This document shows positions 1 to 64,000 of a stretch of 64,000 nucleotides of DNA, piece after piece; the first letter of the stretch is position 1, and each line of letters opens with the position of its first letter. The position numbers and the translations under genes were made by a program. The notes under the pieces are model-generated. The model made no database searches and was not told the DNA's origin. It saw nothing but the letters and a program-made list of their open reading frames with translations. The DNA is from Bartonella sp. M0177 (GTDB lineage Bacteria; Pseudomonadota; Alphaproteobacteria; Rhizobiales; Rhizobiaceae): assembly GCF_016102285.1 (NCBI RefSeq), contig NZ_JACFOY010000001.1:1364001-1428000 (forward strand). The letters run 5' to 3'.

Positions 1-239
1 ATTGGCGTACCCGTTACCCGCACATTATCAAGTATTAGATTGTCGCCATCACCAAGGACTGTGCCATAGGAAACCGTGACAGATTTTCCGAAAGCTTCCG
101 AAAAACGTTTAACGAAAGCATCTCTATCAATCGCATAAGCGGAATTCGCTGCAAGAGAGGTGGCAATTGTTAGAACGAAAGCAAGTGAAAGCAGCCGGTA
201 TATTTTTAAAAACACCTTAATCAACTCGCGACATTGCAC
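1..239 (-). CDS. Secreted protein, N-terminal part only (runs off the left edge)
   Basis: The minus strand reads open from about position 239 to the window edge. It encodes a basic N-terminus, a hydrophobic stretch ending in an Ala-rich cleavage region (ANSAYA), then a mature part beginning IDRDAFVKRF. This looks like a Sec signal peptide, so the product is probably periplasmic. The start is unclear: a GTG at 239, a TTG at 224 and a GTG at 215 are all in frame, and the nearby ATG at 234 is out of frame and soon stops. I do not recognise the family from about 75 residues. It lies downstream of the hydrolase gene on the same strand and could share its transcript. Confidence 0.5.
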   Translation of the reverse strand, partial: MQCRELIKVFLKIYRLLSLAFVLTIATSLAANSAYAIDRDAFVKRFSEAFGKSVTVSYGTVLGDGDNLILDNVRVTGTP

Positions 240-301
240 TCCATCGAAACCTCTAGCCTCTATTTTTGATCATTGCGCCGGGTTTTCAACCCTGAACCAC
301 C

Positions 302-1486
302 TTAATCCTGACTTACAGCCGAAATTATTCTCGCCGGAGTGTAGAAAATGAGATTGGTTGTTCCTCTCAAGATGTTTCCACTATCGTCCATCATCCGCTG
401 GCCGCTTGTCTCGCTGGTTTCTTTCATCATAGACGTTGAAAGCGAACCATCGTGAGCCAGTGCCATTAGCGTTGGCGAGGAAGCAAACACATTATGGGCA
501 CCACCGTCGACATCGGACAAATCCAGAACAGCGATTCCGTTACTCTGTAAAAGCGGAATACTGGAGCCGTCCCCTACTCTCGCATGTCCACCGACCAGTC
601 GCCCTGACACTGCCAAAGCTTTGTCTTTCCGCGACACCAGAACCGCCGTCGGTTGCGGCATTTTTTTAACATCCTTGAGCTGGCGTTCGAAGACATCGAC
701 GTCAATGTCAGGCGCGGCCATCAAAAAGCTTGATATGCGGTCAATAGGATACCGTTTGCCCTGAAGTGCCAAACTGCGTAACGCTTCCATCGTTACATAA
801 TTTCCCATGGAATGGGCGACAACAGTGATCTCGTTAGCATCCGTTTCGCTTAGCAATGTCAGGAGATCAGCCAAGCCATCACGCGCGAAATCCGCGCTGT
901 CACGGTCATAGACATAAAGCGGGATAGAGCCGCCCGAAGGCCATGAATAATGCACGGTAACCGCTTTTAATGAATAGTCGTAAGAGAATTGTGCTGCTCT
1001 AAAGGTACTATCGGCAAAATTGTTGTTGTAGCCATGGATAAAAAGAAATATCTCGCGCTTTCCTTTAGGTTTCTGATCAAGCGCTTTATTAAGCTCTTTC
1101 TTGAATTCCTCGCGGCCATTATATTTAACCATATTAACCGCAGAAAAATACTTCTTCAAATCGGGCTTATAACCGTTTGTTTCGACTAAGCCTTTTTTGT
1201 GCTCTTGTGGTATACCGACATCAACACGTGCGTAATTCAGGGTTTTCGACCTCTTTGTGCCAAAAGGTTCGGAATAATCGTTTTGTGCTTGCCTGCTCGT
1301 TGCAACATAGACAGGAACCACTGCCTTGGGTTGACCGGGTTTTTGAATGGCGGCATTTTGTGCTGCAACTGTTGCCGGTGTTGCATTTTTTCCATGCCAT
1401 AAAACAGCACGTGAACCACCACAATTTGTCAGGAAGATCAGACAAACGCAAAACGATATATATCGACCCAGTATTTTTGTTATCAT
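302..1486 (-). CDS. Alpha/beta hydrolase lipoprotein (DUF900-type)
   Basis: This 394-residue protein starts with a lipoprotein signal peptide; the lipobox LTNC puts the lipidated Cys near residue 22, so it is probably membrane-anchored. The rest fits the DUF900 alpha/beta hydrolase family: FIHGYNNNF is the oxyanion-loop region and VVAHSMGNYV contains the G/A-x-S-x-G nucleophile elbow with the catalytic Ser. The substrate is unknown; the family is often called esterase/lipase-like. Its ATG overlaps the TGA of the upstream permease gene by four bases (ATGA), so it is probably translationally coupled to the HlyD-ABC operon. A role in the envelope process served by that exporter is an inference. 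Confidence 0.85.
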   Translation of the reverse strand: MITKILGRYISFCVCLIFLTNCGGSRAVLWHGKNATPATVAAQNAAIQKPGQPKAVVPVYVATSRQAQNDYSEPFGTKRSKTLNYARVDVGIPQEHKKGLVETNGYKPDLKKYFSAVNMVKYNGREEFKKELNKALDQKPKGKREIFLFIHGYNNNFADSTFRAAQFSYDYSLKAVTVHYSWPSGGSIPLYVYDRDSADFARDGLADLLTLLSETDANEITVVAHSMGNYVTMEALRSLALQGKRYPIDRISSFLMAAPDIDVDVFERQLKDVKKMPQPTAVLVSRKDKALAVSGRLVGGHARVGDGSSIPLLQSNGIAVLDLSDVDGGAHNVFASSPTLMALAHDGSLSTSMMKETSETSGQRMMDDSGNILRGTTNLIFYTPARIISAVSQD

Positions 1487-2595
1487 TTAAGTGTAGCCCT
1501 GAAACGATTGAGCGAGAAGACAAATAGTACAGAACCAATCACTGCCAAAGCAGCGAAATTCACCCAAACAACCGAAAAACCGGCTCCACGATAAAGAATT
1601 GATTGAGCCATCATAATGAAATGCGTATTCGGCGCTACAAGCATGATATTCTGTATAAATTCCGGCATACTTTCACGCGGTGTAACGCCGCCTGACAGGA
1701 TTTGTAATGGCATCAGAACAAGCATAAGCAGAAGGCCGAATTGTGGCATAGACCCTGCAACGGTCGCAAGTGCAATGCCCATCGACGTGGTGGCAAACAA
1801 ATGTAGGCAGGTTCCCGCGAGGAATAACGTAACCGACCCTTCAATAGGGACTTTTAACAGGCCTTGCACAATAACGATCAACGAAAACGTTGCGGCAACG
1901 AGAACGATTGCTCCCATTGACCACACCTTTGAAATCATAATTTCGGTCGGTGTGACCGGCATAACAAGAAGATGCTCGACCGTTCCATGTTCACGTTCAC
2001 GGATAAGCGCGGTCCCCGTCAAAATGATGGACAGCATTGTCACATTATCAATCACATTGATAATCGAACCGAACCAGGACTTTTCCAATTCGGGATTGAA
2101 ACGCGCGCGCAAAGTAAGCGAAACCTGTTGCGGTTCTTTCGTGCGGTAATGCGAGACGAACTCTTTCACTTCGGCGTCGACAATCTGTTGAATATATTGT
2201 GAACCGGTCAAAGCCTGCGTTGTACGTGTCGCATCAACGTCAAGCTGTATTGCAGGTGAGCGACCGGCAAGAACATCACGCTGGAAATTTGGTGGAATAT
2301 CAACAGCGAATGTATCAATCCCCTGATCCATACGGGAATCAAGTTCGGATTGGTTTATATCTTCAGGCGTAATAAAATAAGGCGGAAGAAATGCCGTGGC
2401 AATGCGTGTCGACAAAGGTGAACTATCTTCATCAACAATTGCTATAGGCGTCTTGTTCAAAGTTTCCGGCGTCGCATTAGCCGATATATAAATGGATATT
2501 GTGAACGCGTAGACAATCAGCACCAATAGCATCGGGTCACGGAAAACGCCGAGCAATTCTTTAATTCCCAAATCCAGAATATGATTTAACTTCAT
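1483..2595 (-). CDS. ABC-2 type transporter permease (YhhJ-like)
   Basis: This 370-residue membrane protein has an N-terminal transmembrane helix (residues about 19-38), a large extracytoplasmic domain, and a cluster of about five helices in the C-terminal half. The motif GTALIREREHGTVEHLLVMPVTP is the conserved ABC-2 permease loop (only the family pattern REREHGTxExLLVxP matters). It lies four bases after the ATPase/permease fusion gene. The trio HlyD adaptor, double-ATPase fusion and ABC-2 permease matches E. coli yhiI-rbbA-yhhJ and the related YbhG-YbhF-YbhS/R exporters. It should form part of the inner-membrane pore. The substrate is not known; drugs or other small molecules are usually proposed. 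Confidence 0.9.
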   Translation of the reverse strand: MKLNHILDLGIKELLGVFRDPMLLVLIVYAFTISIYISANATPETLNKTPIAIVDEDSSPLSTRIATAFLPPYFITPEDINQSELDSRMDQGIDTFAVDIPPNFQRDVLAGRSPAIQLDVDATRTTQALTGSQYIQQIVDAEVKEFVSHYRTKEPQQVSLTLRARFNPELEKSWFGSIINVIDNVTMLSIILTGTALIREREHGTVEHLLVMPVTPTEIMISKVWSMGAIVLVAATFSLIVIVQGLLKVPIEGSVTLFLAGTCLHLFATTSMGIALATVAGSMPQFGLLLMLVLMPLQILSGGVTPRESMPEFIQNIMLVAPNTHFIMMAQSILYRGAGFSVVWVNFAALAVIGSVLFVFSLNRFRATLK

Positions 2596-2599
2596 GACT

Positions 2600-5446
2600 T
2601 TACTTCGCCTGTTTCTTAGTAAGCCACGAGGCTATGATGACCAAAATCGGACCTGCCAGTATCAGCGGAATAAATGAACCGACAAGATCGTGGAACTGGA
2701 GTGCTTTGGCAAAAGTACCACGTGAAATCAGAATAAAATATGTCGTCGGATAGATATCGCCGATCAGTCGCCCAGCTCCTTGAAGGGAGCTCACCGGATC
2801 CATCAATCCGCAAAATTGTGTAGCGGGTAGAATAGTAAGCACCGCAGCGCCAAAAATTGCGGCAATCTGGCTATTCATAAAGGTTGAAATCAACAGTCCG
2901 AAAGCCGTTGAAAACGCCACATAAAGCAATCCCGCCAACATAAATGTCAAAATGCCGCCCGTAAAATGCACTCTGAATATAAAAATAGCGAACAGCCACA
3001 ACAAAATACAATTAATAAGTCCGAGCCCGATATAAGGCAGTTGTTTACCAACCAGAAATTCGAGCCTTGTGACCGGTGTAACGTAAAGATTGATAATGGA
3101 ACCCATTTCCTTTTCACGCACCACGGATAATGCCGCGAGCATGGCCGGAATAATTAAAAGCAAAATCGGTATAACAGCGGGTACCATAGCAGTAAGACTT
3201 TCGATGCCCGGGTTATAGAGGTATCTTACTTCCAGGCGATAATCCCCCATAGTGGCAGCTTTTCCCTGTAGCGTTTTGGCTTTATTTTGAAGCCACAAAG
3301 CGTGCATACCTTGAACGTAACCGCGTACTGTTTCGGCACGCAACGGCATTGCCCCGTCAATCCAGGCGCCGACCTCGACATTGCGTCCCCGTTCCATGTC
3401 TTTTCCAAACTCGGGTGGTATCTCGATAGCGAGACTTATCTCGCCCGAGCGCATACGCGCATCAAGATCGTCATAATCGACAATATCTTTCTTCTGAATA
3501 AAATATCGGGATCCCGAAATCTGCTGGACATAATCGCGACTGATAACCGATTGGTCGTGATCAAGCACCGCAAAAGTCAAATTTTCAACTTCGGTATTGA
3601 TTCCATAACCGATAACGAACATCAAAATGACGCTGCCAAGCAAAGCCATCGTTGCGCGGATAGGATCGCGACGCAATTCCAATGCTTCACGGTTGGCATA
3701 GCTCATCATCCGCATAAAATCGAAACGTCGTTTAAAACGCTTTCCATGAGACCGTTCAATCTCCGGATTTCCATTATTGCCGGATTTTTGTTTGTTAACG
3801 TCCGTTTCTGAAGATTTTTCACTGGCCTCGTTTTTGACAGGCGAAGATGCATCGACTTTGGCTTTTTTCTCGGCATTCTGCTTATCTATAGCATCTTGCA
3901 AATATTCAATAAAAGCTTCCTCAAGTGTATCGGCATTTTTCGATTTCACAATTTCCGAAGGTTTATCGGTAATCAAAACTTTGCCGGCATGCATAAGGGA
4001 AATACGGTCGCAGCGCTCGGCTTCATTCATGAAGTGTGTCGTGATAAAAATGGTAACATTATCATTACGCGACAATTCACCAAGTTGCTGCCACAACTGG
4101 TCACGAGCAATAGGGTCAACACCGGAGGTCGGTTCATCAAGTATAAGAATTTCCGGCTCATGCAGTAACGCAACGGCCAGAGACATACGTTGTCTGATGC
4201 CAAGCGGCAATGAATCCGGCATCGCATCGAGCACATCCTTAAGCTCGAAGCGGTCAATCATTGCCTGCATACGTTCCTTGACTTTTTCCTGCGGAATTTC
4301 AAACAGTTTTGCATGAAGTTGCAGATTTTCGAGAACCGTCAATTCAGCGTAAAGTGAAAACGCCTGACTCATATATCCAACGTGACGACGCGTCTCCATG
4401 TCATTGGCATTGATTTGTCGTCCAAACAATTTGGCGGTGCCTTCTGTCGCAGGAAGAAGTCCCGTCAACATCTTCATTGTCGTGCTTTTGCCGCATCCGT
4501 TAGAGCCGAGGAAACCGAAAATTTCGCCTTTTTTAATACGGAAACTTACATGATCAACCGCAGTGAAATCGCCAAAGCGCTGTGTAAGGCCGTCAGCTTC
4601 TATCGCTATTTCTTCATTTCCGGTTTCTTTACGAGGCGGAATAACAACTTCGACGTGGCCTTTCTGCTCTTCTGCCGGCATGAGAGCTATAAAAGCTTCG
4701 TCAAGGTTTTTGGTCTTTGTCTGTTCAAGCAATTGATCCGGTGTGCCTGTGGCAAGTATCTTGCCGTCATACATAGCAATCAGCCAATCAAATCGCGCAG
4801 CTTCTTCCATATAAGCTGTCGCGACCATAACGCTCATATCGGAGCGTTCTTTGCGAATATCGTCGATCAGGTCCCAAAATTGACGCCTTGAAAGGGGGTC
4901 AACGCCCGTTGTCGGTTCATCAAGAACAAGGAGTTTGGGGTCGTGAATAAGTGAACAAATAAGACCGAGCTTTTGCTTCATGCCCCCCGAAAGCTTTCCG
5001 GCCGGACGGTCTTCGAAACCGTTAAGTCCGGTTCTTTGGCACAATTCGGAAATACGTGCTTGTCGTTCGTCTTTTCCCTGGCCAAAAAGTCGAGCAAAAA
5101 AATCGGCATTTTCTTGAACCGACAAGGTCGGATACAAATTTTTTCCCAAACCTTGAGGCATATAGGCGATATCGGGACACACATCGAGACGGTGCTGTTT
5201 ATCACGCATATCACCGCCCAATACGTTAACAGTGCCGTCCTGAATCTCGCGTGCTCCGGTAATCAGCGACAACAGACTTGACTTGCCGACACCGTCCGGA
5301 CCTATCATGCCGATCATTTTTCCTGTCGGCACTTCAAGATCGATACCGTCTAGCGCGATCTTTTCACCGTAAACCAGACGGACACCCGATAATTTTACAA
5401 CCGGTCTATCTGTTTCGGGCTTTGGGAGTTTGGAAGATTCTGTCAT
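2600..5446 (-). CDS. rbbA: Fused double ABC ATPase / ABC-2 permease (RbbA-like)
   Basis: The 948 residues hold two nucleotide-binding domains and a permease domain. Domain 1 has a Walker A at residues 49-57 (GPDGVGKSS), signature LSGGMKQK at 152-159 and Walker B LVLDEP at 173-178. Domain 2 has Walker A at 314-322 (GSNGCGKST) and Walker B LILDEP, but its signature reads LPLGIRQR instead of LSGGQ, as in E. coli RbbA (YhiH). A charged Lys/Glu/Ser linker near residues 520-570 leads to the C-terminal ABC-2 permease with about six helices and the loop [11 protein letters not shown]. coli RbbA was described as a ribosome-associated ATPase, but the operon here argues for export. It overlaps the adaptor gene by four bases. 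Confidence 0.88.
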
Positions 5447-6516
5447 TGAACTACAGGAGTGCTAACAATCTTCGGCCATTTTGCATTCGGGTCAGTTTTA
5501 ACATAAGCTACGCCGGGTAAGCCTGTTTTGACCTGTTTGATATATTTTTCCAACAAATTTTGAGGAATTTGCGCACGAACACGGAACATAAGTTTTGCGC
5601 GCTCTTCGGCGGTTTCAACTGTTTTCGGAGTAAATTGTGCAACATCCGAAACAAACGAAATATTTGCCGGAATAACATATTGCGGAGCGGCATCCAGTAC
5701 TATTCGCACTTCCGTACCGATTGCAATCTTACCGACCGTCTTGGTAGGCAAAAAGAACGTCATATATACATCGCCAAGATCTACCAGATTAAGCACCCGA
5801 CCTCCGGCGGCCACAACTTCACCGGGCTGAGCAATGCGGTATTGGATTCTCCCCGATCTCGTCGCTTTCAACTCGCTATCATTAATATCGGACTGGATGC
5901 GTTCGATAGTTGCTTTGGCAGCTTCGACAGCCGCCTCGGCATTCACAACATTCGCTTTGGCTGTAGAAACCGCTACTTTAGCTGCAGCAAATTGGGCTTT
6001 TGACGCTGCAACGGCCGCAAGAGCGCCGTCATAGGTTGCCTGATCATCATCTCTAACCTGCGTAGAAACAGTGCCTTTTTGCTGTAACGTAGCCGAACGT
6101 TGGTAACGTCTATTGGAGTTATCGCGCTGTACTTCATTTTGTGCGACTGTCGCCTCGGCGGCCTCTTGCTCGGCTTGGCGCTGTTCGACTTCCATTTTAG
6201 CTGTATCAACATTGATAACTGCCCGTTTCAACTGTGCCTGTGCCTCACGTAACTGCGCCCGCAAGTTTTCGGTATCCATATGGGCAACGACGTCACCAAT
6301 ATTGACAAAATCGCCTTCTCTTACGGTAATATCCTGAATACGCCCGGCAAGCTTCGAGGCAATATCAATTTCAGTAGCCTCTATGCGACCGTTTCCCATA
6401 GCTATACCTTCGGGCAGCCCCGGATGAAGGTAGGTTTTCAAGCCACTATAGACAGCAACTATGGCAATCACAGCGATCGCTATCCAACCCCATTTTGCCT
6501 TACCTTTTGCAGCCAT
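5443..6516 (-). CDS. HlyD-family membrane fusion protein (YhiI/YbhG-like)
   Basis: This is a periplasmic adaptor with one N-terminal helix ([18 protein letters not shown]), a lipoyl/barrel-sandwich start ([20 protein letters not shown]), a long Ala/Gln-rich coiled-coil hairpin around residues 100-205, and a closing half of the barrel ([16 protein letters not shown]). It would link the inner-membrane ABC-2 complex to the outer membrane. It is the first gene of the operon and its stop overlaps the RbbA-like start as ATGA. I prefer the ATG at 6516 over the TTG at 6519; GGAG lies about eight bases upstream of it. The length (357) is usual for the family. Confidence 0.9.
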
Positions 6517-6519
6517 CAA

Positions 6520-7091
6520 ACAGTCTCCATTCTAATTCCGATAAAAAGGAATGCGTTTCTAACCAAATTCGGCGCGTCACATTATCATCCATAGTTGCAT
6601 TTGAAAAGTTACCTTTTATAAAAGAAAAGCCGACGAAACTTTATCGATTAACGGCTAAACAAAAAATAAAAATCGGATTATCCTGTTATTCCGTAGATAG
6701 TCCGTTCACTACTAATCTGTTCTATCAAACAAGAAAACGAATAAAATTTTTCTAATGATCACAATGGCTTCTAAAATGTTGCTACTGACTATTTCATATT
6801 CCTGATTATTCAGCTTTATCTATAGCAGAAATTTTTATTGGCAAATTTTATTGTCAAGAAAATATTAAATCCACTCATTCCATCCCCACTTGGTTATCAG
6901 CCGTATTTATCATGCCTGAGCTCTATTTCGGGTAGGAGTGGCGCGCAATAAAACAACTGCTTTCTAGAGGGTGGGTTTTTACCCCATTTAAAAGCATTTA
7001 TAATGAATTTCTAACAAAAATTAATTTGTACCCCGTCCACCGACTAATACAGGTTTTAATCGGGGTGGGAATAGCGCAATCAGGAAAAGAT
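6520..7091. other. Intergenic region upstream of the HlyD-ABC operon
   Basis: No convincing gene is seen. The part next to 6519 must hold the operon promoter. The remainder is AT-rich except for G- and C-runs at about 6955-7070. These include an inverted repeat with arms ACCCCG (7030-7035) and CGGGGT (7061-7066), and a second G-run/ACCCC block near 6968-6984. Their meaning is unknown. Confidence 0.4.
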
Positions 7092-7176
7092 TGGTGCGGT
7101 CGAGAAGACTCGAACTTCCACGGGTTTCCCCACAGCGACCTCAACGCTGCGCGTCTACCAATTCCGCCACGACCGC
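7092..7176 (-). tRNA. tRNA-Leu (anticodon GAG)
   Basis: Read on the minus strand, the acceptor stem GCGGTCG pairs with CGACCGC. The anticodon stem CAGCG/CGCTG encloses the loop TTGAGGT, giving anticodon GAG for CUC codons. A long variable arm (TGGGGAAACCCGTGG) marks it as a class II tRNA. The T-arm contains GTTCGAGTC, and CCA is encoded at 7092-7094. Confidence 0.95.
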
Positions 7177-7285
7177 ACGTGGTAGAAGCCTGTAATTAAC
7201 CGGCTGGCGGCATTTAACAAATCGACAGCAGCAAAACAAGACCTTTTTTCAAAAAACGTGAATATTTATGTTACAACACGGTTAA

Positions 7286-7308
7286 GAAAAGCGGTTTTAA
7301 CGCTTTGT
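7286..7308 (-). terminator. Probable terminator of folE-hisI
   Basis: The arms AAAGCG (7288-7293) and CGCTTT (7301-7306) form a short hairpin. On the minus strand it is followed by a T-rich tract (TTTTCTTAA). It lies about 30 bases past the hisI stop. Confidence 0.4.
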
Positions 7309-7336
7309 CTCTATTGCTTTCCGTCTCTAAATAAGT

Positions 7337-7765
7337 TCAGCTCCGATATACGTCTGCCGGATCAAATAGCGGCTTTTCCGAATCCACTTCAAGGTGGGCA
7401 GCGCCATTTTTTACTTCCAGACGCCGATAAAAGCAGCTTTTACGGCCTGTATGACAGGTAGCACCCGCTCCCAGAACACGAACTTTCAGCCACAATGCAT
7501 CCTGATCACAGTCGACACGAATCTCTTCGATTTTCTGTATGTTTCCCGAGCTCTCGCCCTTTTTCCATATTTTTTGACGGGATCGCGACCAATAATGCGC
7601 GATTCCCGTTTCAAGTGTAAGTTTCAGCGCTTCTTTATTCATAAAAGCGACCATTAGCAAACCATCACTCTCCACATCGGTTACGACTGCGGTAACGAGA
7701 CCTTTTGAATCGAATTTGGGTAAAAATTCTGTACCCTCTTCCAGATTATTTTTCGCTTCAGACAA
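7337..7765 (-). CDS. hisI: Phosphoribosyl-AMP cyclohydrolase
   Basis: HisI opens the adenine ring of phosphoribosyl-AMP to give ProFAR, the third step of histidine synthesis, in the cytoplasm. The 142 residues carry the family signatures: AFMNKEAL, the ring-binding segment [18 protein letters not shown], and the metal-binding segment VDCDQDALW. Further Cys residues follow in [10 protein letters not shown]. It is the stand-alone form, without a HisE domain. It follows folE on the same strand with an 18-base gap, so the two are probably cotranscribed. Other his genes are not in the window. Confidence 0.95.
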
Positions 7766-7783
7766 TTCTATTCCTCGCCGTCA

Positions 7784-8404
7784 TCACAATCCGCGTATCA
7801 TTTTTAAAAAATTAACCTGCGCTTCGACATTATCTTTATAAAAACCGCGATAAGTCGCTGTGACAGTTGTCGATCCCTGTTTTTTCACTCCGCGCATTGC
7901 CATACACATATGTTCAGCTTCAATAAGGACAGCAACTCCACGCGGTTTGAGATACCGATAAAGCGCATCAGCCACCTCTGCCGTTATGCTTTCCTGAGTT
8001 TGCAAACGTTTGGCATAGACATCAACAACTCTGGGAATCTTTGATAATCCGACCACTCTGCCGTCCGGCATATAAGCAATATGCGCTTTACCGATGATCG
8101 GCACCATGTGATGTTCACAATGTGAATAGAACGGAATGTCCTTTATAAGCACCGGATCGTTATAGCCTGATACTTCATCAAACACCGTGCCAAGAATTTC
8201 TTCTGCCGACTGGTTATAACCGGCAAACATTTCTTCATAAGCTTTAACAACGCGCTTGGGAGTGTTGACCAGCCCCTCCCTATCCGGATTTTCACCAGCC
8301 CAAAGAAGCAACGTGCGTACAGCTGCTTCCGCCTCTTCACGGCCAGGACGTTTGTTTTTTGTTTGATTAGCCGCACCAGTAGCGTTTTTTTGAGCAGATT
8401 GCAT
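7784..8404 (-). CDS. folE: GTP cyclohydrolase I
   Basis: FolE converts GTP to 7,8-dihydroneopterin triphosphate, the first step to folate and other pterins. The 206-residue protein has the zinc-binding and catalytic motif HCEHHMVP, the downstream [15 protein letters not shown], and the C-terminal segment [17 protein letters not shown], which holds the third zinc ligand. The first 25 residues are a variable basic extension. The gene leads a two-gene transcript with hisI. It is divergent from the NifU-like gene across about 125 bases, which must hold both promoters. Confidence 0.96.
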
Positions 8405-8528
8405 TATTCAACTCCAATTTACCAGCAGAGAAAACTTGGTAGTTTTCATGACTACTCCTATATAGACACATATATCGAGAATCAAAGTAAGTTCATAAAA
8501 AACAGGTTGTTTTTTCGAGCAACAAAAT

Positions 8529-8993
8529 ATGATTGACGAAATTTATAACGATAAAATCCTCGGCTATGCGGCACATATCGACAAGATCGGTCGTCTCCCA
8601 CACCCGGATGCCACGGCACAAAAGCACTCCCGAATCTGTGGATCAACTGTGACTGTTGATCTCAACATGGAAAACGGGGTTGTAACGGGATTCGCGCATA
8701 TCGTGCGGGCATGTGCTCTGGGGCAAGCCTCCTCTTCATTGATGGCAAGCCACATTATCGGCCTTAAAGCCGATGAGCTGCGTTCCCTCAGAGAGACTGT
8801 CTGGCAGATGTTGACTGAAAACGGGCCGGCTCCAAAAGGCAAATTTGCAGATTTTGCCTGCCTCGAACCGATCAAGAATTACAAAGCCCGCCAACCGTCC
8901 ACTATGCTCACATTTGATGCGGTGGTAGACTGTATAGACCAGATCGAATCCCGCAAAAAAGATGGGCATAATGATAATGTCTCAAAGCCGTAA
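8529..8993 (+). CDS. Iron-sulfur cluster scaffold protein, NifU/IscU-like
   Basis: This 154-residue protein resembles the N-terminal NifU/IscU scaffold. The three expected cysteines are in HSRICGSTV, VRACALGQASSS and FACLEPI. It would hold a nascent Fe-S cluster or help pass it on. The Rhizobiales member of this kind commonly lies between folE and yidD, as here, away from the suf operon. Its 3' end overlaps the yidD reading frame by up to 32 bases, which suggests coupling of the two genes. Confidence 0.85.
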   Translation: MIDEIYNDKILGYAAHIDKIGRLPHPDATAQKHSRICGSTVTVDLNMENGVVTGFAHIVRACALGQASSSLMASHIIGLKADELRSLRETVWQMLTENGPAPKGKFADFACLEPIKNYKARQPSTMLTFDAVVDCIDQIESRKKDGHNDNVSKP

Positions 8994-9303
8994 TTACGAT
9001 GGGCCATGGCGCAAAACCCCGGGCAGGCTTCTTGGCACCGGTCTTGTGCGCTTTTATCAACTCACCCTTTCGGGCTTTATTGGCAACCACTGTCGACATC
9101 TACCGACATGTTCGGAATATACCTATGAAGCGATCGCACGTTATGGATTATGGACAGGATCGTGGATGGGGCTATTCCGCGTTATGCGTTGTGGCCCGTT
9201 CGGCACACATGGATTTGATCCGGTTCCAATTTGTCTCGACCCGACTTGCCATTGGTATATGCCTTGGCGTTATTGGAAAATTGCTGCAAAGAGACATGAA
9301 TAG
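8962..9303 (+). CDS. yidD: Membrane protein insertion efficiency factor YidD
   Basis: YidD is a small amphipathic inner-membrane protein that supports YidC-dependent insertion. The family core is plain: YQLTLSGFIGNHCRHLPTCS, then YTYEAIARYGLWTGSW and CGPFGTHGFDPVP. The Cys pattern CRHLPTCSEY is typical. The extra C-terminal residues (CLDPTCHWYMPWRYW) are common in alphaproteobacteria. Three in-frame ATGs (8962, 8971, 8977) are possible; all lie inside the end of the scaffold gene, so translation is probably coupled. Confidence 0.93.
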   Translation: MGIMIMSQSRNYDGPWRKTPGRLLGTGLVRFYQLTLSGFIGNHCRHLPTCSEYTYEAIARYGLWTGSWMGLFRVMRCGPFGTHGFDPVPICLDPTCHWYMPWRYWKIAAKRHE

Positions 9304-9424
9304 GCTTTCTTTTTACAAAAAGAAAACTTAAAAGGGCAGGCATTGAACCGCTTTGTTATAACCGACAAAAGCAATTGACACCCCCACCCGCATTCGTTGG
9401 CGGGACTGGACTAGGAGTAATTTT

Positions 9425-11404
9425 ATGTCTTCCACTGTTTCTATCTCATTTCCTGATGGCTCGAAGCGCGATTATCCTGAAGAGATGACCGGATTGGAAC
9501 TTGCGCAATCCATTTCAAAGCCATTAGCAAAGAATGCTGTTGCCTATAGCTTTGACGGTGTTCTACGCGATATGTCCGATCCGCTTGGCCAGTCCGGCTC
9601 GATCGAAATTATCACACGTGACGATCCACGTGCGCTTGCGCTGATCCGCCATGATTGTGCTCATGTTTTGGCAGAAGCCGTGCAGGAATTATTTCCGGGA
9701 ACTCAGGTAACCATCGGACCGGTTATCGAAAATGGCTTTTACTACGACTTTGCCCGCAATCAACCTTTTACGCCCGAAGATTTGCCGGTCATCGAAAAGA
9801 AGATGCATGAAATAATCAAGCGCAACGCAAAATTCACAAAAGAAGTGTTGCCGCGCGAAAAGGCAAAGAAGATTTTTGCCGATAAAGGTGAGCTTTACAA
9901 AGTTGAATTGGTTGATGCAATTCCGGAAAATGAAGACGTAAAAATTTATCATCAGGGAGAATGGTTTGATCTCTGTCGTGGACCACATATGCAATCTACA
10001 GGGCAGATCGGAAACGCCTTCAAACTGATGAAAGTCGCCGGCGCTTATTGGAGAGGCGATTCCAATAACCCGATGTTGACACGAATTTATGGAACAGCCT
10101 TTGCGAACGAAAAAGATCTCGCAGCCTATCTTCACATGCTTGAGGAAGCCGAAAAACGTGATCATCGTCGGCTTGGACGCGAGATGGATCTTTTCCATTT
10201 TCAGGAAGAAGGTCCAGGCGTCGTTTTCTGGCACGCCAAGGGGTGGAAAATGTTCCAGAATCTCGTAAGCTACATGCGTCGTCGTCTTGATGATGAGGGA
10301 TATTCGGAAGTTAATGCTCCACAGGTACTTGATAAATCCTTGTGGGAAATATCGGGGCATTGGGGCTGGTACAAAGAAAATATGTTCAAGGTAACGCCAG
10401 CGGGTGACGATGCCGATGACGACCGCGTTTATGCCTTGAAACCCATGAATTGCCCAGGACACGTGCAAATTTTCAAGCATGGGCTGAAATCTTATCGCGA
10501 ATTGCCAATCAGACTTGCCGAATTCGGCGTTGTTCACCGTTATGAACCATCCGGTTCATTACATGGTTTGATGCGCGTTCGCGGTTTTACTCAGGACGAT
10601 GCGCATATTTTTTGTACAGATGAACAACTTGCCGATGAATGCTTGAAAATCAACGATCTGATTTTAAGTACCTATGCCGATTTCGGTTTTAACGAGATCA
10701 CTGTCAAGTTGTCCACACGGCCGGAAAAACGCGTTGGTTCCGATGAATTATGGGATCACGCTGAGAGCGTTATGTCAGAGGTTTTGGAAACCATCAGGGA
10801 AAAATCGAATGGCCGTATCAAAACCGGCATTCTTCCCGGTGAAGGTGCGTTTTATGGTCCAAAATTCGAATATACCTTGAAGGATGCAATCGGCAGAGAA
10901 TGGCAGTGCGGAACAACGCAGGTCGACTTCAATCTTCCCGAACGGTTCGGCGCATTCTATATTGATAAAGATTCAGAGAAACGCCAACCGGTGATGATAC
11001 ACCGTGCGATTTGCGGATCTATGGAACGCTTTCTTGGCATTCTTCTTGAAAACTATGCAGGCCATTTGCCTTTATGGTTCGCGCCGCTTCAGGTTGTGGT
11101 TGCCACGATCACATCGGAAGCCGATGATTATGCGAAACAAGTCGTCAAAAAGCTCAAAGCTGCCGGCTTGTTAGCGACAACCGATCTCAGGAACGAGAAA
11201 ATCAATTATAAAGTTCGTGAACATTCGTTACAAAAAGTACCGGTTATTCTGGTTTGCGGTAAAAGAGAGGCTGAAGACGGTTCGGTCAATATGCGTCGGC
11301 TCGGAAGTCAGGAACAGGTATCCCTGCCCCTGTCAAAAGTTATTGCTGATTTGAAAGAAGAAGCAACGCCTCCCGATCTTCGCCGGGCTAACGTCGAAGA
11401 ATAG
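9425..11404 (+). CDS. thrS: Threonyl-tRNA synthetase
   Basis: ThrRS charges tRNA-Thr and edits mischarged Ser. The 659 residues show the full bacterial layout: an N-terminal TGS domain (about 1-65), the editing domain with [11 protein letters not shown] and the later CRGPH motif, the class II catalytic core with MNCPGH, RLAEFG and the motif 2 region [17 protein letters not shown], and the anticodon-binding domain from about residue 560 (WFAPLQVVV). The start is set by AGGAG eight bases upstream. The leader contains a TTGACA box (9375-9380) and a small CCCGC/GCGGG hairpin (9387-9404) of unknown role. Confidence 0.98.
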
Positions 11405-11418
11405 GAATTATGCTCGTG

Positions 11419-11455
11419 TCTGGCAGATAAGTCTGCTTATCTGCCAGATTTGTTA
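11419..11455 (+). terminator. Terminator after thrS
   Basis: A 12-base perfect stem CTGGCAGATAAG/CTTATCTGCCAG (11420-11431 with 11436-11447) has a four-base loop and is followed by ATTTGTT. It begins 15 bases after the thrS stop. The T-run is short, so it may be partly an RNA-stabilising stem. Confidence 0.65.
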
Positions 11456-11608
11456 GACATTGATCACGAGTGATCAACAATATTACTGAAAACCTTGGCT
11501 TTTCTTAAAGCCGGTAAATTTTAATATTGAATTTAAAAAAACAAAAATCCACCCTACACTTACCAAGTACTTGCTATCCAATAATAATTTTCATCTGAAA
11601 ATAAGTAA

Positions 11609-11639
11609 GAAAAGCCATTCCGGAATGGCTTTATTTATT
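11609..11639. terminator. Bidirectional terminator between thrS and the secreted-protein gene
   Basis: The palindrome AAAGCCATTC/CGGAATGGCTTT at 11611-11632 is flanked by T-rich sequence on both strands (TTATTTATT on plus, TTCTTAC on minus). It fits the 3' end of the convergent minus-strand gene starting at 12737. Confidence 0.6.
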
Positions 11640-11678
11640 CGAACCGCTTCATGCGGAACTGCCATTATTTGAACCATG

Positions 11679-12737
11679 TCAATCCATTGAATCATCAACA
11701 GGTGAAACAGGTTGCGCAGTTGTCAATACATCTACATCCTGATCGCGGCCGGACGTGACGGAAAATTCTTTCTGATAGATTTGATCTTTATTTTTCGCGA
11801 TAGCAATATAATCACCTTCCGCGAGAACAAGTGTAGCATAGGCCCCGACCGTCTCACGGATAATATCGCCCGAATCGTTGGTGATTGACCAACTGGTGTC
11901 AGCCAAAGCTTCTCCGCCCTGTTGGCGCACAAGTTTCAAGGTGATCAAGGCTGCATGATGTTGCATCGTTGCTTCGGTAATTTTACCCGCATCAACTCTG
12001 ATATCGGAACGTGAAATCGCATTTGCCGATCCATAATTGGAAACAATATGATAATCTCCGGCTTTCAAACGTATGACTTTGCCGGGTTTTACATCAGCCA
12101 AAATCAATGCAGTGTCATCGTTTTCGCTGTCATCCGAATAAATTGAAAAACGCAAATATTGCGGATTGATTTTACCTTCCGGCATCGTCGCATTGAGCTT
12201 TAGCCCGCCTGCATTCAACACTAGAATTTCGGACATTTTTTGGTCTGTACTCACAGTTACCCGTCTCATAGCGCTGGCATGTCCGAAAGACACATGCACA
12301 ATGTAACTGCCCGGATCGAGCGTAAAATGTGCATCTCCCCCCTCAGAAGAAGCGACCAGTGGTAATTTGTTATCGACACCGTAAATTGGCTCGTAAATAC
12401 GCCAAATGAGACCGCGTGTGATATCTGTACCTTTGTCTGTCAATCTGGCGCTGAGCGCAAGATCGGCTTTTTGTATCGAAGTCGTATGATTTGACGGACC
12501 TGTGGAGGGGTGGGCCTGAGGAGAATTCGGGTTCACCGGAGGTGTATTTGAATTTTTGGGGGCCGTGTTTTGCTTGAATTGATTATCTTGATGATGTTGT
12601 TCCGGAGCAACCAGATTTAATTCCGGTTTTTTTTCCTCTGCATGGCTGTTAAAGATGCAGAACATCCACGAAAAAATGACAATAATCGCTGGAAAGATCT
12701 TCTTTTCTTTACGTTTCGAGTTGGATTGGCCTGTCAT
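11679..12737 (-). CDS. Secreted protein of unknown function with repeated beta domains
   Basis: The 352 residues start with a basic segment, a hydrophobic helix (about 15-33) and a likely signal peptidase site SHAEE. A Pro/Asn/Gln-rich low-complexity linker follows to about residue 85. The rest is predicted beta-rich and holds recurring units of the kind DPGSYIVHVSFGHASAMRRVTV, KAGDYHIVSNYGSANAISRSDI and AEGDYIAIAKNKDQIYQKEF: three copies of a G-x-Y-x-(I/V) strand pattern. This suggests tandem Ig-like domains. Homologues occur in Rhizobiales without known function. It is monocistronic between thrS and erpA. I infer a periplasmic or surface location. Confidence 0.75.
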   Translation of the reverse strand: MTGQSNSKRKEKKIFPAIIVIFSWMFCIFNSHAEEKKPELNLVAPEQHHQDNQFKQNTAPKNSNTPPVNPNSPQAHPSTGPSNHTTSIQKADLALSARLTDKGTDITRGLIWRIYEPIYGVDNKLPLVASSEGGDAHFTLDPGSYIVHVSFGHASAMRRVTVSTDQKMSEILVLNAGGLKLNATMPEGKINPQYLRFSIYSDDSENDDTALILADVKPGKVIRLKAGDYHIVSNYGSANAISRSDIRVDAGKITEATMQHHAALITLKLVRQQGGEALADTSWSITNDSGDIIRETVGAYATLVLAEGDYIAIAKNKDQIYQKEFSVTSGRDQDVDVLTTAQPVSPVDDSMD

Positions 12738-12828
12738 CTGATTTTAACTGTCAGCATTATGATGGGATTCAAGAACTTTGGCAAAATACGCTGAAAAGCA
12801 TATCAGGTGCTTTTCATTGTTAATCGGA

Positions 12829-13161
12829 CTATATCGAAAAACTGGCCCCGCAGCCACAGGAAGATACGGCATTAGGGTTGTTTATTTTAAATGCCTGCCC
12901 CATCAGATCATCAACGAAATCTATTTCAGAACCATCCATTAACGGCAATGATACCGAATCAATAAATATCTTTGCGCCATCTTTTTCTATGACCAAATCG
13001 TCGTCAGCAGGGGCTTCGTTCACCAGATCATATTTATAAGAAAAACCGGAACACCCGCCACCTTCAATGGAAATGCGCAAAGCTGTCTTGTCAGGTTCTC
13101 CTGCCAAAATATGCGCTATGCGTTTGATCGCCGAATTTGTAACTTCAACGCCCATAATCAA
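12829..13161 (-). CDS. erpA: Iron-sulfur cluster insertion protein, A-type carrier (ErpA/IscA family)
   Basis: A-type carriers hold Fe-S clusters through three cysteines and deliver them to apo-enzymes. Here these are Cys37 in GGGCSGFSY and Cys102 and Cys104 in SSCGCGASF, near the C-terminus as expected. The 110-residue length is usual. The start may be the ATG at 13155 (MGVEVT) rather than 13161. It is divergent from dgt over about 90 bases, an arrangement common in Rhizobiales. Confidence 0.93.
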   Translation of the reverse strand: MIMGVEVTNSAIKRIAHILAGEPDKTALRISIEGGGCSGFSYKYDLVNEAPADDDLVIEKDGAKIFIDSVSLPLMDGSEIDFVDDLMGQAFKINNPNAVSSCGCGASFSI

Positions 13162-13251
13162 AATTTCCTTGCGTTAGACTGTTTTCGTAAACTTGAATAT
13201 CAGATAAGAGATATTTCCTGATGAATCTAGGTCTCGATCGGACAAGTTGCA

Positions 13252-14454
13252 ATGGATATAAAAAATATAGGCTTTGGTTATCGGCCGCGAGCACCCTATG
13301 CCAGCGATCCGGCAAAAAGCCGTGGACGTTTGTTTTATGAACCTGAAAGCCCTACGCGCACGCCTTTTCAGCGGGATCGCGATAGAATAATCCATTCAAA
13401 TGCTTTTCGGCGTCTGAACCACAAAACACAAGTTTTTATCGCTGATGAAGGTGACCTTTATCGCACACGTTTAACCCATACGATCGAAGTTTCACAAATT
13501 GCACGCGCATTGGCTCGAGCATTACGTCTTGATGAAGATTTGGCAGAGGCTATCGCGCTGGTTCATGATTTTGGCCATACGCCATTCGGTCATGCCGGCG
13601 AAGATGCTTTGAATGAAAAGATGAAACTTTACGGTGGTTTTGACCATAATGCCCAGGGCTTACGGATTGTTACATCGCTCGAACACCGCTATCCGAAATT
13701 CAATGGTCTAAATCTCACTTGGGAAACTCTTGAAGGATTGGCCAAACATAATGGCCCGCTTGCGGGGCCGGCGGCCACCAATTCGTCAATTCCGCTTGCG
13801 GTTGCAGAATATAATAAACATCAGGATCTGGAACTTGACCGTTTTGCCAGTCTTGAGGCCCAGTGTGCCGCCATTGCCGATGATATTGCCTATAACGCTC
13901 ATGACATTGATGACGGGCTACGTGCCCGCCTTTTAAGTTTGAAGCAACTGGAAGATGTCGAACTAACAGCCGGTATCCTTGGGTCGATAAAAAGTGAATA
14001 TCCCGATCTTGATAAGACACGAACCGGTTATGAAGTTGTCAGACGCCAGATCACGTTAATGGTTGAAGATGTCATTCAACACTCGTTTGAACTTATTGCC
14101 GAAGCCGCGCCAACGAGCGTCGATGATGTTCACGCTGCAGGACGACAGCTGGTAAATTTTTCCTCCTCTATGGCTGCGAAGGAAAAACACTTGAAAAAGT
14201 TTTTATACAAAAACCTTTATCATCATGAATATGTATGGGAACGAAGGCGCGAAGCAGAAAAAATTGTTGCCAGCCTTTTCGATTTTTATTTCAAAACTCC
14301 GCAAGCAATGCCCGATGATTGGTATCAGGCAGCCGGTAATGGAGACGTTAATTGGCGCGCTCGCGTAATTTCCGACTTTCTTTCCGGCATGACAGACAAT
14401 TATGCACAAAGAGAATATCGACGATTGTTTGACCGCGCGACCTATTTGTCTTAA
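13252..14454 (+). CDS. dgt: Deoxyguanosinetriphosphate triphosphohydrolase-like protein
   Basis: This HD-domain dNTPase-type protein (400 residues) would cleave dGTP or other dNTPs to the nucleoside and triphosphate. Metal ligands are visible: His76 in LTHTIEV, His105-Asp106 and His109 in [13 protein letters not shown], and a later Asp in [15 protein letters not shown]. The N-terminal signature [20 protein letters not shown] is the classical Dgt start. It belongs to the shorter bacterial type rather than the 500-residue E. coli Dgt. argS follows after a 30-base gap and is probably cotranscribed. Confidence 0.93.
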
Positions 14455-14484
14455 ACGAAGGTGACAACAATACGGATTTTCATG

Positions 14485-16242
14485 ATGAATATTTTCAACA
14501 CATTCGAACAGAAGATTAAGGAACTGCTGCAACAGTCTGATATTAAATCAAAAGATGGGCAACCACTTGATTTAAATCGAATAAGCGTTGAAGCACCACG
14601 TGACCCGTCACACGGTGATCTTGCGACAAATGCTGCTATGGTTCTTTCGAAAGCTGTCGGCTGTAACCCTCGTGTTTTGGCCGAAAAGCTCGTAAATCTT
14701 CTCGAATCCGACAATGATATTGAATCTGTCAACGTTGCCGGCCCCGGTTTTATCAATCTGCGTCTTACAGATGATTTTTGGCGCAACATGCTGAAAACCA
14801 TAATAAAATCGGGCCCCACTTTTGGTCGCTCGGATATCGGTGTCGGTAAAAAAGTCAATGTTGAATATGTTTCAGCCAATCCGACGGGTCCGATGCATGT
14901 TGGTCATTGCAGAGGAGCCGTAGTAGGTGATGTGCTTGCCAATCTTCTTTCGTTTACCGGTCATGATGTCGTAAAAGAATATTACATTAATGATGCGGGT
15001 GGCCAAATTGATGTATTGGCAAAATCCGTTTTCTTGCGTTATCGCGAAGCGCTGGGTGAAAATATCGCAAAAATACCCGAGGGATTATATCCTGGCGATT
15101 ATCTGGTGCCTTTGGGACAGGCTTTAGCCAAAGAATTTGGTAACAAGCTTCTTGAAATGCCGGAAGATGAAAGGTGGCCGCTCATAAAAGAGAGATCGGT
15201 CGACGCCATGATGCGGATGATCCGCGACGATCTTGCTGCTCTCAACATTCACCATGACGTCTTCTTCTCGGAAAAGACATTGCATGCAGACAATGCAAAA
15301 GCGATACGCAGCACCATCAACGATCTTACATTGAAAGGCTATGTTTATAAGGGAACACTCCCCCCGCCGAAGGGACAAGCTTCGGAGGATTGGGAAGACC
15401 GTGAACAGACTTTGTTCCGCTCCACCGAAGTCGGTGATGATCAGGATAGACCATTAATCAAATCGGATGGGTCATATACCTATTTTGCGGCTGATGTTGC
15501 CTATTTCCGTAACAAATTCGAACGCCAATTCAATGAAATGATTTATGTTCTGGGTGCCGATCACGGAGGATATGTCAAGCGCTTGCAAGCTGTTGCAAAA
15601 GCTATTTCCGGCGGCAAGGCCAAGTTGACAGCATTGCTTTGTCAACTCGTAAAGTTGTTCCGTGACGGACAGCCGGTTGTTATGTCCAAACGTGCGGGTT
15701 CTTTCGTGACCTTGAGAGATGTGGTCGACGAAGTGGGACGCGATCCGGTGCGTTTTATGATGATTTTCCGTAAAAGCGATGCGCCATTGGACTTTGATTT
15801 TGCTAAAGTAACCGAACAATCAAAAGACAATCCGGTATTTTATGTTCAATATGCAAGTGCCCGCTGCCACTCGGCTTTTCAAAAAGCGGAAGAACAACTG
15901 AACATCAAAAATCCGTCGATAGAAGATCTGACGGGTCACCTTGATATGCTTAGTGATTCCGGCGAAATCGCACTTATAAAGAAGCTCGCTGAATATCCCC
16001 GTATTGTCGAACAGGCGACAAAAAATTATGAACCGCACCGTTTGGCATTTTATCTATACGATCTGGCATCAACCTTCCATGGGCATTGGAATAAAGGGGC
16101 AGAGAATGAACAGTTGCGATTTGTCGCGCTAAACGATATGAATTTGTCGTTAGCAAGATTGGGATTGATTCGTGCGGTCTCCAGTGTGCTATCATCGGGC
16201 TTGGGAATAATCGGTGTTGACGCTCCGGTTGAGATGCGGTGA
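14485..16242 (+). CDS. argS: Arginyl-tRNA synthetase
   Basis: This class I synthetase has the N-terminal Add1 tRNA-recognition domain (about 1-110), the HIGH-type motif as HVGHCRG after NPTGPM, the MSKRAG form of the KMSKS loop, and the all-helical anticodon-binding domain ([14 protein letters not shown] to the C-terminus). I chose the second of two adjacent ATGs (14482, 14485), because related ArgS proteins begin MNIF; the upstream GTG at 14461 would add an unlikely MTTIRIF extension. The length is about 585 residues. Confidence 0.97.
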
Positions 16243-16403
16243 CGAACAACACTTTACATCTGGTAACACCCGTCTTGCGTGTAATATATTCATTTCATAT
16301 ATATGATATTAAAGCAGAATATTGGTTTTTAAAAAGAATCCGCTTAATATACGGCAGAATGCAATAAACAATTGATTGCGTAACCGACCACGTAGGAAAA
16401 GCT

Positions 16404-19400
16404 ATGACAGATAATAATCGTAATGCCTTTCGTCCCGAAGGGCAGGCTCAACAAAGCAACGATCCGCTGCTCGAGCTGACACGTTTATTCAATCTGGACT
16501 TCAATCCCAACGGGAATAATGAATCTAATCGGCCGTCTAACCCGGAGACCAGTGCAGATGTAACACCTGCACCGCACACGAATAACCCCGATGATTCCGA
16601 TTTATCGTTTTTGGATGCTGGTACGCCACAACCAACCCAGCAGACTCAAAACGCTCCCTATGCTCAGGGCGATATTGGTTCGACGCAGCAAAATGTGAAT
16701 GACGATCTGGATTTTCTGCCCAACGCTGACCAACAACAATCGCCTTCAACAGCAGGCGGAGCAGGTTTGCCGTTTAATGAACTTTATGATGCTCCCTCGT
16801 TCACTCCACGAGCACGCACACCGGAGAATGTTGCGGGTGCGCCGAACACATTCAACAACGATCATCTCGACATGCCACCTGATCTTCCGATCGGTGACGA
16901 GCCTATTTTACCCAGGCAAGGTTTTAATCAATCCCCTAGTGCCCCGCAAAATAGCACCTTGCCCGAAGACTTCAATTTCGTGCCCGAGCGGAATGCAGCC
17001 TCGCCCACATTCCAGAATAGAAGCAAACCTGATCCTGTTTTGCCGACACCTCCTCAAAACAACTATAATCAAATATCGGCATCAGGACCCGAGACAGCTT
17101 CGGCTGTGAGACAAGTTGCGAGTGAATATCCACAACAATACGCACCGAACACTGCGGAGCAATTTACTTCACCGGATAGCTCTCCCCGGTATTCCCCACA
17201 ACCAACGACGGCGCCCGTTCAAGAACAAGGAACGGCGCAACAATATCCCGCTTTCGATGAAATGAAATTTGACAAGGAGCTGGAAAATCTCCTTGTTAAT
17301 GCGCCCCTTGAAAGCTTTGACAATAACGCTACCCCTGCTGATACCGGCAATAGTTTTTCGGCTTATCCTTCTTCTCATCAGGCTGCAAATCCGGTTCAAT
17401 CAAATAACGATCAATACGGATATTCCAATCAATATGCGGCGGTTAACAATGCGGCTATAAACAATCCGGAACAGTTTGGAAGCAACGTTACGCAAAACTA
17501 TAATCCGCAGCAAGTGCAGCCGTCTTTGCACTCCGAAGAAACGATGGTGTCGAACAATACTGCTCCGCAAAATGTCGGAAACACTCAATCGCCCTTGCCT
17601 TATACGCCGCCAGCAGCCGATGTAACAGCAGCGGACGACAGTTTTTTTGATAATCATGATCCGTTGGACGATAATGTTTATGCGGGCGACACAGATTATG
17701 CGAATTCATATACCCAGAATTCGGATACGCAATTATCAGACCGCAACCAGTCACCTTCGCCATCCGTAGGTGAACAACATAACATTGCTGCATTTGATCT
17801 TGAAGATTTGTCAACGGGCGAAAATGTTATTGTCAATCCTCCCGCACCTCAAATGTCCACCGGCGAGCCGCAACAAGAAGGTAACTTTGCCCCTGAACAA
17901 GATCAATATGCGCAATCTTTAAACCAGCAGGAGCCGGAGCCTTCCAACAATCAAAATAATGATTTTCAGCAGCAATATGTACAAAATCAACACGCGCAAA
18001 TTTCTCAGCCGGTTTTAGAAGAGCATGGGCAAGAAGACTATGCATATCAATCTAGCCCGGTCTCTGGAAACGATGAAAATTTACAATATGGAAATGACAA
18101 AAATGGCGACCTTCCGCCAGATGTAGATACATACAATTTTGCTGAAAATGTCGTCGAGACAACCGAGCCGGTTGATGTCCCCGACATTCCCTATGCTGAA
18201 GAAGAGACAGCACAACAAGGCGATGCTCTTGAAAACGAATTTGCTGATGTATTCAGCGTTGGAAATAAGCAGGAAAGCGCAAATAAAGCGGCCGAGCAGG
18301 ACGATTTTTTTGCCGATGCCTATGCGCAATCAGGTTATAATTTAAAGCAGCAGCAATCTTTTGAAGAAACTGATTCTGAACAAGCAAATTATGATAATGC
18401 CGGTTCATACACGAGTTACCCGACAGAAGCCCCTGCTCAACCGGATGAAAATCTACCTTTAGAGAGTCTGCAAAATCAAAAACGGTCAAGCTCTATTGTT
18501 AGAAAATTGACGATTGGCGGCATTGCTTTGTTTATTGCGGTCGGTGGCGGTTATGCTGCGTCGAAGTATTTTCTCCCCAATCATGGCGATGGTCAGTCAA
18601 CCGTTATCCATGCCGACGAAGCTCCATATAAGATACAGGCGGAACAGACCTCCAACAATCACGACACATCGAATAATCAGGACGTTTATAATCATGCAAA
18701 CGGAGCAGACGATGCTTCAAAAGAAAATCAGGACAAACTTGTGGACCATTCGGAAACTCCGGAAGATATAACAGCCTTGAATAACGTGCCCGATAGTGTT
18801 GACTCTTTTTCTGACCCTTCCAATGTCGAGGATGCAATCACAGCCGCTTCGGATCAAGCTGTTCCCACTCGAGAAGTGCAATCTGTCGTCGTAAATCCGG
18901 ACGGAACGATTTCTCCAAGCAGCTCGGCAGACAATGCTGAAAAGAATGGCAATAATTCGGGCACTGGAAATTCGCACGCCGAGGCAGCGGATGGCGCAAC
19001 GAAGGCTCCGAACGCGGTTAATCCGACTTCATCCAAAACCAATTCGCAATCCAATACCGAAACGTCGACAACGGATTCGGAACTTGCGAAAATCATCAAT
19101 GATGACGCAAAATCTAACGAAAAGAATAAGAATAATGCGTCTGCCAATGCGAATAATTCAGAAAACGAAAGTGATATTTTTAATTCGGTAAAGACACCGC
19201 AAACGAAAAAGCAGGCACAACCTGTACAAACAGCAGATTTATCAGAAGAACCAGCAGCTGCTCCAAAGCCGGTCGCACCAGCAAAAAGTGCGAACGTCAC
19301 ACCAATGGCGAGCGTCGGTTCAGGCGGATATTATGTCCAGATAGCTTCCCAGCCAACAAGAGAATCTGCTGTCACATCGTTGAATAACGCAAAGAGTTCG

Positions 19401-19565
19401 TTCGGCGCTTTAATCGGCTCGCTTCCATTGAGTATTGAGCCTGCTTCGATACCAGGAAAAGGTACCTATTATCGGGTGAGAGTACAGGTAGGACCGCGCG
19501 AGAATGCAATCAGCATTTGCGATCGTATCAGAAGCCAAAAAGGAAATTGTTTCGTTGGAAAATAA
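16404..19565 (+). CDS. SPOR-domain membrane protein with a very long Asn/Gln/Pro-rich region
   Basis: The 1053 residues split into a low-complexity N-terminal part of about 690 residues rich in Asn, Gln, Pro, Ser and Asp, a basic segment plus one transmembrane helix at about 696-722 (SSIVRKLTIGGIALFIAVGG), another disordered region to about 960, and a C-terminal SPOR domain (about 972-1050, beginning GGYYVQIASQPTRESAV). SPOR domains bind denuded peptidoglycan at division sites, so the protein probably sits at the septum with its C-terminus in the periplasm. The place after argS is where Brucella/Bartonella relatives carry a SPOR protein. The repeated short D-x-L-x-F-L motifs in the cytoplasmic part (DLSFLD, DLDFLP) may be docking sites; this is inference. 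Confidence 0.9.
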   Translation: MTDNNRNAFRPEGQAQQSNDPLLELTRLFNLDFNPNGNNESNRPSNPETSADVTPAPHTNNPDDSDLSFLDAGTPQPTQQTQNAPYAQGDIGSTQQNVNDDLDFLPNADQQQSPSTAGGAGLPFNELYDAPSFTPRARTPENVAGAPNTFNNDHLDMPPDLPIGDEPILPRQGFNQSPSAPQNSTLPEDFNFVPERNAASPTFQNRSKPDPVLPTPPQNNYNQISASGPETASAVRQVASEYPQQYAPNTAEQFTSPDSSPRYSPQPTTAPVQEQGTAQQYPAFDEMKFDKELENLLVNAPLESFDNNATPADTGNSFSAYPSSHQAANPVQSNNDQYGYSNQYAAVNNAAINNPEQFGSNVTQNYNPQQVQPSLHSEETMVSNNTAPQNVGNTQSPLPYTPPAADVTAADDSFFDNHDPLDDNVYAGDTDYANSYTQNSDTQLSDRNQSPSPSVGEQHNIAAFDLEDLSTGENVIVNPPAPQMSTGEPQQEGNFAPEQDQYAQSLNQQEPEPSNNQNNDFQQQYVQNQHAQISQPVLEEHGQEDYAYQSSPVSGNDENLQYGNDKNGDLPPDVDTYNFAENVVETTEPVDVPDIPYAEEETAQQGDALENEFADVFSVGNKQESANKAAEQDDFFADAYAQSGYNLKQQQSFEETDSEQANYDNAGSYTSYPTEAPAQPDENLPLESLQNQKRSSSIVRKLTIGGIALFIAVGGGYAASKYFLPNHGDGQSTVIHADEAPYKIQAEQTSNNHDTSNNQDVYNHANGADDASKENQDKLVDHSETPEDITALNNVPDSVDSFSDPSNVEDAITAASDQAVPTREVQSVVVNPDGTISPSSSADNAEKNGNNSGTGNSHAEAADGATKAPNAVNPTSSKTNSQSNTETSTTDSELAKIINDDAKSNEKNKNNASANANNSENESDIFNSVKTPQTKKQAQPVQTADLSEEPAAAPKPVAPAKSANVTPMASVGSGGYYVQIASQPTRESAVTSLNNAKSSFGALIGSLPLSIEPASIPGKGTYYRVRVQVGPRENAISICDRIRSQKGNCFVGK

Positions 19566-19615
19566 CTTAAAGAGATAACCATTTTCCAATGTTGATGAAC
19601 TAATGGTTTCTTTGA

Positions 19616-19652
19616 GAAATTTCCGCTTCATTTCAGGCGGAATTTCCTTTTT
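19616..19652 (+). terminator. Terminator after the SPOR-protein gene
   Basis: GAAATTTCCGC (19616-19626) pairs with GCGGAATTTC (19637-19646) with one bulged T. A T-run follows at 19648-19652. Confidence 0.7.
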
Positions 19653-20499
19653 CACAATGCAGCGATTATGGTTGATAATTCAAAACCTGTCCCACTCTAA
19701 ACGGAATTCAATCTTTGTCCGGTTTTTTGTGGTTGTACGGTTGAAGACGCTGAATGCTCGATACCTTCTAACTTTACAAGTTTCCGATGAACGTTTCCTT
19801 GATATTTTTTCTGGGATATAGAGGTTTTCAATATTAAATTGTAAAGTAATGAAACCGTTTCGAACTTGATATCAAGAATTAGTCAATCCGAAAATTTTAA
19901 TCAGTTTGTTAAAAACTTCTCTTTTCGTTGAATATTTCTTTATAATTTGGAATATGATCTATTTTATTATTTTTCTTAACTTTTCGTTATTTATTTAAAT
20001 TAAACGCTCGTAACCGATTTTGTACTATTGTTGCTATTATTTCGTACCAAGTTATTTCGAGATAGCCGACAATAACAACCATTCAGCATGTCAATAGGGC
20101 TGAAAAATTCGATCATTAAACAACAGGATGCGGTTGTATCAATCAGGATCCGTAAATTGATAATTCAAGTTAAATATTGAGAAAATCATAAATCAATTAG
20201 TAAGTCACCGTTTCTCTAATTTTACTATTTTCGTTATTTTCAGAAAATCCGTTAAAGCCGATAATTCGTCGGTTATATTAGGAAAAACAATTTTCTTTTT
20301 TAGCAGATAACAAATTAAAATCTTCGGTCTTCAAATGCGAGAAAGATTTCACAATGTTGTTCTTCAAGCCTCGAAAATATCTAAAATCGTTGACACAGAT
20401 GCCAAACAAATTTTAATGTTCAAACCTTATTGCTCGACTAAAATTGTTAATTGTAAAAAACGTGCAATAAGAAAAGATAGATTTCAAAAGGTTATTGTC
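19653..20499. other. Long AT-rich intergenic region before ilvE
   Basis: About 850 bases with no convincing gene on either strand. The region is strongly AT-rich with many poly-T/poly-A runs. The frame of ilvE stays open upstream to 20335, but that extension is Lys/Cys-rich and unlike the family. The ilvE promoter must lie here. In Rhizobiales relatives nagZ, scpA/B and tat genes usually follow the SPOR gene, so this may mark a rearrangement point. Confidence 0.5.
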
Positions 20500-21609
20500 A
20501 TGACAGGTTCCAGTACTGTTCTTCCATTTAAAATAGAAAAAAACACAAATCCCGTTAGTGCTGAAAAGCGTGCGGAACTATTGAAGAATCCTGGATTTGG
20601 TCGGGTGTTTACCGACCACATGGCAGTGGTGCAATGGTCAGCAGGCAAAGGTTGGCACGACGCGGTTATAACTGCGCGCAAACCTTTCGAGATTGACCCG
20701 GCAAGTGCAATTCTACACTATGGTCAGGAAATCTTTGAAGGACTCAAAGCCTATCGCGCCCATGATGGTCGCATTCTCCTTTTTCGTCCGGAAGCAAATG
20801 CAGAACGCTTTCATAATTCGGCAATAAGATTGGCAATGCCACCGGTTGATAAGGATGTCTTCCTCACGGCAATAAAAGAACTTGTAAAAATAGACCGTAA
20901 TTGGATTCCGGAAACACCCGACTCCAGTTTGTATCTACGTCCTTTCATGTTTGCCAATCAGGCCTTCTTAGGTGTTCATCCGGCCAATGAATATATTTTC
21001 AGTGTCATTGCTTCGCCAGTCGGTTCGTATTTCAAGAGCGGCTCGACAAAACCGGTCAGTGTTTGGCTTGATACCGAGTTCAGTCGCGCCGGCCCCGGTG
21101 GCACAGGTGAAGCAAAATGTGGCGGCAATTACGCCTCGAGTCTTCTTGCCCAAATCAACGCCGAAAAAAATGGCTGCGATCAGGTTCTGTTCCTTGACGT
21201 TGTCGAACGCAAATGGATTGAAGAATTGGGCGGTATGAATATCTGTTTTGTTATGGATGATAATCGCCTGATCACCCCTAAACTTGACGGAACAATTCTG
21301 CATGGCGTTACGAGGAAGTCGATTTTGCAGCTCGCCAAAGATAATGGTATGAAAGTCGAGGAACGCAGCTATTCCTTCGACGACCTCAAAAAAGATGCAA
21401 AAAGTGGCCACCTCAAAGAAGTGTTCGCATGCGGCACCGCTGCTGTGATAACCCCAATCGGAGTATTCAAATACGAAGGTGGCGAAACGGTCATCGGTAA
21501 CGGGAATGGCGGCGAAATAACCCAGAAATTACGTGATGAGCTTATCCACATTCAAAAAGGTGAAGCAAAAGATCCCTATGGCTGGGTCAAGACTGTAAAA
21601 GTCGACTAA
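20500..21609 (+). CDS. ilvE: Branched-chain amino acid aminotransferase
   Basis: This fold-type IV PLP enzyme interconverts Leu, Ile and Val with their 2-oxo acids, using glutamate/2-oxoglutarate. The PLP lysine is Lys206 in GEAKCGGNYASS; other family marks are HYGQEIFEGLKAYR and LEEVFACGTAAVITPIG-like text near residue 310-330. The length from the ATG at 20500 is 369 residues, right for the longer BCAT form. That ATG has AAGG about nine bases upstream; the frame is open further upstream to 20335 without family likeness. A strong terminator follows. Confidence 0.95.
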   Translation: MTGSSTVLPFKIEKNTNPVSAEKRAELLKNPGFGRVFTDHMAVVQWSAGKGWHDAVITARKPFEIDPASAILHYGQEIFEGLKAYRAHDGRILLFRPEANAERFHNSAIRLAMPPVDKDVFLTAIKELVKIDRNWIPETPDSSLYLRPFMFANQAFLGVHPANEYIFSVIASPVGSYFKSGSTKPVSVWLDTEFSRAGPGGTGEAKCGGNYASSLLAQINAEKNGCDQVLFLDVVERKWIEELGGMNICFVMDDNRLITPKLDGTILHGVTRKSILQLAKDNGMKVEERSYSFDDLKKDAKSGHLKEVFACGTAAVITPIGVFKYEGGETVIGNGNGGEITQKLRDELIHIQKGEAKDPYGWVKTVKVD

Positions 21610-21638
21610 TTTTGCCACACTTTGTTTGTAGCATATTG

Positions 21639-21670
21639 AAAGTGCAGCCTCTTTAGGCTGCACTTTTGTC
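21639..21670 (+). terminator. Terminator after ilvE
   Basis: An 11-base perfect stem AAAGTGCAGCC/GGCTGCACTTT (21639-21649 with 21656-21666) has a six-base loop and is followed by TGTCTCTTCT. Confidence 0.8.
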
Positions 21671-22235
21671 TCTTCTAAGCTGTTTTCATTCATGTGATAT
21701 AGCCGGAATGAGGTGGCCTTGACATCATAGCCGTGATGGAAAGCCTTTTATCTACTTTGAAATCCGGCCGTTATTTCCATAACTAACGGTATTTCTACTC
21801 ATTAGCCATTATCGGTCAAACATTAACGAATATATTTACATTGAAAAATATTTTCTTGGAAATTACGTTAGTAATTCGTTTTCATTTATCAAAAAAAGCT
21901 ATAGTAATATTAAATTATATTTTTAAATTCAAATAAATCTCCTTTTACGAACCATATTGTTTTACGCAATGTAAAACTATGTACTTTTGGAAATAACTTT
22001 CCGATAATTTATCCGGTGTAAAACTTTCTTATTGTTTTTTGGATCACTATTTACGGTAAACGTAAATTTATCGCGGCAAGTTATCGTTTTAGCCAAAATG
22101 CAGTTTGTTAACCATCAAATAATCAAACCAAGAGTCCGGTATATTCAGCGACCTTATCGGTTTTAAAAAATCGCCGCTGTTACTTTGTAAAATAATGGAA
22201 ACCCGTGTATTCCCCACTTTCTCGATATAAACGAC
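21671..22235. other. AT-rich intergenic region between ilvE and glpX terminators
   Basis: About 560 bases between two convergent genes that have their own terminators. No credible gene, tRNA or repeat array is seen. A 68-codon minus-strand frame at 22089-22295 begins within the glpX terminator and looks accidental. Confidence 0.5.
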
Positions 22236-22237
22236 AT

Positions 22238-22273
22238 ACAAAAAAGGCGTATCTCGCGATCGAAATACGCCTT
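22238..22273 (-). terminator. Terminator of glpX
   Basis: The arms AAGGCGTAT (22244-22252) and ATACGCCTT (22265-22273) form a nine-base stem. On the minus strand it ends in a six-T run. It lies about 50 bases after the glpX stop. Confidence 0.8.
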
Positions 22274-22326
22274 CGGAGTAATGCAAGTTCATCATTCACC
22301 GGCAATGCCGGTTCAATTCATCCGGA

Positions 22327-23316
22327 TTAGTCGAACTTTTTCATATCCTGATGACGGGCAATAATATTACGAATTGTGCCCGTATGTGAACGCATTACAA
22401 TTGTGTCTGTTTGAATATAGTTTTTGGCAAATTTTACACCGGAAAGTAGGTTTCCGTCAGTAACGCCGGTCGCTGCAAACAGCACGTCACCTTTTGCCAT
22501 TTCTTCCATAGTGTAAACTTTATTCGGATCTTTTACGCCCATTTTGGCAGCACGGTCGATTTTTTCTTGCGTGTTCAACTGTAAACGACCTTGCATCTGC
22601 CCACCAATGCATCGCAAAGCTGCGGCAGCCAGAACACCTTCCGGTGCGCCACCTATTCCCATATAAATATCGATACCGGTCTCATCAGGATCGGTTGTAT
22701 GAATAATGCCTGCAACATCGCCATCACCAATCAAGCGGATTGATGCACCGGTTGTGCGCACTGCTTCAATAAGTTTGGCGTGCCGGGGCCTATCCATGAT
22801 ACAAGCAGTAATCATATTCGGCTTGACACCTTTTGCCTTGGCTAGTGCGTTGATATTGTCAACAGGGCTTGCATCTATGTCAACAAGGCCTTTGGGATAT
22901 CCTGGACCTATAGCGATCTTCTCCATGTAAACATCCGGTGCATAGAGCAAATTGCCCTTTTCAGCCATAGCAATAACGGCTAACGAATTAGGCAAGTTCT
23001 TCGCGCATATAGTTGTTCCTTCCAGAGGATCGAGTGCTATATCGACAGACGGACCTTCCTTGGTACCTACTTTTTCACCGATATAGAGCATAGGAGCTTC
23101 ATCGCGTTCTCCTTCACCGATAACAACCGTGCCATCTATCGGTAGACGGTTCAATTCTTTGCGCATCGCATCAACGGCTGCCTGATCAGCTGCCTTTTCA
23201 TCTCCACATCCACGAATACGTGCGGCGGCTACTGCCGCGCGTTCGGTAACGCGAGCGAGCTCAAGTGTTAAAATACGATTGAGTCCATGTAATGTACGGT
23301 CAGCCGAGTTCGACAT
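22327..23316 (-). CDS. glpX: Fructose-1,6-bisphosphatase, class II
   Basis: GlpX hydrolyses fructose 1,6-bisphosphate to fructose 6-phosphate for gluconeogenesis and is a Mn-dependent member of the Li-sensitive phosphatase fold. Metal-site motifs are GEGERDEAPML and the DPLEGTT box (D-P-L-E-G-T-T is the family hallmark). The substrate-binding loop GIGGAPEGVLAAAALRC is present. At 329 residues it is full length. In Rhizobiales glpX commonly follows hom, as here (173-base gap on the same strand). Confidence 0.96.
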   Translation of the reverse strand: MSNSADRTLHGLNRILTLELARVTERAAVAAARIRGCGDEKAADQAAVDAMRKELNRLPIDGTVVIGEGERDEAPMLYIGEKVGTKEGPSVDIALDPLEGTTICAKNLPNSLAVIAMAEKGNLLYAPDVYMEKIAIGPGYPKGLVDIDASPVDNINALAKAKGVKPNMITACIMDRPRHAKLIEAVRTTGASIRLIGDGDVAGIIHTTDPDETGIDIYMGIGGAPEGVLAAAALRCIGGQMQGRLQLNTQEKIDRAAKMGVKDPNKVYTMEEMAKGDVLFAATGVTDGNLLSGVKFAKNYIQTDTIVMRSHTGTIRNIIARHQDMKKFD

Positions 23317-23489
23317 ATGATTGATCCCATCGGGTAATTGTTAAAAAAACTAAAGTTGTTGCGCAACATTATACAATAGCCTTTTGGCAAAGACTAACGT
23401 TTATCGCAAGAGGAATAATGATCAATTCATGACTTATAATTGATAACATTAGTGATCATTACACAAACCAATGTTAATACACCCGATTT

Positions 23490-24806
23490 TTAGTTCGGAC
23501 GTTCTATCCGTATCATTTGCGGCTTATCAATAAGGTGCCCGTCTTCCATAATGGACGACAAAGCTTTGCGCACTGACGACTCGGTTGTTTCGTGCGTCAC
23601 AAGAACAATATTCTTCGTATTCGGCTGCTTATTTTCTGCAAGCGGCCGTTGAACAATCGATTCCAATGAAATGGAATTTTCAGCCATACGTTTTGCGACA
23701 GTCGCAAAGACACCGATCTTGTCGTTGACTGTCAAACGGATGAAATAGCCCCCTGCATGGGCCCGCATCCGTGCACGTTTATAAGGTGCAAGAGCTTGAG
23801 CCGGCGTGCCGAAAACCGGTCCGTGTTGAAAACCGGGATGGGATTTCGCAATATCGGCAATATCGCCAATGACAGCGGACGCTGTTGCGTTCCCTCCGGC
23901 TCCGGGGCCGGACAGCAGCAGTTCACCCAGAAGATCGGTTTGTATAGAAACCGCATTTGTGACACCTTGCACTTGTGCAATAACGGAAGATGTTGGCACC
24001 ATCGTAGGGTGTACACGTTGTTCAATACCGGTGTCGGTTTTTACAGCTACGCCAAGAAGCTTGATCCGGTAACCGAGTTCATCCGCAGCATGAATATCGG
24101 CAAGTGATATATTGCTTATTCCTTCGACATAGATATCGTCGACGGAAATGACGCAACCAAATGCCAAACTTGTCAGCAGAGCAAGTTTGTGCGCTGTGTC
24201 AAAGCCTTCAATATCGAAAGTTGGATCAGCTTCGGCATAGCCCAGTTTTTGAGCTTCCTTCAGACATTCTTCAAAAGAAATTCCTTCTGCGAGCATACGG
24301 GTCAAAATGTAATTACACGTACCATTCAAAATACCGTAAACTCTGGAAACATTGTTTCCCGAAAGCGACTCGCGCATAGCCTTGATAACGGGAATACCCC
24401 CCGCGACCGCTGCCTCGAAGTTTAAAAGAACGCCTTTTTTCTCGGCAATTTTTGCTAACGCCACCCCGTGACGAGCGAGCAAGGCCTTGTTGGCTGTTAC
24501 AACATGGTGACCGTGTTTCAGTGCTTCTTCGACACAAAAACGCGCAATCCCCTCCTCGCCGCCAATAAGTTCGACAAAAACGTCAATATTGTCGCTTGCA
24601 GCCAGAACCAACGGGTCATCGACCCATTCAATGTGTTGAAGATCAATGCCACGCTCCCTTGTTCTGTCACGTGCACTCACAGCCACGACATCAATGGGCC
24701 TGCCACATTGTTTTGTCAGCAAGTCCTGTTTTTCTTTCAATATACGAACGACAGAACTTCCTACGGTTCCAAGCCCGACTATGCCGATCCTCAACGCATT
24801 TACCAT
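23490..24806 (-). CDS. hom: Homoserine dehydrogenase
   Basis: It reduces aspartate semialdehyde to homoserine on the way to threonine and methionine. The 438 residues contain an N-terminal Rossmann fold (IGIVGLGTVGSSVV), the catalytic region with AGGIPVIKAMRESLSGN and GILNGTCNYILTRM, the conserved YAEADPTFDIEGFDTAHKL, and a C-terminal ACT domain (about 355-430), likely the threonine feedback site. It lies three bases after the aminotransferase gene and is probably cotranscribed with it. Confidence 0.96.
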   Translation of the reverse strand: MVNALRIGIVGLGTVGSSVVRILKEKQDLLTKQCGRPIDVVAVSARDRTRERGIDLQHIEWVDDPLVLAASDNIDVFVELIGGEEGIARFCVEEALKHGHHVVTANKALLARHGVALAKIAEKKGVLLNFEAAVAGGIPVIKAMRESLSGNNVSRVYGILNGTCNYILTRMLAEGISFEECLKEAQKLGYAEADPTFDIEGFDTAHKLALLTSLAFGCVISVDDIYVEGISNISLADIHAADELGYRIKLLGVAVKTDTGIEQRVHPTMVPTSSVIAQVQGVTNAVSIQTDLLGELLLSGPGAGGNATASAVIGDIADIAKSHPGFQHGPVFGTPAQALAPYKRARMRAHAGGYFIRLTVNDKIGVFATVAKRMAENSISLESIVQRPLAENKQPNTKNIVLVTHETTESSVRKALSSIMEDGHLIDKPQMIRIERPN

Positions 24807-24809
24807 TGG

Positions 24810-26003
24810 TTAGGCTGCCTTGTTTTTTTCGTCAGAAAAGAAGCGCTTTATATTGCGGGCAGCCTGCCTTAAACGGTGCTCGTTCTCGACAAGTGCAATG
24901 CGGACATAATCATCTCCCTGCTCACCAAATCCAATTCCCGGAGAAACCGCAACATCGGCTTTTTCGATGAGCAATTTTGAAAATTCAAGTGACCCCAGAT
25001 GCTTGTATTGCTCCGGTATCGGAGCCCATGCAAACATAGTCGCCTCAGGCGAAGGAACGTCCCATCCGGCACGGTGAAAACTTTCGACCATGACATCACG
25101 ACGCTTTTTATAGACCGACCGCACATAAGCAATATCCGATCCGTCACCGTTCAATGCATAAGCAGCAGCAACCTGAATTGGTGTAAATGCACCGTAATCA
25201 AGGTAGGATTTGACGCGCGTCAAAGCAGCGATCAATCGCTCGTTGCCCACTGCAAAGCCCATCCGCCAACCCGGCATCGAAAAGGTTTTCGACATAGACG
25301 TAAATTCGACAGCAACATCAATCGCACCCGGTACCTGTAAAACTGAAGGTGGCTCTTTGTCGCCAAAATAGATCTCGGCATAAGCGAGGTCAGAAAGCAG
25401 GATGATTTCGTTCTTTTTGGCAAAATCAACGACTTCCTTATAAAAATCGAGATCCGCAACATAGGCAGTGGGATTGGAAGGGTAATTCAGAATGACAGCA
25501 ATCGGCTTCGGAATCGAATGCTTGACCGCGCGATCAAGCGCACGGAGCAATTCTTCACCCGGATATGCCGGCATAGAGCGGATAACCCCTCCGGACATAA
25601 TAAAACCGAAGGAATGAATGGGATATGTCGGGTTCGGACACAAGACAACATCGCCGGGGGCTGTAATTGCCTGTGCCATATTGGCAAACCCCTCTTTCGA
25701 TCCCAAGGTGGCAATGACTTGCGTATTGGGATCCAATTTTACGCCGAAACGGCGTTCATAATATTTGGCTTGTGCCCGTCTTAATCCGGGAATGCCGCGT
25801 GATGCGGAATAACGGTGTGTTCTAGGATCCTGTACAACCTCGCAAAGTTTATCGACGATATTTTGCGGCGTCGGCAAATCCGGATTCCCCATTCCGAGGT
25901 CAATAATATCGGCCCCCTTCGCTCGCGCGGCTGCCTTCAGGCGGTTAACCTGTTCGAATACGTAAGGCGGCAAACGACGAATTTTATGGAATTCTTCCGA
26001 CAT
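24810..26003 (-). CDS. alaC: Class I/II aminotransferase, AlaC-like (LL-DAP aminotransferase family)
   Basis: This PLP fold-type I enzyme of 397 residues has the PLP lysine at Lys239 (SMSKTFSMPGWR), the Asn-binding motif NYPSNPTA (about 173-180) and the Tyr in SDLAYAEIYF. It is closest in pattern to E. coli AlaC (glutamate-pyruvate aminotransferase) and to proteins often annotated as LL-diaminopimelate aminotransferase. The alanine role is more likely in a proteobacterium with a normal dap pathway, but sequence alone does not decide. It is the first gene of a hom operon. Confidence 0.85.
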   Translation of the reverse strand: MSEEFHKIRRLPPYVFEQVNRLKAAARAKGADIIDLGMGNPDLPTPQNIVDKLCEVVQDPRTHRYSASRGIPGLRRAQAKYYERRFGVKLDPNTQVIATLGSKEGFANMAQAITAPGDVVLCPNPTYPIHSFGFIMSGGVIRSMPAYPGEELLRALDRAVKHSIPKPIAVILNYPSNPTAYVADLDFYKEVVDFAKKNEIILLSDLAYAEIYFGDKEPPSVLQVPGAIDVAVEFTSMSKTFSMPGWRMGFAVGNERLIAALTRVKSYLDYGAFTPIQVAAAYALNGDGSDIAYVRSVYKKRRDVMVESFHRAGWDVPSPEATMFAWAPIPEQYKHLGSLEFSKLLIEKADVAVSPGIGFGEQGDDYVRIALVENEHRLRQAARNIKRFFSDEKNKAA

Positions 26004-26069
26004 TTTTTAATCCGGTCAAAAAGTTGATGTTAAAAGTTTAATAATCAAACATAGATGGTCCAAGAACGA

Positions 26070-26417
26070 TTAATCCTGTTTACCACTCTGTTCAATCTGG
26101 CGGACTGTTTCTTCCGCCTCACGACGCGCGTCGTCCTTGGCTTTTGCCAGATTGGACGCACTATTCGCGGATGGCCCCGGCACTTTTTTCAGACGTGCCG
26201 CTTCCGAATCCAACCGATTGGTCAAAGATTGTTTCTCGACTTCAGAAAATTGTTCGGTTGCAGCTCGGGGTTTATCCGAAAATCGCGGATATGATTCTTG
26301 ATGGGAGGCACCAGCCTGTTCCGGAGCCGTAAATTCTGCGCCACGAGCACAGCCCATTACGGCAAATGCTATCATAGTAAGAACAATACTGTGCTTTCTT
26401 TTAAAAGGCCTGTGCAT
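26070..26417 (-). CDS. Small lipoprotein of unknown function
   Basis: The 115-residue product has a basic n-region, a hydrophobic core and the lipobox VMGC, putting the lipidated Cys near residue 23. The mature part is hydrophilic, rich in Ala, Glu, Lys and Arg, and looks helical (SEVEKQSLTNRLDSEAARLKK, then AKAKDDARREAEETVRQIE as heptad-like text). A coiled coil in the periplasm is likely. It precedes the alaC-hom pair on the same strand with a 66-base gap. No function can be assigned. Confidence 0.75.
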   Translation of the reverse strand: MHRPFKRKHSIVLTMIAFAVMGCARGAEFTAPEQAGASHQESYPRFSDKPRAATEQFSEVEKQSLTNRLDSEAARLKKVPGPSANSASNLAKAKDDARREAEETVRQIEQSGKQD

Positions 26418-26705
26418 CTTAATTCTATTTTCCCATCACTTGCATAAATGTTTTCTTTATCATGAGATTAACACAACGCCAAGGTCAAGAGAGGATAGGA
26501 GATATTCGAGCAGTTTTGTTGTTTTCCTGCAATTGTGTGGTTAAAGTGTCATAGATTACAATTTTGACTCGCAACGTGATAAGAATTCGATGTTCTCGAT
26601 ATAAATTCGACGCATTTTGTTGCGAGATCGGATGCTTCGACTGGAAGTGTTTGTTTAGAATAGTGAAAAAGCGTTAGGCCTTCGGCCGCAATGAAAGGTT
26701 GCTGA

Positions 26706-28064
26706 TTGTTCGCAGATACCGACATTTTTCCGAAGAAAGAGCATTCATATCTTTTTCACGGCAGGTCATTATGTTCCGGACTGGTCATGGTAGCGGCATT
26801 ATTATTGTCAGCCTGTACAGCCAATAACGGGGGAATGGGCGGAATAGAAAAGGCAGTTGGCACTCAAAACGCGCAACCAGACAAAAATTCGGGTAACCCC
26901 GCCCCTACAAATGTTATGAATCCTCAATCTGCTCAAGAAGTCGACAGCAATCAAATAGCCGCAGATCAAAGCCGTGCTCAACCGGCACAGGTGCCGCTTC
27001 CGACACAACCTCCTTCGCAAGATAATAAAGGGGTAGATTCTTCCCAACAGACACCTCTCACTGACAATGGAACTGCGAACAATCATCCCTTGTCCACGGG
27101 AAATTCTGGTGTTCCAATTGTGAGCCCGGCGACTGAAACAGCTTCAGGCGACGAGCCTAAGCCTAAAAAGACCGCGCTTTTTTCTTTTCTTGGAAAAAAG
27201 ACCGAACCCGCTACGTCTAAAACCACTCCCACAACAACGAATTCGGATACGAGTGAACAGTCGTCACAACCCAGTGCATCTTCCCCAACTCAAAATACAT
27301 CAACGGCAGCACCGGAAGCCCAACATAATAATACCAGCACTCCCCCCTCCGGCCAAACAACAGTTTCTCGTGATTCTTCTACACAGGATGTCTCACAAAG
27401 CGCTTCTAATACACAACAACCGCCTGAACGCGACGCTACAAGCCAAAAACAGGGAAGTTTAATGCGGTTATTCGGTCGTTCGGATAACCAGAAGAGTAAT
27501 AAGCCGGTTGATAGCGAAACAAAAACAGCACTTGTACCGCTGCCGAAGAAAGATCCGCATGAATATAATGATGACTTACCCGGGGTTCGACCCAATGGTG
27601 GCATTGTTATTAAACATCGTACGAGTCTTTATGATGATACCGATATTGACGCAAACGAAATTGATTCGCCTTCGCTTTACACACTCGCATCGGTCAGTAT
27701 CTATGGTCGTTCATTGCCAAATGGATTGAAAGTAGCCCGCAAAGATGTTGAAGTTTCATGCCTGAGACCTCAACTGGTAGCTATCCTGAAAACCATAGAA
27801 CGACGCTTCAACAAGCCGGTTATTATAACATCCGGATATCGTAGTCCGTCATATAACCAGAAAGTAAATGGCGCAAAACGCTCCATGCATATGTCCTGTG
27901 CAGCGGCGGATATTCAGGTTCCCGACACAAATAAATGGGAAGTTGCCAAATTTGTCCGCGCTTTGCCCAACCGCGGCGGCGTAGGCACCTATTGTCACCA
28001 ATCAATCCATGTCGATGTGGGGCCAAAACGCGATTGGAATTGGACATGTTCAGCAAAAAATTAA
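26706..28064 (+). CDS. Lipoprotein with C-terminal peptidase M15-type (DUF882-like) domain
   Basis: The C-terminal 115 residues (about 335-450) match the M15A/YcbK-type murein peptidase fold. The zinc-site pattern is visible as SGYRSPSYNQKVNGAKRSMH, then SCAAADIQV (usually SxHxxGxAxDI; here the His-x-Asp region reads HMSCAAADI) and a later SIHVDVG. Residues 50-290 are Ser/Thr/Gln/Pro-rich and disordered. The N-terminus ends in a lipobox LSAC. The start appears to be TTG at 26706, with GAAAGG eight bases before it; no better in-frame ATG precedes the signal peptide. A role in peptidoglycan trimming is inferred. Confidence 0.83.
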   Translation: MFADTDIFPKKEHSYLFHGRSLCSGLVMVAALLLSACTANNGGMGGIEKAVGTQNAQPDKNSGNPAPTNVMNPQSAQEVDSNQIAADQSRAQPAQVPLPTQPPSQDNKGVDSSQQTPLTDNGTANNHPLSTGNSGVPIVSPATETASGDEPKPKKTALFSFLGKKTEPATSKTTPTTTNSDTSEQSSQPSASSPTQNTSTAAPEAQHNNTSTPPSGQTTVSRDSSTQDVSQSASNTQQPPERDATSQKQGSLMRLFGRSDNQKSNKPVDSETKTALVPLPKKDPHEYNDDLPGVRPNGGIVIKHRTSLYDDTDIDANEIDSPSLYTLASVSIYGRSLPNGLKVARKDVEVSCLRPQLVAILKTIERRFNKPVIITSGYRSPSYNQKVNGAKRSMHMSCAAADIQVPDTNKWEVAKFVRALPNRGGVGTYCHQSIHVDVGPKRDWNWTCSAKN

Positions 28065-28128
28065 AAAAAAATGCTTAAGGGGGCTTGCGATTAAAAAATA
28101 TCCTCTCTATAAGCCGTCTCACTGATAC

Positions 28129-28203
28129 GCGCCCATCGTCTAGTGGTTAGGACGCCGCCCTTTCACGGCGGAAACAGGGGTTCAAATCCCCTTGGGCGTA
28201 CCA
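28129..28203 (+). tRNA. tRNA-Glu (anticodon TTC)
   Basis: The acceptor GCGCCCA pairs with TGGGCGT, with a terminal G-T pair as usual for this tRNA. The anticodon stem CCGCC/GGCGG holds loop CTTTCAC, giving TTC. The T-arm has GTTCAAATC and CCA is encoded. It marks the left border of the accessory island; tRNA genes are common integration sites. Confidence 0.95.
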
Positions 28204-29611
28204 CCTTTGTATATTCAAATCATTGAGTTGTATTATTTTTCAAAGCGAAGTTAAGCGATTTTTACTTTTCGCTATTTTTATTAAACGGTCACAGCCTATC
28301 TTGATGTTTGTCGGACACAAACTTGTCATTCAAATCCATTGAAAACGAACACTTCTTATCGATTTGCGGTAAAGTTTTTCACCATTATGGATGCGAACTC
28401 GGTTAATTTTGCCACACTCAACAGTGGCACCTCGCTCATAACAATTTCATCCAAGACCAACCTTCTGCCTATCTTGTTTCGACAATGCTATCTATCTGGC
28501 ATGAGTCAAACACAACTCCGGAAAAGCCTTTTCGACTACGTGGATCCCATGACAGCGTTGAAAGACTAAATTCTGAAACGACTAGGCGCGCTTGAGCGCG
28601 TAGCTACCGAATTGCTCAGAAAAGCCAACGAGGCAATCACCACGGCTCTTCTTGGCTAATATCAACAAGCCGAAGACAATAGTTCAAGAGGTCATTTGAT
28701 CTACAGATAGGCAAGACTTTCATCTTGGAGCTGCGCGACAAACGTCAAGAGTAGAAAAAGAAGTAATCTGTATTCCAGACTATCATGGTAATTCTTGGCA
28801 ACAAGTCGATTGTCAAGGTAGGTCGCGCCAATGCTATACAATTTTGCAATATTCTTACAGTTACATTCGCATGATGGTCCATCAACTACATTTATACCAT
28901 TAGTACATGTTTTATCATCACATGAGTTATGGCAATTCAGGTGTCTGAAGATAGATGTTATAATTATGATTTCGAATATTATGTTTACGCAAACGCTATG
29001 CGACACGGCTCTCGCCGACGATGCATGACAAGCAACAGCTATTGAACGCTGCATCAGCTGACCGGCTGTAAAACGCCCACTTTCCGATATAACTGAATCG
29101 TTGCCGGTTATCCATATGAATGTCCAAGAAGGCGCCAATTCTTGAAAAAACTAGAAATTATCAACGAAATCCTCCGCAGTTTTCTAAAATCTTGCGCTGA
29201 TCGGCAATCTTCAATGGTTGATGGACAAGTACCAAATCTTTTTCTGCACAATTAATCTGCAAATGCATGTGCAAGCAGTACCTTATCTGAATTCTTATCT
29301 AGACATCACCACAACCGGAAATATCACTGAACAACCTTTGGCAATTCGTAATGCGCTTCGAATATGCAGCACTCGTGTGAACAGTCATTGACATTGAAGA
29401 AAACAAACGCAAAACGGAATGCCATTAACTCTTTCAAATTAGCTGCGTTTTATGGAAATAAAGAAGTTACCCCCATCATCAAACGTTACTTATAGTTGGT
29501 TTAATTCAGGAATGCTGAATTAATTAGCCATGGTGTTATATATGGATATTGCACAAACTCGCGTTCTATGTTCAATTCTCAACATTAGCTGATTCAAAAT
29601 GAAGGCTGGGG
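28204..29611. other. Degraded, probably horizontally acquired region after tRNA-Glu
   Basis: About 1.4 kb without an intact recognisable gene. Several short open stretches are interrupted by stops. One plus-strand frame (about 28411-28589) reads WHLAHNNF...STMLSIWHESNTTPEKPF and ends in TGA. A second frame overlaps it and after its stop continues as LGALERVATELLRKANEAITTA. Both look like pieces of former proteins, but I cannot name the family. Composition shifts from normal at 28560-28640 to very AT-rich nearer the toxin gene. No integrase, attachment repeat or IS end could be found by eye. Confidence 0.45.
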
Positions 29612-29938
29612 ATGGAAATTGCTTTCGCTACTTTTCAATTGCGAGATTTAATTGAATCATCAAAAAAATTGAAAAATTTGTATGGTGACGAATTAGCTAA
29701 TGATTTGATGTCAATTTTTCGTGATTTTGAGGCAGCTGAATCCCTGGATGAAATTATAAAATTTGGATATGAAGCTTTATTTATAGCTGCAGACGAAATT
29801 TTATTAAAGCTTCGTCCAAATTTAAGTGTTCAGTTCAAGATTAATGATCTGATAAATCGGACAAAATCAAATGTTATTCTTGATCCCAGTAAAATTCGAC
29901 ATATTAAAATAACAGGTGTTAATCATGAAAAGCCTTGA
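29612..29938 (+). CDS. Putative RelE/HigB-like toxin of a type II toxin-antitoxin pair
   Basis: This 108-residue protein has the size and pattern of a RelE/HigB-family mRNA interferase variant. It begins with a beta strand (MEIAFAT), has a helical region LRDLIESSKKLKNLYGDELANDLMS and the family-like DFEAAESLDEI, and ends with strands including IRHIKITGVNHE. The usual basic catalytic residues are not obvious, and the middle diverges, so toxicity is unproven. The gene overlaps the antitoxin-peptidase gene by 14 bases, which argues for a functional pair with the toxin first, as in higBA. It is AT-rich and probably acquired. Confidence 0.55.
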   Translation: MEIAFATFQLRDLIESSKKLKNLYGDELANDLMSIFRDFEAAESLDEIIKFGYEALFIAADEILLKLRPNLSVQFKINDLINRTKSNVILDPSKIRHIKITGVNHEKP

Positions 29939-31025
29939 TACTTTTTTGCCAGATTGGGTATCGCCGCCTGGGGCTACCATTCAACGCTTAATGGTTAAAG
30001 CCGGATACGATTATAAAGAATTAGCTAATGAAATAGATATTCCTGATAATGTACTACTAAAAATCATAAGTGGTGACGAAGTTATAACTCAAGATATAGC
30101 ACTTCAATTAAGCAGTTTTTTTGGCTCGACACCTAACTTTTGGCTAAATCGGGAAAAAAAATATAGAGACGAAGTTGTTCGACTGAAGAAAACTCCCAAA
30201 TTGATAGATGAATTAAATTTTTCTTGGGCATCTACATTTCCTATAAATGAAATGAAAAAATTGGGTTGGTTACCGACAACAACCAATACCAAAAATGTCA
30301 TCGAAAAAATGAAATCTTTCTTTAACATAAAATCGGCAAAAGATTGGAATAATAGATATTTAAAATTTAATGCTGTCGCAGCCTTCAGAACCTCGCCCAC
30401 ATATATATCTAATCCTGCAGCTGTGACTGCATGGCTGAGGTGGGCTGAAATAAAAGCAGAAAATGTTGTATGTTCTGACTGGGATGTCGATATTTTGAAA
30501 TCTAATATTCAAAATATGAGGAAACTAACAAGGCGCAAGGATCCAGCGCTATTCATACCTGACTTGAAACGAATTTGTGCAAACTGCGGGATTGTATTGA
30601 CAATCATAAGTGCTCCTAAAGGTTGTAAAGCCAGCGGAGCAACACGATTTTTATCGGAAAAGAAAGCTCAAATTGTACTCAGTATGAGATATAAGTCTGA
30701 CGATCATTTTTGGTTTACTTTTTTTCATGAAATTGGACACTTGATCCTACATAGAGAAACTCCACTTTTTTTAGAAGACAATAGCGATGTATCATCCAAC
30801 GAAGAAATAGAGGCGAATTTATTTTCAGAACAGACTTTAATTCCAGAACGTTTTAAAGATCGGCTTAGAACGGTCAACGTAAAAACGAAGGATATATTAC
30901 GTCTGGCTAGTCAAATAGGCATTTCAAGCGGTATTGTAGTTGGGCAACTTCAACATTCTGGCCGTATCAAAGCCAACCAACTGAATCACCTGAAACGGCG
31001 GTACAAATGGAGTGAATTCCTTTGA
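29925..31025 (+). CDS. HigA-type HTH antitoxin fused to ImmA/IrrE metallopeptidase
   Basis: The first 95 residues form a HigA/XRE helix-turn-helix (FLPDWVSPPGATIQRLM, then ELANEIDIPDNVLLKIISG and STPNFWLNREKKY, the typical HigA end). The C-terminal half is an ImmA/IrrE zincin domain: HEIGH at residues 268-272 supplies two zinc ligands and the Glu-rich segment EEIEANLFSEQTLIP the third. Such fusions can repress their own promoter and cleave a partner. I take the ATG at 29925 (MKSLDTF) over the GTG at 29916. The stop lies three bases from the convergent pyrophosphorylase-like gene. Confidence 0.85.
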   Translation: MKSLDTFLPDWVSPPGATIQRLMVKAGYDYKELANEIDIPDNVLLKIISGDEVITQDIALQLSSFFGSTPNFWLNREKKYRDEVVRLKKTPKLIDELNFSWASTFPINEMKKLGWLPTTTNTKNVIEKMKSFFNIKSAKDWNNRYLKFNAVAAFRTSPTYISNPAAVTAWLRWAEIKAENVVCSDWDVDILKSNIQNMRKLTRRKDPALFIPDLKRICANCGIVLTIISAPKGCKASGATRFLSEKKAQIVLSMRYKSDDHFWFTFFHEIGHLILHRETPLFLEDNSDVSSNEEIEANLFSEQTLIPERFKDRLRTVNVKTKDILRLASQIGISSGIVVGQLQHSGRIKANQLNHLKRRYKWSEFL

Positions 31026-31028
31026 AGT

Positions 31029-31946
31029 TTATCCTCTAAACAAGGTATAGACCTCAGGGCTTTTTTGCCAGTTGCATAATGAATCTTCTAACACTTGCAT
31101 GCCTACATGCAAATGGTCGTCAATTTTTTTTAAACGCTCCTCCAAATTCTTTGGGGAAATTTGTGCGTTTACATCTCCTCCAAATAATAACCTCGCACCG
31201 CGAATTGGACCAGTTGCATTATCCTTCAAATAGGCTGATCCCGGTTCTATAGGAAAAATTCCTAACTTTCCTAACATTGTTAAATAGTCAAACTTAGCCA
31301 GCCTCCCAAATCTCGTGACTTTATTCATATTTTTATAAAGCTGATCAAAAACTTCCCGCGGATTTTGTCCAACCTGCCTATGAATATCACGGATCATATT
31401 ATCATGTCCGCCACACGACTGCACCCAATTAACATAGCTCGCCAGCACTTTTACCGTATCTTTTAGGCTCTCATATTTACGATGATTACTAAACCTTTCA
31501 TTATCAAAATGACGAATATTATCATTGAACCAATTACTAAAAGCCTTAAGATCGCCTTTAATAGAATTCCAACACCAATGGTCGGACGAACCTAACTTCC
31601 CATATATCTTTCGGACTAGACGCCACTTGTTTTTTGAATGTTTTCCAAAGTGCACAGCTAGGAAAACTAACCAGCAAGCTTCATCTATATTCCCCTGCCT
31701 CGTCATCAGAACTGCAGCTTTCAAGGGATCGAATAATTCCGATGACGGTTCCATTCTCTCATGAACAATTTTTGCATTTGTCAAATACTTCACATACTTG
31801 ACTCTTCTGATGCTATCATTAATTTGTCTTGACAATACCTCTATTTTTGTTTCAGAGTCTAAGCCAACAAGTTTGAATATTTTTTCAGAAAAACAATTTA
31901 AACTTTTTTTTATCTCTTGAACTTGTTCCAGTTTATTTTTCGACAT
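31029..31946 (-). CDS. Putative alpha-glutamyl/putrescinyl thymine pyrophosphorylase, clade 3-like
   Basis: The 305-residue, mostly helical protein resembles a family predicted by comparative genomics to act in DNA base hypermodification, built on a helix-hairpin-helix glycosylase-like fold. Recognisable blocks are DEACWLVFLAVHFGKH (88-103), SNHRKYES (153-160), RFGRLAKFDYLTMLGKLG (212-229), TGPIRGARLLFGG (245-257) and MQVLEDSLCNWQKSP (283-297). The match is from memory of the family pattern, so the name is tentative. It follows the thymidylate-synthase homologue on the same strand after a 41-base gap, the partner expected of a base-modification system. No signal peptide or membrane segment is present, so it is cytoplasmic. 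Confidence 0.55.
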   Translation of the reverse strand: MSKNKLEQVQEIKKSLNCFSEKIFKLVGLDSETKIEVLSRQINDSIRRVKYVKYLTNAKIVHERMEPSSELFDPLKAAVLMTRQGNIDEACWLVFLAVHFGKHSKNKWRLVRKIYGKLGSSDHWCWNSIKGDLKAFSNWFNDNIRHFDNERFSNHRKYESLKDTVKVLASYVNWVQSCGGHDNMIRDIHRQVGQNPREVFDQLYKNMNKVTRFGRLAKFDYLTMLGKLGIFPIEPGSAYLKDNATGPIRGARLLFGGDVNAQISPKNLEERLKKIDDHLHVGMQVLEDSLCNWQKSPEVYTLFRG

Positions 31947-31987
31947 ATCAGCGCCTTATTTTGTTGGAAAAATATATTTTTATTTAT

Positions 31988-32974
31988 TTATTTCATCTTT
32001 TCTCTTATATACTCATCGTAAAATTCTGTACTCAAGCTTTTCTTAGCTAAATTACTTGCTTCCGTGTCCTCTTTGTCTTGCAATTTTTTTATAAGTAATA
32101 TCAAAGCAATATCTTGCCAATAAGGCGTTACATGTGAATTCTTCGGCAGAAATGTTTCACCCAACCTTATTTTTTTTTCAGTTTCTAAAAGCCATTTCAT
32201 TGGTTTGCGTGGATCGCCATTCGGCATTGGCGGCATTGCGGTTTTTCTCTGTACTCCAAGATCAATGTATTTTTTAGCTTCTTTAATTTTATTCTCGTAA
32301 ATATGTAAACTTCCAACAAAATGATAGTATTCACCTAGTTTCATTGCTAAACACGTCGCTACGTATTCTTGAAGAAACGTAAAAGCAAATATATCATGAG
32401 GGAGACCAATATATGCATCATTTGAGCGCATTGATACGACCATATTTAGTCTATTATTCCGGCATAAAAACTGTATTGTGCACGTACACGGTACATCGAC
32501 AATTTTTTTCCCTATATCTTTTTTTTCGCTTCTTAACTCTTTTATTATTTTCGTTAAATCTGATTTATCAAAAATTTGAATGACTGCTTGCCGTGAACTT
32601 TTTTTCTCTTTTAATATTGTAATTACTTTTTTAACCTGTCCTCCTGAACCAAATAGTTTAGGACCATAAGCACCCCTTACTGTTACGGCATTTTCTGGCA
32701 AACCCGACGTTTCTCTATAGCGTGGGATATAATATTTAATAAAGGCCAAGTCATTCCGTCCTGAAAAATACCATAGTGTTTCACCCAGGCTGCTGTATAA
32801 AATCTTCCTTATCTCTGCCCGACACAAACGAGCTCTCGGATTTTTAAGTTTTAAGAGAACTCCCGTAAGCTCCCTGTTACGCCCTTTAGTTGATTCCACA
32901 ACATTTTGGCTCTTAATTATTTTTGGATACAGTTTAAACAGTATATCATCAATTGTTTCACCTGAAATATACAT
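31988..32974 (-). CDS. Thymidylate synthase homologue, predicted pyrimidine nucleotide hydroxymethylase
   Basis: The fold is clearly that of thymidylate synthase. Counting from the ATG at 32974, the nucleophile is Cys163 in DVPCTCTIQF, the phosphate and base-binding block is MRSNDAYIGLPHDIF (Arg183, Ser184, Asp186), and VGSLHIYEN gives His224 and Tyr226. Glu65-Thr-Leu-Trp matches the catalytic Glu region. Position 194 is Asp where dUMP enzymes have Asn; cytidylate hydroxymethylases carry Asp there. The frame is open to 33088, but the extra N-terminus is hydrophobic and unlike the family; ATG 32986 is an alternative. ThyA or ThyX for normal dTMP synthesis would lie elsewhere. Confidence 0.85.
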   Translation of the reverse strand: MYISGETIDDILFKLYPKIIKSQNVVESTKGRNRELTGVLLKLKNPRARLCRAEIRKILYSSLGETLWYFSGRNDLAFIKYYIPRYRETSGLPENAVTVRGAYGPKLFGSGGQVKKVITILKEKKSSRQAVIQIFDKSDLTKIIKELRSEKKDIGKKIVDVPCTCTIQFLCRNNRLNMVVSMRSNDAYIGLPHDIFAFTFLQEYVATCLAMKLGEYYHFVGSLHIYENKIKEAKKYIDLGVQRKTAMPPMPNGDPRKPMKWLLETEKKIRLGETFLPKNSHVTPYWQDIALILLIKKLQDKEDTEASNLAKKSLSTEFYDEYIREKMK

Positions 32975-33106
32975 GAAATTAAACATCTCCGAATCATCTA
33001 AACCGAATAAGTAAACATAGTCGAAAAATGCATAAAAAACATAGATAAACAGATTAATAATATGATGTAATACAAGCGAACCTACCATAGTTTAATATTA
33101 CTCGTT

Positions 33107-33676
33107 TCTGCAGAACAGATTTTCGAATTTTATAAAACTGTCTCGGATGCCATATCCATTCCGATTATGATATAGGATGCGCCGATGAGCGGAACTTTCC
33201 TTTCGGTTCCGCTTCTGGTGCAAATGGCAAAAAAACTTGAAAATATATCCTATTTCAAAATCGAAACGCCACAAGCAGCCAATAAATTGCGTCAGTTAAT
33301 TGCAGAAGGTGGGAAGTACATCGAAGGACCCTTTGATGGCGAAGAAGGAATCACTCTTCTTTCCGATCTTAGAGCCGGTGCAAAAGGAGCTATGACGGGT
33401 GGCGGCTATGTTGATGGCATAAGACAGATATTCGATCCCTTTATGGAAGGAAATCTTGAAGAAGCAAAAAACGCTTATATGCGTTGGTTACCGCTTATAA
33501 ATCTCGAGAACCGCCAAGGAAGTTTCGCAACTGCAAAAATACTGATGAAAGAAGGTGGAATAATCCATCATGATGGCTTGCGGGCCCCCTTACCTTCGGT
33601 CTCTACAGAAATTCGCTCCGAAATATTGGAAATGGCAAAACAGCTTGATGTTTTAGCTCTCCGTTGGGCGCGTTAA
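33107..33676 (+). pseudogene. Truncated DapA-family (dihydrodipicolinate synthase-like) dehydratase
   Basis: The frame encodes only the C-terminal part of a DHDPS/N-acetylneuraminate lyase-family protein: AEQIFEFYKTVSDAISIPIMI, a TAG at 33173-33175, then DAPMSGTFLSVPLLVQMA, FKIETPQAANKLRQ (with the Schiff-base Lys in YFKIE), and the C-terminal helices. The family is about 300 residues; roughly the first 110-120 are absent, and the TAG sits where a Gln or similar codon is expected. The remaining frame could restart at ATG 33185 (163 residues) but would lack half of the barrel. Together with the aldehyde dehydrogenase downstream it was probably a 2-keto-3-deoxy-sugar acid dehydratase. The island boundary cuts it. 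Confidence 0.85.
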
Positions 33677-33920
33677 TTCCATATCGTTTTTCTCGCATCA
33701 CATTAGTTTGTAAAAGCGAAAGATAACTCATATATTTCGAATTTAAAATATCTATAATATATTACTTGAGGGAGAAGTGATTTTTGGCGACTGTGTCAAT
33801 CCGGATTGCCGTTACAAAAATCCTGATGGTGAAAGGCACCATAACCCTTCAATCATTATTCCCGTGAACCTCGTTTGGAGTAGTCGGGACATGGCAAAAA
33901 ACAGATAAGGAGTCGCCACA

Positions 33921-35444
33921 ATGAATATTACCGGTGAATTACTCATTAATGGATCGTCACATATGGGCAAAGATGGCAAGTTTCAGGCTATCGAAGCCGC
34001 AACCGGAAAACATTTGCCCGGAACATTCGGTGGTGCCACCCTGGAAGACCTCGCACAAGCCACAGAAGCTGCATGGAAAGCATTTCCCGTCTATCGCGAA
34101 ACAGATCTTGAGAAACGCGCTGCTTTTTTGGAAAAAATTGCCGAGCTTATTGCAGCAACCGGCGACGAATTGATTGCGCGTACAATGGCAGAAACCGGCC
34201 TGCCAAAAGCCCGTCTCGAAGGGGAACGCATGCGTACTGTCAATCAGTTAAAAATGTTCGCACGGGAAGTAAGTTCAGCGCATTTTGTTGATCGGCGCGA
34301 TGATCCGACAGATTTGAACCGAAAACCCCAATCAAAACCCGGTTTGATATTCCGCAATATCGGAATTGGACCCGTTGCCGTTTTTGGAGCTTCAAATTTC
34401 CCTTATGCATTTTCTGTCGCCGGTGGCGATACTGCTGCTGCTCTAGCCGCCGGCTGTCCGGTTATTGTCAAAGCCCACCCTGCCCATCCGGGCACTTCAG
34501 AAGTTATAGGGCGTTGCGTGCAACAAGCCGTTGCGGCCTGTCATATGCCAGCCGGTACTTTTGCATTACTGCAAACAACAGAACCGGAAATTGCGCAAAA
34601 ACTCGTTGCAGACCCTCATATCCGTGCTGTCGGTTTCACCGGTTCACGTAAGGGCGGCCTTGTTTTTATGGATATTGCTGCAAAACGCAAACAACCAATT
34701 CCTGTTTACGCTGAAATGAGCAGCATCAATCCGGTATTGTTGTTGCCAGGAGCGCTGGAGGAACGTGGAAGTGAAATCGGTACTTCTTTTATCAATTCGC
34801 TGTGCATGGGAGCAGGCCAGTTTTGTACAAATCCGGGTTTGGTTTTGGCTATTAACGGGAAAGGATATGATGCATTTTTAAATAGTGCCAGAGAGGCTAC
34901 AAAGGCAGCCGTTCCGCAAACAATGCTCACACCACACATAGCAAAAGCTTATCGCGACGGCGTAGAACAACTGGAAAACAATGCTAAAGTAACGACAATT
35001 GCCCGAGGTAAACCGGGCAGTGAATTTGAGTGTCAAGCAGCACTTTTCGAAGTGTCTGCATCGGACTTCATCAAAGATCATCGTCTGGAAGAGGAAGTTT
35101 TCGGTTCGTCCAGTCTCATTGTCAAATGTAATGACAAACATGACCTTATTAAGGTTCTGGAAGCTCTTGAAGGTCAATTGACAATCGCCATACATCTGAC
35201 CAACTCCGATAATGCTCTCGCAAATGAGTTGATGCCGCTGCTCGAAATTATGGCCGGACGACTTTTGATCAATGGTTTTGGAACCGGTGTTGAAGTATCA
35301 CCTGCTATGGTTCACGGCGGACCGTTCCCGTCGACTTCTGATGGAAGGTCAACATCCGTCGGCACAGCCGCGATTTATCGTTTCTTGCGTCCTGTTTGCT
35401 ATCAAGACTTCTCCGAGAATATTCTGCCTTCTCTTTTGAAGTGA
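33921..35444 (+). CDS. NADP-type aldehyde dehydrogenase, 2-oxoglutarate semialdehyde dehydrogenase-like
   Basis: This 507-residue ALDH has the catalytic Cys302 in GAGQFCTNPG, the general-base Glu in YAEMSSINPV, and the cofactor motif GFTGSRKGG. It belongs to the ketoglutarate semialdehyde dehydrogenase group (2,5-dioxopentanoate to 2-oxoglutarate), which ends oxidative pentose, hydroxyproline or glucarate breakdown. The start has AAGGAG about eight bases upstream. The DapA-like dehydratase fragment just before it is the usual preceding enzyme in such pathways, so the route is probably broken at that step unless another copy exists. Confidence 0.88.
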   Translation: MNITGELLINGSSHMGKDGKFQAIEAATGKHLPGTFGGATLEDLAQATEAAWKAFPVYRETDLEKRAAFLEKIAELIAATGDELIARTMAETGLPKARLEGERMRTVNQLKMFAREVSSAHFVDRRDDPTDLNRKPQSKPGLIFRNIGIGPVAVFGASNFPYAFSVAGGDTAAALAAGCPVIVKAHPAHPGTSEVIGRCVQQAVAACHMPAGTFALLQTTEPEIAQKLVADPHIRAVGFTGSRKGGLVFMDIAAKRKQPIPVYAEMSSINPVLLLPGALEERGSEIGTSFINSLCMGAGQFCTNPGLVLAINGKGYDAFLNSAREATKAAVPQTMLTPHIAKAYRDGVEQLENNAKVTTIARGKPGSEFECQAALFEVSASDFIKDHRLEEEVFGSSSLIVKCNDKHDLIKVLEALEGQLTIAIHLTNSDNALANELMPLLEIMAGRLLINGFGTGVEVSPAMVHGGPFPSTSDGRSTSVGTAAIYRFLRPVCYQDFSENILPSLLK

Positions 35445-35482
35445 CGAACTTTTTCTCGCTTATCTTGTAACTTTCAAGGAAC

Positions 35483-35522
35483 AAAAAGAGCCTTTTGTAA
35501 AAATTTACAAAAGGCTCTTTTT
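35483..35522. terminator. Strong bidirectional terminator
   Basis: A near-perfect 19-base stem (AAAAAGAGCCTTTTGTAAA with its complement, centred near 35503) with A/T-runs on both sides. It serves the aldehyde dehydrogenase gene and the convergent monooxygenase gene. Confidence 0.9.
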
Positions 35523-35545
35523 CATACGTTCTTGACAAACATATT

Positions 35546-35854
35546 TCAGATTACAGATTCAAAACCTTCAAACTTTGGCCCATGAACATAAAATCCGCTA
35601 GACTCGCCCGCATTTTTATGTGCATCTCTGAACTGTTCGGATTTGGTCCAGCGAACAAAATCTTCTTTCGATTTCCAAACCGTATGAGATGCATATAATA
35701 TAGAATCGTCAGATGTATCTGTGTCGCAACGTAATAATTGGAATTCAACAAACCCGGGCAACTCCGCCAACCGGGACTGACGATCTTTCCACCTTCTTCT
35801 GAAGTCTTCCTCTTTTGTCTTGAAAACGGTGAAACGATTCATTGCAATATACAT
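35546..35854 (-). CDS. Antibiotic biosynthesis monooxygenase-fold protein, probable heme-degrading (IsdG/HmuQ-like)
   Basis: The 102 residues match small ferredoxin-like-fold monooxygenases. The opening MYIAMNRFTVFKTKEEDFRR carries the conserved Asn of IsdG/HmuQ enzymes (Asn6), and the core reads PGFVEFQLLRCD, followed by HTVWKSKEDFVRWTKSEQFRDAH with the conserved Trp and the C-terminal His region. In rhizobia HmuQ/HmuD enzymes cleave heme to release iron. No heme transporter gene is adjacent. A near-palindromic AT-rich element lies 44-66 bases upstream and may bind an iron regulator. Confidence 0.8.
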   Translation of the reverse strand: MYIAMNRFTVFKTKEEDFRRRWKDRQSRLAELPGFVEFQLLRCDTDTSDDSILYASHTVWKSKEDFVRWTKSEQFRDAHKNAGESSGFYVHGPKFEGFESVI

Positions 35855-35897
35855 CTAGACTGCTCCTTTTTACAAAATGTGCCCGCTTCTTCAGCAT

Positions 35898-35920
35898 AAA
35901 AGATATTGGCAATATTCTTT
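35898..35920. promoter_or_regulatory. Candidate operator upstream of the heme monooxygenase gene
   Basis: The segment contains arms AAAGA and TCTTT around an inner ATATT-GGC-AATAT inverted repeat, with a one-base offset. Its AT-rich palindromic form and place before a heme-iron gene suggest an Irr- or RirA-type iron operator. This is an inference from position only. Confidence 0.25.
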
Positions 35921-36548
35921 ACCTATTTTGTCATATTTTTAAACCCTAAAAAGCAATCAGGTCTCATATATCCTTCTATAAGTAAAATTGTCCGGAACCT
36001 CGTGATGTAAAGCTATCGGTCTGCAAATGAAATTTCATTATTCTCGTCATCACAATATTCAAACGGAAATAAACGTATTGAAAAAATAATCGCTGACAAC
36101 CACCGGCTGGATTATCACGTTGCCATTTTTCCCATTTAACGATTTAAAATTTTAATTGTTTTTTGATAAAATTTAGTTTTATTATTCGTCATATAGATTT
36201 TTTAAAAACTTCAAAACCTTAGTCGTAAAACTTCATCCAAAATTGGAACTGTTTTTTGACGATCAATTATAGCCGGAATTTGGTTTGCGAGCTATCAAAA
36301 CGATTTTATCATAAATTCGCAGCCAATATTCTATGAAGAATTTTTCTTCCCGAAATAGTAATTTTTGGCCGAACTCCGGAAAAATGCCTGGCAATTTTAT
36401 ACATAGCCGAAGATCATAATGCCGAATTTATCTAAATATGCCGTCCAGAAATCGGATATTTTTACTAAAAATGAGAGTAACAGTTCTAACTCAAGGAACG
36501 CAACTATCCATACCAAACCGGTCATAATACCGATATTTCATAGGCAAA
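35921..36548. other. AT-rich intergenic region between the monooxygenase gene and tRNA-Arg
   Basis: About 630 bases with no credible gene. Poly-T runs are frequent. I see no tRNA, array or clear terminator. A plus-strand frame that enters the tRNA-Arg gene (36419-36697) is spurious. Confidence 0.5.
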
Positions 36549-36625
<77 letters not shown>

Positions 36626-36652
36626 AGAAAATATTGGAGAAAACAACCAGCC

Positions 36653-36958
36653 TCAATGAGTCCAAGGAACCTGACGGTCATTCCTGAAATTATCTGAGTA
36701 AGAAACTTTTTTGCGCGTTATTGCATGTGGTTCTTCTACACGATAAGCAATGCCGTTCTTTGTAGCAAAAGCGATGGCTTCTTCCTGCGTTTCAAACGTC
36801 AATTTGATCTGACTCTTCATATCAGCCGATGAAGTATAGCCCATTAACGAGTCAATCATCTTGGCTTCATTCGGTTCATATTGAAGAACCCAAAAACCGG
36901 TATTTGCCTTTCCGGATTGCATGGCTGTTTTAGCCGGACTGAAAATTCGCGCTACCAT
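36653..36958 (-). CDS. NADH dehydrogenase accessory subunit, NDUFS4-like (ETC complex I conserved region)
   Basis: The 101 residues match the 18-kDa/NDUFS4 accessory subunit present in alphaproteobacterial complex I. The family text is clear: MVARIFSPAKTAMQSGKA, FWVLQYEP, MGYTSSADMKSQIKLTFETQEEAIAFA and the C-terminal SYSDNFRNDRQVPWTH. I start at ATG 36958, with AAGGGA about eight bases upstream, rather than at 36979. It lies between tRNA-Arg and tRNA-Pro, unlinked to a nuo operon, as is usual. It stabilises the peripheral arm of complex I. Confidence 0.93.
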   Translation of the reverse strand: MVARIFSPAKTAMQSGKANTGFWVLQYEPNEAKMIDSLMGYTSSADMKSQIKLTFETQEEAIAFATKNGIAYRVEEPHAITRKKVSYSDNFRNDRQVPWTH

Positions 36959-37045
36959 GATTTTTTCCCTTCGGATCATGCGATCAAAGAATTTATAATC
37001 TTTTATAACTATTATGTCGCATCATCTTTTCGTCAAATCAAGCCA

Positions 37046-37122
37046 TGGTCGGAGCGATAGGATTCGAACCTACGACCCCCTGATCCCAAATCAGGTGCGC
37101 TACCAGACTGCGCTACGCTCCG
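37046..37122 (-). tRNA. tRNA-Pro (anticodon TGG)
   Basis: On the minus strand, acceptor CGGAGCG pairs with CGCTCCG. The anticodon stem CCTGA/TCAGG holds loop TTTGGGA, giving TGG for CCA codons. The T-arm has GTTCGAATC and CCA is encoded at 37046-37048. Confidence 0.95.
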
Positions 37123-37280
37123 ACGTATTATTAACGTTTAACGCACTCTCCCTAAATTTTTCTATGTGGAAGTGCAAGCGCAAATCGCATTTTTTTCGTC
37201 GTTTATGACAATATTTTTAGATTCAATAACTTTTTCAAAATAATTCCATGACAGAATCGATCCTGCTGAAAGGATCAATC

Positions 37281-37934
37281 ATGGCAGTGAAGCAAACGAA
37301 AGTGAGAAAGCCTCACAGGCGCGCGGCACAAAAAACCAGGTCGCCTTTTATAAGTTATCTGATTCTTGGTGGGCTCGTACTCATGGGTGGAGCCGGCTGG
37401 TATCATACAAATTATGAAGTTAGGACAGGTGAGCACATTGAGGCTCAAGCACCAAAATCTCTTGTATCACCATCAATTCACGTAACACCATTCAATAAAG
37501 CTGGTACGACGGTTGCAGTCGCACCCAAACCAGTCGATCCGCATCCAGTGAATGTTCCTGTTCCATCAGCTTCCCAATTGGCAAACCCGACAACTGCCGT
37601 GGTCACGCCAAAAGAGGCAACGCCTCTGGTTCCTTATAAAGCTGATAAAAACCTGCCCCCCAAAGCGAGATTTGCTGCTAACAACGCCGCCAATGCTATC
37701 TTTGCAACAGCTCCCACGCCTATTTTTATGAACGCCGATTCGCATTCGAAAATAATTGCGACCGTCAAAATTGGTCAAGAAATGCGCTCTTATGATCGTC
37801 AAGGATCATGGCATCGCGTTGTTGTGCCATCAACCGACATTATCGGTTGGGCAAATGACAAAAGCTTGAGTGAAAAAAGCCCGACAATATCCGGCTTGAT
37901 TGATAACGCTATCACAAGCTCGGTTAAACACTGA
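37281..37934 (+). CDS. Membrane-anchored protein with bacterial SH3-like domain
   Basis: Starting from ATG 37281 (AAAGGA six bases upstream) the product has 217 residues. A very basic N-terminus (KQTKVRKPHRRAAQKTR) is followed by one transmembrane helix (FISYLILGGLVLMGGAGWY), a Pro/Val-rich linker, and a C-terminal SH3_3-type domain with the typical pattern TPIFMNADSHSKIIATV, GQEMRSYDRQGSWHRV and IIGWANDKSL. Such domains bind peptidoglycan or peptides in the periplasm. The exact role is unknown. Confidence 0.8.
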   Translation: MAVKQTKVRKPHRRAAQKTRSPFISYLILGGLVLMGGAGWYHTNYEVRTGEHIEAQAPKSLVSPSIHVTPFNKAGTTVAVAPKPVDPHPVNVPVPSASQLANPTTAVVTPKEATPLVPYKADKNLPPKARFAANNAANAIFATAPTPIFMNADSHSKIIATVKIGQEMRSYDRQGSWHRVVVPSTDIIGWANDKSLSEKSPTISGLIDNAITSSVKH

Positions 37935-37951
37935 TACTAGCCTTAGAAAAA

Positions 37952-38647
37952 TCAAGACGCCTTGGATTCGCTGTTAATGATTTCAGCTACAATGGCCTTG
38001 GTAACTTTGCTCTTCCTTTGAAGCGCCAAACGATCAATTGCCTCGATTGCTTTTCCTAAAGCAAAGAGTGATCGTTCGCAACGGCTGATCAGATAGTCTA
38101 TCACCGCCGGATCGACACTGATTTGCCGATCTGCAAAAAGTTTATACGCAACGGAATTCAATAATTGATCGTCCGGCTGCTCCAGAACTGCTAACGTTAC
38201 CGACTTCAGTCTGCTTTTTAAATCCTCAAGCTTCACATCCCAGCCTGACGGCACAGTATCGGCCGTTATTAGAAGCGTAACGCGCTCGTCAGCCAAGCGG
38301 GTTTGCTTGACCGAATTTATGAGATGGAAAAATGCTACTTCATCAAATGCCGCATTATTGATATCTTCTATGAGAACCGGTTTTCTGCTTCTTATTGCAG
38401 TTATTGCTTCGTTCAACTTGCTTGCAGGAATCCGAATTCCATCAGCTATATTTAGCCACACAGTCGAAAAATGCGTTTTGCCCGAACCACCGGGGCCTAC
38501 AAGCACAGCGATAGGCATCGGCCAGTCCGGCCAGTGCTCGATAAGCTCATAGGCAGCCTTGTTGCTTTCTGTTACGACAAGATCATCTTTGTAGAAATCT
38601 GTTGGATGTGAAAGTGAGAGCGGTAATTGCTCCAACCTTTTATTCAT
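37952..38647 (-). CDS. hdaA: DnaA regulatory inactivator HdaA (DnaA/Hda-like AAA+ protein)
   Basis: HdaA works with the DNA clamp to stimulate ATP hydrolysis by DnaA and prevent re-initiation. The 231 residues open with a clamp-binding-type segment (EQLPLSL, residues 6-12). The Walker A is GPGGSGKTH at 51-59 and Walker B is VLIEDIN. There is no DnaA-type DNA-binding domain, as expected. It overlaps the upstream transporter gene by four bases. The perM-like/hdaA pair divergent from purMN is a known Rhizobiales arrangement. Confidence 0.9.
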   Translation of the reverse strand: MNKRLEQLPLSLSHPTDFYKDDLVVTESNKAAYELIEHWPDWPMPIAVLVGPGGSGKTHFSTVWLNIADGIRIPASKLNEAITAIRSRKPVLIEDINNAAFDEVAFFHLINSVKQTRLADERVTLLITADTVPSGWDVKLEDLKSRLKSVTLAVLEQPDDQLLNSVAYKLFADRQISVDPAVIDYLISRCERSLFALGKAIEAIDRLALQRKSKVTKAIVAEIINSESKAS

Positions 38648-39870
38648 TCGTGTTCTCCGACATGGCCACTTGTTGATGACCCGCTTGGCGAATAGAGCGG
38701 GGACTCAAGATAGGTATGAAGCGCAAACCGTACAAGAACCCCGACTGCCGCTGCTGCAGGAACTGCAATCAACATGCCGGTAAAGCCGAATAACGAACCA
38801 AAAGCAAAAAGAGCAAACATCAGCCAGACGGGATGGAGACCGACCGACTGCCCGACCAATTTTGGTTGCAAAATATAACCTTCCAAAAATTGTCCTACAA
38901 AAAATACCCCCATCACAACGATAATCCGTTCCCAATGTTCTGGGTAGAATTGAACCCATGCGACACCCACAGAAAGAACAAATCCGGTCATCGAGCCCAC
39001 ATAGGGAATAAAGCTGATCAATCCGACAAATAAACCGATTAACAATCCGAAATTCAAACCCGAAATTGTGAGGCCTGCGGCATAATATACGCCAAGTGCA
39101 AGACAAACCGAAGTTTGACCACGGATAAACCCTGCGACAGCGCGGTCCATTTCATGAAAAATTCCACGCACCGTTTCCAGATGATCACGCGGTATCCACG
39201 AATCAATAGTTGTCACCATACGTTCCCAATCGAGCAGCATGTAAAAAGCAACAACCGGTGCAACAACAAAAAGGCTGACAAGATTGACAAGAGATTTTCC
39301 TGAATCGAGAACCGAATTCAGCACAGATTTGACGAGATCGGAACTTTGGCCGAGTAATGCTTGTATATTCGACTGTATCTCGTTGGCATCACTGCCAATA
39401 TAACGCTTGATCCATTCAAAACTATGATTGGCAAAAAACGCCTGAATACGATTTACATAAACAGGAAGCCCGTCCCTGATGAATTGTTGTAACTGTGATG
39501 TAATAACCGGAATAAGGATTGTTAACGCGATAACAAGCACAAGCACAATAGCGATTGTTATAAGAACCGTTCCCCACATTCTTGAAATTCCGATTCTTTC
39601 AAGCATTTCGACAATAGGGTTGAGAAAATAGGCAAGTACAATTCCTGCAACAAACGGCAAGAGAATCGAACTGAAAACAAACATGAAAATGACAAAGAAA
39701 AGAAGCGTAAGAAGCCAAAAAATAGCCTGCCTCTTAACATTCCCGCGGAAAGCAATATTGGCATAAGCCGGAATATAAACAGTCTTTTTATTCCGTTTGA
39801 ATCGCAAGCCTTTTTTGCCTTTTTCTACCAACGGCCCCTCGGAAGAGGTATCAAAATCTCTATCGCTCAT
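38644..39870 (-). CDS. AI-2E family transporter (PerM-like)
   Basis: The 408-residue membrane protein has about eight transmembrane helices: a pair near residues 50-95, one at 100-125, a long soluble loop with amphipathic helices (about 130-200), then a C-terminal bundle with the family segment GLNFGLLIGLFVGLISFIPYVGS. The extreme C-terminus is hydrophilic. Family members export autoinducer-2 or act as Na+/H+ antiporters; the substrate here is unknown. It is cotranscribed with hdaA and divergent from purM. Confidence 0.9.
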   Translation of the reverse strand: MSDRDFDTSSEGPLVEKGKKGLRFKRNKKTVYIPAYANIAFRGNVKRQAIFWLLTLLFFVIFMFVFSSILLPFVAGIVLAYFLNPIVEMLERIGISRMWGTVLITIAIVLVLVIALTILIPVITSQLQQFIRDGLPVYVNRIQAFFANHSFEWIKRYIGSDANEIQSNIQALLGQSSDLVKSVLNSVLDSGKSLVNLVSLFVVAPVVAFYMLLDWERMVTTIDSWIPRDHLETVRGIFHEMDRAVAGFIRGQTSVCLALGVYYAAGLTISGLNFGLLIGLFVGLISFIPYVGSMTGFVLSVGVAWVQFYPEHWERIIVVMGVFFVGQFLEGYILQPKLVGQSVGLHPVWLMFALFAFGSLFGFTGMLIAVPAAAAVGVLVRFALHTYLESPLYSPSGSSTSGHVGEHE

Positions 39871-40035
39871 AGACGTCCACTGAGTTTGTTGTTTTGAAAG
39901 GATATGCAGCTTCCTGTAACAACGTCAAGAAACAATCGTTTATATCTTTTTTTAAAAGCTTGATAAAACTTGCGAGCGGTCTTTGAACGTGGCATTGGTC
40001 TCATGTGTTCATGATCATGATCGAGGATAAATCCG

Positions 40036-41109
40036 ATGGGCGACACACACACCCTTAAAAACAATCTGACTTATGCGGACGCCGGAGTTGATATCGACGC
40101 CGGTAACCTTATGGTGGAAAAAATCAAACCGATCGTGCGAACGACACAACGCGCCGGTTCCGATACAGAATTAGGTGGGTTCGGCGGATTGTTCGATCTT
40201 AAAGCCGCAGGTTTTAAAGACCCTGTTCTTGTAGCCGCAAATGACGGTGTAGGAACCAAATTAAAAATTGCTATCGACACCGGCATTCATGACACCGTCG
40301 GGATTGATCTTGTAGCCATGTGTGTCAATGATCTCGTCGTTCAGGGAGCCGAGCCGCTTTTTTTCCTTGATTATTATGCAACCGGCAAACTTGACCCTAA
40401 TCAGGGAGCCGCAGTGGTTTCCGGAATTGCCGAGGGCTGTAGGCAGGCAGGAGCTGCCCTTATAGGGGGCGAAACTGCCGAAATGCCTGGCATGTATATT
40501 AAAGGCGACTATGATTTGGCCGGTTTTGCTGTAGGTGCGGCAGAGCGTGGAAAGCTTCTTCCCTCGAAAGATATAAATGAAGGAGACGTGGTATTGGGGC
40601 TATCGTCTTCGGGGCTCCATTCTAACGGTTTTTCTCTTGTTCGCCGCATTGTTGAGGAAAGTGGCCTTGATTTTAACGCCCCTGCTCCATTTGATAAGAC
40701 CGTTTCACTTGCAGAAGCTTTATTGGTACCGACGCGGATTTATGTCCGGTCTCTTCTTTCAGTATTGCGCAAAGATCTGGGCATTAAAGCCTTGGCACAC
40801 ATTACTGGTGGTGGCTTTCCTGAAAATATCCCGCGCGTATTGCCAAAAACATTGGCTGTCGAAGTAAATCTTGACGCAATCCGAGTTCCGCCAGTGTTCT
40901 CCTGGCTTGCAAAACAGGGAAACATCGCAGAACAGGAAATGCTGCGGACCTATAATTGTGGTATCGGTATGATCGTTGTCGTCGATAACAAAAAAGCCGA
41001 CGATGTTTTCACAGCATTTCAGGCTGAGGGTGAAAAACCGGTTCGTCTCGGACGTATTACGGCCAGAAAAGACAAAGGCGTTGTTTACAAAGGTCACCTC
41101 GGGCTATGA
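40036..41109 (+). CDS. purM: Phosphoribosylformylglycinamidine cyclo-ligase
   Basis: PurM closes FGAM to AIR with ATP, the fifth step of purine synthesis. The 357 residues contain the opening [12 protein letters not shown], the nucleotide-binding [14 protein letters not shown], the loop [11 protein letters not shown], and [16 protein letters not shown], all diagnostic. GAGGA lies upstream of the start. The stop overlaps the purN start as ATGA, so the two are translationally coupled. Confidence 0.98.
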
Positions 41110-41717
41110 AAAAAAGATTAGTTATCCTCATTTCCGGAAGTGGTACCAATATGGTATCTCTTGTCGAAGCAACAAGAAAAGATAATTTTCCGGCCGAGGT
41201 TGTCGCCGTTTTGAGTGACAACGACGACGCAAAGGGTATCGAGCGTGCAAGAGCTCTTGGTATTCCGGCCGATATCGTGCGACGTAAAAGTTTTACCGAT
41301 AAAGATTCATTCGAAACTGCTCTTCTTGATCGGATTGATACATTCAAACCCGATATTATCTGTCTTGCCGGTTTTATGAGATTAATCTCGCGCCGTATTA
41401 TTACACCCTATGAAGGGCGGATATTGAATATCCACCCTGCTCTTCTCCCGCTTTTCAGAGGCCTGAACACTCATCAGCGAGCATTGGATGCCGGCGTAAA
41501 AATAAGCGGTTGCACCGTACACCTCGTAACTGAAGGCATGGATGAAGGCTCTATATTAGGTCAAGCTGCCGTACCCGTTCTGGACGACGACACGGCGGAA
41601 ACTTTAGCTGCGCGGGTTCTTAAAGTTGAACACAAACTTTATCCGGCAACTTTACGGGCATTTATTGAAAGTGATTATAAAAACACCAATGCCGGGCAAC
41701 AAATCATATCATTCTGA
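41106..41717 (+). CDS. purN: Phosphoribosylglycinamide formyltransferase
   Basis: PurN transfers a formyl group from 10-formyl-THF to GAR. The 203 residues show the N-terminal phosphate-binding SGSGTNM, the catalytic [12 protein letters not shown] with the Asn-x-His pair, and the Asp-containing loop [13 protein letters not shown]. The length is typical of the folate-dependent form. It is coupled to purM by a four-base overlap. Confidence 0.97.
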
Positions 41718-42054
41718 TCAATCAGGATATTAAAATCCTTAAGCATTCGAAAGCTCTTTTTGAAAGAAATAGCTGCAACTGTTTGTCTTGAAATCTTTTC
41801 GTGTAAAAAACTATTTTGATTCACGAAAATAAACTTATTAGCATAACCTAATTCAGCTCTATTCTGATTGAATAATTTAATGAAGCGCCTTGGAAAATTC
41901 ATTAAAACAAATTAATTAGTCCATTTGCAAAACGTTGCTTCAAATATGACTCCGTCTCCGAATAAACTTCGGCGCAATACCATTTTCCTCTTCACAACTT
42001 ATCAACCAATTCACCACATAATAGCTTTGAAACCTCTTATAGGATCGAGCTGTC
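41718..42054. other. Intergenic region after purN
   Basis: About 340 AT-rich bases. A weak hairpin AGGAT/ATCCT lies just after the purN stop (about 41725-41745). A 75-codon minus-strand frame (41675-41902) overlaps the purN end and has no family likeness, so I do not call it. Confidence 0.4.
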
Positions 42055-43260
42055 GTGTTGCGTACAAAAACCATTTTTTTGATAAGTTGTAGTGTTGTTA
42101 TCAGCGGTTGTATGTCGGATTCACTGCAATATTTCCAATCGCCATCAAAAACTTCAAACGAGACAACGTCCAGCATCCGGCCTGCAAGCCCTCTCGGCAC
42201 GATCAACAGTAAAGATTACGAGGCCTGGCGGAACGCCTATAATGCGTATAACAAACAAGCCACTGCCTATTGGGATCAAATCAGCGCGAAAAGAAAACTA
42301 CGCAATGAAAAGCGGGCACGTGGACAAACAATTGAACTCACCGATTATGTTTTGTCACAGCCACCTCTCTATTCTGGACCAGCCAAGCCTTCCACTGGCA
42401 AAACAACAGGACCTTCGCGTTCAATTCCAGGTGTTGATGATTTTATTGCTGCCTCAAAACGCGTTTATGGTTTTCAACCGGAAAGACCATCTAACGAAAG
42501 CGAATTTATGCGCAGTTACGTAAATGCTGCGCAAGAAATTGGTCTTAATCGTGAACAACTTGTGTCTATCTACGCTTTTGAAACCGGTGGTGATGGCACG
42601 CACGACCTGCAATCGGGCATGATAAAAGGCAAAGCAAATGCCCGACCAATCTCCACCGCTATAGGATATAATCAGCTTGTTGCAACAGCAAGTGTGAGCC
42701 TGATGTGGGAATATGGTAACGACATTGCAAAAGAACTACGACAAAAAGCGCAGCAGGCGTCAGGAACAGAAAGAACAAAACTTCTGGAAAAAGCTAATGT
42801 TGTTGAACGCATGACGGCAAAAGCAAAAACAGTTCCGCATAATTGGGGAGCTCAAAGCGAGCTTGCGAAAACCGATGCCGGACTTGGAATGCATGCTATG
42901 ACTATGGATAAGGATGTCGGTCCGCTCTTACAGATCCATAAGCTGAGAACTTCCTTGACATTTTTGCGACGCAAAGGCGTTTCGCGTCCCCTTTCGGGCG
43001 CTGAGCTCGAGATGCTCAACCTCACCGGTGATGGTAACGGCTACGACATGGTGACAATGCCATCCCAATATCGTGCCAAGGTCCCTACTGCCAATTTCTT
43101 TTTACGTCCAGGTTACGAAAGGAACCCCGTAGCCATTCGTAACAATACGGTTGCCGCCTTACTTGACGCGACAGAAAGTAAAATGGAAGCAAATATGCAA
43201 AAAGATGGCGCGCAAATGCTGAACCGTATTTATCAGTCAACAACACTTGCTCGCAATTAA
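42055..43260 (+). CDS. Lipoprotein with lysozyme-like (transglycosylase-type) core
   Basis: The 401-residue product starts at GTG 42055 (AGGA about 11 bases upstream) with a lipobox ISGC near residue 19. After a variable region, residues 150-310 resemble a lysozyme-like fold: IGLNREQLVSIYAFETGGDG would place a catalytic Glu at about 176, and STAIGYNQLVA (about 200-210) resembles the GxxQ loop of lytic transglycosylases. The rest is helical. I infer a murein-cleaving or murein-binding outer-membrane lipoprotein; the family is usually annotated hypothetical. Confidence 0.7.
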   Translation: MLRTKTIFLISCSVVISGCMSDSLQYFQSPSKTSNETTSSIRPASPLGTINSKDYEAWRNAYNAYNKQATAYWDQISAKRKLRNEKRARGQTIELTDYVLSQPPLYSGPAKPSTGKTTGPSRSIPGVDDFIAASKRVYGFQPERPSNESEFMRSYVNAAQEIGLNREQLVSIYAFETGGDGTHDLQSGMIKGKANARPISTAIGYNQLVATASVSLMWEYGNDIAKELRQKAQQASGTERTKLLEKANVVERMTAKAKTVPHNWGAQSELAKTDAGLGMHAMTMDKDVGPLLQIHKLRTSLTFLRRKGVSRPLSGAELEMLNLTGDGNGYDMVTMPSQYRAKVPTANFFLRPGYERNPVAIRNNTVAALLDATESKMEANMQKDGAQMLNRIYQSTTLARN

Positions 43261-43302
43261 AAAGATCAATTTTGCCCGAGTTGGAAACAATTCATAAAAA
43301 AC

Positions 43303-43327
43303 AAAACGCGGTATAAAACCGCCTTTT
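43303..43327. terminator. Bidirectional terminator
   Basis: GCGGT (43308-43312) pairs with ACCGC (43318-43322), flanked by A/T-runs on both sides. It lies between two convergent genes. Confidence 0.6.
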
Positions 43328-43340
43328 GATTTGAAATCGG

Positions 43341-44453
43341 TTACTCTGCAGAAACAATCTCGCCATTATGCCATTTATACATCGAAAACACTTTCGATGT
43401 TATATCGCCGCGATCGCCATAGGTAATCTCGCCCAAAGTCGTTTTAATGGGCTCGCCCGATTTGATAGCAGTCGCCACTGCTTCGGGATCTGAAGCAGAA
43501 CCAGCTTTTTCGATGCCAAAAGTCAAGACTTGTATAGCCGCATAACCATTGATTGCAAAAGTCTCCGGAGGAATATTCTGCGCTTTCAATGCCTTGATCG
43601 TCTCTTGTGCTTCCGGGTTTGTCTTGACATCCACAGAATTGGTGAACAGTGATCCCTCGGCTGCATTTCCTGCAATCGACCACAATTCCGATGTATTGTA
43701 TCCATCACCACCAATAAGTGGAGCTTCAAGACCTTGTTCACGCATCTGCTTCAAGAGTAGTCCGGCCTCGGGATGATAACCTCCAAAGTAGACATAGTCG
43801 ACTTTTTCCTGTTTCAGCCGACTGACCATAACAGAATAATCCTTCTCTCCCGGTGTAATATTACCGTAAAAGACTTCCGTTACACCACCTTTATTGAGCG
43901 CTGCTTTGAACGCATCAGCTAAACCTTTGCCATAGGTTGCACGGTCATGAATGATAGCAATGCGTTTATCTTTCAGATGTTTGATATAATAGTCTGCTGC
44001 GTAATCGCCCTGCTGGTCATCCCGTCCGATAGTACGCAGGACGTTCCATAGTCCACGGCTTGAAAGTTCAGGTGTTGTCGATGAAGGTGTTATCATCAAA
44101 ACATCGTTTTCTTCCAAAATATTGGAAACAGGCAATGCGATATTTGAGGTAACCGGCCCGATGACATATTGGATACCTTCACCAATCAACTGATTTGCCG
44201 CTGAAACCCCCTGCTTGGGTTCTGCCCCGTCGTCAAAAACCTTCAAAACAACTTTTTCGCCATTGATACCGCCATTTTTATTCAATTCCTCAATGGCCAC
44301 TTTCACACCGTTATTAGCCTGTATGCCGTAAGCTGCAACAGGTCCCGTAATCGGCCCGATGAAACCGATAACAATATCGGCAAAAGCTGACGACGTGAAA
44401 AAACTACCAGTCAAAGCCAAGGCTGAAACTGTAGAAATCAGTATTTTGCGCAT
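43341..44453 (-). CDS. Branched-chain amino acid ABC transporter substrate-binding protein (LivJ/K-like)
   Basis: The 370-residue periplasmic binding protein has a Sec signal peptide cleaved after SSAFA. The type I periplasmic-binding fold follows: IVIGFIGPITGPVAAYG, then the GVKVAIEELNKNGGINGEKV segment, GPVTSNIALPVS and MITPSSTTPEL. The ligand is probably Leu/Ile/Val or a related amino acid. No permease or ATPase gene is adjacent, so it must work with a transporter encoded elsewhere. A terminator follows. Confidence 0.93.
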   Translation of the reverse strand: MRKILISTVSALALTGSFFTSSAFADIVIGFIGPITGPVAAYGIQANNGVKVAIEELNKNGGINGEKVVLKVFDDGAEPKQGVSAANQLIGEGIQYVIGPVTSNIALPVSNILEENDVLMITPSSTTPELSSRGLWNVLRTIGRDDQQGDYAADYYIKHLKDKRIAIIHDRATYGKGLADAFKAALNKGGVTEVFYGNITPGEKDYSVMVSRLKQEKVDYVYFGGYHPEAGLLLKQMREQGLEAPLIGGDGYNTSELWSIAGNAAEGSLFTNSVDVKTNPEAQETIKALKAQNIPPETFAINGYAAIQVLTFGIEKAGSASDPEAVATAIKSGEPIKTTLGEITYGDRGDITSKVFSMYKWHNGEIVSAE

Positions 44454-44552
44454 GGTTCACCCTCTTTAGCGTATTTTACGGTGCTTATCTTGCATTAGAT
44501 AGCGAGGATTTCAATCATTTTAACGAATTGTTTTGATGAAAAACGCAAAAAA

Positions 44553-47135
44553 TCATGAATTGGTAGAGCTTTCGTCGGAAAGCATTTCTTTCACTTTCAT
44601 AGCTAACTGCTTCAACGTAAAAGGTTTTGACAAAAATCCGAAAACCGCGTCAGGCGGCAAATTTTTCGCAAAAGCATCTTTCGCATATCCTGAAACAAAG
44701 ACAAATTTGATGTCCGGATATTTTTTCTGCATTTCGCCAAGCAATGTAGGTCCATCCATCTCCGGCATAACAACATCGGATACCACAAGATCGACGGCAC
44801 CATTGTGTTCTGCTATGATATCAAGTGCCTCAATACCGTTTTCGGCCTCCAGCACTTTATAGCCGCGCGATTGGAGAGCGCGCACACCACCCATTCTCAC
44901 CGCCGCTTCATCTTCAACAAGAAGGACAGTTGCATTCCCTGAGAGATCGGCATTTTTTTCACTTAATGATTTTACCGGTTCAACTGCTTTTTGTTCATTT
45001 TTGACGGGATCGGCAATGAATCTTGGCAGGAAAATACGGAATTTCGTACCTTTCCCCTCTTCGCTCTCACAGTAAATAAAACCACCGGTCTGTTTGACAA
45101 TCCCGTAGACCATCGACAGACCAAGCCCCGTTCCCTTGCCTACCTCTTTGGTAGTAAAAAACGGCTCAAACATTTTTTCCTGAACCGCTTTCGGTATACC
45201 GGTGCCATTGTCCTCCACATCAAGCTCCACATAATCATCAGCGATCAACCCTTCAAAGCCGAGATCTGCAGCCTTTTGTTTTGCCAAATTGGTGGTCGTA
45301 ACCGTAATATTCCCGCCCTTGGGCATTGCATCGCGGGCATTGATGACGAGGTTCATCAAAACGCGCTGAAAAGATGCCTGATCGACTTTGACACTCCACA
45401 AATCGCGTCCGTGATTGAACTTCAAATGGATGTTGCTTCCCAAAAGCGGCGTCAAAAGATTTCTCACGTCAGAAAGCAATTCTGTGAGATCCACCACTTC
45501 CGGTCGCAATGTTTGGCGACGAGAAAAAGCCAATAATTGTTGAACAAGCGAAGCAGCACGATTGGCATTATTTTTGATATTGATAAGATCGGCATGAGCC
45601 GGATCAGAACTGCGATGACTTGCCAAAAGTAAATCACATGACATGATAATTGCTGTCAAAACATTATTGAAGTCGTGAGCGATACCACCGGCAAGCTGCC
45701 CGATTGCCTGCAGCTTTTGTCCTTGTGCCATTTTGTCTTCCAGAGTTTTTTGAGCTGTTGTCTCCACAACGGACAATATTGCCGCTTCTTCACTCTGCTC
45801 ACGCGTTTCTTGCGAAATCCCGAGAAAAAATAAACGGAAGTGTCTATTTTCATCGCCGGCAAGACTAACTTCGGTCGAATATTTCGCTTGCGGGTTTCCA
45901 GATATTTTTTTGAAAAAGTCGTCTAAATTACGCTTCCCTTCGAGCGTGAATAAATCACCAAGAACTATCTTTTCGTCTTTGCCTTTTTTTATATCGAAAA
46001 GGAGACTGAACGGCCGATTCATATTCGTTAATTCGCCTCGTTGGTCAACCATTGCGAGGGCTATCGGCGCATTGTCAAAATAATAACGGAAATTATCTGA
46101 CAGGCTATCTAATGTAGGTGCGATATTGGCTTGTCTCGACAAGGGGAGCAGCACAAATCGATAAATAATATCTTCCTTTTGTTCGGAGGTCTCTTTGGTT
46201 GCGCAAACGATAAACTTCAAATAATCCTGGGTCTCGCCATGCCAATCGACAAAAAACTCATAGCTTCCATCTGCATGATCTATATTGTTTCTGATTTCTT
46301 CCCAGTTTGACGTTTGTCCGAATGTCTCGAAGACTTTATCAAATGAAATCCCCGCCATTTTGAAATTTTGAAGATCAATATGAAGCAAATTTGCCAATGG
46401 CGCATTGACATAAAGAAACCTGCCATTGACATCGGTTGAAAGAAAACCGGCAGGTGCCCGATCAAGATGATTAATAGCTTCCTGAAGATTCCGGAAAAGC
46501 GGCTCGTACATATTGCGAGCAAAGCCAGTATCTTCAAGACGCCATATCAAAAAGGCGCGCCCGTTCAGCTCTACCGGTTTAACCGAAAGACTATACCAGG
46601 TTTGCGTTTCGTTCGCATCTTCCGGATATAGCGAGTTTCCGCGCAATTCTTCGCGCGCTGTCTGACCGGCAACCGCTTTCGTGGTCAGTCGATAAAATGC
46701 CGGCTCGATACCTTCAAGCGACGAAAAAAGAGAAAACACCTTCTTTGCGCTATCAAAACCTTTAAGTTTTGCGCATGAGGCATTGGTCGAAATAATATTG
46801 CCGGAAGCATCGGAAAGGATGATTGCGTCGTCAAGCGTATCAACCAGCAACGGTTTACTATCGTCTTCCAAAGCTTTTGCGTTGGAAAAAGCACCTATTA
46901 AAAATAATATAAGTACAGCAAATCCTGTTATTGCAAAAAATAAAAACAGTAAAAAGGAAAGAACATCCAAATGTTCTTCTCCTGTAAAGCGATCGCCAAT
47001 TGCTACCAGAACACTAAAGCTTACAATTATAGCAACGACATACCGTAATAATTTTATATATTTATTCGAAAAAGCCCAATTATGCGTCAATGTTTCCGGC
47101 TTTTTCATGATATTATGTCTGCCTCTTACCATCAC
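44553..47135 (-). CDS. cckA: Hybrid sensor histidine kinase/phosphatase CckA
   Basis: CckA phosphorylates ChpT and so CtrA and CpdR, controlling the alphaproteobacterial cell cycle. The layout is typical: two transmembrane helices (about 28-48 and 58-82), PAS-like regions (about 95-200, 225-335 and 345-460), a HisKA domain with His487 in GGIAHDFNNVLTAI, a HATPase domain with VEDNGTGIP and GKGTGLGLSMVYGIV, and a C-terminal receiver domain with VLLVEDEAAVR and the phospho-acceptor Asp in VVSDVVMPEMDG. The start may be GTG 47135, ATG 47132 or ATG 47108 (MKKPETL). Confidence 0.95.
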   Translation of the reverse strand: MMVRGRHNIMKKPETLTHNWAFSNKYIKLLRYVVAIIVSFSVLVAIGDRFTGEEHLDVLSFLLFLFFAITGFAVLILFLIGAFSNAKALEDDSKPLLVDTLDDAIILSDASGNIISTNASCAKLKGFDSAKKVFSLFSSLEGIEPAFYRLTTKAVAGQTAREELRGNSLYPEDANETQTWYSLSVKPVELNGRAFLIWRLEDTGFARNMYEPLFRNLQEAINHLDRAPAGFLSTDVNGRFLYVNAPLANLLHIDLQNFKMAGISFDKVFETFGQTSNWEEIRNNIDHADGSYEFFVDWHGETQDYLKFIVCATKETSEQKEDIIYRFVLLPLSRQANIAPTLDSLSDNFRYYFDNAPIALAMVDQRGELTNMNRPFSLLFDIKKGKDEKIVLGDLFTLEGKRNLDDFFKKISGNPQAKYSTEVSLAGDENRHFRLFFLGISQETREQSEEAAILSVVETTAQKTLEDKMAQGQKLQAIGQLAGGIAHDFNNVLTAIIMSCDLLLASHRSSDPAHADLINIKNNANRAASLVQQLLAFSRRQTLRPEVVDLTELLSDVRNLLTPLLGSNIHLKFNHGRDLWSVKVDQASFQRVLMNLVINARDAMPKGGNITVTTTNLAKQKAADLGFEGLIADDYVELDVEDNGTGIPKAVQEKMFEPFFTTKEVGKGTGLGLSMVYGIVKQTGGFIYCESEEGKGTKFRIFLPRFIADPVKNEQKAVEPVKSLSEKNADLSGNATVLLVEDEAAVRMGGVRALQSRGYKVLEAENGIEALDIIAEHNGAVDLVVSDVVMPEMDGPTLLGEMQKKYPDIKFVFVSGYAKDAFAKNLPPDAVFGFLSKPFTLKQLAMKVKEMLSDESSTNS

Positions 47136-47363
47136 AGTTGATTCTCGATCACATTTTGCCTCAAATTGTGCTTGTCATGAAGTGTTAATGGTGGAAAACA
47201 GAAAATTGACAGCGTTAATTTTGTTAAAATAAAAAACCACTGTATATATAACTGCAAACATCTGTCCATTCCCCTATGTTGCTACTTTCCATCAAGAGGT
47301 GCTCTGGCATATAGATAGACAGACAGCTATGATCACGCTTTTCCAGCAGGAGAGAAATAAGGC

Positions 47364-48392
47364 ATGCATTTTGGGTTAGAAAATCAGATTGGACAATCTG
47401 CAGCGAATATTATTAGCAGCCTTGTTGTGCTTATTATCGTTATTGCTGCAATTGCGATTACCATCAAGTTACTGCGTAAATTCAATAACGGTACCTTTGT
47501 CGTAGGTGGAAAATCACGTACACCCCGACTATCTGTTCGAGACGCGGCTGCGGTCGATCGCACTCGCCGCCTTGTTCTTGTGCGCCGTGACAATGTCGAA
47601 CATCTGCTGATGATTGGTGGACCAACAGATCTTGTTATCGAAACCAACATAAAATTGGATGAAAATTCAACCAAACGTGAAATTCATGTCGAGCCAATGA
47701 ATGAGGATGCTAAAGGCTCTGCATCTATTCCGAATTATCGTGAACCGGAGTTGCGTGCATCTTTATCCGATACGCAACAAGCTGCTGCTTCGCCTGCCAT
47801 ACAAGCAAGTGACGAACGGCTGGAAGCTGATCTGTCTTCATTGCAGGAGGATTTCAAGCCCACACTTTCGTCAAGAGAGGCGGCTTTTTCACCCCGTCGG
47901 CATGTGCCTGAACCAAATCTAGATCCGTCAATCGAAAATACCAACGTCAATCCCATTCGCCAAACTCATAGAGAACCTTCTGTTGCATTTGAGAACCGTC
48001 GTAATGTCAATTCGACTCCTTCACACAACGACTTTAATAAAGCGATACCGCCGAAAACATTAAACAACCCGGCCGAGCTGAACGTAGGTGTGCTTGCCGA
48101 TAACAACGAATTTGCCAACAGTTCATCGCGTAATGCTGTCCCACGGGAACCAACCTTGACAGATTTTCCAGTTGCTCCATCACCTCGACAAACAACTCTG
48201 AAAGAGGAACTTGCACCTCGTTTCACTCCATCGGTGAAAGATGAAACAATTAGTGCGGAAATCGAGGGACGTCGTGAACCATCTTTACGAGTACCGCCAA
48301 AAACAATTGATCCAGCTGTTAATCTTGATGACGATTTCGATCATATGTTCGAAAACGAGTTGAAAAACGCAATCAAAGACGAAAAGAGCTGA
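47364..48392 (+). CDS. FliO-like membrane protein with a long disordered tail
   Basis: The 342-residue protein has one transmembrane helix (about 15-37), followed by a FliO/MopB-like domain (GTFVVGGKSRTPRLSVRDAAAVDRTRRLVLVRRD, then VEHLLMIGGPTDLVIE), which is the recognised core. Residues 110-340 are low-complexity, rich in Ser, Pro, Asn and charged residues, with several REP motifs (HREPS, PREPT, RREPS). No flagellar gene is present in the window, so it may not serve a flagellum. It is divergent from cckA over about 230 bases. Confidence 0.75.
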   Translation: MHFGLENQIGQSAANIISSLVVLIIVIAAIAITIKLLRKFNNGTFVVGGKSRTPRLSVRDAAAVDRTRRLVLVRRDNVEHLLMIGGPTDLVIETNIKLDENSTKREIHVEPMNEDAKGSASIPNYREPELRASLSDTQQAAASPAIQASDERLEADLSSLQEDFKPTLSSREAAFSPRRHVPEPNLDPSIENTNVNPIRQTHREPSVAFENRRNVNSTPSHNDFNKAIPPKTLNNPAELNVGVLADNNEFANSSSRNAVPREPTLTDFPVAPSPRQTTLKEELAPRFTPSVKDETISAEIEGRREPSLRVPPKTIDPAVNLDDDFDHMFENELKNAIKDEKS

Positions 48393-48970
48393 GAACAGTC
48401 AAAAACTGCAGCTATTTCGTTATCAATCGTTCAGTTTGATCATTATTTGATATGTCTGTAACGGGATCTGTAACGGAACTCGATTTCGATTATGCAAAAC
48501 GTCCAAGCGTTTTCATATTTAGCTGCTGTTCCGGTCTGGCAAAACGCGTGAATTAGCGACAAAATCCGCTTGTCTCGGTTAAAGCTGATCCGCTTAGAAC
48601 ACATAATTTGACTGGAAGAAAAGTTCAAAGAAACAAAAGTTCACATTTTTCTAAAGATGCAATTGCCTCTTCAATAGCTTTTAAAAGGAAGTTTCCCGAT
48701 TTCCGATTTTAATATTTCACTCTTTTTAATTGCAACATAACTAAAATTTTTTACCACATATGCGCCCAATGATAGAAAACAGCTATCCTTCGCAAGAAAA
48801 AATCGCATATTTCTCATTCGTCTGATTATACCCCCCTTCATAGTTGTCCAATCAGACCAAAAGAGCAGTTTTCAAACTGTGTTATGAGTTGCTCAAGGGG
48901 TAAATTTCCTGCCCCCCCCTCATAGGAGCAAAGTGTTACTCAACGGCCAGAAAAACAGAAGCCAAAAATA
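48393..48970. other. Intergenic region between the FliO-like gene and the DksA-like gene
   Basis: About 580 bases without a credible gene. Two poly-C tracts are notable: six C at 48831-48836 and eight C at 48912-48919. Each is followed by T(T)CATAG, so they form an imperfect direct repeat about 80 bases apart. Confidence 0.5.
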
Positions 48971-49008
48971 CAAAAGTCTGTGTCAAGAATTCACTCGACA
49001 CAGACTAT
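48965..49008 (-). terminator. Terminator of the DksA-like gene
   Basis: A ten-base perfect stem AGTCTGTGTC/GACACAGACT (48975-48984 with 48997-49006) has a 12-base loop. On the minus strand it ends in TTTTGTATTTTT. Confidence 0.8.
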
Positions 49009-49031
49009 TTTCAGTCAGCTAAAAACCCGGT

Positions 49032-49448
49032 TTATTCGTCCTTATAAACCTTTTCACGCTTTTCGTGACGTTCCTGAGCTTCAATAGAAAGGGTTGCAAT
49101 TGGACGGGCATCGAGGCGTTTTATGCTAATCGGTTCTCCGGTCTCCTCGCAATAACCGTAGGTACCGTCATTCAGCCGTTCCAATGCTGCATCGATTTTA
49201 GCGATCAACTTGCGTTGCCGATCTCGGGCGCGCAGCTCGATTGCACGGTCCGTTTCAGATGAAGCGCGATCTGCCAAATCCGGTTGATTAGCATTTTCTT
49301 CCTGCAAATTTTCGAGCGTTTCGCGTGCTTCGCGTAAAATATCGTTTTTCCAAGCTATAAGTTTAGCACGAAAATAAACTTTTTGCCTTTCGCTCATGAA
49401 AGGCTCATCTTCGCTGGGATGATACTCGGCGTCCAATGTTTCGCTCAT
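49032..49448 (-). CDS. dksA: DksA/TraR-family RNA polymerase-binding regulator without the full zinc site
   Basis: From ATG 49448 (GGAGG upstream) the product has 138 residues. It has the DksA coiled coil (about 20-85, with SERQKVYFRAKLIAWKNDIL and DLADRASSETDRAIELR, including the D-x-x-D/A tip) and the globular region GTYGYCEETGEPI. Classical DksA has four zinc cysteines; here only the first Cys is kept (YCEETG for CxxC, and ARPIATLS where the second pair should be). Rhizobial DksA proteins of this kind are known to work without zinc. The longer frame to 49544 is unlikely. Confidence 0.9.
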   Translation of the reverse strand: MSETLDAEYHPSEDEPFMSERQKVYFRAKLIAWKNDILREARETLENLQEENANQPDLADRASSETDRAIELRARDRQRKLIAKIDAALERLNDGTYGYCEETGEPISIKRLDARPIATLSIEAQERHEKREKVYKDE

Positions 49449-49639
49449 AGTCAAGCCTCCACATGTTGTATGTGCGGCTCTATATATTGTGCAAAAAATT
49501 CCAACACAAGACAAAAAATATATTTTTGATCCATTTTTCAACACATTACTAATATATCAACTCAACAAACAGTATAGAACGCAATAGAATAGACGTTCTT
49601 CAATTTAGATTTCAGCTTAGTTCATTTTGTGATTGAGAG

Positions 49640-50143
49640 ATGACTGATCACCAACGAATAACTTTAGGGCTTATGCGCCATGGAGAGGCGGAAACCGGCA
49701 CAAAACTGGGAAAAGATATTGACCGTCCATTATCTGAAAAAGGCCGTTTTGACGCAAAAACAATAGGAACAATACTTGCCGGTTATATCTCTGGTCCGTT
49801 AACAATAATATGTTCTCCGGCACAGAGAACGCGACAAACTCTTGATGCGCTTTGCCTGAAATCAAGTATAAGCCTAAAAATTATTGACAAATTATATTAT
49901 GGTAATTTTGACGATTATATTTCCCTCATCACAACAAGTTCGCAAGACGGTGTGCCTTTGCTCGTAATCGGTCATAATCCGGCCATAAGTCAGGTCGTCA
50001 CAAAGTTGAACAATAATTGCCTTCCGGTTGCTTCTCTTCCCCATTTTTTACAACCGGCAAATCTTGCTTTATTCGATTTTCCTATAGCTAAAAACCGGAT
50101 ATCAATTAGCAAGGGCAACTTTATTGCACTTCTCAAACCATGA
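49640..50143 (+). CDS. Histidine phosphatase family protein, SixA-like
   Basis: The 167 residues have the phosphohistidine core LGLMRHGEAE with the nucleophile His14, the later SPAQRTRQTLDAL, and the second His in VIGHNPAIS. The size and the GxDxxRPLSxKGR pattern (GKDIDRPLSEKGR) fit SixA-type phosphohistidine phosphatases. The substrate is unknown. It is followed after about 110 bases by ycjX. Confidence 0.88.
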   Translation: MTDHQRITLGLMRHGEAETGTKLGKDIDRPLSEKGRFDAKTIGTILAGYISGPLTIICSPAQRTRQTLDALCLKSSISLKIIDKLYYGNFDDYISLITTSSQDGVPLLVIGHNPAISQVVTKLNNNCLPVASLPHFLQPANLALFDFPIAKNRISISKGNFIALLKP

Positions 50144-50256
50144 ACAGGTCTTGTCTTGTCCACATTGCAGGCCCTGTCTTGCGCACGTTATTCGTGTGCA
50201 CCATATGCTTGATTAACAAACTGATTTTGTAGAAATTAATCGAGGATTGAGTTTAT

Positions 50257-51693
50257 TTGCCTTCTTTGACATCATTAAAAGACGAAGCAGTCATTGCATT
50301 CGATGCTTTGAAAGACCGGACGAAAAGTACCTTCAATCCCACGTTGCGACTGGGTGTGACAGGTCTTTCGGGAGCCGGAAAGACGGTCTTCATCACATCG
50401 TTAATTGAAAATCTGCTTTATTCCGGTCGTTTACCGGTATTCGAGGTAGCACGCGAAGGAAGGCTGCTGAACACACGGCTTGCCGAACAACCGGATAGCA
50501 AAATAGCCCGATTTGAATTCGAAAAACACATTGATCGCCTGGTTAATGAAAAACTTTGGCCGCAATCCACGCGGTCACTTTCCCAACTTCGCCTAAAACT
50601 CGAATTTCTAACGCGTTCGCAAAAGTTTTCCGGTTCCAAACAGAAAAAACTTTCAATTGATATTATTGATTATCCCGGCGAATGGCTCCTTGATTTGCCA
50701 TTGCTTGATAAAAATTACCGTGAATTCAGTGCCCAATCAATTGCAAGAGCCAATTCACCGGAACACAAAGCACATGCGAAAGCCTGGCTCGGAGCTATCC
50801 GCAGTGTTAACGTCCTCAATGAAGCAAACGAGCGCGATATTGAAGTTCTATCTGACAGTTTTAAAAGCTATTTACGCTCGGCAAAAAATTCCGGTAACAT
50901 GATATCTGCACTTCCTCCGGGACGGTTTCTGATACCTGGCGGTTTCGAAGGCGCACCTGTTCTTAGCTTTTCCCCTCTACCCGATTTGGGAATTGCCGAA
51001 TTTCCCGATAACTCTATCGCAAAGATTATGGAACAGCGATATGAGGCCTATAAAAATCTGGTTATTAAACCATTTTTTCGAGAATATATTGCCCGTCTTG
51101 ATCGTCAGGTCATTCTGGTTGATTCTCTCGACGCTATAAATGGCGGAACTGCTTCAATTCTCGAAATGCAAAATGCGTTATGCGAAATTCTCGACTGCTT
51201 TAGGGCGGGCAAAAACCATCTTCTCAGTAAACTCGTTCAGCACAAGATCGATCGTATTTTGGTAGCTTCCACGAAAGCCGATTATCTCCACCATATTAAC
51301 CATGCTCGTCTCGAAAAAATCACTTCGGAAATTGTCCGGACTGCCATGGATAAAGCTCAATTGAATGGCGTTTTAACCGATACATTGGCAGTGGCTTCAC
51401 TACGTTCTACAAAAGAAGGAACGAGCGAAAAACACGGCGAAAGCTTGCCCGTCGTCATAGGAACACCGATGAAAGGTGAAACAATTGGCGATATGGTATT
51501 TGATGGTAAAACCGAAACAGCTATTTTCCCCGGTGATTTACCTCAATCCCTATCTCAACTGTTAAAAGAAAATTTGCCTGAAAAGTTACAATTTGTCCGT
51601 TTTTTACCGCCGCAATTAAAAATGAATCAGCCTTTTCCGCAAATCCGTCTCGACCGTGCATTGGAATTTCTATTCGGAGATTATTTGATATGA
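50257..51693 (+). CDS. ycjX: YcjX family P-loop GTPase-like protein (DUF463)
   Basis: The 478-residue protein has the opening LTSLKDEAVIAFDAL and a P-loop GLSGAGKTVF at about 36-45, then the family block LSIDIIDYPGEWLLDLPLL. A DxxG-type and a distant base-recognition motif (STKADYLHH) are visible. YcjX proteins act in a poorly understood stress response and are always near YcjF. The start is TTG 50257, with GAGGA about ten bases upstream. Its stop overlaps the next gene as ATGA. Confidence 0.92.
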   Translation: MPSLTSLKDEAVIAFDALKDRTKSTFNPTLRLGVTGLSGAGKTVFITSLIENLLYSGRLPVFEVAREGRLLNTRLAEQPDSKIARFEFEKHIDRLVNEKLWPQSTRSLSQLRLKLEFLTRSQKFSGSKQKKLSIDIIDYPGEWLLDLPLLDKNYREFSAQSIARANSPEHKAHAKAWLGAIRSVNVLNEANERDIEVLSDSFKSYLRSAKNSGNMISALPPGRFLIPGGFEGAPVLSFSPLPDLGIAEFPDNSIAKIMEQRYEAYKNLVIKPFFREYIARLDRQVILVDSLDAINGGTASILEMQNALCEILDCFRAGKNHLLSKLVQHKIDRILVASTKADYLHHINHARLEKITSEIVRTAMDKAQLNGVLTDTLAVASLRSTKEGTSEKHGESLPVVIGTPMKGETIGDMVFDGKTETAIFPGDLPQSLSQLLKENLPEKLQFVRFLPPQLKMNQPFPQIRLDRALEFLFGDYLI

Positions 51694-52715
51694 CCAGTCG
51701 TAAACCACAGGCAATAAACGACCTGAAGTCAATCGAAGAGGACCTGAGCGATCCTTTTCTGGACGAGGCATTAAGCGAACTCAATAGGCTCGAAAATAAT
51801 AACACAACCGAAACCAAACGCACTTTTACAAGCGGTAGAATATTTTTATCATCCGTCTTGCTATTATTGATTTTGGCACTCGGTTTATCGGCCGATGGCC
51901 TCGTACGCTCGCTCTTTGCCGAATACCAATTTTTAGGCTTTATTGCCCTTATTATTACAATTGTAGGTGGTATTGCTCTCCTTTGCTTCATCATCGGTGA
52001 AGTGCGCGCATTATTGCGGCTGGCGTCAGTTGATAAAATACGCAAAAACGCAGAAGAAGCTGCGCTAACGGATAACATCAACCTTGCAAGGAAATCCGTT
52101 GAAGAATTGATACGCTACACGGCCCGAAGCCCTTATATATCCGAGGGGAGACAGGCTATGTTATCGCACAACGGAGATATTATAGATGGTAAAGCACTGA
52201 TCCATCTCGCCGAATATGAAATTCTACGCCCACTCGATCTTGAAGCGCGAAAAATGATTCTCAATTCTGCAAAACGTGTTTCGGTTGTAACAGCCGTGAG
52301 CCCCCGCGCTATTATTGATCTTGGCTATGTACTTTACGAAGTTGTCGGGCTCATTCGTCGTCTGGCAACGCTTTATGGAGCACGTCCGGAACGTTTCGGT
52401 CTGATTTCCCTCATAAAGCGTGTCATTTCCCATCTTGCCGTTACCGGTACTCTTGCTGTCGGCGATGGTCTTGTCGAACAATTTATTGGACAGGGGCTCG
52501 CAACCCGCTTGTCTGCACGCTTGGGCGAAGGCGTAGTCAATGGTTTGATGACAACGCGCATCGGCATAGCGACGATGGATGCACTCCGCCCTTTCCCGTT
52601 TGACGGAGAAAAAAGACCCGGCATAAGTGATTTTACCGGTGACCTGATTGGTTTCAACCGGAATAAAGACAAAGAAAAATTAAAAAAAACGCTTGATCGG
52701 CAAGATAGCGAATAA
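51690..52715 (+). CDS. ycjF: YcjF family inner-membrane protein (TIGR01620/DUF697)
   Basis: The 341 residues begin with a hydrophilic domain, then two transmembrane helices (about 52-70 and 85-110), a soluble helical part, and the C-terminal DUF697 region (SVVTAVSPRAIIDLGYVLYEVVGLIRRLA, then the GL-rich LAVGDGLVEQFIGQGLATRLSARLGEGVVNG). It is coupled to ycjX by a four-base overlap and probably anchors it to the membrane. Function remains uncertain. Confidence 0.92.
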   Translation: MTSRKPQAINDLKSIEEDLSDPFLDEALSELNRLENNNTTETKRTFTSGRIFLSSVLLLLILALGLSADGLVRSLFAEYQFLGFIALIITIVGGIALLCFIIGEVRALLRLASVDKIRKNAEEAALTDNINLARKSVEELIRYTARSPYISEGRQAMLSHNGDIIDGKALIHLAEYEILRPLDLEARKMILNSAKRVSVVTAVSPRAIIDLGYVLYEVVGLIRRLATLYGARPERFGLISLIKRVISHLAVTGTLAVGDGLVEQFIGQGLATRLSARLGEGVVNGLMTTRIGIATMDALRPFPFDGEKRPGISDFTGDLIGFNRNKDKEKLKKTLDRQDSE

Positions 52716-52825
52716 AGAATTAACCATTTTTTCCGATAATAGCCGGCGATGCGGATTTGTCTTAACAGGTCACATCGGTTCGTACGGTTTTGCGTAATTT
52801 GTGTAAAAGGCAGAGTAACGCCATT

Positions 52826-53359
52826 ATGAAAAAAATCTTTTCGGCTTTTATTGGGTTGACTATAGCATCATCGTCAATGGTGACAACAAGCTTCGCCGCT
52901 GATAGCGATGTTGATTTCTTTCGCTCGATAGAAGGGAGTTGGGCTGGTCCCGGAGAAGTCGTTGCCGGAAAATATAAAGGAACAAAATTCACCTGTACTT
53001 TTGCCGGCACAACCGAAGTTTCTCAAGTTGGCATGACACTTGATGGCAATTGTCGCGTCGGCGTTTTTTCACAGCCGATGAAAGCAACAGTTCAGAGAGG
53101 CCCCTCCGGCTTTTCCGGCGAGTTCAATGACGGCGCAAAAGGTGATGGACTCGATGTCGTCTCCGGCAAAGTCGGTGCCGACCGGATGGTTTTCGGATTG
53201 AACCGCAAGCAACTCAATGGCGCTATGATGGCACGTCTTGAAGATAAAAACTCGATGAATATCACCGTTTCGGTAAAAATTCAGGATGACCTTATTCCTG
53301 TCGTCGGAATGAAACTCAAGCGGACCGGTGATGTGCCGCGTGATTTTGCTAAAAAATAA
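52826..53359 (+). CDS. Small secreted protein of unknown function
   Basis: From ATG 52826 the product has 177 residues. It starts with a clear Sec signal peptide (KKIFSAFIGLTIASSSMVTTSFAAD) and continues with a beta-rich domain. Recognisable blocks are SIEGSWAGPGEVVAGKYKGTKFTC and DGNCRVGVFSQPM with two Cys that could form a disulfide. It looks like a lipocalin-like periplasmic protein seen in Rhizobiales as hypothetical. I cannot assign a function. The longer frame from 52790 would hide the signal peptide. Confidence 0.75.
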   Translation: MKKIFSAFIGLTIASSSMVTTSFAADSDVDFFRSIEGSWAGPGEVVAGKYKGTKFTCTFAGTTEVSQVGMTLDGNCRVGVFSQPMKATVQRGPSGFSGEFNDGAKGDGLDVVSGKVGADRMVFGLNRKQLNGAMMARLEDKNSMNITVSVKIQDDLIPVVGMKLKRTGDVPRDFAKK

Positions 53360-53380
53360 ACCTAGAGCAGTAGTGTAAAC

Positions 53381-53917
53381 CTAGATGAGTGGCAATGTCC
53401 TGTAATTGCGGTCAAGATACATCAGGGCATCAATTCCGGGATGGGTTTTAACCGCTACCACTTCGCCAATCAAAACATAATGGGTGGCATGAATGTGCCA
53501 ACCAACCAGCTGGCAATCGAGTGCAACAAGCGCATCGGAGAGAACCGGTGCTCCCGTTCTCAATGTGCCCCATTCTGCTTGCAAAAACCGTTGTTCCTGG
53601 GAAAGTCCGCCGCGACCCGCAAAAATATCCGACAGGTTTTTGTGATGCCCTGCCAATGTGTTCACACAGAACTTTTCATTTTCAATAAAAATTCTGTTTT
53701 CTTCATGTTGCCGCATCAGACAAACAAGAACAGTCGGAGGGTTATCGGAAAGAGAACAACAGGCCGAAATCGTAACGCCCCGTTTATTTTTGGAGCCGTC
53801 GGTTGTGACAATATGAACTGCTCCGGCAAAATGGCTCATCGCATTACGATAGTCGACCGAGGAAACCGTTACAATCGGCTTGTCTGAAGAAATTAAATGT
53901 GTCGAATGTTCAGTCAT
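53381..53917 (-). CDS. Flavin reductase family protein (RutF/HpaC-like)
   Basis: The 178-residue protein has the split-barrel flavin reductase core: YRNAMSHFAGAVHIVTTDG, RGVTISACCSLSDNPPTVLVCL, FCVNTLAGHH and the C-terminal HYVLIGEVVAVKTHPGIDALMYLDRNYR. Such enzymes supply reduced FMN or FAD to a partner monooxygenase. No partner is adjacent. It is convergent with the preceding secreted-protein gene and its stop lies about 20 bases from that gene's stop. Confidence 0.92.
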   Translation of the reverse strand: MTEHSTHLISSDKPIVTVSSVDYRNAMSHFAGAVHIVTTDGSKNKRGVTISACCSLSDNPPTVLVCLMRQHEENRIFIENEKFCVNTLAGHHKNLSDIFAGRGGLSQEQRFLQAEWGTLRTGAPVLSDALVALDCQLVGWHIHATHYVLIGEVVAVKTHPGIDALMYLDRNYRTLPLI

Positions 53918-54121
53918 AATTCAATTTTCAAATCTGCCGGTTGGTTCTTTTTCCATTTTTAGTAAAATTTACAGTGCATTAGTACGCAAATTTTTCCTAA
54001 AATGCTAGCAATCTCGGTTAAAATAACTTTGATAAAGAACGTGTTCAGATGTGGATCGGCCGAAAAACGGGTTTTATACAGGAAAACTACGTGATAGGAA
54101 GCAGCAGCCGAGGAGATTGGA

Positions 54122-54790
54122 ATGTCTTTGCAACAAATAATTGCCCCTTCAATTCTGGCTTCAGACTTTTCTCGTCTTGGTCAGGAAATTACAGATGTCG
54201 TCGCTGCAGGTGCTGACTGGATTCATGTTGACGTAATGGACGGTCATTTTGTGCCCAATATAACCTTCGGTCCGGATGTTGTAAAAGCGATAAGGCCGGT
54301 TACGAACGCCATCTTCGATGTGCATCTGATGATCTCTCCTGTTGATTCCTATCTTGAAAGCTTCGCCAAGGCCGGAGCAGACATTATAACAGTCCACGCC
54401 GAATCGACTCCCCATCCACACCGGTCTTTGCAGGCCATAAAAGCATTGGGCAAAAAAGCCGGCATTTCGCTTAATCCGGGTACACCGGAACACGTCATTG
54501 AATATCTTCTTGATCAAATTGATCTCATTCTTGTTATGACAGTCAATCCGGGATTTGGCGGCCAGCGTTTTATTCCGGCGATGGTCGAGAAAATCAAAAA
54601 AATACATGCAATGATTGGAAATCGGCCTATTACACTCGAAGTTGATGGCGGAATTACAGTCGACACAATCGGCAACGCGGCTTCGGCTGGCGCAAACGCT
54701 TTTGTTGCCGGATCTGCAATATTTAAAAATGGTAATAAAGAAATTTACAAAACACGCATTGACGCCTTGCGCCAAGCAGCAAGACGCTGA
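54122..54790 (+). CDS. rpe: Ribulose-phosphate 3-epimerase
   Basis: Rpe interconverts ribulose 5-phosphate and xylulose 5-phosphate in the pentose phosphate pathway. The 222 residues form a TIM barrel with [15 protein letters not shown], the metal-binding [28 protein letters not shown]-like text ([13 protein letters not shown]) and LEVDGGI at the phosphate site. GAGGAG lies upstream. purB follows after 18 bases and is probably cotranscribed. Confidence 0.97.
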
Positions 54791-54808
54791 AACAGAAGGA
54801 ACTCGATC

Positions 54809-56110
54809 ATGATACCGCGTTATTCCCGTCCTGAAATGGTCTCCATCTGGTCGCCAGAAACAAAATACCGCATCTGGTTCGAGATTGAGGCACACGCTTG
54901 CACGGCATTAGCCAAACTCGGTGTTATTCCGGAAGAAGCTGCAAAAAATATTTGGGAAAAGGGCAGCAAAGCAAAATTCGATGTCTCCCGTATTCAGGAG
55001 ATTGAAGCTGTAACCAAACATGATGTTATCGCGTTTTTGACGCATCTTGCCGAATTTATCGGACCTGATTCGCGTTTTGTCCATCAGGGCATGACGTCTT
55101 CCGATGTGCTCGACACGACGCTCAATGTTCAACTGATGCGCGCCTCCGATATTTTGATCAAAGACATGGACGAATTGCTTAAAGCTCTTAAAAAACGTGC
55201 CTTTGAATATAAAGACACCGTTATGATCGGTCGCAGCCATGGCATTCATGCTGAACCGACAACTTTCGGGCTTAAATTGGCATTTGCCTATGCTGAATTT
55301 TCACGCTGCCGCGCGCGGCTTGTTGCAGCAAAAGAGGAAATCTCTACCTGTGCGATTTCCGGTGCTGTCGGGACATTTGCCAATATCGACCCACGTGTTG
55401 AAGCTTATGTGGCCGATCAATTGGGAATGCGTCCCGAACCCATTTCGACGCAAATTATCCCGCGTGACAGACATGCTATGTTTTTTGCAACACTCGGTGT
55501 TATTGCATCATCTATCGAACGTCTGGCAATTGAAATTCGTCACTTGCAAAGAACAGAAGTTCTCGAAGCCGAAGAATATTTCTCGCCCGGTCAAAAAGGG
55601 TCATCTGCAATGCCCCATAAACGCAATCCGGTTCTTTCTGAAAATCTCACCGGTCTTGCGCGCATGATACGTTCTTTTGCTTTTCCGGCTATGGAAGATG
55701 TTGCTCTTTGGCATGAGCGCGATATTTCCCATTCCTCGGTTGAGAGATTTATCGGACCGGATGCGACTATAACTCTTGATTTCGCATTGGCACGGCTTAC
55801 TTCGGTTATTGATAAGCTGCTTGTCTATCCGGAAAATATGATGAAAAACCTTAACAAGTTTCATGGTTTGGTGAATTCGCAACGCGTACTTCTGGCACTG
55901 ACACAAAAAGGCGTTAGTCGCGAGGACGCATACCGGATTGTTCAGCGTAATGCTATGCAGGTCTGGGAACACGGGAAAGATTTTCTTCAAGAACTTCTTG
56001 CTGATCCCGATGTCCGTCGCGTTTTGAGCGAGGAAGAAATTCGTGAAAAATTCGACCTTGGATACCATACAAAGCATGTCGATACGATTTTTCACCGGGT
56101 TTTCGGATAG
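54809..56110 (+). CDS. purB: Adenylosuccinate lyase
   Basis: PurB removes fumarate from SAICAR and from adenylosuccinate in purine synthesis. The 433 residues belong to the short bacterial form. Motifs are MTSSDVLDT, GRSHGIHAEPTTFG with the catalytic His, and the fumarase-superfamily signature GSSAMPHKRNP with the mobile-loop Ser. The C-terminus SEEEIREKFDLGYHTKHVD is typical. It is the only pur gene in this cluster and follows rpe. Confidence 0.98.
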   Translation: MIPRYSRPEMVSIWSPETKYRIWFEIEAHACTALAKLGVIPEEAAKNIWEKGSKAKFDVSRIQEIEAVTKHDVIAFLTHLAEFIGPDSRFVHQGMTSSDVLDTTLNVQLMRASDILIKDMDELLKALKKRAFEYKDTVMIGRSHGIHAEPTTFGLKLAFAYAEFSRCRARLVAAKEEISTCAISGAVGTFANIDPRVEAYVADQLGMRPEPISTQIIPRDRHAMFFATLGVIASSIERLAIEIRHLQRTEVLEAEEYFSPGQKGSSAMPHKRNPVLSENLTGLARMIRSFAFPAMEDVALWHERDISHSSVERFIGPDATITLDFALARLTSVIDKLLVYPENMMKNLNKFHGLVNSQRVLLALTQKGVSREDAYRIVQRNAMQVWEHGKDFLQELLADPDVRRVLSEEEIREKFDLGYHTKHVDTIFHRVFG

Positions 56111-56252
56111 ATTGTATGACATTTTTTCATGTAATACATAGCTGTCGCCAATCAGAAACCGGCAAGGTTGTATTATCTGATCTGTCTGATCGTCCAAGAG
56201 CCTATTTAATGGTTACGGTTGATCAGTCGCGATTTTATCGGGAGGTTTTCGG

Positions 56253-56801
56253 ATGAGGGCAAATGAGGTTGATATCCTGATTGTTCCCGGTTATCAGGGC
56301 TCAGGCCCTGATCATTGGCAAACACGGTGGGAGAAAAAGCTTTCAACCGCCCATCGTGTCGAGCAGGCCGAATGGTCGAAACCCGTTCGTGAAGACTGGA
56401 CACGGGAATTAATCAAGGAAGTTGAAGCGGCTCAAAAACCTGTTGTTATTGTCGCCCATTCACTCGGCGTTCCCACATTTACCCTTTCGGTTCCTTTTCT
56501 TGGTAAAAAAGTAAGGGGTGCTTTTCTCGTTGCTCCACCTGACGTGGCAAATCCCGATATTCGGCCGAAACACCTTATGACATTTGGTCCCTACCCGCGT
56601 GACCGTTTGCCGTTTCCATCAATCGTTATAGCCAGTCGCAATGACGAATATTGCGATTTCGCTGTTGCCGAAGATATTGCGAAAGACTGGGGTTCTTTAT
56701 TTATCGATGCCGGTGAAGCCGGCCATATAAATTCCGCCTCGGGTTACGGGCCGTGGCCGGAAGGCCTTATGGTCTTTTCCCAGTTCCTGGGAAAGCTCTG
56801 A
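56253..56801 (+). CDS. RBBP9/YdeN family serine hydrolase
   Basis: The 182-residue alpha/beta hydrolase has the opening LIVPGYQGSGPDHWQTRWE, the nucleophile Ser70 in VAHSLGV, an Asp in IASRNDEYCDF and a His in AGHINSASGYGPWPEG. These are the three catalytic residues of the family. GGAGG precedes the start. The substrate is unknown; a peptidase or esterase role has been suggested for relatives. Confidence 0.9.
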   Translation: MRANEVDILIVPGYQGSGPDHWQTRWEKKLSTAHRVEQAEWSKPVREDWTRELIKEVEAAQKPVVIVAHSLGVPTFTLSVPFLGKKVRGAFLVAPPDVANPDIRPKHLMTFGPYPRDRLPFPSIVIASRNDEYCDFAVAEDIAKDWGSLFIDAGEAGHINSASGYGPWPEGLMVFSQFLGKL

Positions 56802-56866
56802 GATGAAAAATTATGCCGGGTCAAAAGCCCGGCATTCCTATAGATGGACGAGATTGGCAATTCCAC

Positions 56867-57187
56867 TCAACTGTTTCGAACACGCTCCAGAGATTCTGCG
56901 AGAAGTTGCGCCATTTTCTTGCGTAGGTCGGCTTCGCTAATTGCAACATTGGTAGCCTGAAAATCATGGACAATTTTGTCGATAACCGCTTCCTCGTTCC
57001 CCCGCTGGAATGAAGCTTTGACGACTTCTTTGGCGTATTCATCGGCAGCTTCACCGGTTTTACCGAGGCGGTCAGCAGCCCAAAGGCCGATCATGCGGTT
57101 GCGCTGGGCATTTGCTTTGAAACGAAGTTCCTCATCGATCATATATTTTTGTTCGAAAGCGTCCGCACGCTCTTTCATCCCGTCCAT
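56867..57187 (-). CDS. F1-ATPase inhibitor zeta subunit-like protein (DUF1476)
   Basis: The 106-residue helical protein matches the alphaproteobacterial DUF1476/zeta family. In Paracoccus this protein blocks reverse ATP hydrolysis by the F1-ATPase through its N-terminus. Family text: MKERADAFEQKYMIDEELRFKA, RNRMIGLWAADRLG, YAKEVVKASFQ and the C-terminal half VIDKIVHDFQATNVAISE. GGAGAG lies six bases before ATG 57187. It is divergent from purC. Zeta proteins in some non-photosynthetic Rhizobiales do not inhibit, so activity is uncertain. Confidence 0.93.
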   Translation of the reverse strand: MDGMKERADAFEQKYMIDEELRFKANAQRNRMIGLWAADRLGKTGEAADEYAKEVVKASFQRGNEEAVIDKIVHDFQATNVAISEADLRKKMAQLLAESLERVRNS

Positions 57188-57393
57188 GAGACTCTCTCCT
57201 AATTTTTGCCATGATCCGGCCTAACGGCATGTTCTTGCAACATTTAAATCCCGTTAGCAATAGTATACTTAAAATTAACTTGTATCAAAGCGGGAAATTT
57301 TAGTGTCTATCGACAAGAGATGATTGTGAAATAAGCGGAATTGAGTTAGGGAAACATCAAGCTAATTTATCCGGTTAATTGAAGGAAAAAGCC

Positions 57394-58158
57394 ATGAACC
57401 GTCGTAACCGCGTCTATGAAGGCAAAGCGAAAATTTTATATGAAGGGCCTGAGCCCGGCACTTATATCCAGTTTTTTAAGGATGATGCTACCGCGTTCAA
57501 TGCGAAAAAGCATGAAATTATTGACGGTAAAGGGGTTTTGAACAACCGCATATCGGAATATATTTTCACCCAGCTTGCACGTATCGGCATTCCGACCCAC
57601 TTTATCAAACGCGTCAATATGCGCGAACAGCTCATCAAAGCTGTTGATATGGTGCCGCTTGAAGTTGTTGTTAGAAATGTTGCCGCAGGCTCTTTGTCAA
57701 AACGGCTCGGCATTGAAGAAGGCACTCCCCTTCCCCAATCGATCATCGAATTTTACTATAAAAAAGACAAGCTTGATGATCCGATGGTATCGGAAGAACA
57801 TATTACTGCCTTCGGCTGGGCTACCCCTGCCGAGCTCGAGGACATTATGCAACTTTCCATAAGGATCAACGACTTTCTCACCGGTTTATTTGTTGGTGTC
57901 GGTATAGAACTTGTCGACTTCAAGATGGAATTTGGCCGATTGTGGGAAGGTGACGTTATGCATATTGTATTGGCAGACGAAATTTCACCCGATTCTTCAC
58001 GCCTTTGGGACATCAACACCAAGGAAAAAATGGACAAAGACCGCTTCCGCCGCGATATGGGCGGGCTGATTGAAGCCTATCAGGAAGTTGCAAAACGGTT
58101 GGGAATCATGAATGAGAATGAACAACCCCGACCAACAGGTCCTGTTCTTGTAAAATAG
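57394..58158 (+). CDS. purC: SAICAR synthetase (phosphoribosylaminoimidazole-succinocarboxamide synthase)
   Basis: PurC joins aspartate to CAIR with ATP. From ATG 57394 (GAAGGA upstream) it has 254 residues. Motifs include [15 protein letters not shown] at the ATP site, [33 protein letters not shown] and the metal-site [14 protein letters not shown]. It leads the purC-purS-purQ-purL cluster. The upstream 57188-57393 region, shared with the zeta gene, must hold the promoter. Confidence 0.97.
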
Positions 58159-58216
58159 TTCATCGGGCGGCTTTCTGGGCCGCCTTACCTTTTTGGCAAA
58201 AGAAACGCAGGAATAA

Positions 58217-58459
58217 ATGATGAAAGCGCGCGTAACCGTCACCTTAAAGACAGGCGTTCTCGATCCACAGGGTAAAGCCATTGTCGACGCTTTGGATAGC
58301 CTTGATTTCAAAGGCGTCGAGTCCGTCAGGCAGGGCAAAGTCTTTGACATCGTGCTTAACGATCTCACCGAAGACGAAGCAAAAAAACAACTGACAGCAA
58401 TGTGTGAACAACTGCTCGCCAATACAGTTATCGAAAATTATCGGATAAAACTCCTCTAA
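58217..58459 (+). CDS. purS: Phosphoribosylformylglycinamidine synthase subunit PurS
   Basis: PurS (80 residues) is the small bridging subunit of the FGAM synthase complex. The family pattern is clear: KARVTVTLKTGVLDPQGKA, then DFKGVESVRQGKVFDIVL and a C-terminal ANTVIENYRI. It is placed 58 bases after purC and 18 before purQ. The presence of separate PurS, PurQ and small PurL shows the Gram-positive/alphaproteobacterial complex type. Confidence 0.96.
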   Translation: MMKARVTVTLKTGVLDPQGKAIVDALDSLDFKGVESVRQGKVFDIVLNDLTEDEAKKQLTAMCEQLLANTVIENYRIKLL

Positions 58460-58477
58460 TCGGAAACGGATATTGTG

Positions 58478-59146
58478 ATGAAAACTGCTGTTATCCAGTT
58501 ACCCGGACTAAATCGCGACCGCGATATGATTGACGCTCTCCGTTTGATTACCGGCATAGAGCCTTTAAAGATCTGGCAGACAGAAACAACAATTCCCGAT
58601 GTCGATCTTATCGTTATCCCCGGTGGCTTTTCTTACGGGGATTATCTTCGTTGTGGCGCGATTGCCGCGCGCATGCCCGTTATGAAAGCCGTGTTCGAAC
58701 GTGCGGAAAAAGGGACAAAGATTATCGGCGTCTGCAATGGCTTCCAAATTCTGGTCGAAGCCGGATTGCTACCCGGTGCATTGATGCGTAATGCCTCTTT
58801 GCGATTTGCTTGCCGCGAAGTCAAACTTCAAATTGTCAACGAGAAAACAGCATTCTCAAACGCTTATCGTAAAGGCGAAGTCATACGTTGTCCTGTCGCC
58901 CATCATGACGGTAACTATTATGCCGATAAAGATACTATCGAGCAACTTGAGGGGAACGGACAGGTCGTATTTCGCTATGCCGAAGGTACAAATCCGAATG
59001 GATCAATCAACGATATCGCCGGTATCATCAACGAAAAGGGCAATATCTTGGGCTTGATGCCACATCCGGAAGATCTGATCGAACCTGCCCATGGCGGAAT
59101 GGACGGGAAAAGACTGTTTACTAGCGCATTAGGACTTGCAGCATGA
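58478..59146 (+). CDS. purQ: FGAM synthase, glutaminase subunit
   Basis: PurQ releases ammonia from glutamine for PurL. The 222 residues form a class I amidotransferase with the nucleophile Cys in GVCNGFQIL, the oxyanion region [19 protein letters not shown], and the His-Pro-Glu end of the triad in LMPHPEDL. I start at the ATG at 58478, since the preceding GTG at 58475 adds only one residue. Its stop overlaps the lipoprotein gene start as ATGA. Confidence 0.97.
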
Positions 59147-59544
59147 AAATCAAATATCTGGCGGGTTGTTCGTTTTTATCAGTTATGTTAGCGCTCGTGG
59201 CCTGCACCCAAAAAGTTGGTCCGGGAAATATCGAACTTGCTAGTGGGGAACCGGCATTAAAGACCATGGAACGCGTGGCGCTAACGGCCAATCGCTGCTG
59301 GTTCAAATCGAATAAATCCGAATTCAGGCGCTATGGTTTCGAACCGGAATTGCAGTCATATTCAGGTCGCCCGCGCATGTTGATCGTCCCCAAAAACACA
59401 CCCGGTGGCAAACCGATTTTAGTCGTTGAAGCTGAGGGTAATCCCGCAAGGGTTTCAGTTTATGGTCCGCTTATGGCAACCACTCATGGCAATGCTATAG
59501 CCGAGGACATCGACCGCTGGGTCAAAGGTGATAACCAGTGCTGA
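59143..59544 (+). CDS. Small lipoprotein inside the pur cluster
   Basis: The 133-residue product has a signal peptide and the lipobox LVAC with the lipidated Cys near residue 21. The mature part has [29 protein letters not shown] and ends with [11 protein letters not shown], giving a possible disulfide. It is translationally coupled to purQ by ATGA and lies about 50 bases before purL. I do not know its function. Its place inside a purine operon has no obvious metabolic reason; conserved adjacency in Rhizobiales would suggest shared growth control. Confidence 0.8.
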
Positions 59545-59596
59545 TTGAAATTTTTTTAGCGATGCTGAAAATAAACTTGTTTGATGGAGCCAATCA

Positions 59597-61804
59597 ATGA
59601 GCGTGAAGAACGACATTGCCATTACACCCGAACTCATTGCTGCACACGGATTGAAGCCCGACGAATATGCACGTATTCTCGAGCTTGTCGGTCGTGAGCC
59701 AACGTTCACCGAACTCGGAATCTTTTCGGCAATGTGGAACGAACATTGCTCATATAAATCATCGAAGAAATGGCTCAGAACGCTCCCGACAAAAGGCGAC
59801 TGCGTTATTCAGGGGCCTGGTGAAAATGCCGGCGTTGTAGACATTGGTGACGGCGAATGCGTTGTCTTCAAAATGGAAAGCCATAACCACCCTTCCTATA
59901 TAGAGCCATATCAGGGCGCTGCCACCGGTGTTGGCGGAATTTTGCGCGATGTATTCACAATGGGAGCAAGACCGGTTGCGGCTATGAATGCGCTTCGTTT
60001 TGGTTCACCGGATCATCCACGGACAAGACATCTCGTCTCTGGTGTGGTTTCCGGCGTAGGCGGATACGGAAACGCGTTCGGCGTACCAACCGTTGGCGGC
60101 GAAGTGAATTTTGACAAGAGCTATAATGGTAATATTCTCGTCAATGCATTTGCAGCCGGAATCGCTAAAACCAATGCACTTTTTTATTCCAAAGCTGAAG
60201 GTGTCGGACTTCCTGTTGTTTATCTCGGTGCCAAAACCGGTCGTGACGGTGTCGGCGGTGCTACCATGGCTTCCGCCGAATTTGACGAGACAATTGGTGA
60301 AAAACGACCTACAGTTCAGGTAGGCGACCCCTTTACCGAAAAATGTCTGTTGGAAGCATGCCTGGAGCTCATGGCTTCCGGCGCTGTTATAGCGATTCAG
60401 GATATGGGAGCGGCCGGTCTTACTTGCTCGGCAGTTGAAATGGGGGCAAAAGGCGATCTTGGTATCGAACTTGATCTTGATCGTGTACCGGTTCGTGAAA
60501 TCAATATGTCAGCTTACGAGATGATGCTTTCCGAAAGTCAGGAACGCATGCTGATGATCTTGAAGCCGGAGCTCGAAAAAGAAGCGGCTGCAATCTTCAA
60601 AAAATGGGGTCTTGATTTTGCTATCGTCGGAAAAACGACTGATGATTTGCGGTTTCGCGTTCTTCATCACGGTGAAGAAGTCGCTAATCTCCCCATTAAA
60701 AAATTGGGTGATGAAGCACCGGAATATGATCGACCATGGGTAAAACCTGCAGAGGCTGAAAAAATAGATATCGCCAACATCCGACAGGTAAATCTGGAGG
60801 ATGCATTATTGAAACTTCTTGGTTCCGCTGACCAGAGTTCGAAGCGTTGGGTCTATGAGCAATATGACACCCTTATTCAGGGAAATAGTCTTGTGCGTCC
60901 GGGTGGCGATGCCGGTGTGATACGTGTCGAGGGGAATGCCCATAAAGCACTTGCTTTTTCTTCCGATGTTACACCGAGATACTGTCAGGCTGATCCATTC
61001 GAGGGCGGTAAACAAGCTGTTGCCGAATGTTGGCGTAATCTCTGTGCAACGGGTGCCAAACCGCTTGCCTGCAGCGATAATTTGAATTTCGGCAACCCCG
61101 AGAAACCCGAAATTATGGGTCAGCTTGTCTATGCAATCAAAGGTATTGGTGAAGCATGTAAAAAGCTTGATTTTCCGATCGTATCCGGAAATGTTTCGCT
61201 TTATAATGAAACCAATGGCGAAGGTATTTTGCCTACTCCTACAATGGCGGGTGTCGGGCTGATCGACGATTGGCATAAGATGGCAAGAATTGATGGAATG
61301 AAAGACAACGATCTTATCATCCTCGTCGGAGATTGTGGTTCCCATTTGGGGCAATCAGTTTATTTACGCGATATTTTGGGCAAGGCAGAAGGTACCCCTC
61401 CCCACGTTGATCTTGACAAAGAAAAGAAAAATGGTTGTTTCGTCAGAAAATTGATAGAAGCAGAAATGATCACCGCTTGTCATGACCTTTCTGATGGCGG
61501 TTTGGCAATTGCTCTGGCGGAAATGGTTGTAAAATCGCATCATGGTATAAGCGCAAAATTAACCGGAAAGACGCCGGCTCATGCAGAACTCTTTGGGGAA
61601 GATCAGGCGCGTTACCTGATATCTGTGAAAGCTGATCAATATGCTGCTGTTGAAGAGCAAGCCAAAAAAGCCGGCGTAAAACTTACCAATCTCGGTAAAG
61701 TGACCGGCCAAGATCTGGTCGTTGAAGGACACATCAAACTTTCTGCCAAACAACTTGAAAATGCCTATGAAAGCTGGTTTCCAGACTTTATGGAAAATAA
61801 ATAA
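59597..61804 (+). CDS. purL: FGAM synthase, synthetase subunit (small PurL)
   Basis: This 735-residue PurL is the small form that needs PurS and PurQ. It converts FGAR to FGAM with ATP and ammonia. Motifs: [16 protein letters not shown] near the N-terminus, [24 protein letters not shown], the two PurM-like halves with [10 protein letters not shown] and [20 protein letters not shown], and [15 protein letters not shown] near the C-terminus. GGAG lies upstream of the start. Confidence 0.98.
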
Positions 61805-61867
61805 CAAACCGTCGATTAGCTATTCAGCTTATGCTATTCTGACCGAATAAAATATAGGAGATGCATT

Positions 61868-62101
61868 ATGGCAATGGACGCACATGAGATTGAGAAACTC
61901 ATTCGTGATGGCATTCCCGATGCCAAAGTGACAATCCGCGATTTGGCCGGTGACGGTGAACATTATGCAGCCGAAGTCGTTGCCGAAAGCTTTCGCGGCA
62001 AGAACCGTGTTCAGCAACATCAAATGGTTTACAACGCTTTGAAAGGCAATATGGGTGGTGTGCTTCATGCACTTGCCCTACAAACCAGTGTACCGGATTG
62101 A
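61868..62101 (+). CDS. bolA: BolA family protein
   Basis: The 77-residue protein has the class II KH-like BolA fold with the invariant His near the C-terminus (QQHQMVYNAL). BolA-type proteins bind monothiol glutaredoxins to handle Fe-S clusters and iron signals. Its neighbour grxD encodes just such a glutaredoxin, a conserved pairing. AGGAG lies about eight bases before the start. It shares the strand with purL and is about 65 bases after it. Confidence 0.93.
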   Translation: MAMDAHEIEKLIRDGIPDAKVTIRDLAGDGEHYAAEVVAESFRGKNRVQQHQMVYNALKGNMGGVLHALALQTSVPD

Positions 62102-62202
62102 CGCGGACTTTATTGCGAAAGGGCTTGTTTCATTCCCTTTTTAACCATACATATAACTCGATTTTTCGATAGCCTTAAATGGCTTAAACGGAAGGAAAAG
62201 AA

Positions 62203-62535
62203 ATGACCGCTGCCCGCGATTTTATTGATAACGAAGTCAAATCCAATGACATTGTACTGTTTATGAAAGGCACTCCCGGTTTTCCCCAGTGCGGCTTTTC
62301 GGGACAAGTGGTACAAATTCTGGATTATCTCGGACTTGACTATAAAGGTGTCAATGTATTGACGTCCGACGAATTACGTCAGGCAATTAAAGACTATTCC
62401 AATTGGCCAACGATCCCGCAACTTTATGTAAAGGGAGAATTCGTTGGTGGCTGTGATATCATCCGTGAAATGTTCCAGAACGGTGAATTGCAGAATTTGC
62501 TTGAAGAGAAAGGCATAGCTGTTAAAACTGCCTAA
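62203..62535 (+). CDS. grxD: Monothiol glutaredoxin (Grx4/GrxD family)
   Basis: The 110-residue protein has the CGFS active site with Cys30 in [13 protein letters not shown], the cis-Pro region [19 protein letters not shown], and the typical C-terminal helix. It forms [2Fe-2S]-bridged complexes, often with BolA. AAGGA lies upstream. It is about 100 bases after bolA. Confidence 0.97.
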
Positions 62536-62607
62536 ATCATATTAGGACTATTGCCATTTTATTCATTGTGCCGGTCTTATGATCGGCACTTTTGTTATGG
62601 GGAACCC

Positions 62608-63876
62608 ATGTCACATAATTCGAGCGAACAACAGCACATAGATGCGGTAAAGGCAAATCTTGGCTATAAAGAATTTATAGTCATGATCGCAACACTTATG
62701 GCGACCAATGCAATTGCAATTGACATTATGTTGCCTGCAATGACTGACATGTCCCATAGTCTCCGTATGTCGGGGGAAAACGACCAACATTATATTATTT
62801 TTTCTTATCTTATCGGCTTCGGATTATCGCAACTGATATTCGGGCCGATAAGCGACCGGTTCGGCCGACGCAAGCCTATCATAGCCGGTTTGATATTTTA
62901 TTCCCTTTCGTCTGCAGCCTGTGCCTTTGCTCCAAGTTTTGCATGGTTATTGATATTGCGGGCCATTCAGGGAATCGGCGCTGCGGCAACCCGCGTTCTC
63001 ACAGTTTCCGTTGTGCGTGATATATATGGCGGCCGCCAAATGGCTGAAGTTATGTCCATTGTCATGATGGTCTTCATGATCGTTCCGGTTGTTGCACCGG
63101 CAATCGGTCAGGCAATTATGGTTTTCGGTCATTGGCAATTTATCTTTCTCTTTATGGCCTTGGCGGGAATTCTTATCGCTTTCTGGGTTTATTTCCGTTT
63201 GCCCGAAACCTTGTATGAAGAACGTCCTCTGACCTTTTCGTCTGTTGGAGAAAGCCTTTTGATGGTCCTCTCAAATCGGATTTCGCTTTGCTATACTTTG
63301 GCATTTTCGATGGTGCTCGGAGGGCTATTTTGCACCCTTAACACCTCGCAACAAATTTATGATGGAATTTATCATCTTGGCCCCTGGTTTCCGGCGGCTT
63401 TCGCTCTTGTTGCCGCCTTTCAGGCGCTTTCCTCTTTTCTGAATTCGCTATTTGTCGGCCGCTTCGGAATGCGAAAAATTTCCCATTCGCTGTTGTTGAT
63501 TTTTTGTTTTGCATCATTAATCTGGTTTATCGGCTCGATCTCTGCAGGAGGCTCCACTCCATTCATATATTTCATGATCCTGCTTATCATCATCATGTTT
63601 TCCTATGGTGGGTTAGGCGCCAACTTCAACTCGCTTGCCATGGAACCTCTTGGAAAGGTCGCAGGAACTGCTTCCTCGGTATTCGGCTTTCTACAAACGA
63701 TTATCGGTGCCGGACTGGGATTTGTTATTGCGCAAAAATTTGACGGTACAACAATTCCGATTGCGGGAGGATTTTTTCTGCTTTCGTGTGGCGCAATCAT
63801 ATTGATACTGATAGCCGAAAAAGGCCGTTTATTCAGCCATAAACGCGCGACACAAATGTCGGTTATTGATAAATAA
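62608..63876 (+). CDS. Bcr/CflA-type multidrug efflux MFS transporter
   Basis: From ATG 62608 (GGGGA upstream) the protein has 422 residues and 12 predicted transmembrane helices. The DHA1 family marks are present: DIMLPAMTDMS in helix 1, GPISDRFGRRKPII as motif A, RAIQGIGAAATRVLTVSVVRD as motif B and VVAPAIGQAIM as the antiporter motif C. Substrates are unknown; Bcr/CflA proteins export drugs or metabolites by proton antiport. The longer frame from 62551 is not family-like. Confidence 0.93.
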   Translation: MSHNSSEQQHIDAVKANLGYKEFIVMIATLMATNAIAIDIMLPAMTDMSHSLRMSGENDQHYIIFSYLIGFGLSQLIFGPISDRFGRRKPIIAGLIFYSLSSAACAFAPSFAWLLILRAIQGIGAAATRVLTVSVVRDIYGGRQMAEVMSIVMMVFMIVPVVAPAIGQAIMVFGHWQFIFLFMALAGILIAFWVYFRLPETLYEERPLTFSSVGESLLMVLSNRISLCYTLAFSMVLGGLFCTLNTSQQIYDGIYHLGPWFPAAFALVAAFQALSSFLNSLFVGRFGMRKISHSLLLIFCFASLIWFIGSISAGGSTPFIYFMILLIIIMFSYGGLGANFNSLAMEPLGKVAGTASSVFGFLQTIIGAGLGFVIAQKFDGTTIPIAGGFFLLSCGAIILILIAEKGRLFSHKRATQMSVIDK

Positions 63877-63961
63877 TACCCACATCGGTCACGTTACCGA
63901 CATTTGTCGGAACGGTTGTGATATCTGTCGCGTATAAAATTATACAAAGATTGAGCGGCGG

Positions 63962-64000
63962 GTGAAAGTGTTTCGCTCTTACGTTTTATCAGGCATATCC
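63962..64000 (+). CDS. Possible start of a further gene (cut by the right edge)
   Basis: A GTG at 63962 follows GAGCGGCGG and opens VKVFRSYVLSGIS up to the edge. It looks like the start of a membrane or envelope protein, but 13 residues do not allow a call. A CCGAC/GTCGG hairpin lies upstream at about 63896-63910. Confidence 0.25.
   Translation, partial: MKVFRSYVLSGIS

Follow-up and report, generated by a model that had tools for sequence, protein, structure and literature searches.

A candidate four-gene conflict cassette in Bartonella that pairs a predicted dCMP hydroxymethylase with a toxin–antitoxin-like switch

A conserved set of four genes is located in the window, the stretch of 64,000 nucleotides of Bartonella sp. 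M0177 DNA that was analysed here. Two minus-strand genes encode a homologue of thymidylate synthase (TS) and a protein of the aGPT-Pplase clade 3/ADDT family (PP), and they converge on a plus-strand pair encoding a small HigB-like protein (SM) and a fusion of a HigA-type HTH domain with a zinc protease (IMM). There is about an even chance, judged from sequence comparison, that this set is a mobile conflict cassette, serving defence or addiction, in which a modified cytosine nucleotide would be produced under toxin–antitoxin-like control. The features on which this reading is based are collected in Table 1.

Table 1. Features of the cassette and its surroundings, with positions in the window.
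Feature	Position	Strand	Basis
Predicted TS-fold pyrimidine hydroxymethylase (predicted substrate dCMP), 328 aa (TS)	31988..32974	-	Pfam, PDB match, residues, same-genus start
aGPT-Pplase clade 3 / ADDT family protein, 305 aa (PP)	31029..31946	-	PF18746, PF18724
HigA-type HTH + ImmA/IrrE (M78) zinc protease fusion, 369 aa (IMM)	29916..31025	+	Peptidase_M78, PADLOC, profiles
Small HigB-like protein, 108 aa (SM)	29612..29938	+	Profile-profile match to HigB alignment
Perfect 9-base inverted repeat with 5-base spacer, upstream of SM; possible operator	29501..29523		Repeat search
Low-GC segment holding the cassette, beside tRNA gene; other genes there in G417	28209..33093		Alignment, G+C
Segment missing from genome G819 (same species by tool label)	29658..33378		Genome comparison
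tRNA-Glu (ttc), left edge of low-GC segment	28129..28203	+	tRNA call
163-aa remnant of a DHDPS-family gene	33185..33676	+	310 aa in G417; Pfam DHDPS positions 184-288 of 289 only

Architecture, conservation and mobility

A preliminary description of this DNA had reported two minus-strand genes lying 41 bases apart, and this is confirmed: the PP reading frame spans 31029–31946, that of TS spans 31988–33088, and the gap covers 31947–31987. All motifs quoted there are present as well. The start proposed for TS is very likely right because the homologue in a same-genus genome (G404) begins at exactly that Met, and the open extension from 32974 to 33088 is probably not translated. The idea of a minimal two-gene system is not supported, as two more conserved genes, SM and IMM, complete the cassette; this convergent pair (29612–31025) was absent from the preliminary description. 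Only 3 bases separate the ends of IMM and PP, and the first 23 bases of IMM lie within the SM gene.

The search that gave the inverted repeat upstream of SM, a possible operator, returned none upstream of TS. Similarly, no operator common to the TS and SM upstream regions was found at this sensitivity in 25 loci, in which the longest exact match averaged 8.3 bases within the same locus versus 8.2 between mismatched loci. A promoter scan of the region yielded 5 sites, where shuffled sequence averaged 15.8, and a search for RNA structure upstream of SM gave nothing (z -0.54).

Outside the window, 55 PP loci were collected, forming 47 groups at 90% PP identity. Their sources are bacterial genomes (19), plasmids (eight records, including H6, a near copy of H5, whose locus was not taken in), viral contigs (25) and four further genomes. 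TS adjoins PP in 52 of the 53 loci with room for it (44 of 45 groups). A convergent IMM gene accompanies PP in 52 of 54 loci with room (44 of 46 groups). With 55 loci in 47 groups, the pairing of TS with PP is not a matter of chance. The preliminary proposal was to fall if PP had no match to the pyrophosphorylase family and no conserved pairing with TS homologues; both points were checked, and it withstood them. There are two exceptions: a PP relative at 34% identity, which stands without TS and IMM (L035), and a locus with TS and PP in which a carbamoyl-phosphate synthase gene takes the place of IMM (L019). In the plasmid search with TS, the eight best-ranking plasmids are those that carry PP. 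The records bear the phylum labels Pseudomonadota, Acidobacteriota, Chloroflexota, Actinomycetota and Spirochaetota, those of Acidobacteriota and Chloroflexota being metagenome-assembled. Additionally, the distance matrices of the four proteins correlate with one another (r 0.68–0.85; 24 loci, after seven were dropped as fragments, near copies or incomplete).

Two accessory genes recur: one, at 11 of 55 loci, encodes a 270-aa protein without an assigned family, the other, at 7 of 55, a DUF4031 protein. The former has motifs that we take to be glycosylase-like. Its membership in the UDG family is not supported, with an hhalign score of 16.5 against a maximum of 20.1 in 30 shuffles.

The cassette is mobile. 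It is carried by plasmids and predicted viral contigs, among others, and in the window it occupies a segment of 36.4% G+C, against 44.2% for the whole window, which starts directly after the tRNA-Glu gene. A same-genus genome (G417) has no alignment over this segment, and its shared flanks enclose 7.2 kb of different DNA; the DHDPS gene has 310 aa there and is reduced to a 163-aa remnant in the window. The absence of 29658–33378 from G819 amounts to a presence/absence difference within the species. The PP family is rare and patchily distributed: of 398 genomes in the phylum, 4 have it, counting the window's own, three of them with the cassette and one (G074) without it, and so do 2 of 61 relatives, again with the own genome included.

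Comparison with G404 in 250-base windows gives 98–100% identity for SM, IMM and PP, 90–97% for most of the flanks and 74–84% for most of TS. TS alone thus seems to have been exchanged. Positive selection on TS was considered and rejected: the two alleles differ by dN 0.18 and dS 0.62, which points to allele replacement rather than diversifying selection.

The surroundings of the loci were tallied without a control region, so that the tally gives no enrichment figure. The scan covered 120 of 177 neighbours; among the best 25 of 135 families, type I restriction, Lamassu or Bil models were hit by single members, and the Pfam scan of 120 of 177 gave a few Mrr, resolvase or integrase matches among the best 25 of 128. 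The PADLOC model mad3 matches 6 of 120 neighbours, the same number as Pfam ABC_tran, and these may be cross-matches. On viral contigs, for which 65 of 79 neighbours were scanned, integrases, replication proteins and methyltransferases appear among the best 25 of 138 families.

The TS homologue and PP

The TS homologue matches the Pfam family Thymidylat_synt (E 9.9e-20), and all eight NCBIfam thymidylate synthase models that match it do so below their curated cut-offs. In the PDB it matches the CMP 5-hydroxymethylase MilA best (2.3e-35), and the highest-ranking thymidylate synthase reaches 1.9e-11. In all, 28 TS sequences were aligned, including the window and some that are closely related to each other, among them L028 and L037. 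Invariant throughout are the catalytic Cys, the Glu, the Ser and Asp of the RSND motif, the substrate Asp, the His and the Tyr. This substrate position, equivalent to N177 of E. coli TS, is thus occupied in 28 of 28 by Asp and not by the dUMP-type Asn. The equivalent of Ser167 is Ser in all 28, and that of Arg126 is Arg in 27 and Lys in L031.

According to the MilA study (PMC5175136), Asp at the substrate position accompanies cytosine substrates, Arg and Ser are found in deoxynucleotide enzymes, and the A176S/K133R changes switch MilA from CMP to dCMP. Work on T4 dCMP hydroxymethylase (PMC6400193) and the MetaGPA study (PMC8670742) concur that Asp indicates cytosine. Because Asp is found in 28 of 28 sequences, cytosine rather than thymine is predicted as the base, and the TS homologue is, with good support, a predicted dCMP hydroxymethylase with 5-hydroxymethyl-dCMP as its product. 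The resemblance to a hydroxymethylase suggested in the preliminary description is therefore upheld by the MilA match and the residue signature. Its broader proposal of a modified-pyrimidine pair stands as regards a hydroxymethylase-like TS and a pyrophosphorylase family member, but the thymine-type base gives way to a predicted cytosine.

In the first six plasmid records examined, the gene is annotated as a thymidylate synthase, which would fit an ordinary enzyme gained by transfer and placed beside an unrelated gene. The probability of this is close to negligible: the substrate position carries Asp for Asn throughout, a hydroxymethylase leads the PDB matches, the gene co-occurs with PP, and the host genome also carries a typical ThyA (E 9.6e-128).

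The kinship with MilA raises another alternative, namely that TS and PP make a nucleoside antimetabolite, in the manner of the first steps of mildiomycin or bacimethrin biosynthesis. MilA is the nearest solved relative, and the four next-best plasmid TS genes examined lie in clusters that resemble biosynthetic ones, their neighbours being nucleoside deoxyribosyltransferase, P450, QueA-like or transporter genes. Two of these four, from Streptococcus salivarius and a second TS of Geobacillus, share Arg/Ser and Asp with the cassette enzymes, so that Arg/Ser is not confined to the cassette; the other two, from Streptomyces and Priestia, have Lys/Ala like MilA and adjoin a nucleoside deoxyribosyltransferase gene. 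However, the conserved genes of the cassette include no deoxyribosyltransferase, transporter or tailoring gene, and six TS proteins from outside it form a group of their own (0.967) in a quick unrooted tree. Such a small-molecule pathway is accordingly regarded as quite improbable.

PP belongs to the predicted pyrophosphorylase family to which the 305-aa protein had been assigned in the preliminary description. The profile search gave aGPT-Pplase3 (PF18746) at E 7.2e-104, above the curated cut-off and with residues 35–305 aligned to positions 3–279 of the 279-position profile, and ADDT (PF18724) at E 3.7e-80. Across 19 aligned PP sequences, 34 residues are invariant. A search for PDB relatives found none of significance. 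A DNA-glycosylase fold was also considered for PP and is not supported, the hhalign score being 15.7 against a maximum of 19.5 in 30 shuffles. In phages, pathways that involve aGPT-Pplases reportedly require the base to be activated by pyrophosphorylation; no kinase is present among the four conserved genes of the cassette or the two recurrent accessory genes. The proposals made below for the reaction of PP and for the trigger of the switch are tentative.

The two enzymes could also serve self-modification against restriction, with hypermodified cytosine placed in the DNA of the carrier plasmid, prophage or host and with SM–IMM as regulator or addiction partner. This would agree with the T4-like dCMP hydroxymethylase signature and with carriers that are plasmids and predicted viral contigs; phages are known that combine a dCMP hydroxymethylase with a tailoring transferase, such as 5hmC carbamoyltransferase (PMC8670742). 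On the other hand, PP has no match at E 1e-5 in 50,697 phage records, the conserved genes include no nucleotide kinase, dCTPase or polymerase, and the constant partner is toxin–antitoxin-like and not replicative. Self-modification is therefore considered rather unlikely.

The SM–IMM pair and its association with TS–PP

IMM matches Peptidase_M78 in Pfam (E 7.2e-10) and the PADLOC models PD-Lambda-2_B (3.5e-27) and capP (3.8e-10). The residues of its HExxH motif are invariant in 18 aligned sequences, and its profile matches HigA structures (7.3e-11) and CapP (0.0038). A HigB-like nature of SM is indicated by profile comparison: aligned to HigB with hhalign, its profile scores 29.1, and 60 column shuffles reach at most 16.0. 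No Pfam family exceeds its curated cut-off for SM, and no PADLOC model matches any of the 15 SM members scanned; PADLOC likewise gave no match for TS or PP. At 26 of 28 loci, IMM is immediately preceded by an open reading frame of 50–200 aa. In L015 this is a mere piece of 54 aa where the contig ends, L037 offers no room for one, and in L020 it is longer. With moderate support, SM and IMM may be taken together as a toxin–antitoxin-like control, and the cassette as playing a role in phage conflict or addiction.

SM–IMM pairs also occur on their own. A scan of viral contigs based on IMM gave 67 loci, and in the 56 examined, PP is present in 23 and absent in 33. An upstream reading frame of 94–120 aa is retained in 30 of these 33, which share no common effector gene. 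The lone status of L174, L193 and L211 is unsure because fewer than 400 bases follow IMM; a partial match to TS also lies close to IMM in L193. Among 10 proteins encoded beside other, lone IMM proteins, none matched a PADLOC model. In L094, the pair lies beside a ThyX gene; a linked system was considered and dismissed, since the ThyX is probably housekeeping, being the only one in that genome (G687).

In an IMM tree of 76 sequences, drawn with a midpoint root, the 41 from TS–PP loci fall on one side of a single branch (100/98) and the 35 lone ones on the other. The TS–PP trait changes once on this tree, against 25.4 times in shuffles. The association is asymmetric: SM–IMM stands without TS–PP at 33 of the 56 viral loci examined, three of them unsure, whereas PP stands without IMM at only 2 of 54 loci with room. 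Because of the one-branch division and the lone SM–IMM loci, the switch pair appears, as far as sampled, to have joined the enzyme pair once, and TS–PP appears to depend on SM–IMM, not vice versa.

These observations bear on the alternative of a plain toxin–antitoxin or addiction module, in which SM–IMM would be the working unit and TS–PP a toxin or a passenger. It is suggested by the likeness of the pair to HigBA-ImmA and to the A and B components of PD-lambda-2, by the existence of pairs without TS–PP and by the presence/absence polymorphism. Yet a passenger would hardly be retained in 52 of 53 loci, nor would a single branch of the IMM tree separate its carriers from the lone pairs, and the listed TS residues are conserved. 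Such a module is accordingly judged unlikely.

Proposed function and comparison with known systems

For the preferred explanation, a conflict cassette based on a modified cytosine nucleotide, the following course of events can be envisaged. The TS-fold enzyme would convert dCMP and methylene-tetrahydrofolate into 5-hydroxymethyl-dCMP, a step strongly suggested by its residues and relatives. Judging by its family, PP may act on the hydroxymethylated cytosine, as a free nucleotide or in DNA, and may put an amino acid or amine in place of the hydroxyl or onto it. By homology, the HigB-like and HTH-ImmA proteins would form a switch of the PD-lambda-2 type that keeps TS–PP silent or harmless, and infection would cause the switch to release TS–PP or its own toxicity. 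The net effect would be anti-phage or addictive, with the modified cytosine poisoning the nucleotide pool or new DNA, or serving as a signal. This reading draws on the family matches and TS residues, the conserved arrangement, the IMM tree and the correlated distances, the occurrence of SM–IMM without TS–PP, the likeness to PD-lambda-2, the patchy and mobile distribution, the restriction, Lamassu or integrase genes near some loci, and a host that has its own ThyA. Weighing against it are the lack of a conserved kinase and of a shared operator, the absence of PADLOC matches for TS, PP and SM, the unsupported glycosylase fold of PP, and the deviating loci L035, L019 and L193. A more specific version is put forward tentatively, as possible but clearly short of probable: an immune or addiction class in which the cell's own hydroxymethylated, amino-tailored deoxycytidine nucleotide would be an infection-triggered poison or alarm controlled by HigB and HigA-ImmA, the switch having joined once and having been co-inherited since. 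The substrate of this poison or alarm could be dCMP set free when the phage degrades host DNA.

The main known use of modified pyrimidines is to shield phages from restriction. If the proposal is true, bacteria themselves use modified deoxycytidine in conflicts. The cassette is a defined four-gene unit with five phylum labels, small enough to clone, and it allows the functions of clade 3 aGPT-Pplases and HTH-ImmA fusions to be tested jointly.

Phage thymidine hypermodification pathways with aGPT-Pplase/ADDT transferases were reportedly described by Iyer et al. in 2013 and in later work. The cassette resembles them in combining a TS-fold hydroxymethylase-like enzyme with an aGPT-Pplase/ADDT-family protein. 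It differs in its cytosine rather than uracil signature, the lack of a conserved kinase, its bacterial mobile setting and its toxin–antitoxin-like genes, and its PP is unmatched in the phage records searched.

MilA of mildiomycin biosynthesis shares the cytosine-specifying Asp with the cassette TS, but it has Lys133/Ala176 where the cassette has the Arg/Ser of the deoxynucleotide type (PMC5175136). T4 dCMP hydroxymethylase (PMC6400193) and the 5hmC carbamoyltransferase pair (PMC8670742) share the first reaction predicted for the cassette, followed by a tailoring enzyme; their tailoring family is another one, and the cassette is bacterial and linked to toxin–antitoxin-like genes. DefensePredictor (PMC13092281) lists an aGPT-Pplase with the defence domains that it predicts but does not validate; the systems that it does validate contain, among others, a thymidylate synthase domain and a 5-hydroxymethyluracil kinase domain. 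The passages searched contain no description of convergent HTH-ImmA/HigB-like partners. Searches of open-licence full text listed no paper that describes the four-gene set; Iyer et al. (2013) or Burroughs et al. (2015) may mention it.

PD-lambda-2 is a three-gene abortive defence system of E. coli in which, according to its description (PMC9519451), the HTH-peptidase is toxic, the HigB-like part neutralises it and a third part is needed for defence. The order of a small protein, HigB-like by profile comparison in the cassette, followed by a HigA-HTH-peptidase recurs in both systems, and IMM matches the model of the second component, as noted above. The cassette differs in that its SM matches no PADLOC model in the members scanned, that a convergent pair of putative hydroxymethylase and aGPT-Pplase3 is present, and that no third gene follows IMM. 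The place of the C component directly after IMM is not filled, since at 52 of 54 loci it is the convergent PP that comes next. The cassette is filed, provisionally, as a PD-lambda-2-like switch joined to a predicted cytosine-hydroxymethylation pair.

Divergence of the TS allele and DNA beside the cassette

Comparison of the window with L036, a locus from another species of the same genus, revealed 98–100% DNA identity for the HigB-like gene (SM), the HTH-ImmA fusion gene (IMM) and the aGPT-Pplase3/ADDT gene (PP), and 90–97% identity in most windows along the flanking DNA. High divergence among the cassette genes was confined to TS, the predicted dCMP hydroxymethylase gene, whose DNA identity was 74–84% over most of its length (31900–32900). 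The TS allele of the cassette thus seems, judging from these sequences, to have been exchanged. Between tRNA-Glu and the cassette lies 1.4 kb without a convincing gene (28204–29611), which is present in 3 of 61 same-genus genomes, its own included, and which matched nothing in phage and plasmid collections.

Accessory and neighbouring genes

A 270-aa accessory protein with highly conserved motifs recurs in the cassette operon (L007, L008, L009, L011, L012, L014, L128, L139–L141 and L143), and a Pfam scan of four such proteins gave no match. A DUF4031 gene is likewise recurrent in cassette loci (L005, L007, L009, L012, L141–L143). Restriction endonuclease genes lie close to TS in two loci, L010 and L028.

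Restriction-related genes located near TS
Feature	Locus	Coordinates	Position or strand	Basis
Mrr_cat protein	L010	6064–6777	~110 bases upstream of TS	
Restriction endonuclease	L028	3384–4265	opposite strand	annotation

Related genes outside the cassette

Clusters with hydroxymethylase-type TS genes were also observed on plasmids of Streptococcus salivarius (L124) and Geobacillus (L125), both containing a second TS-like protein. Their other genes include a QueA homologue, PqqD, CYTH and ABC transporter genes, and such clusters possibly represent an undescribed modified-nucleoside pathway.

The HigB-like and HTH-ImmA pair occurred without TS-PP (L174–L213) in 33 of the 56 viral loci examined, the lone status being unsure in L174, L193 and L211, where fewer than 400 bases follow IMM. 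A small ORF preceded IMM in 30 of these 33 loci, and no effector gene is common to them. This pair is a widespread two-gene TA-like unit of predicted viral contigs.
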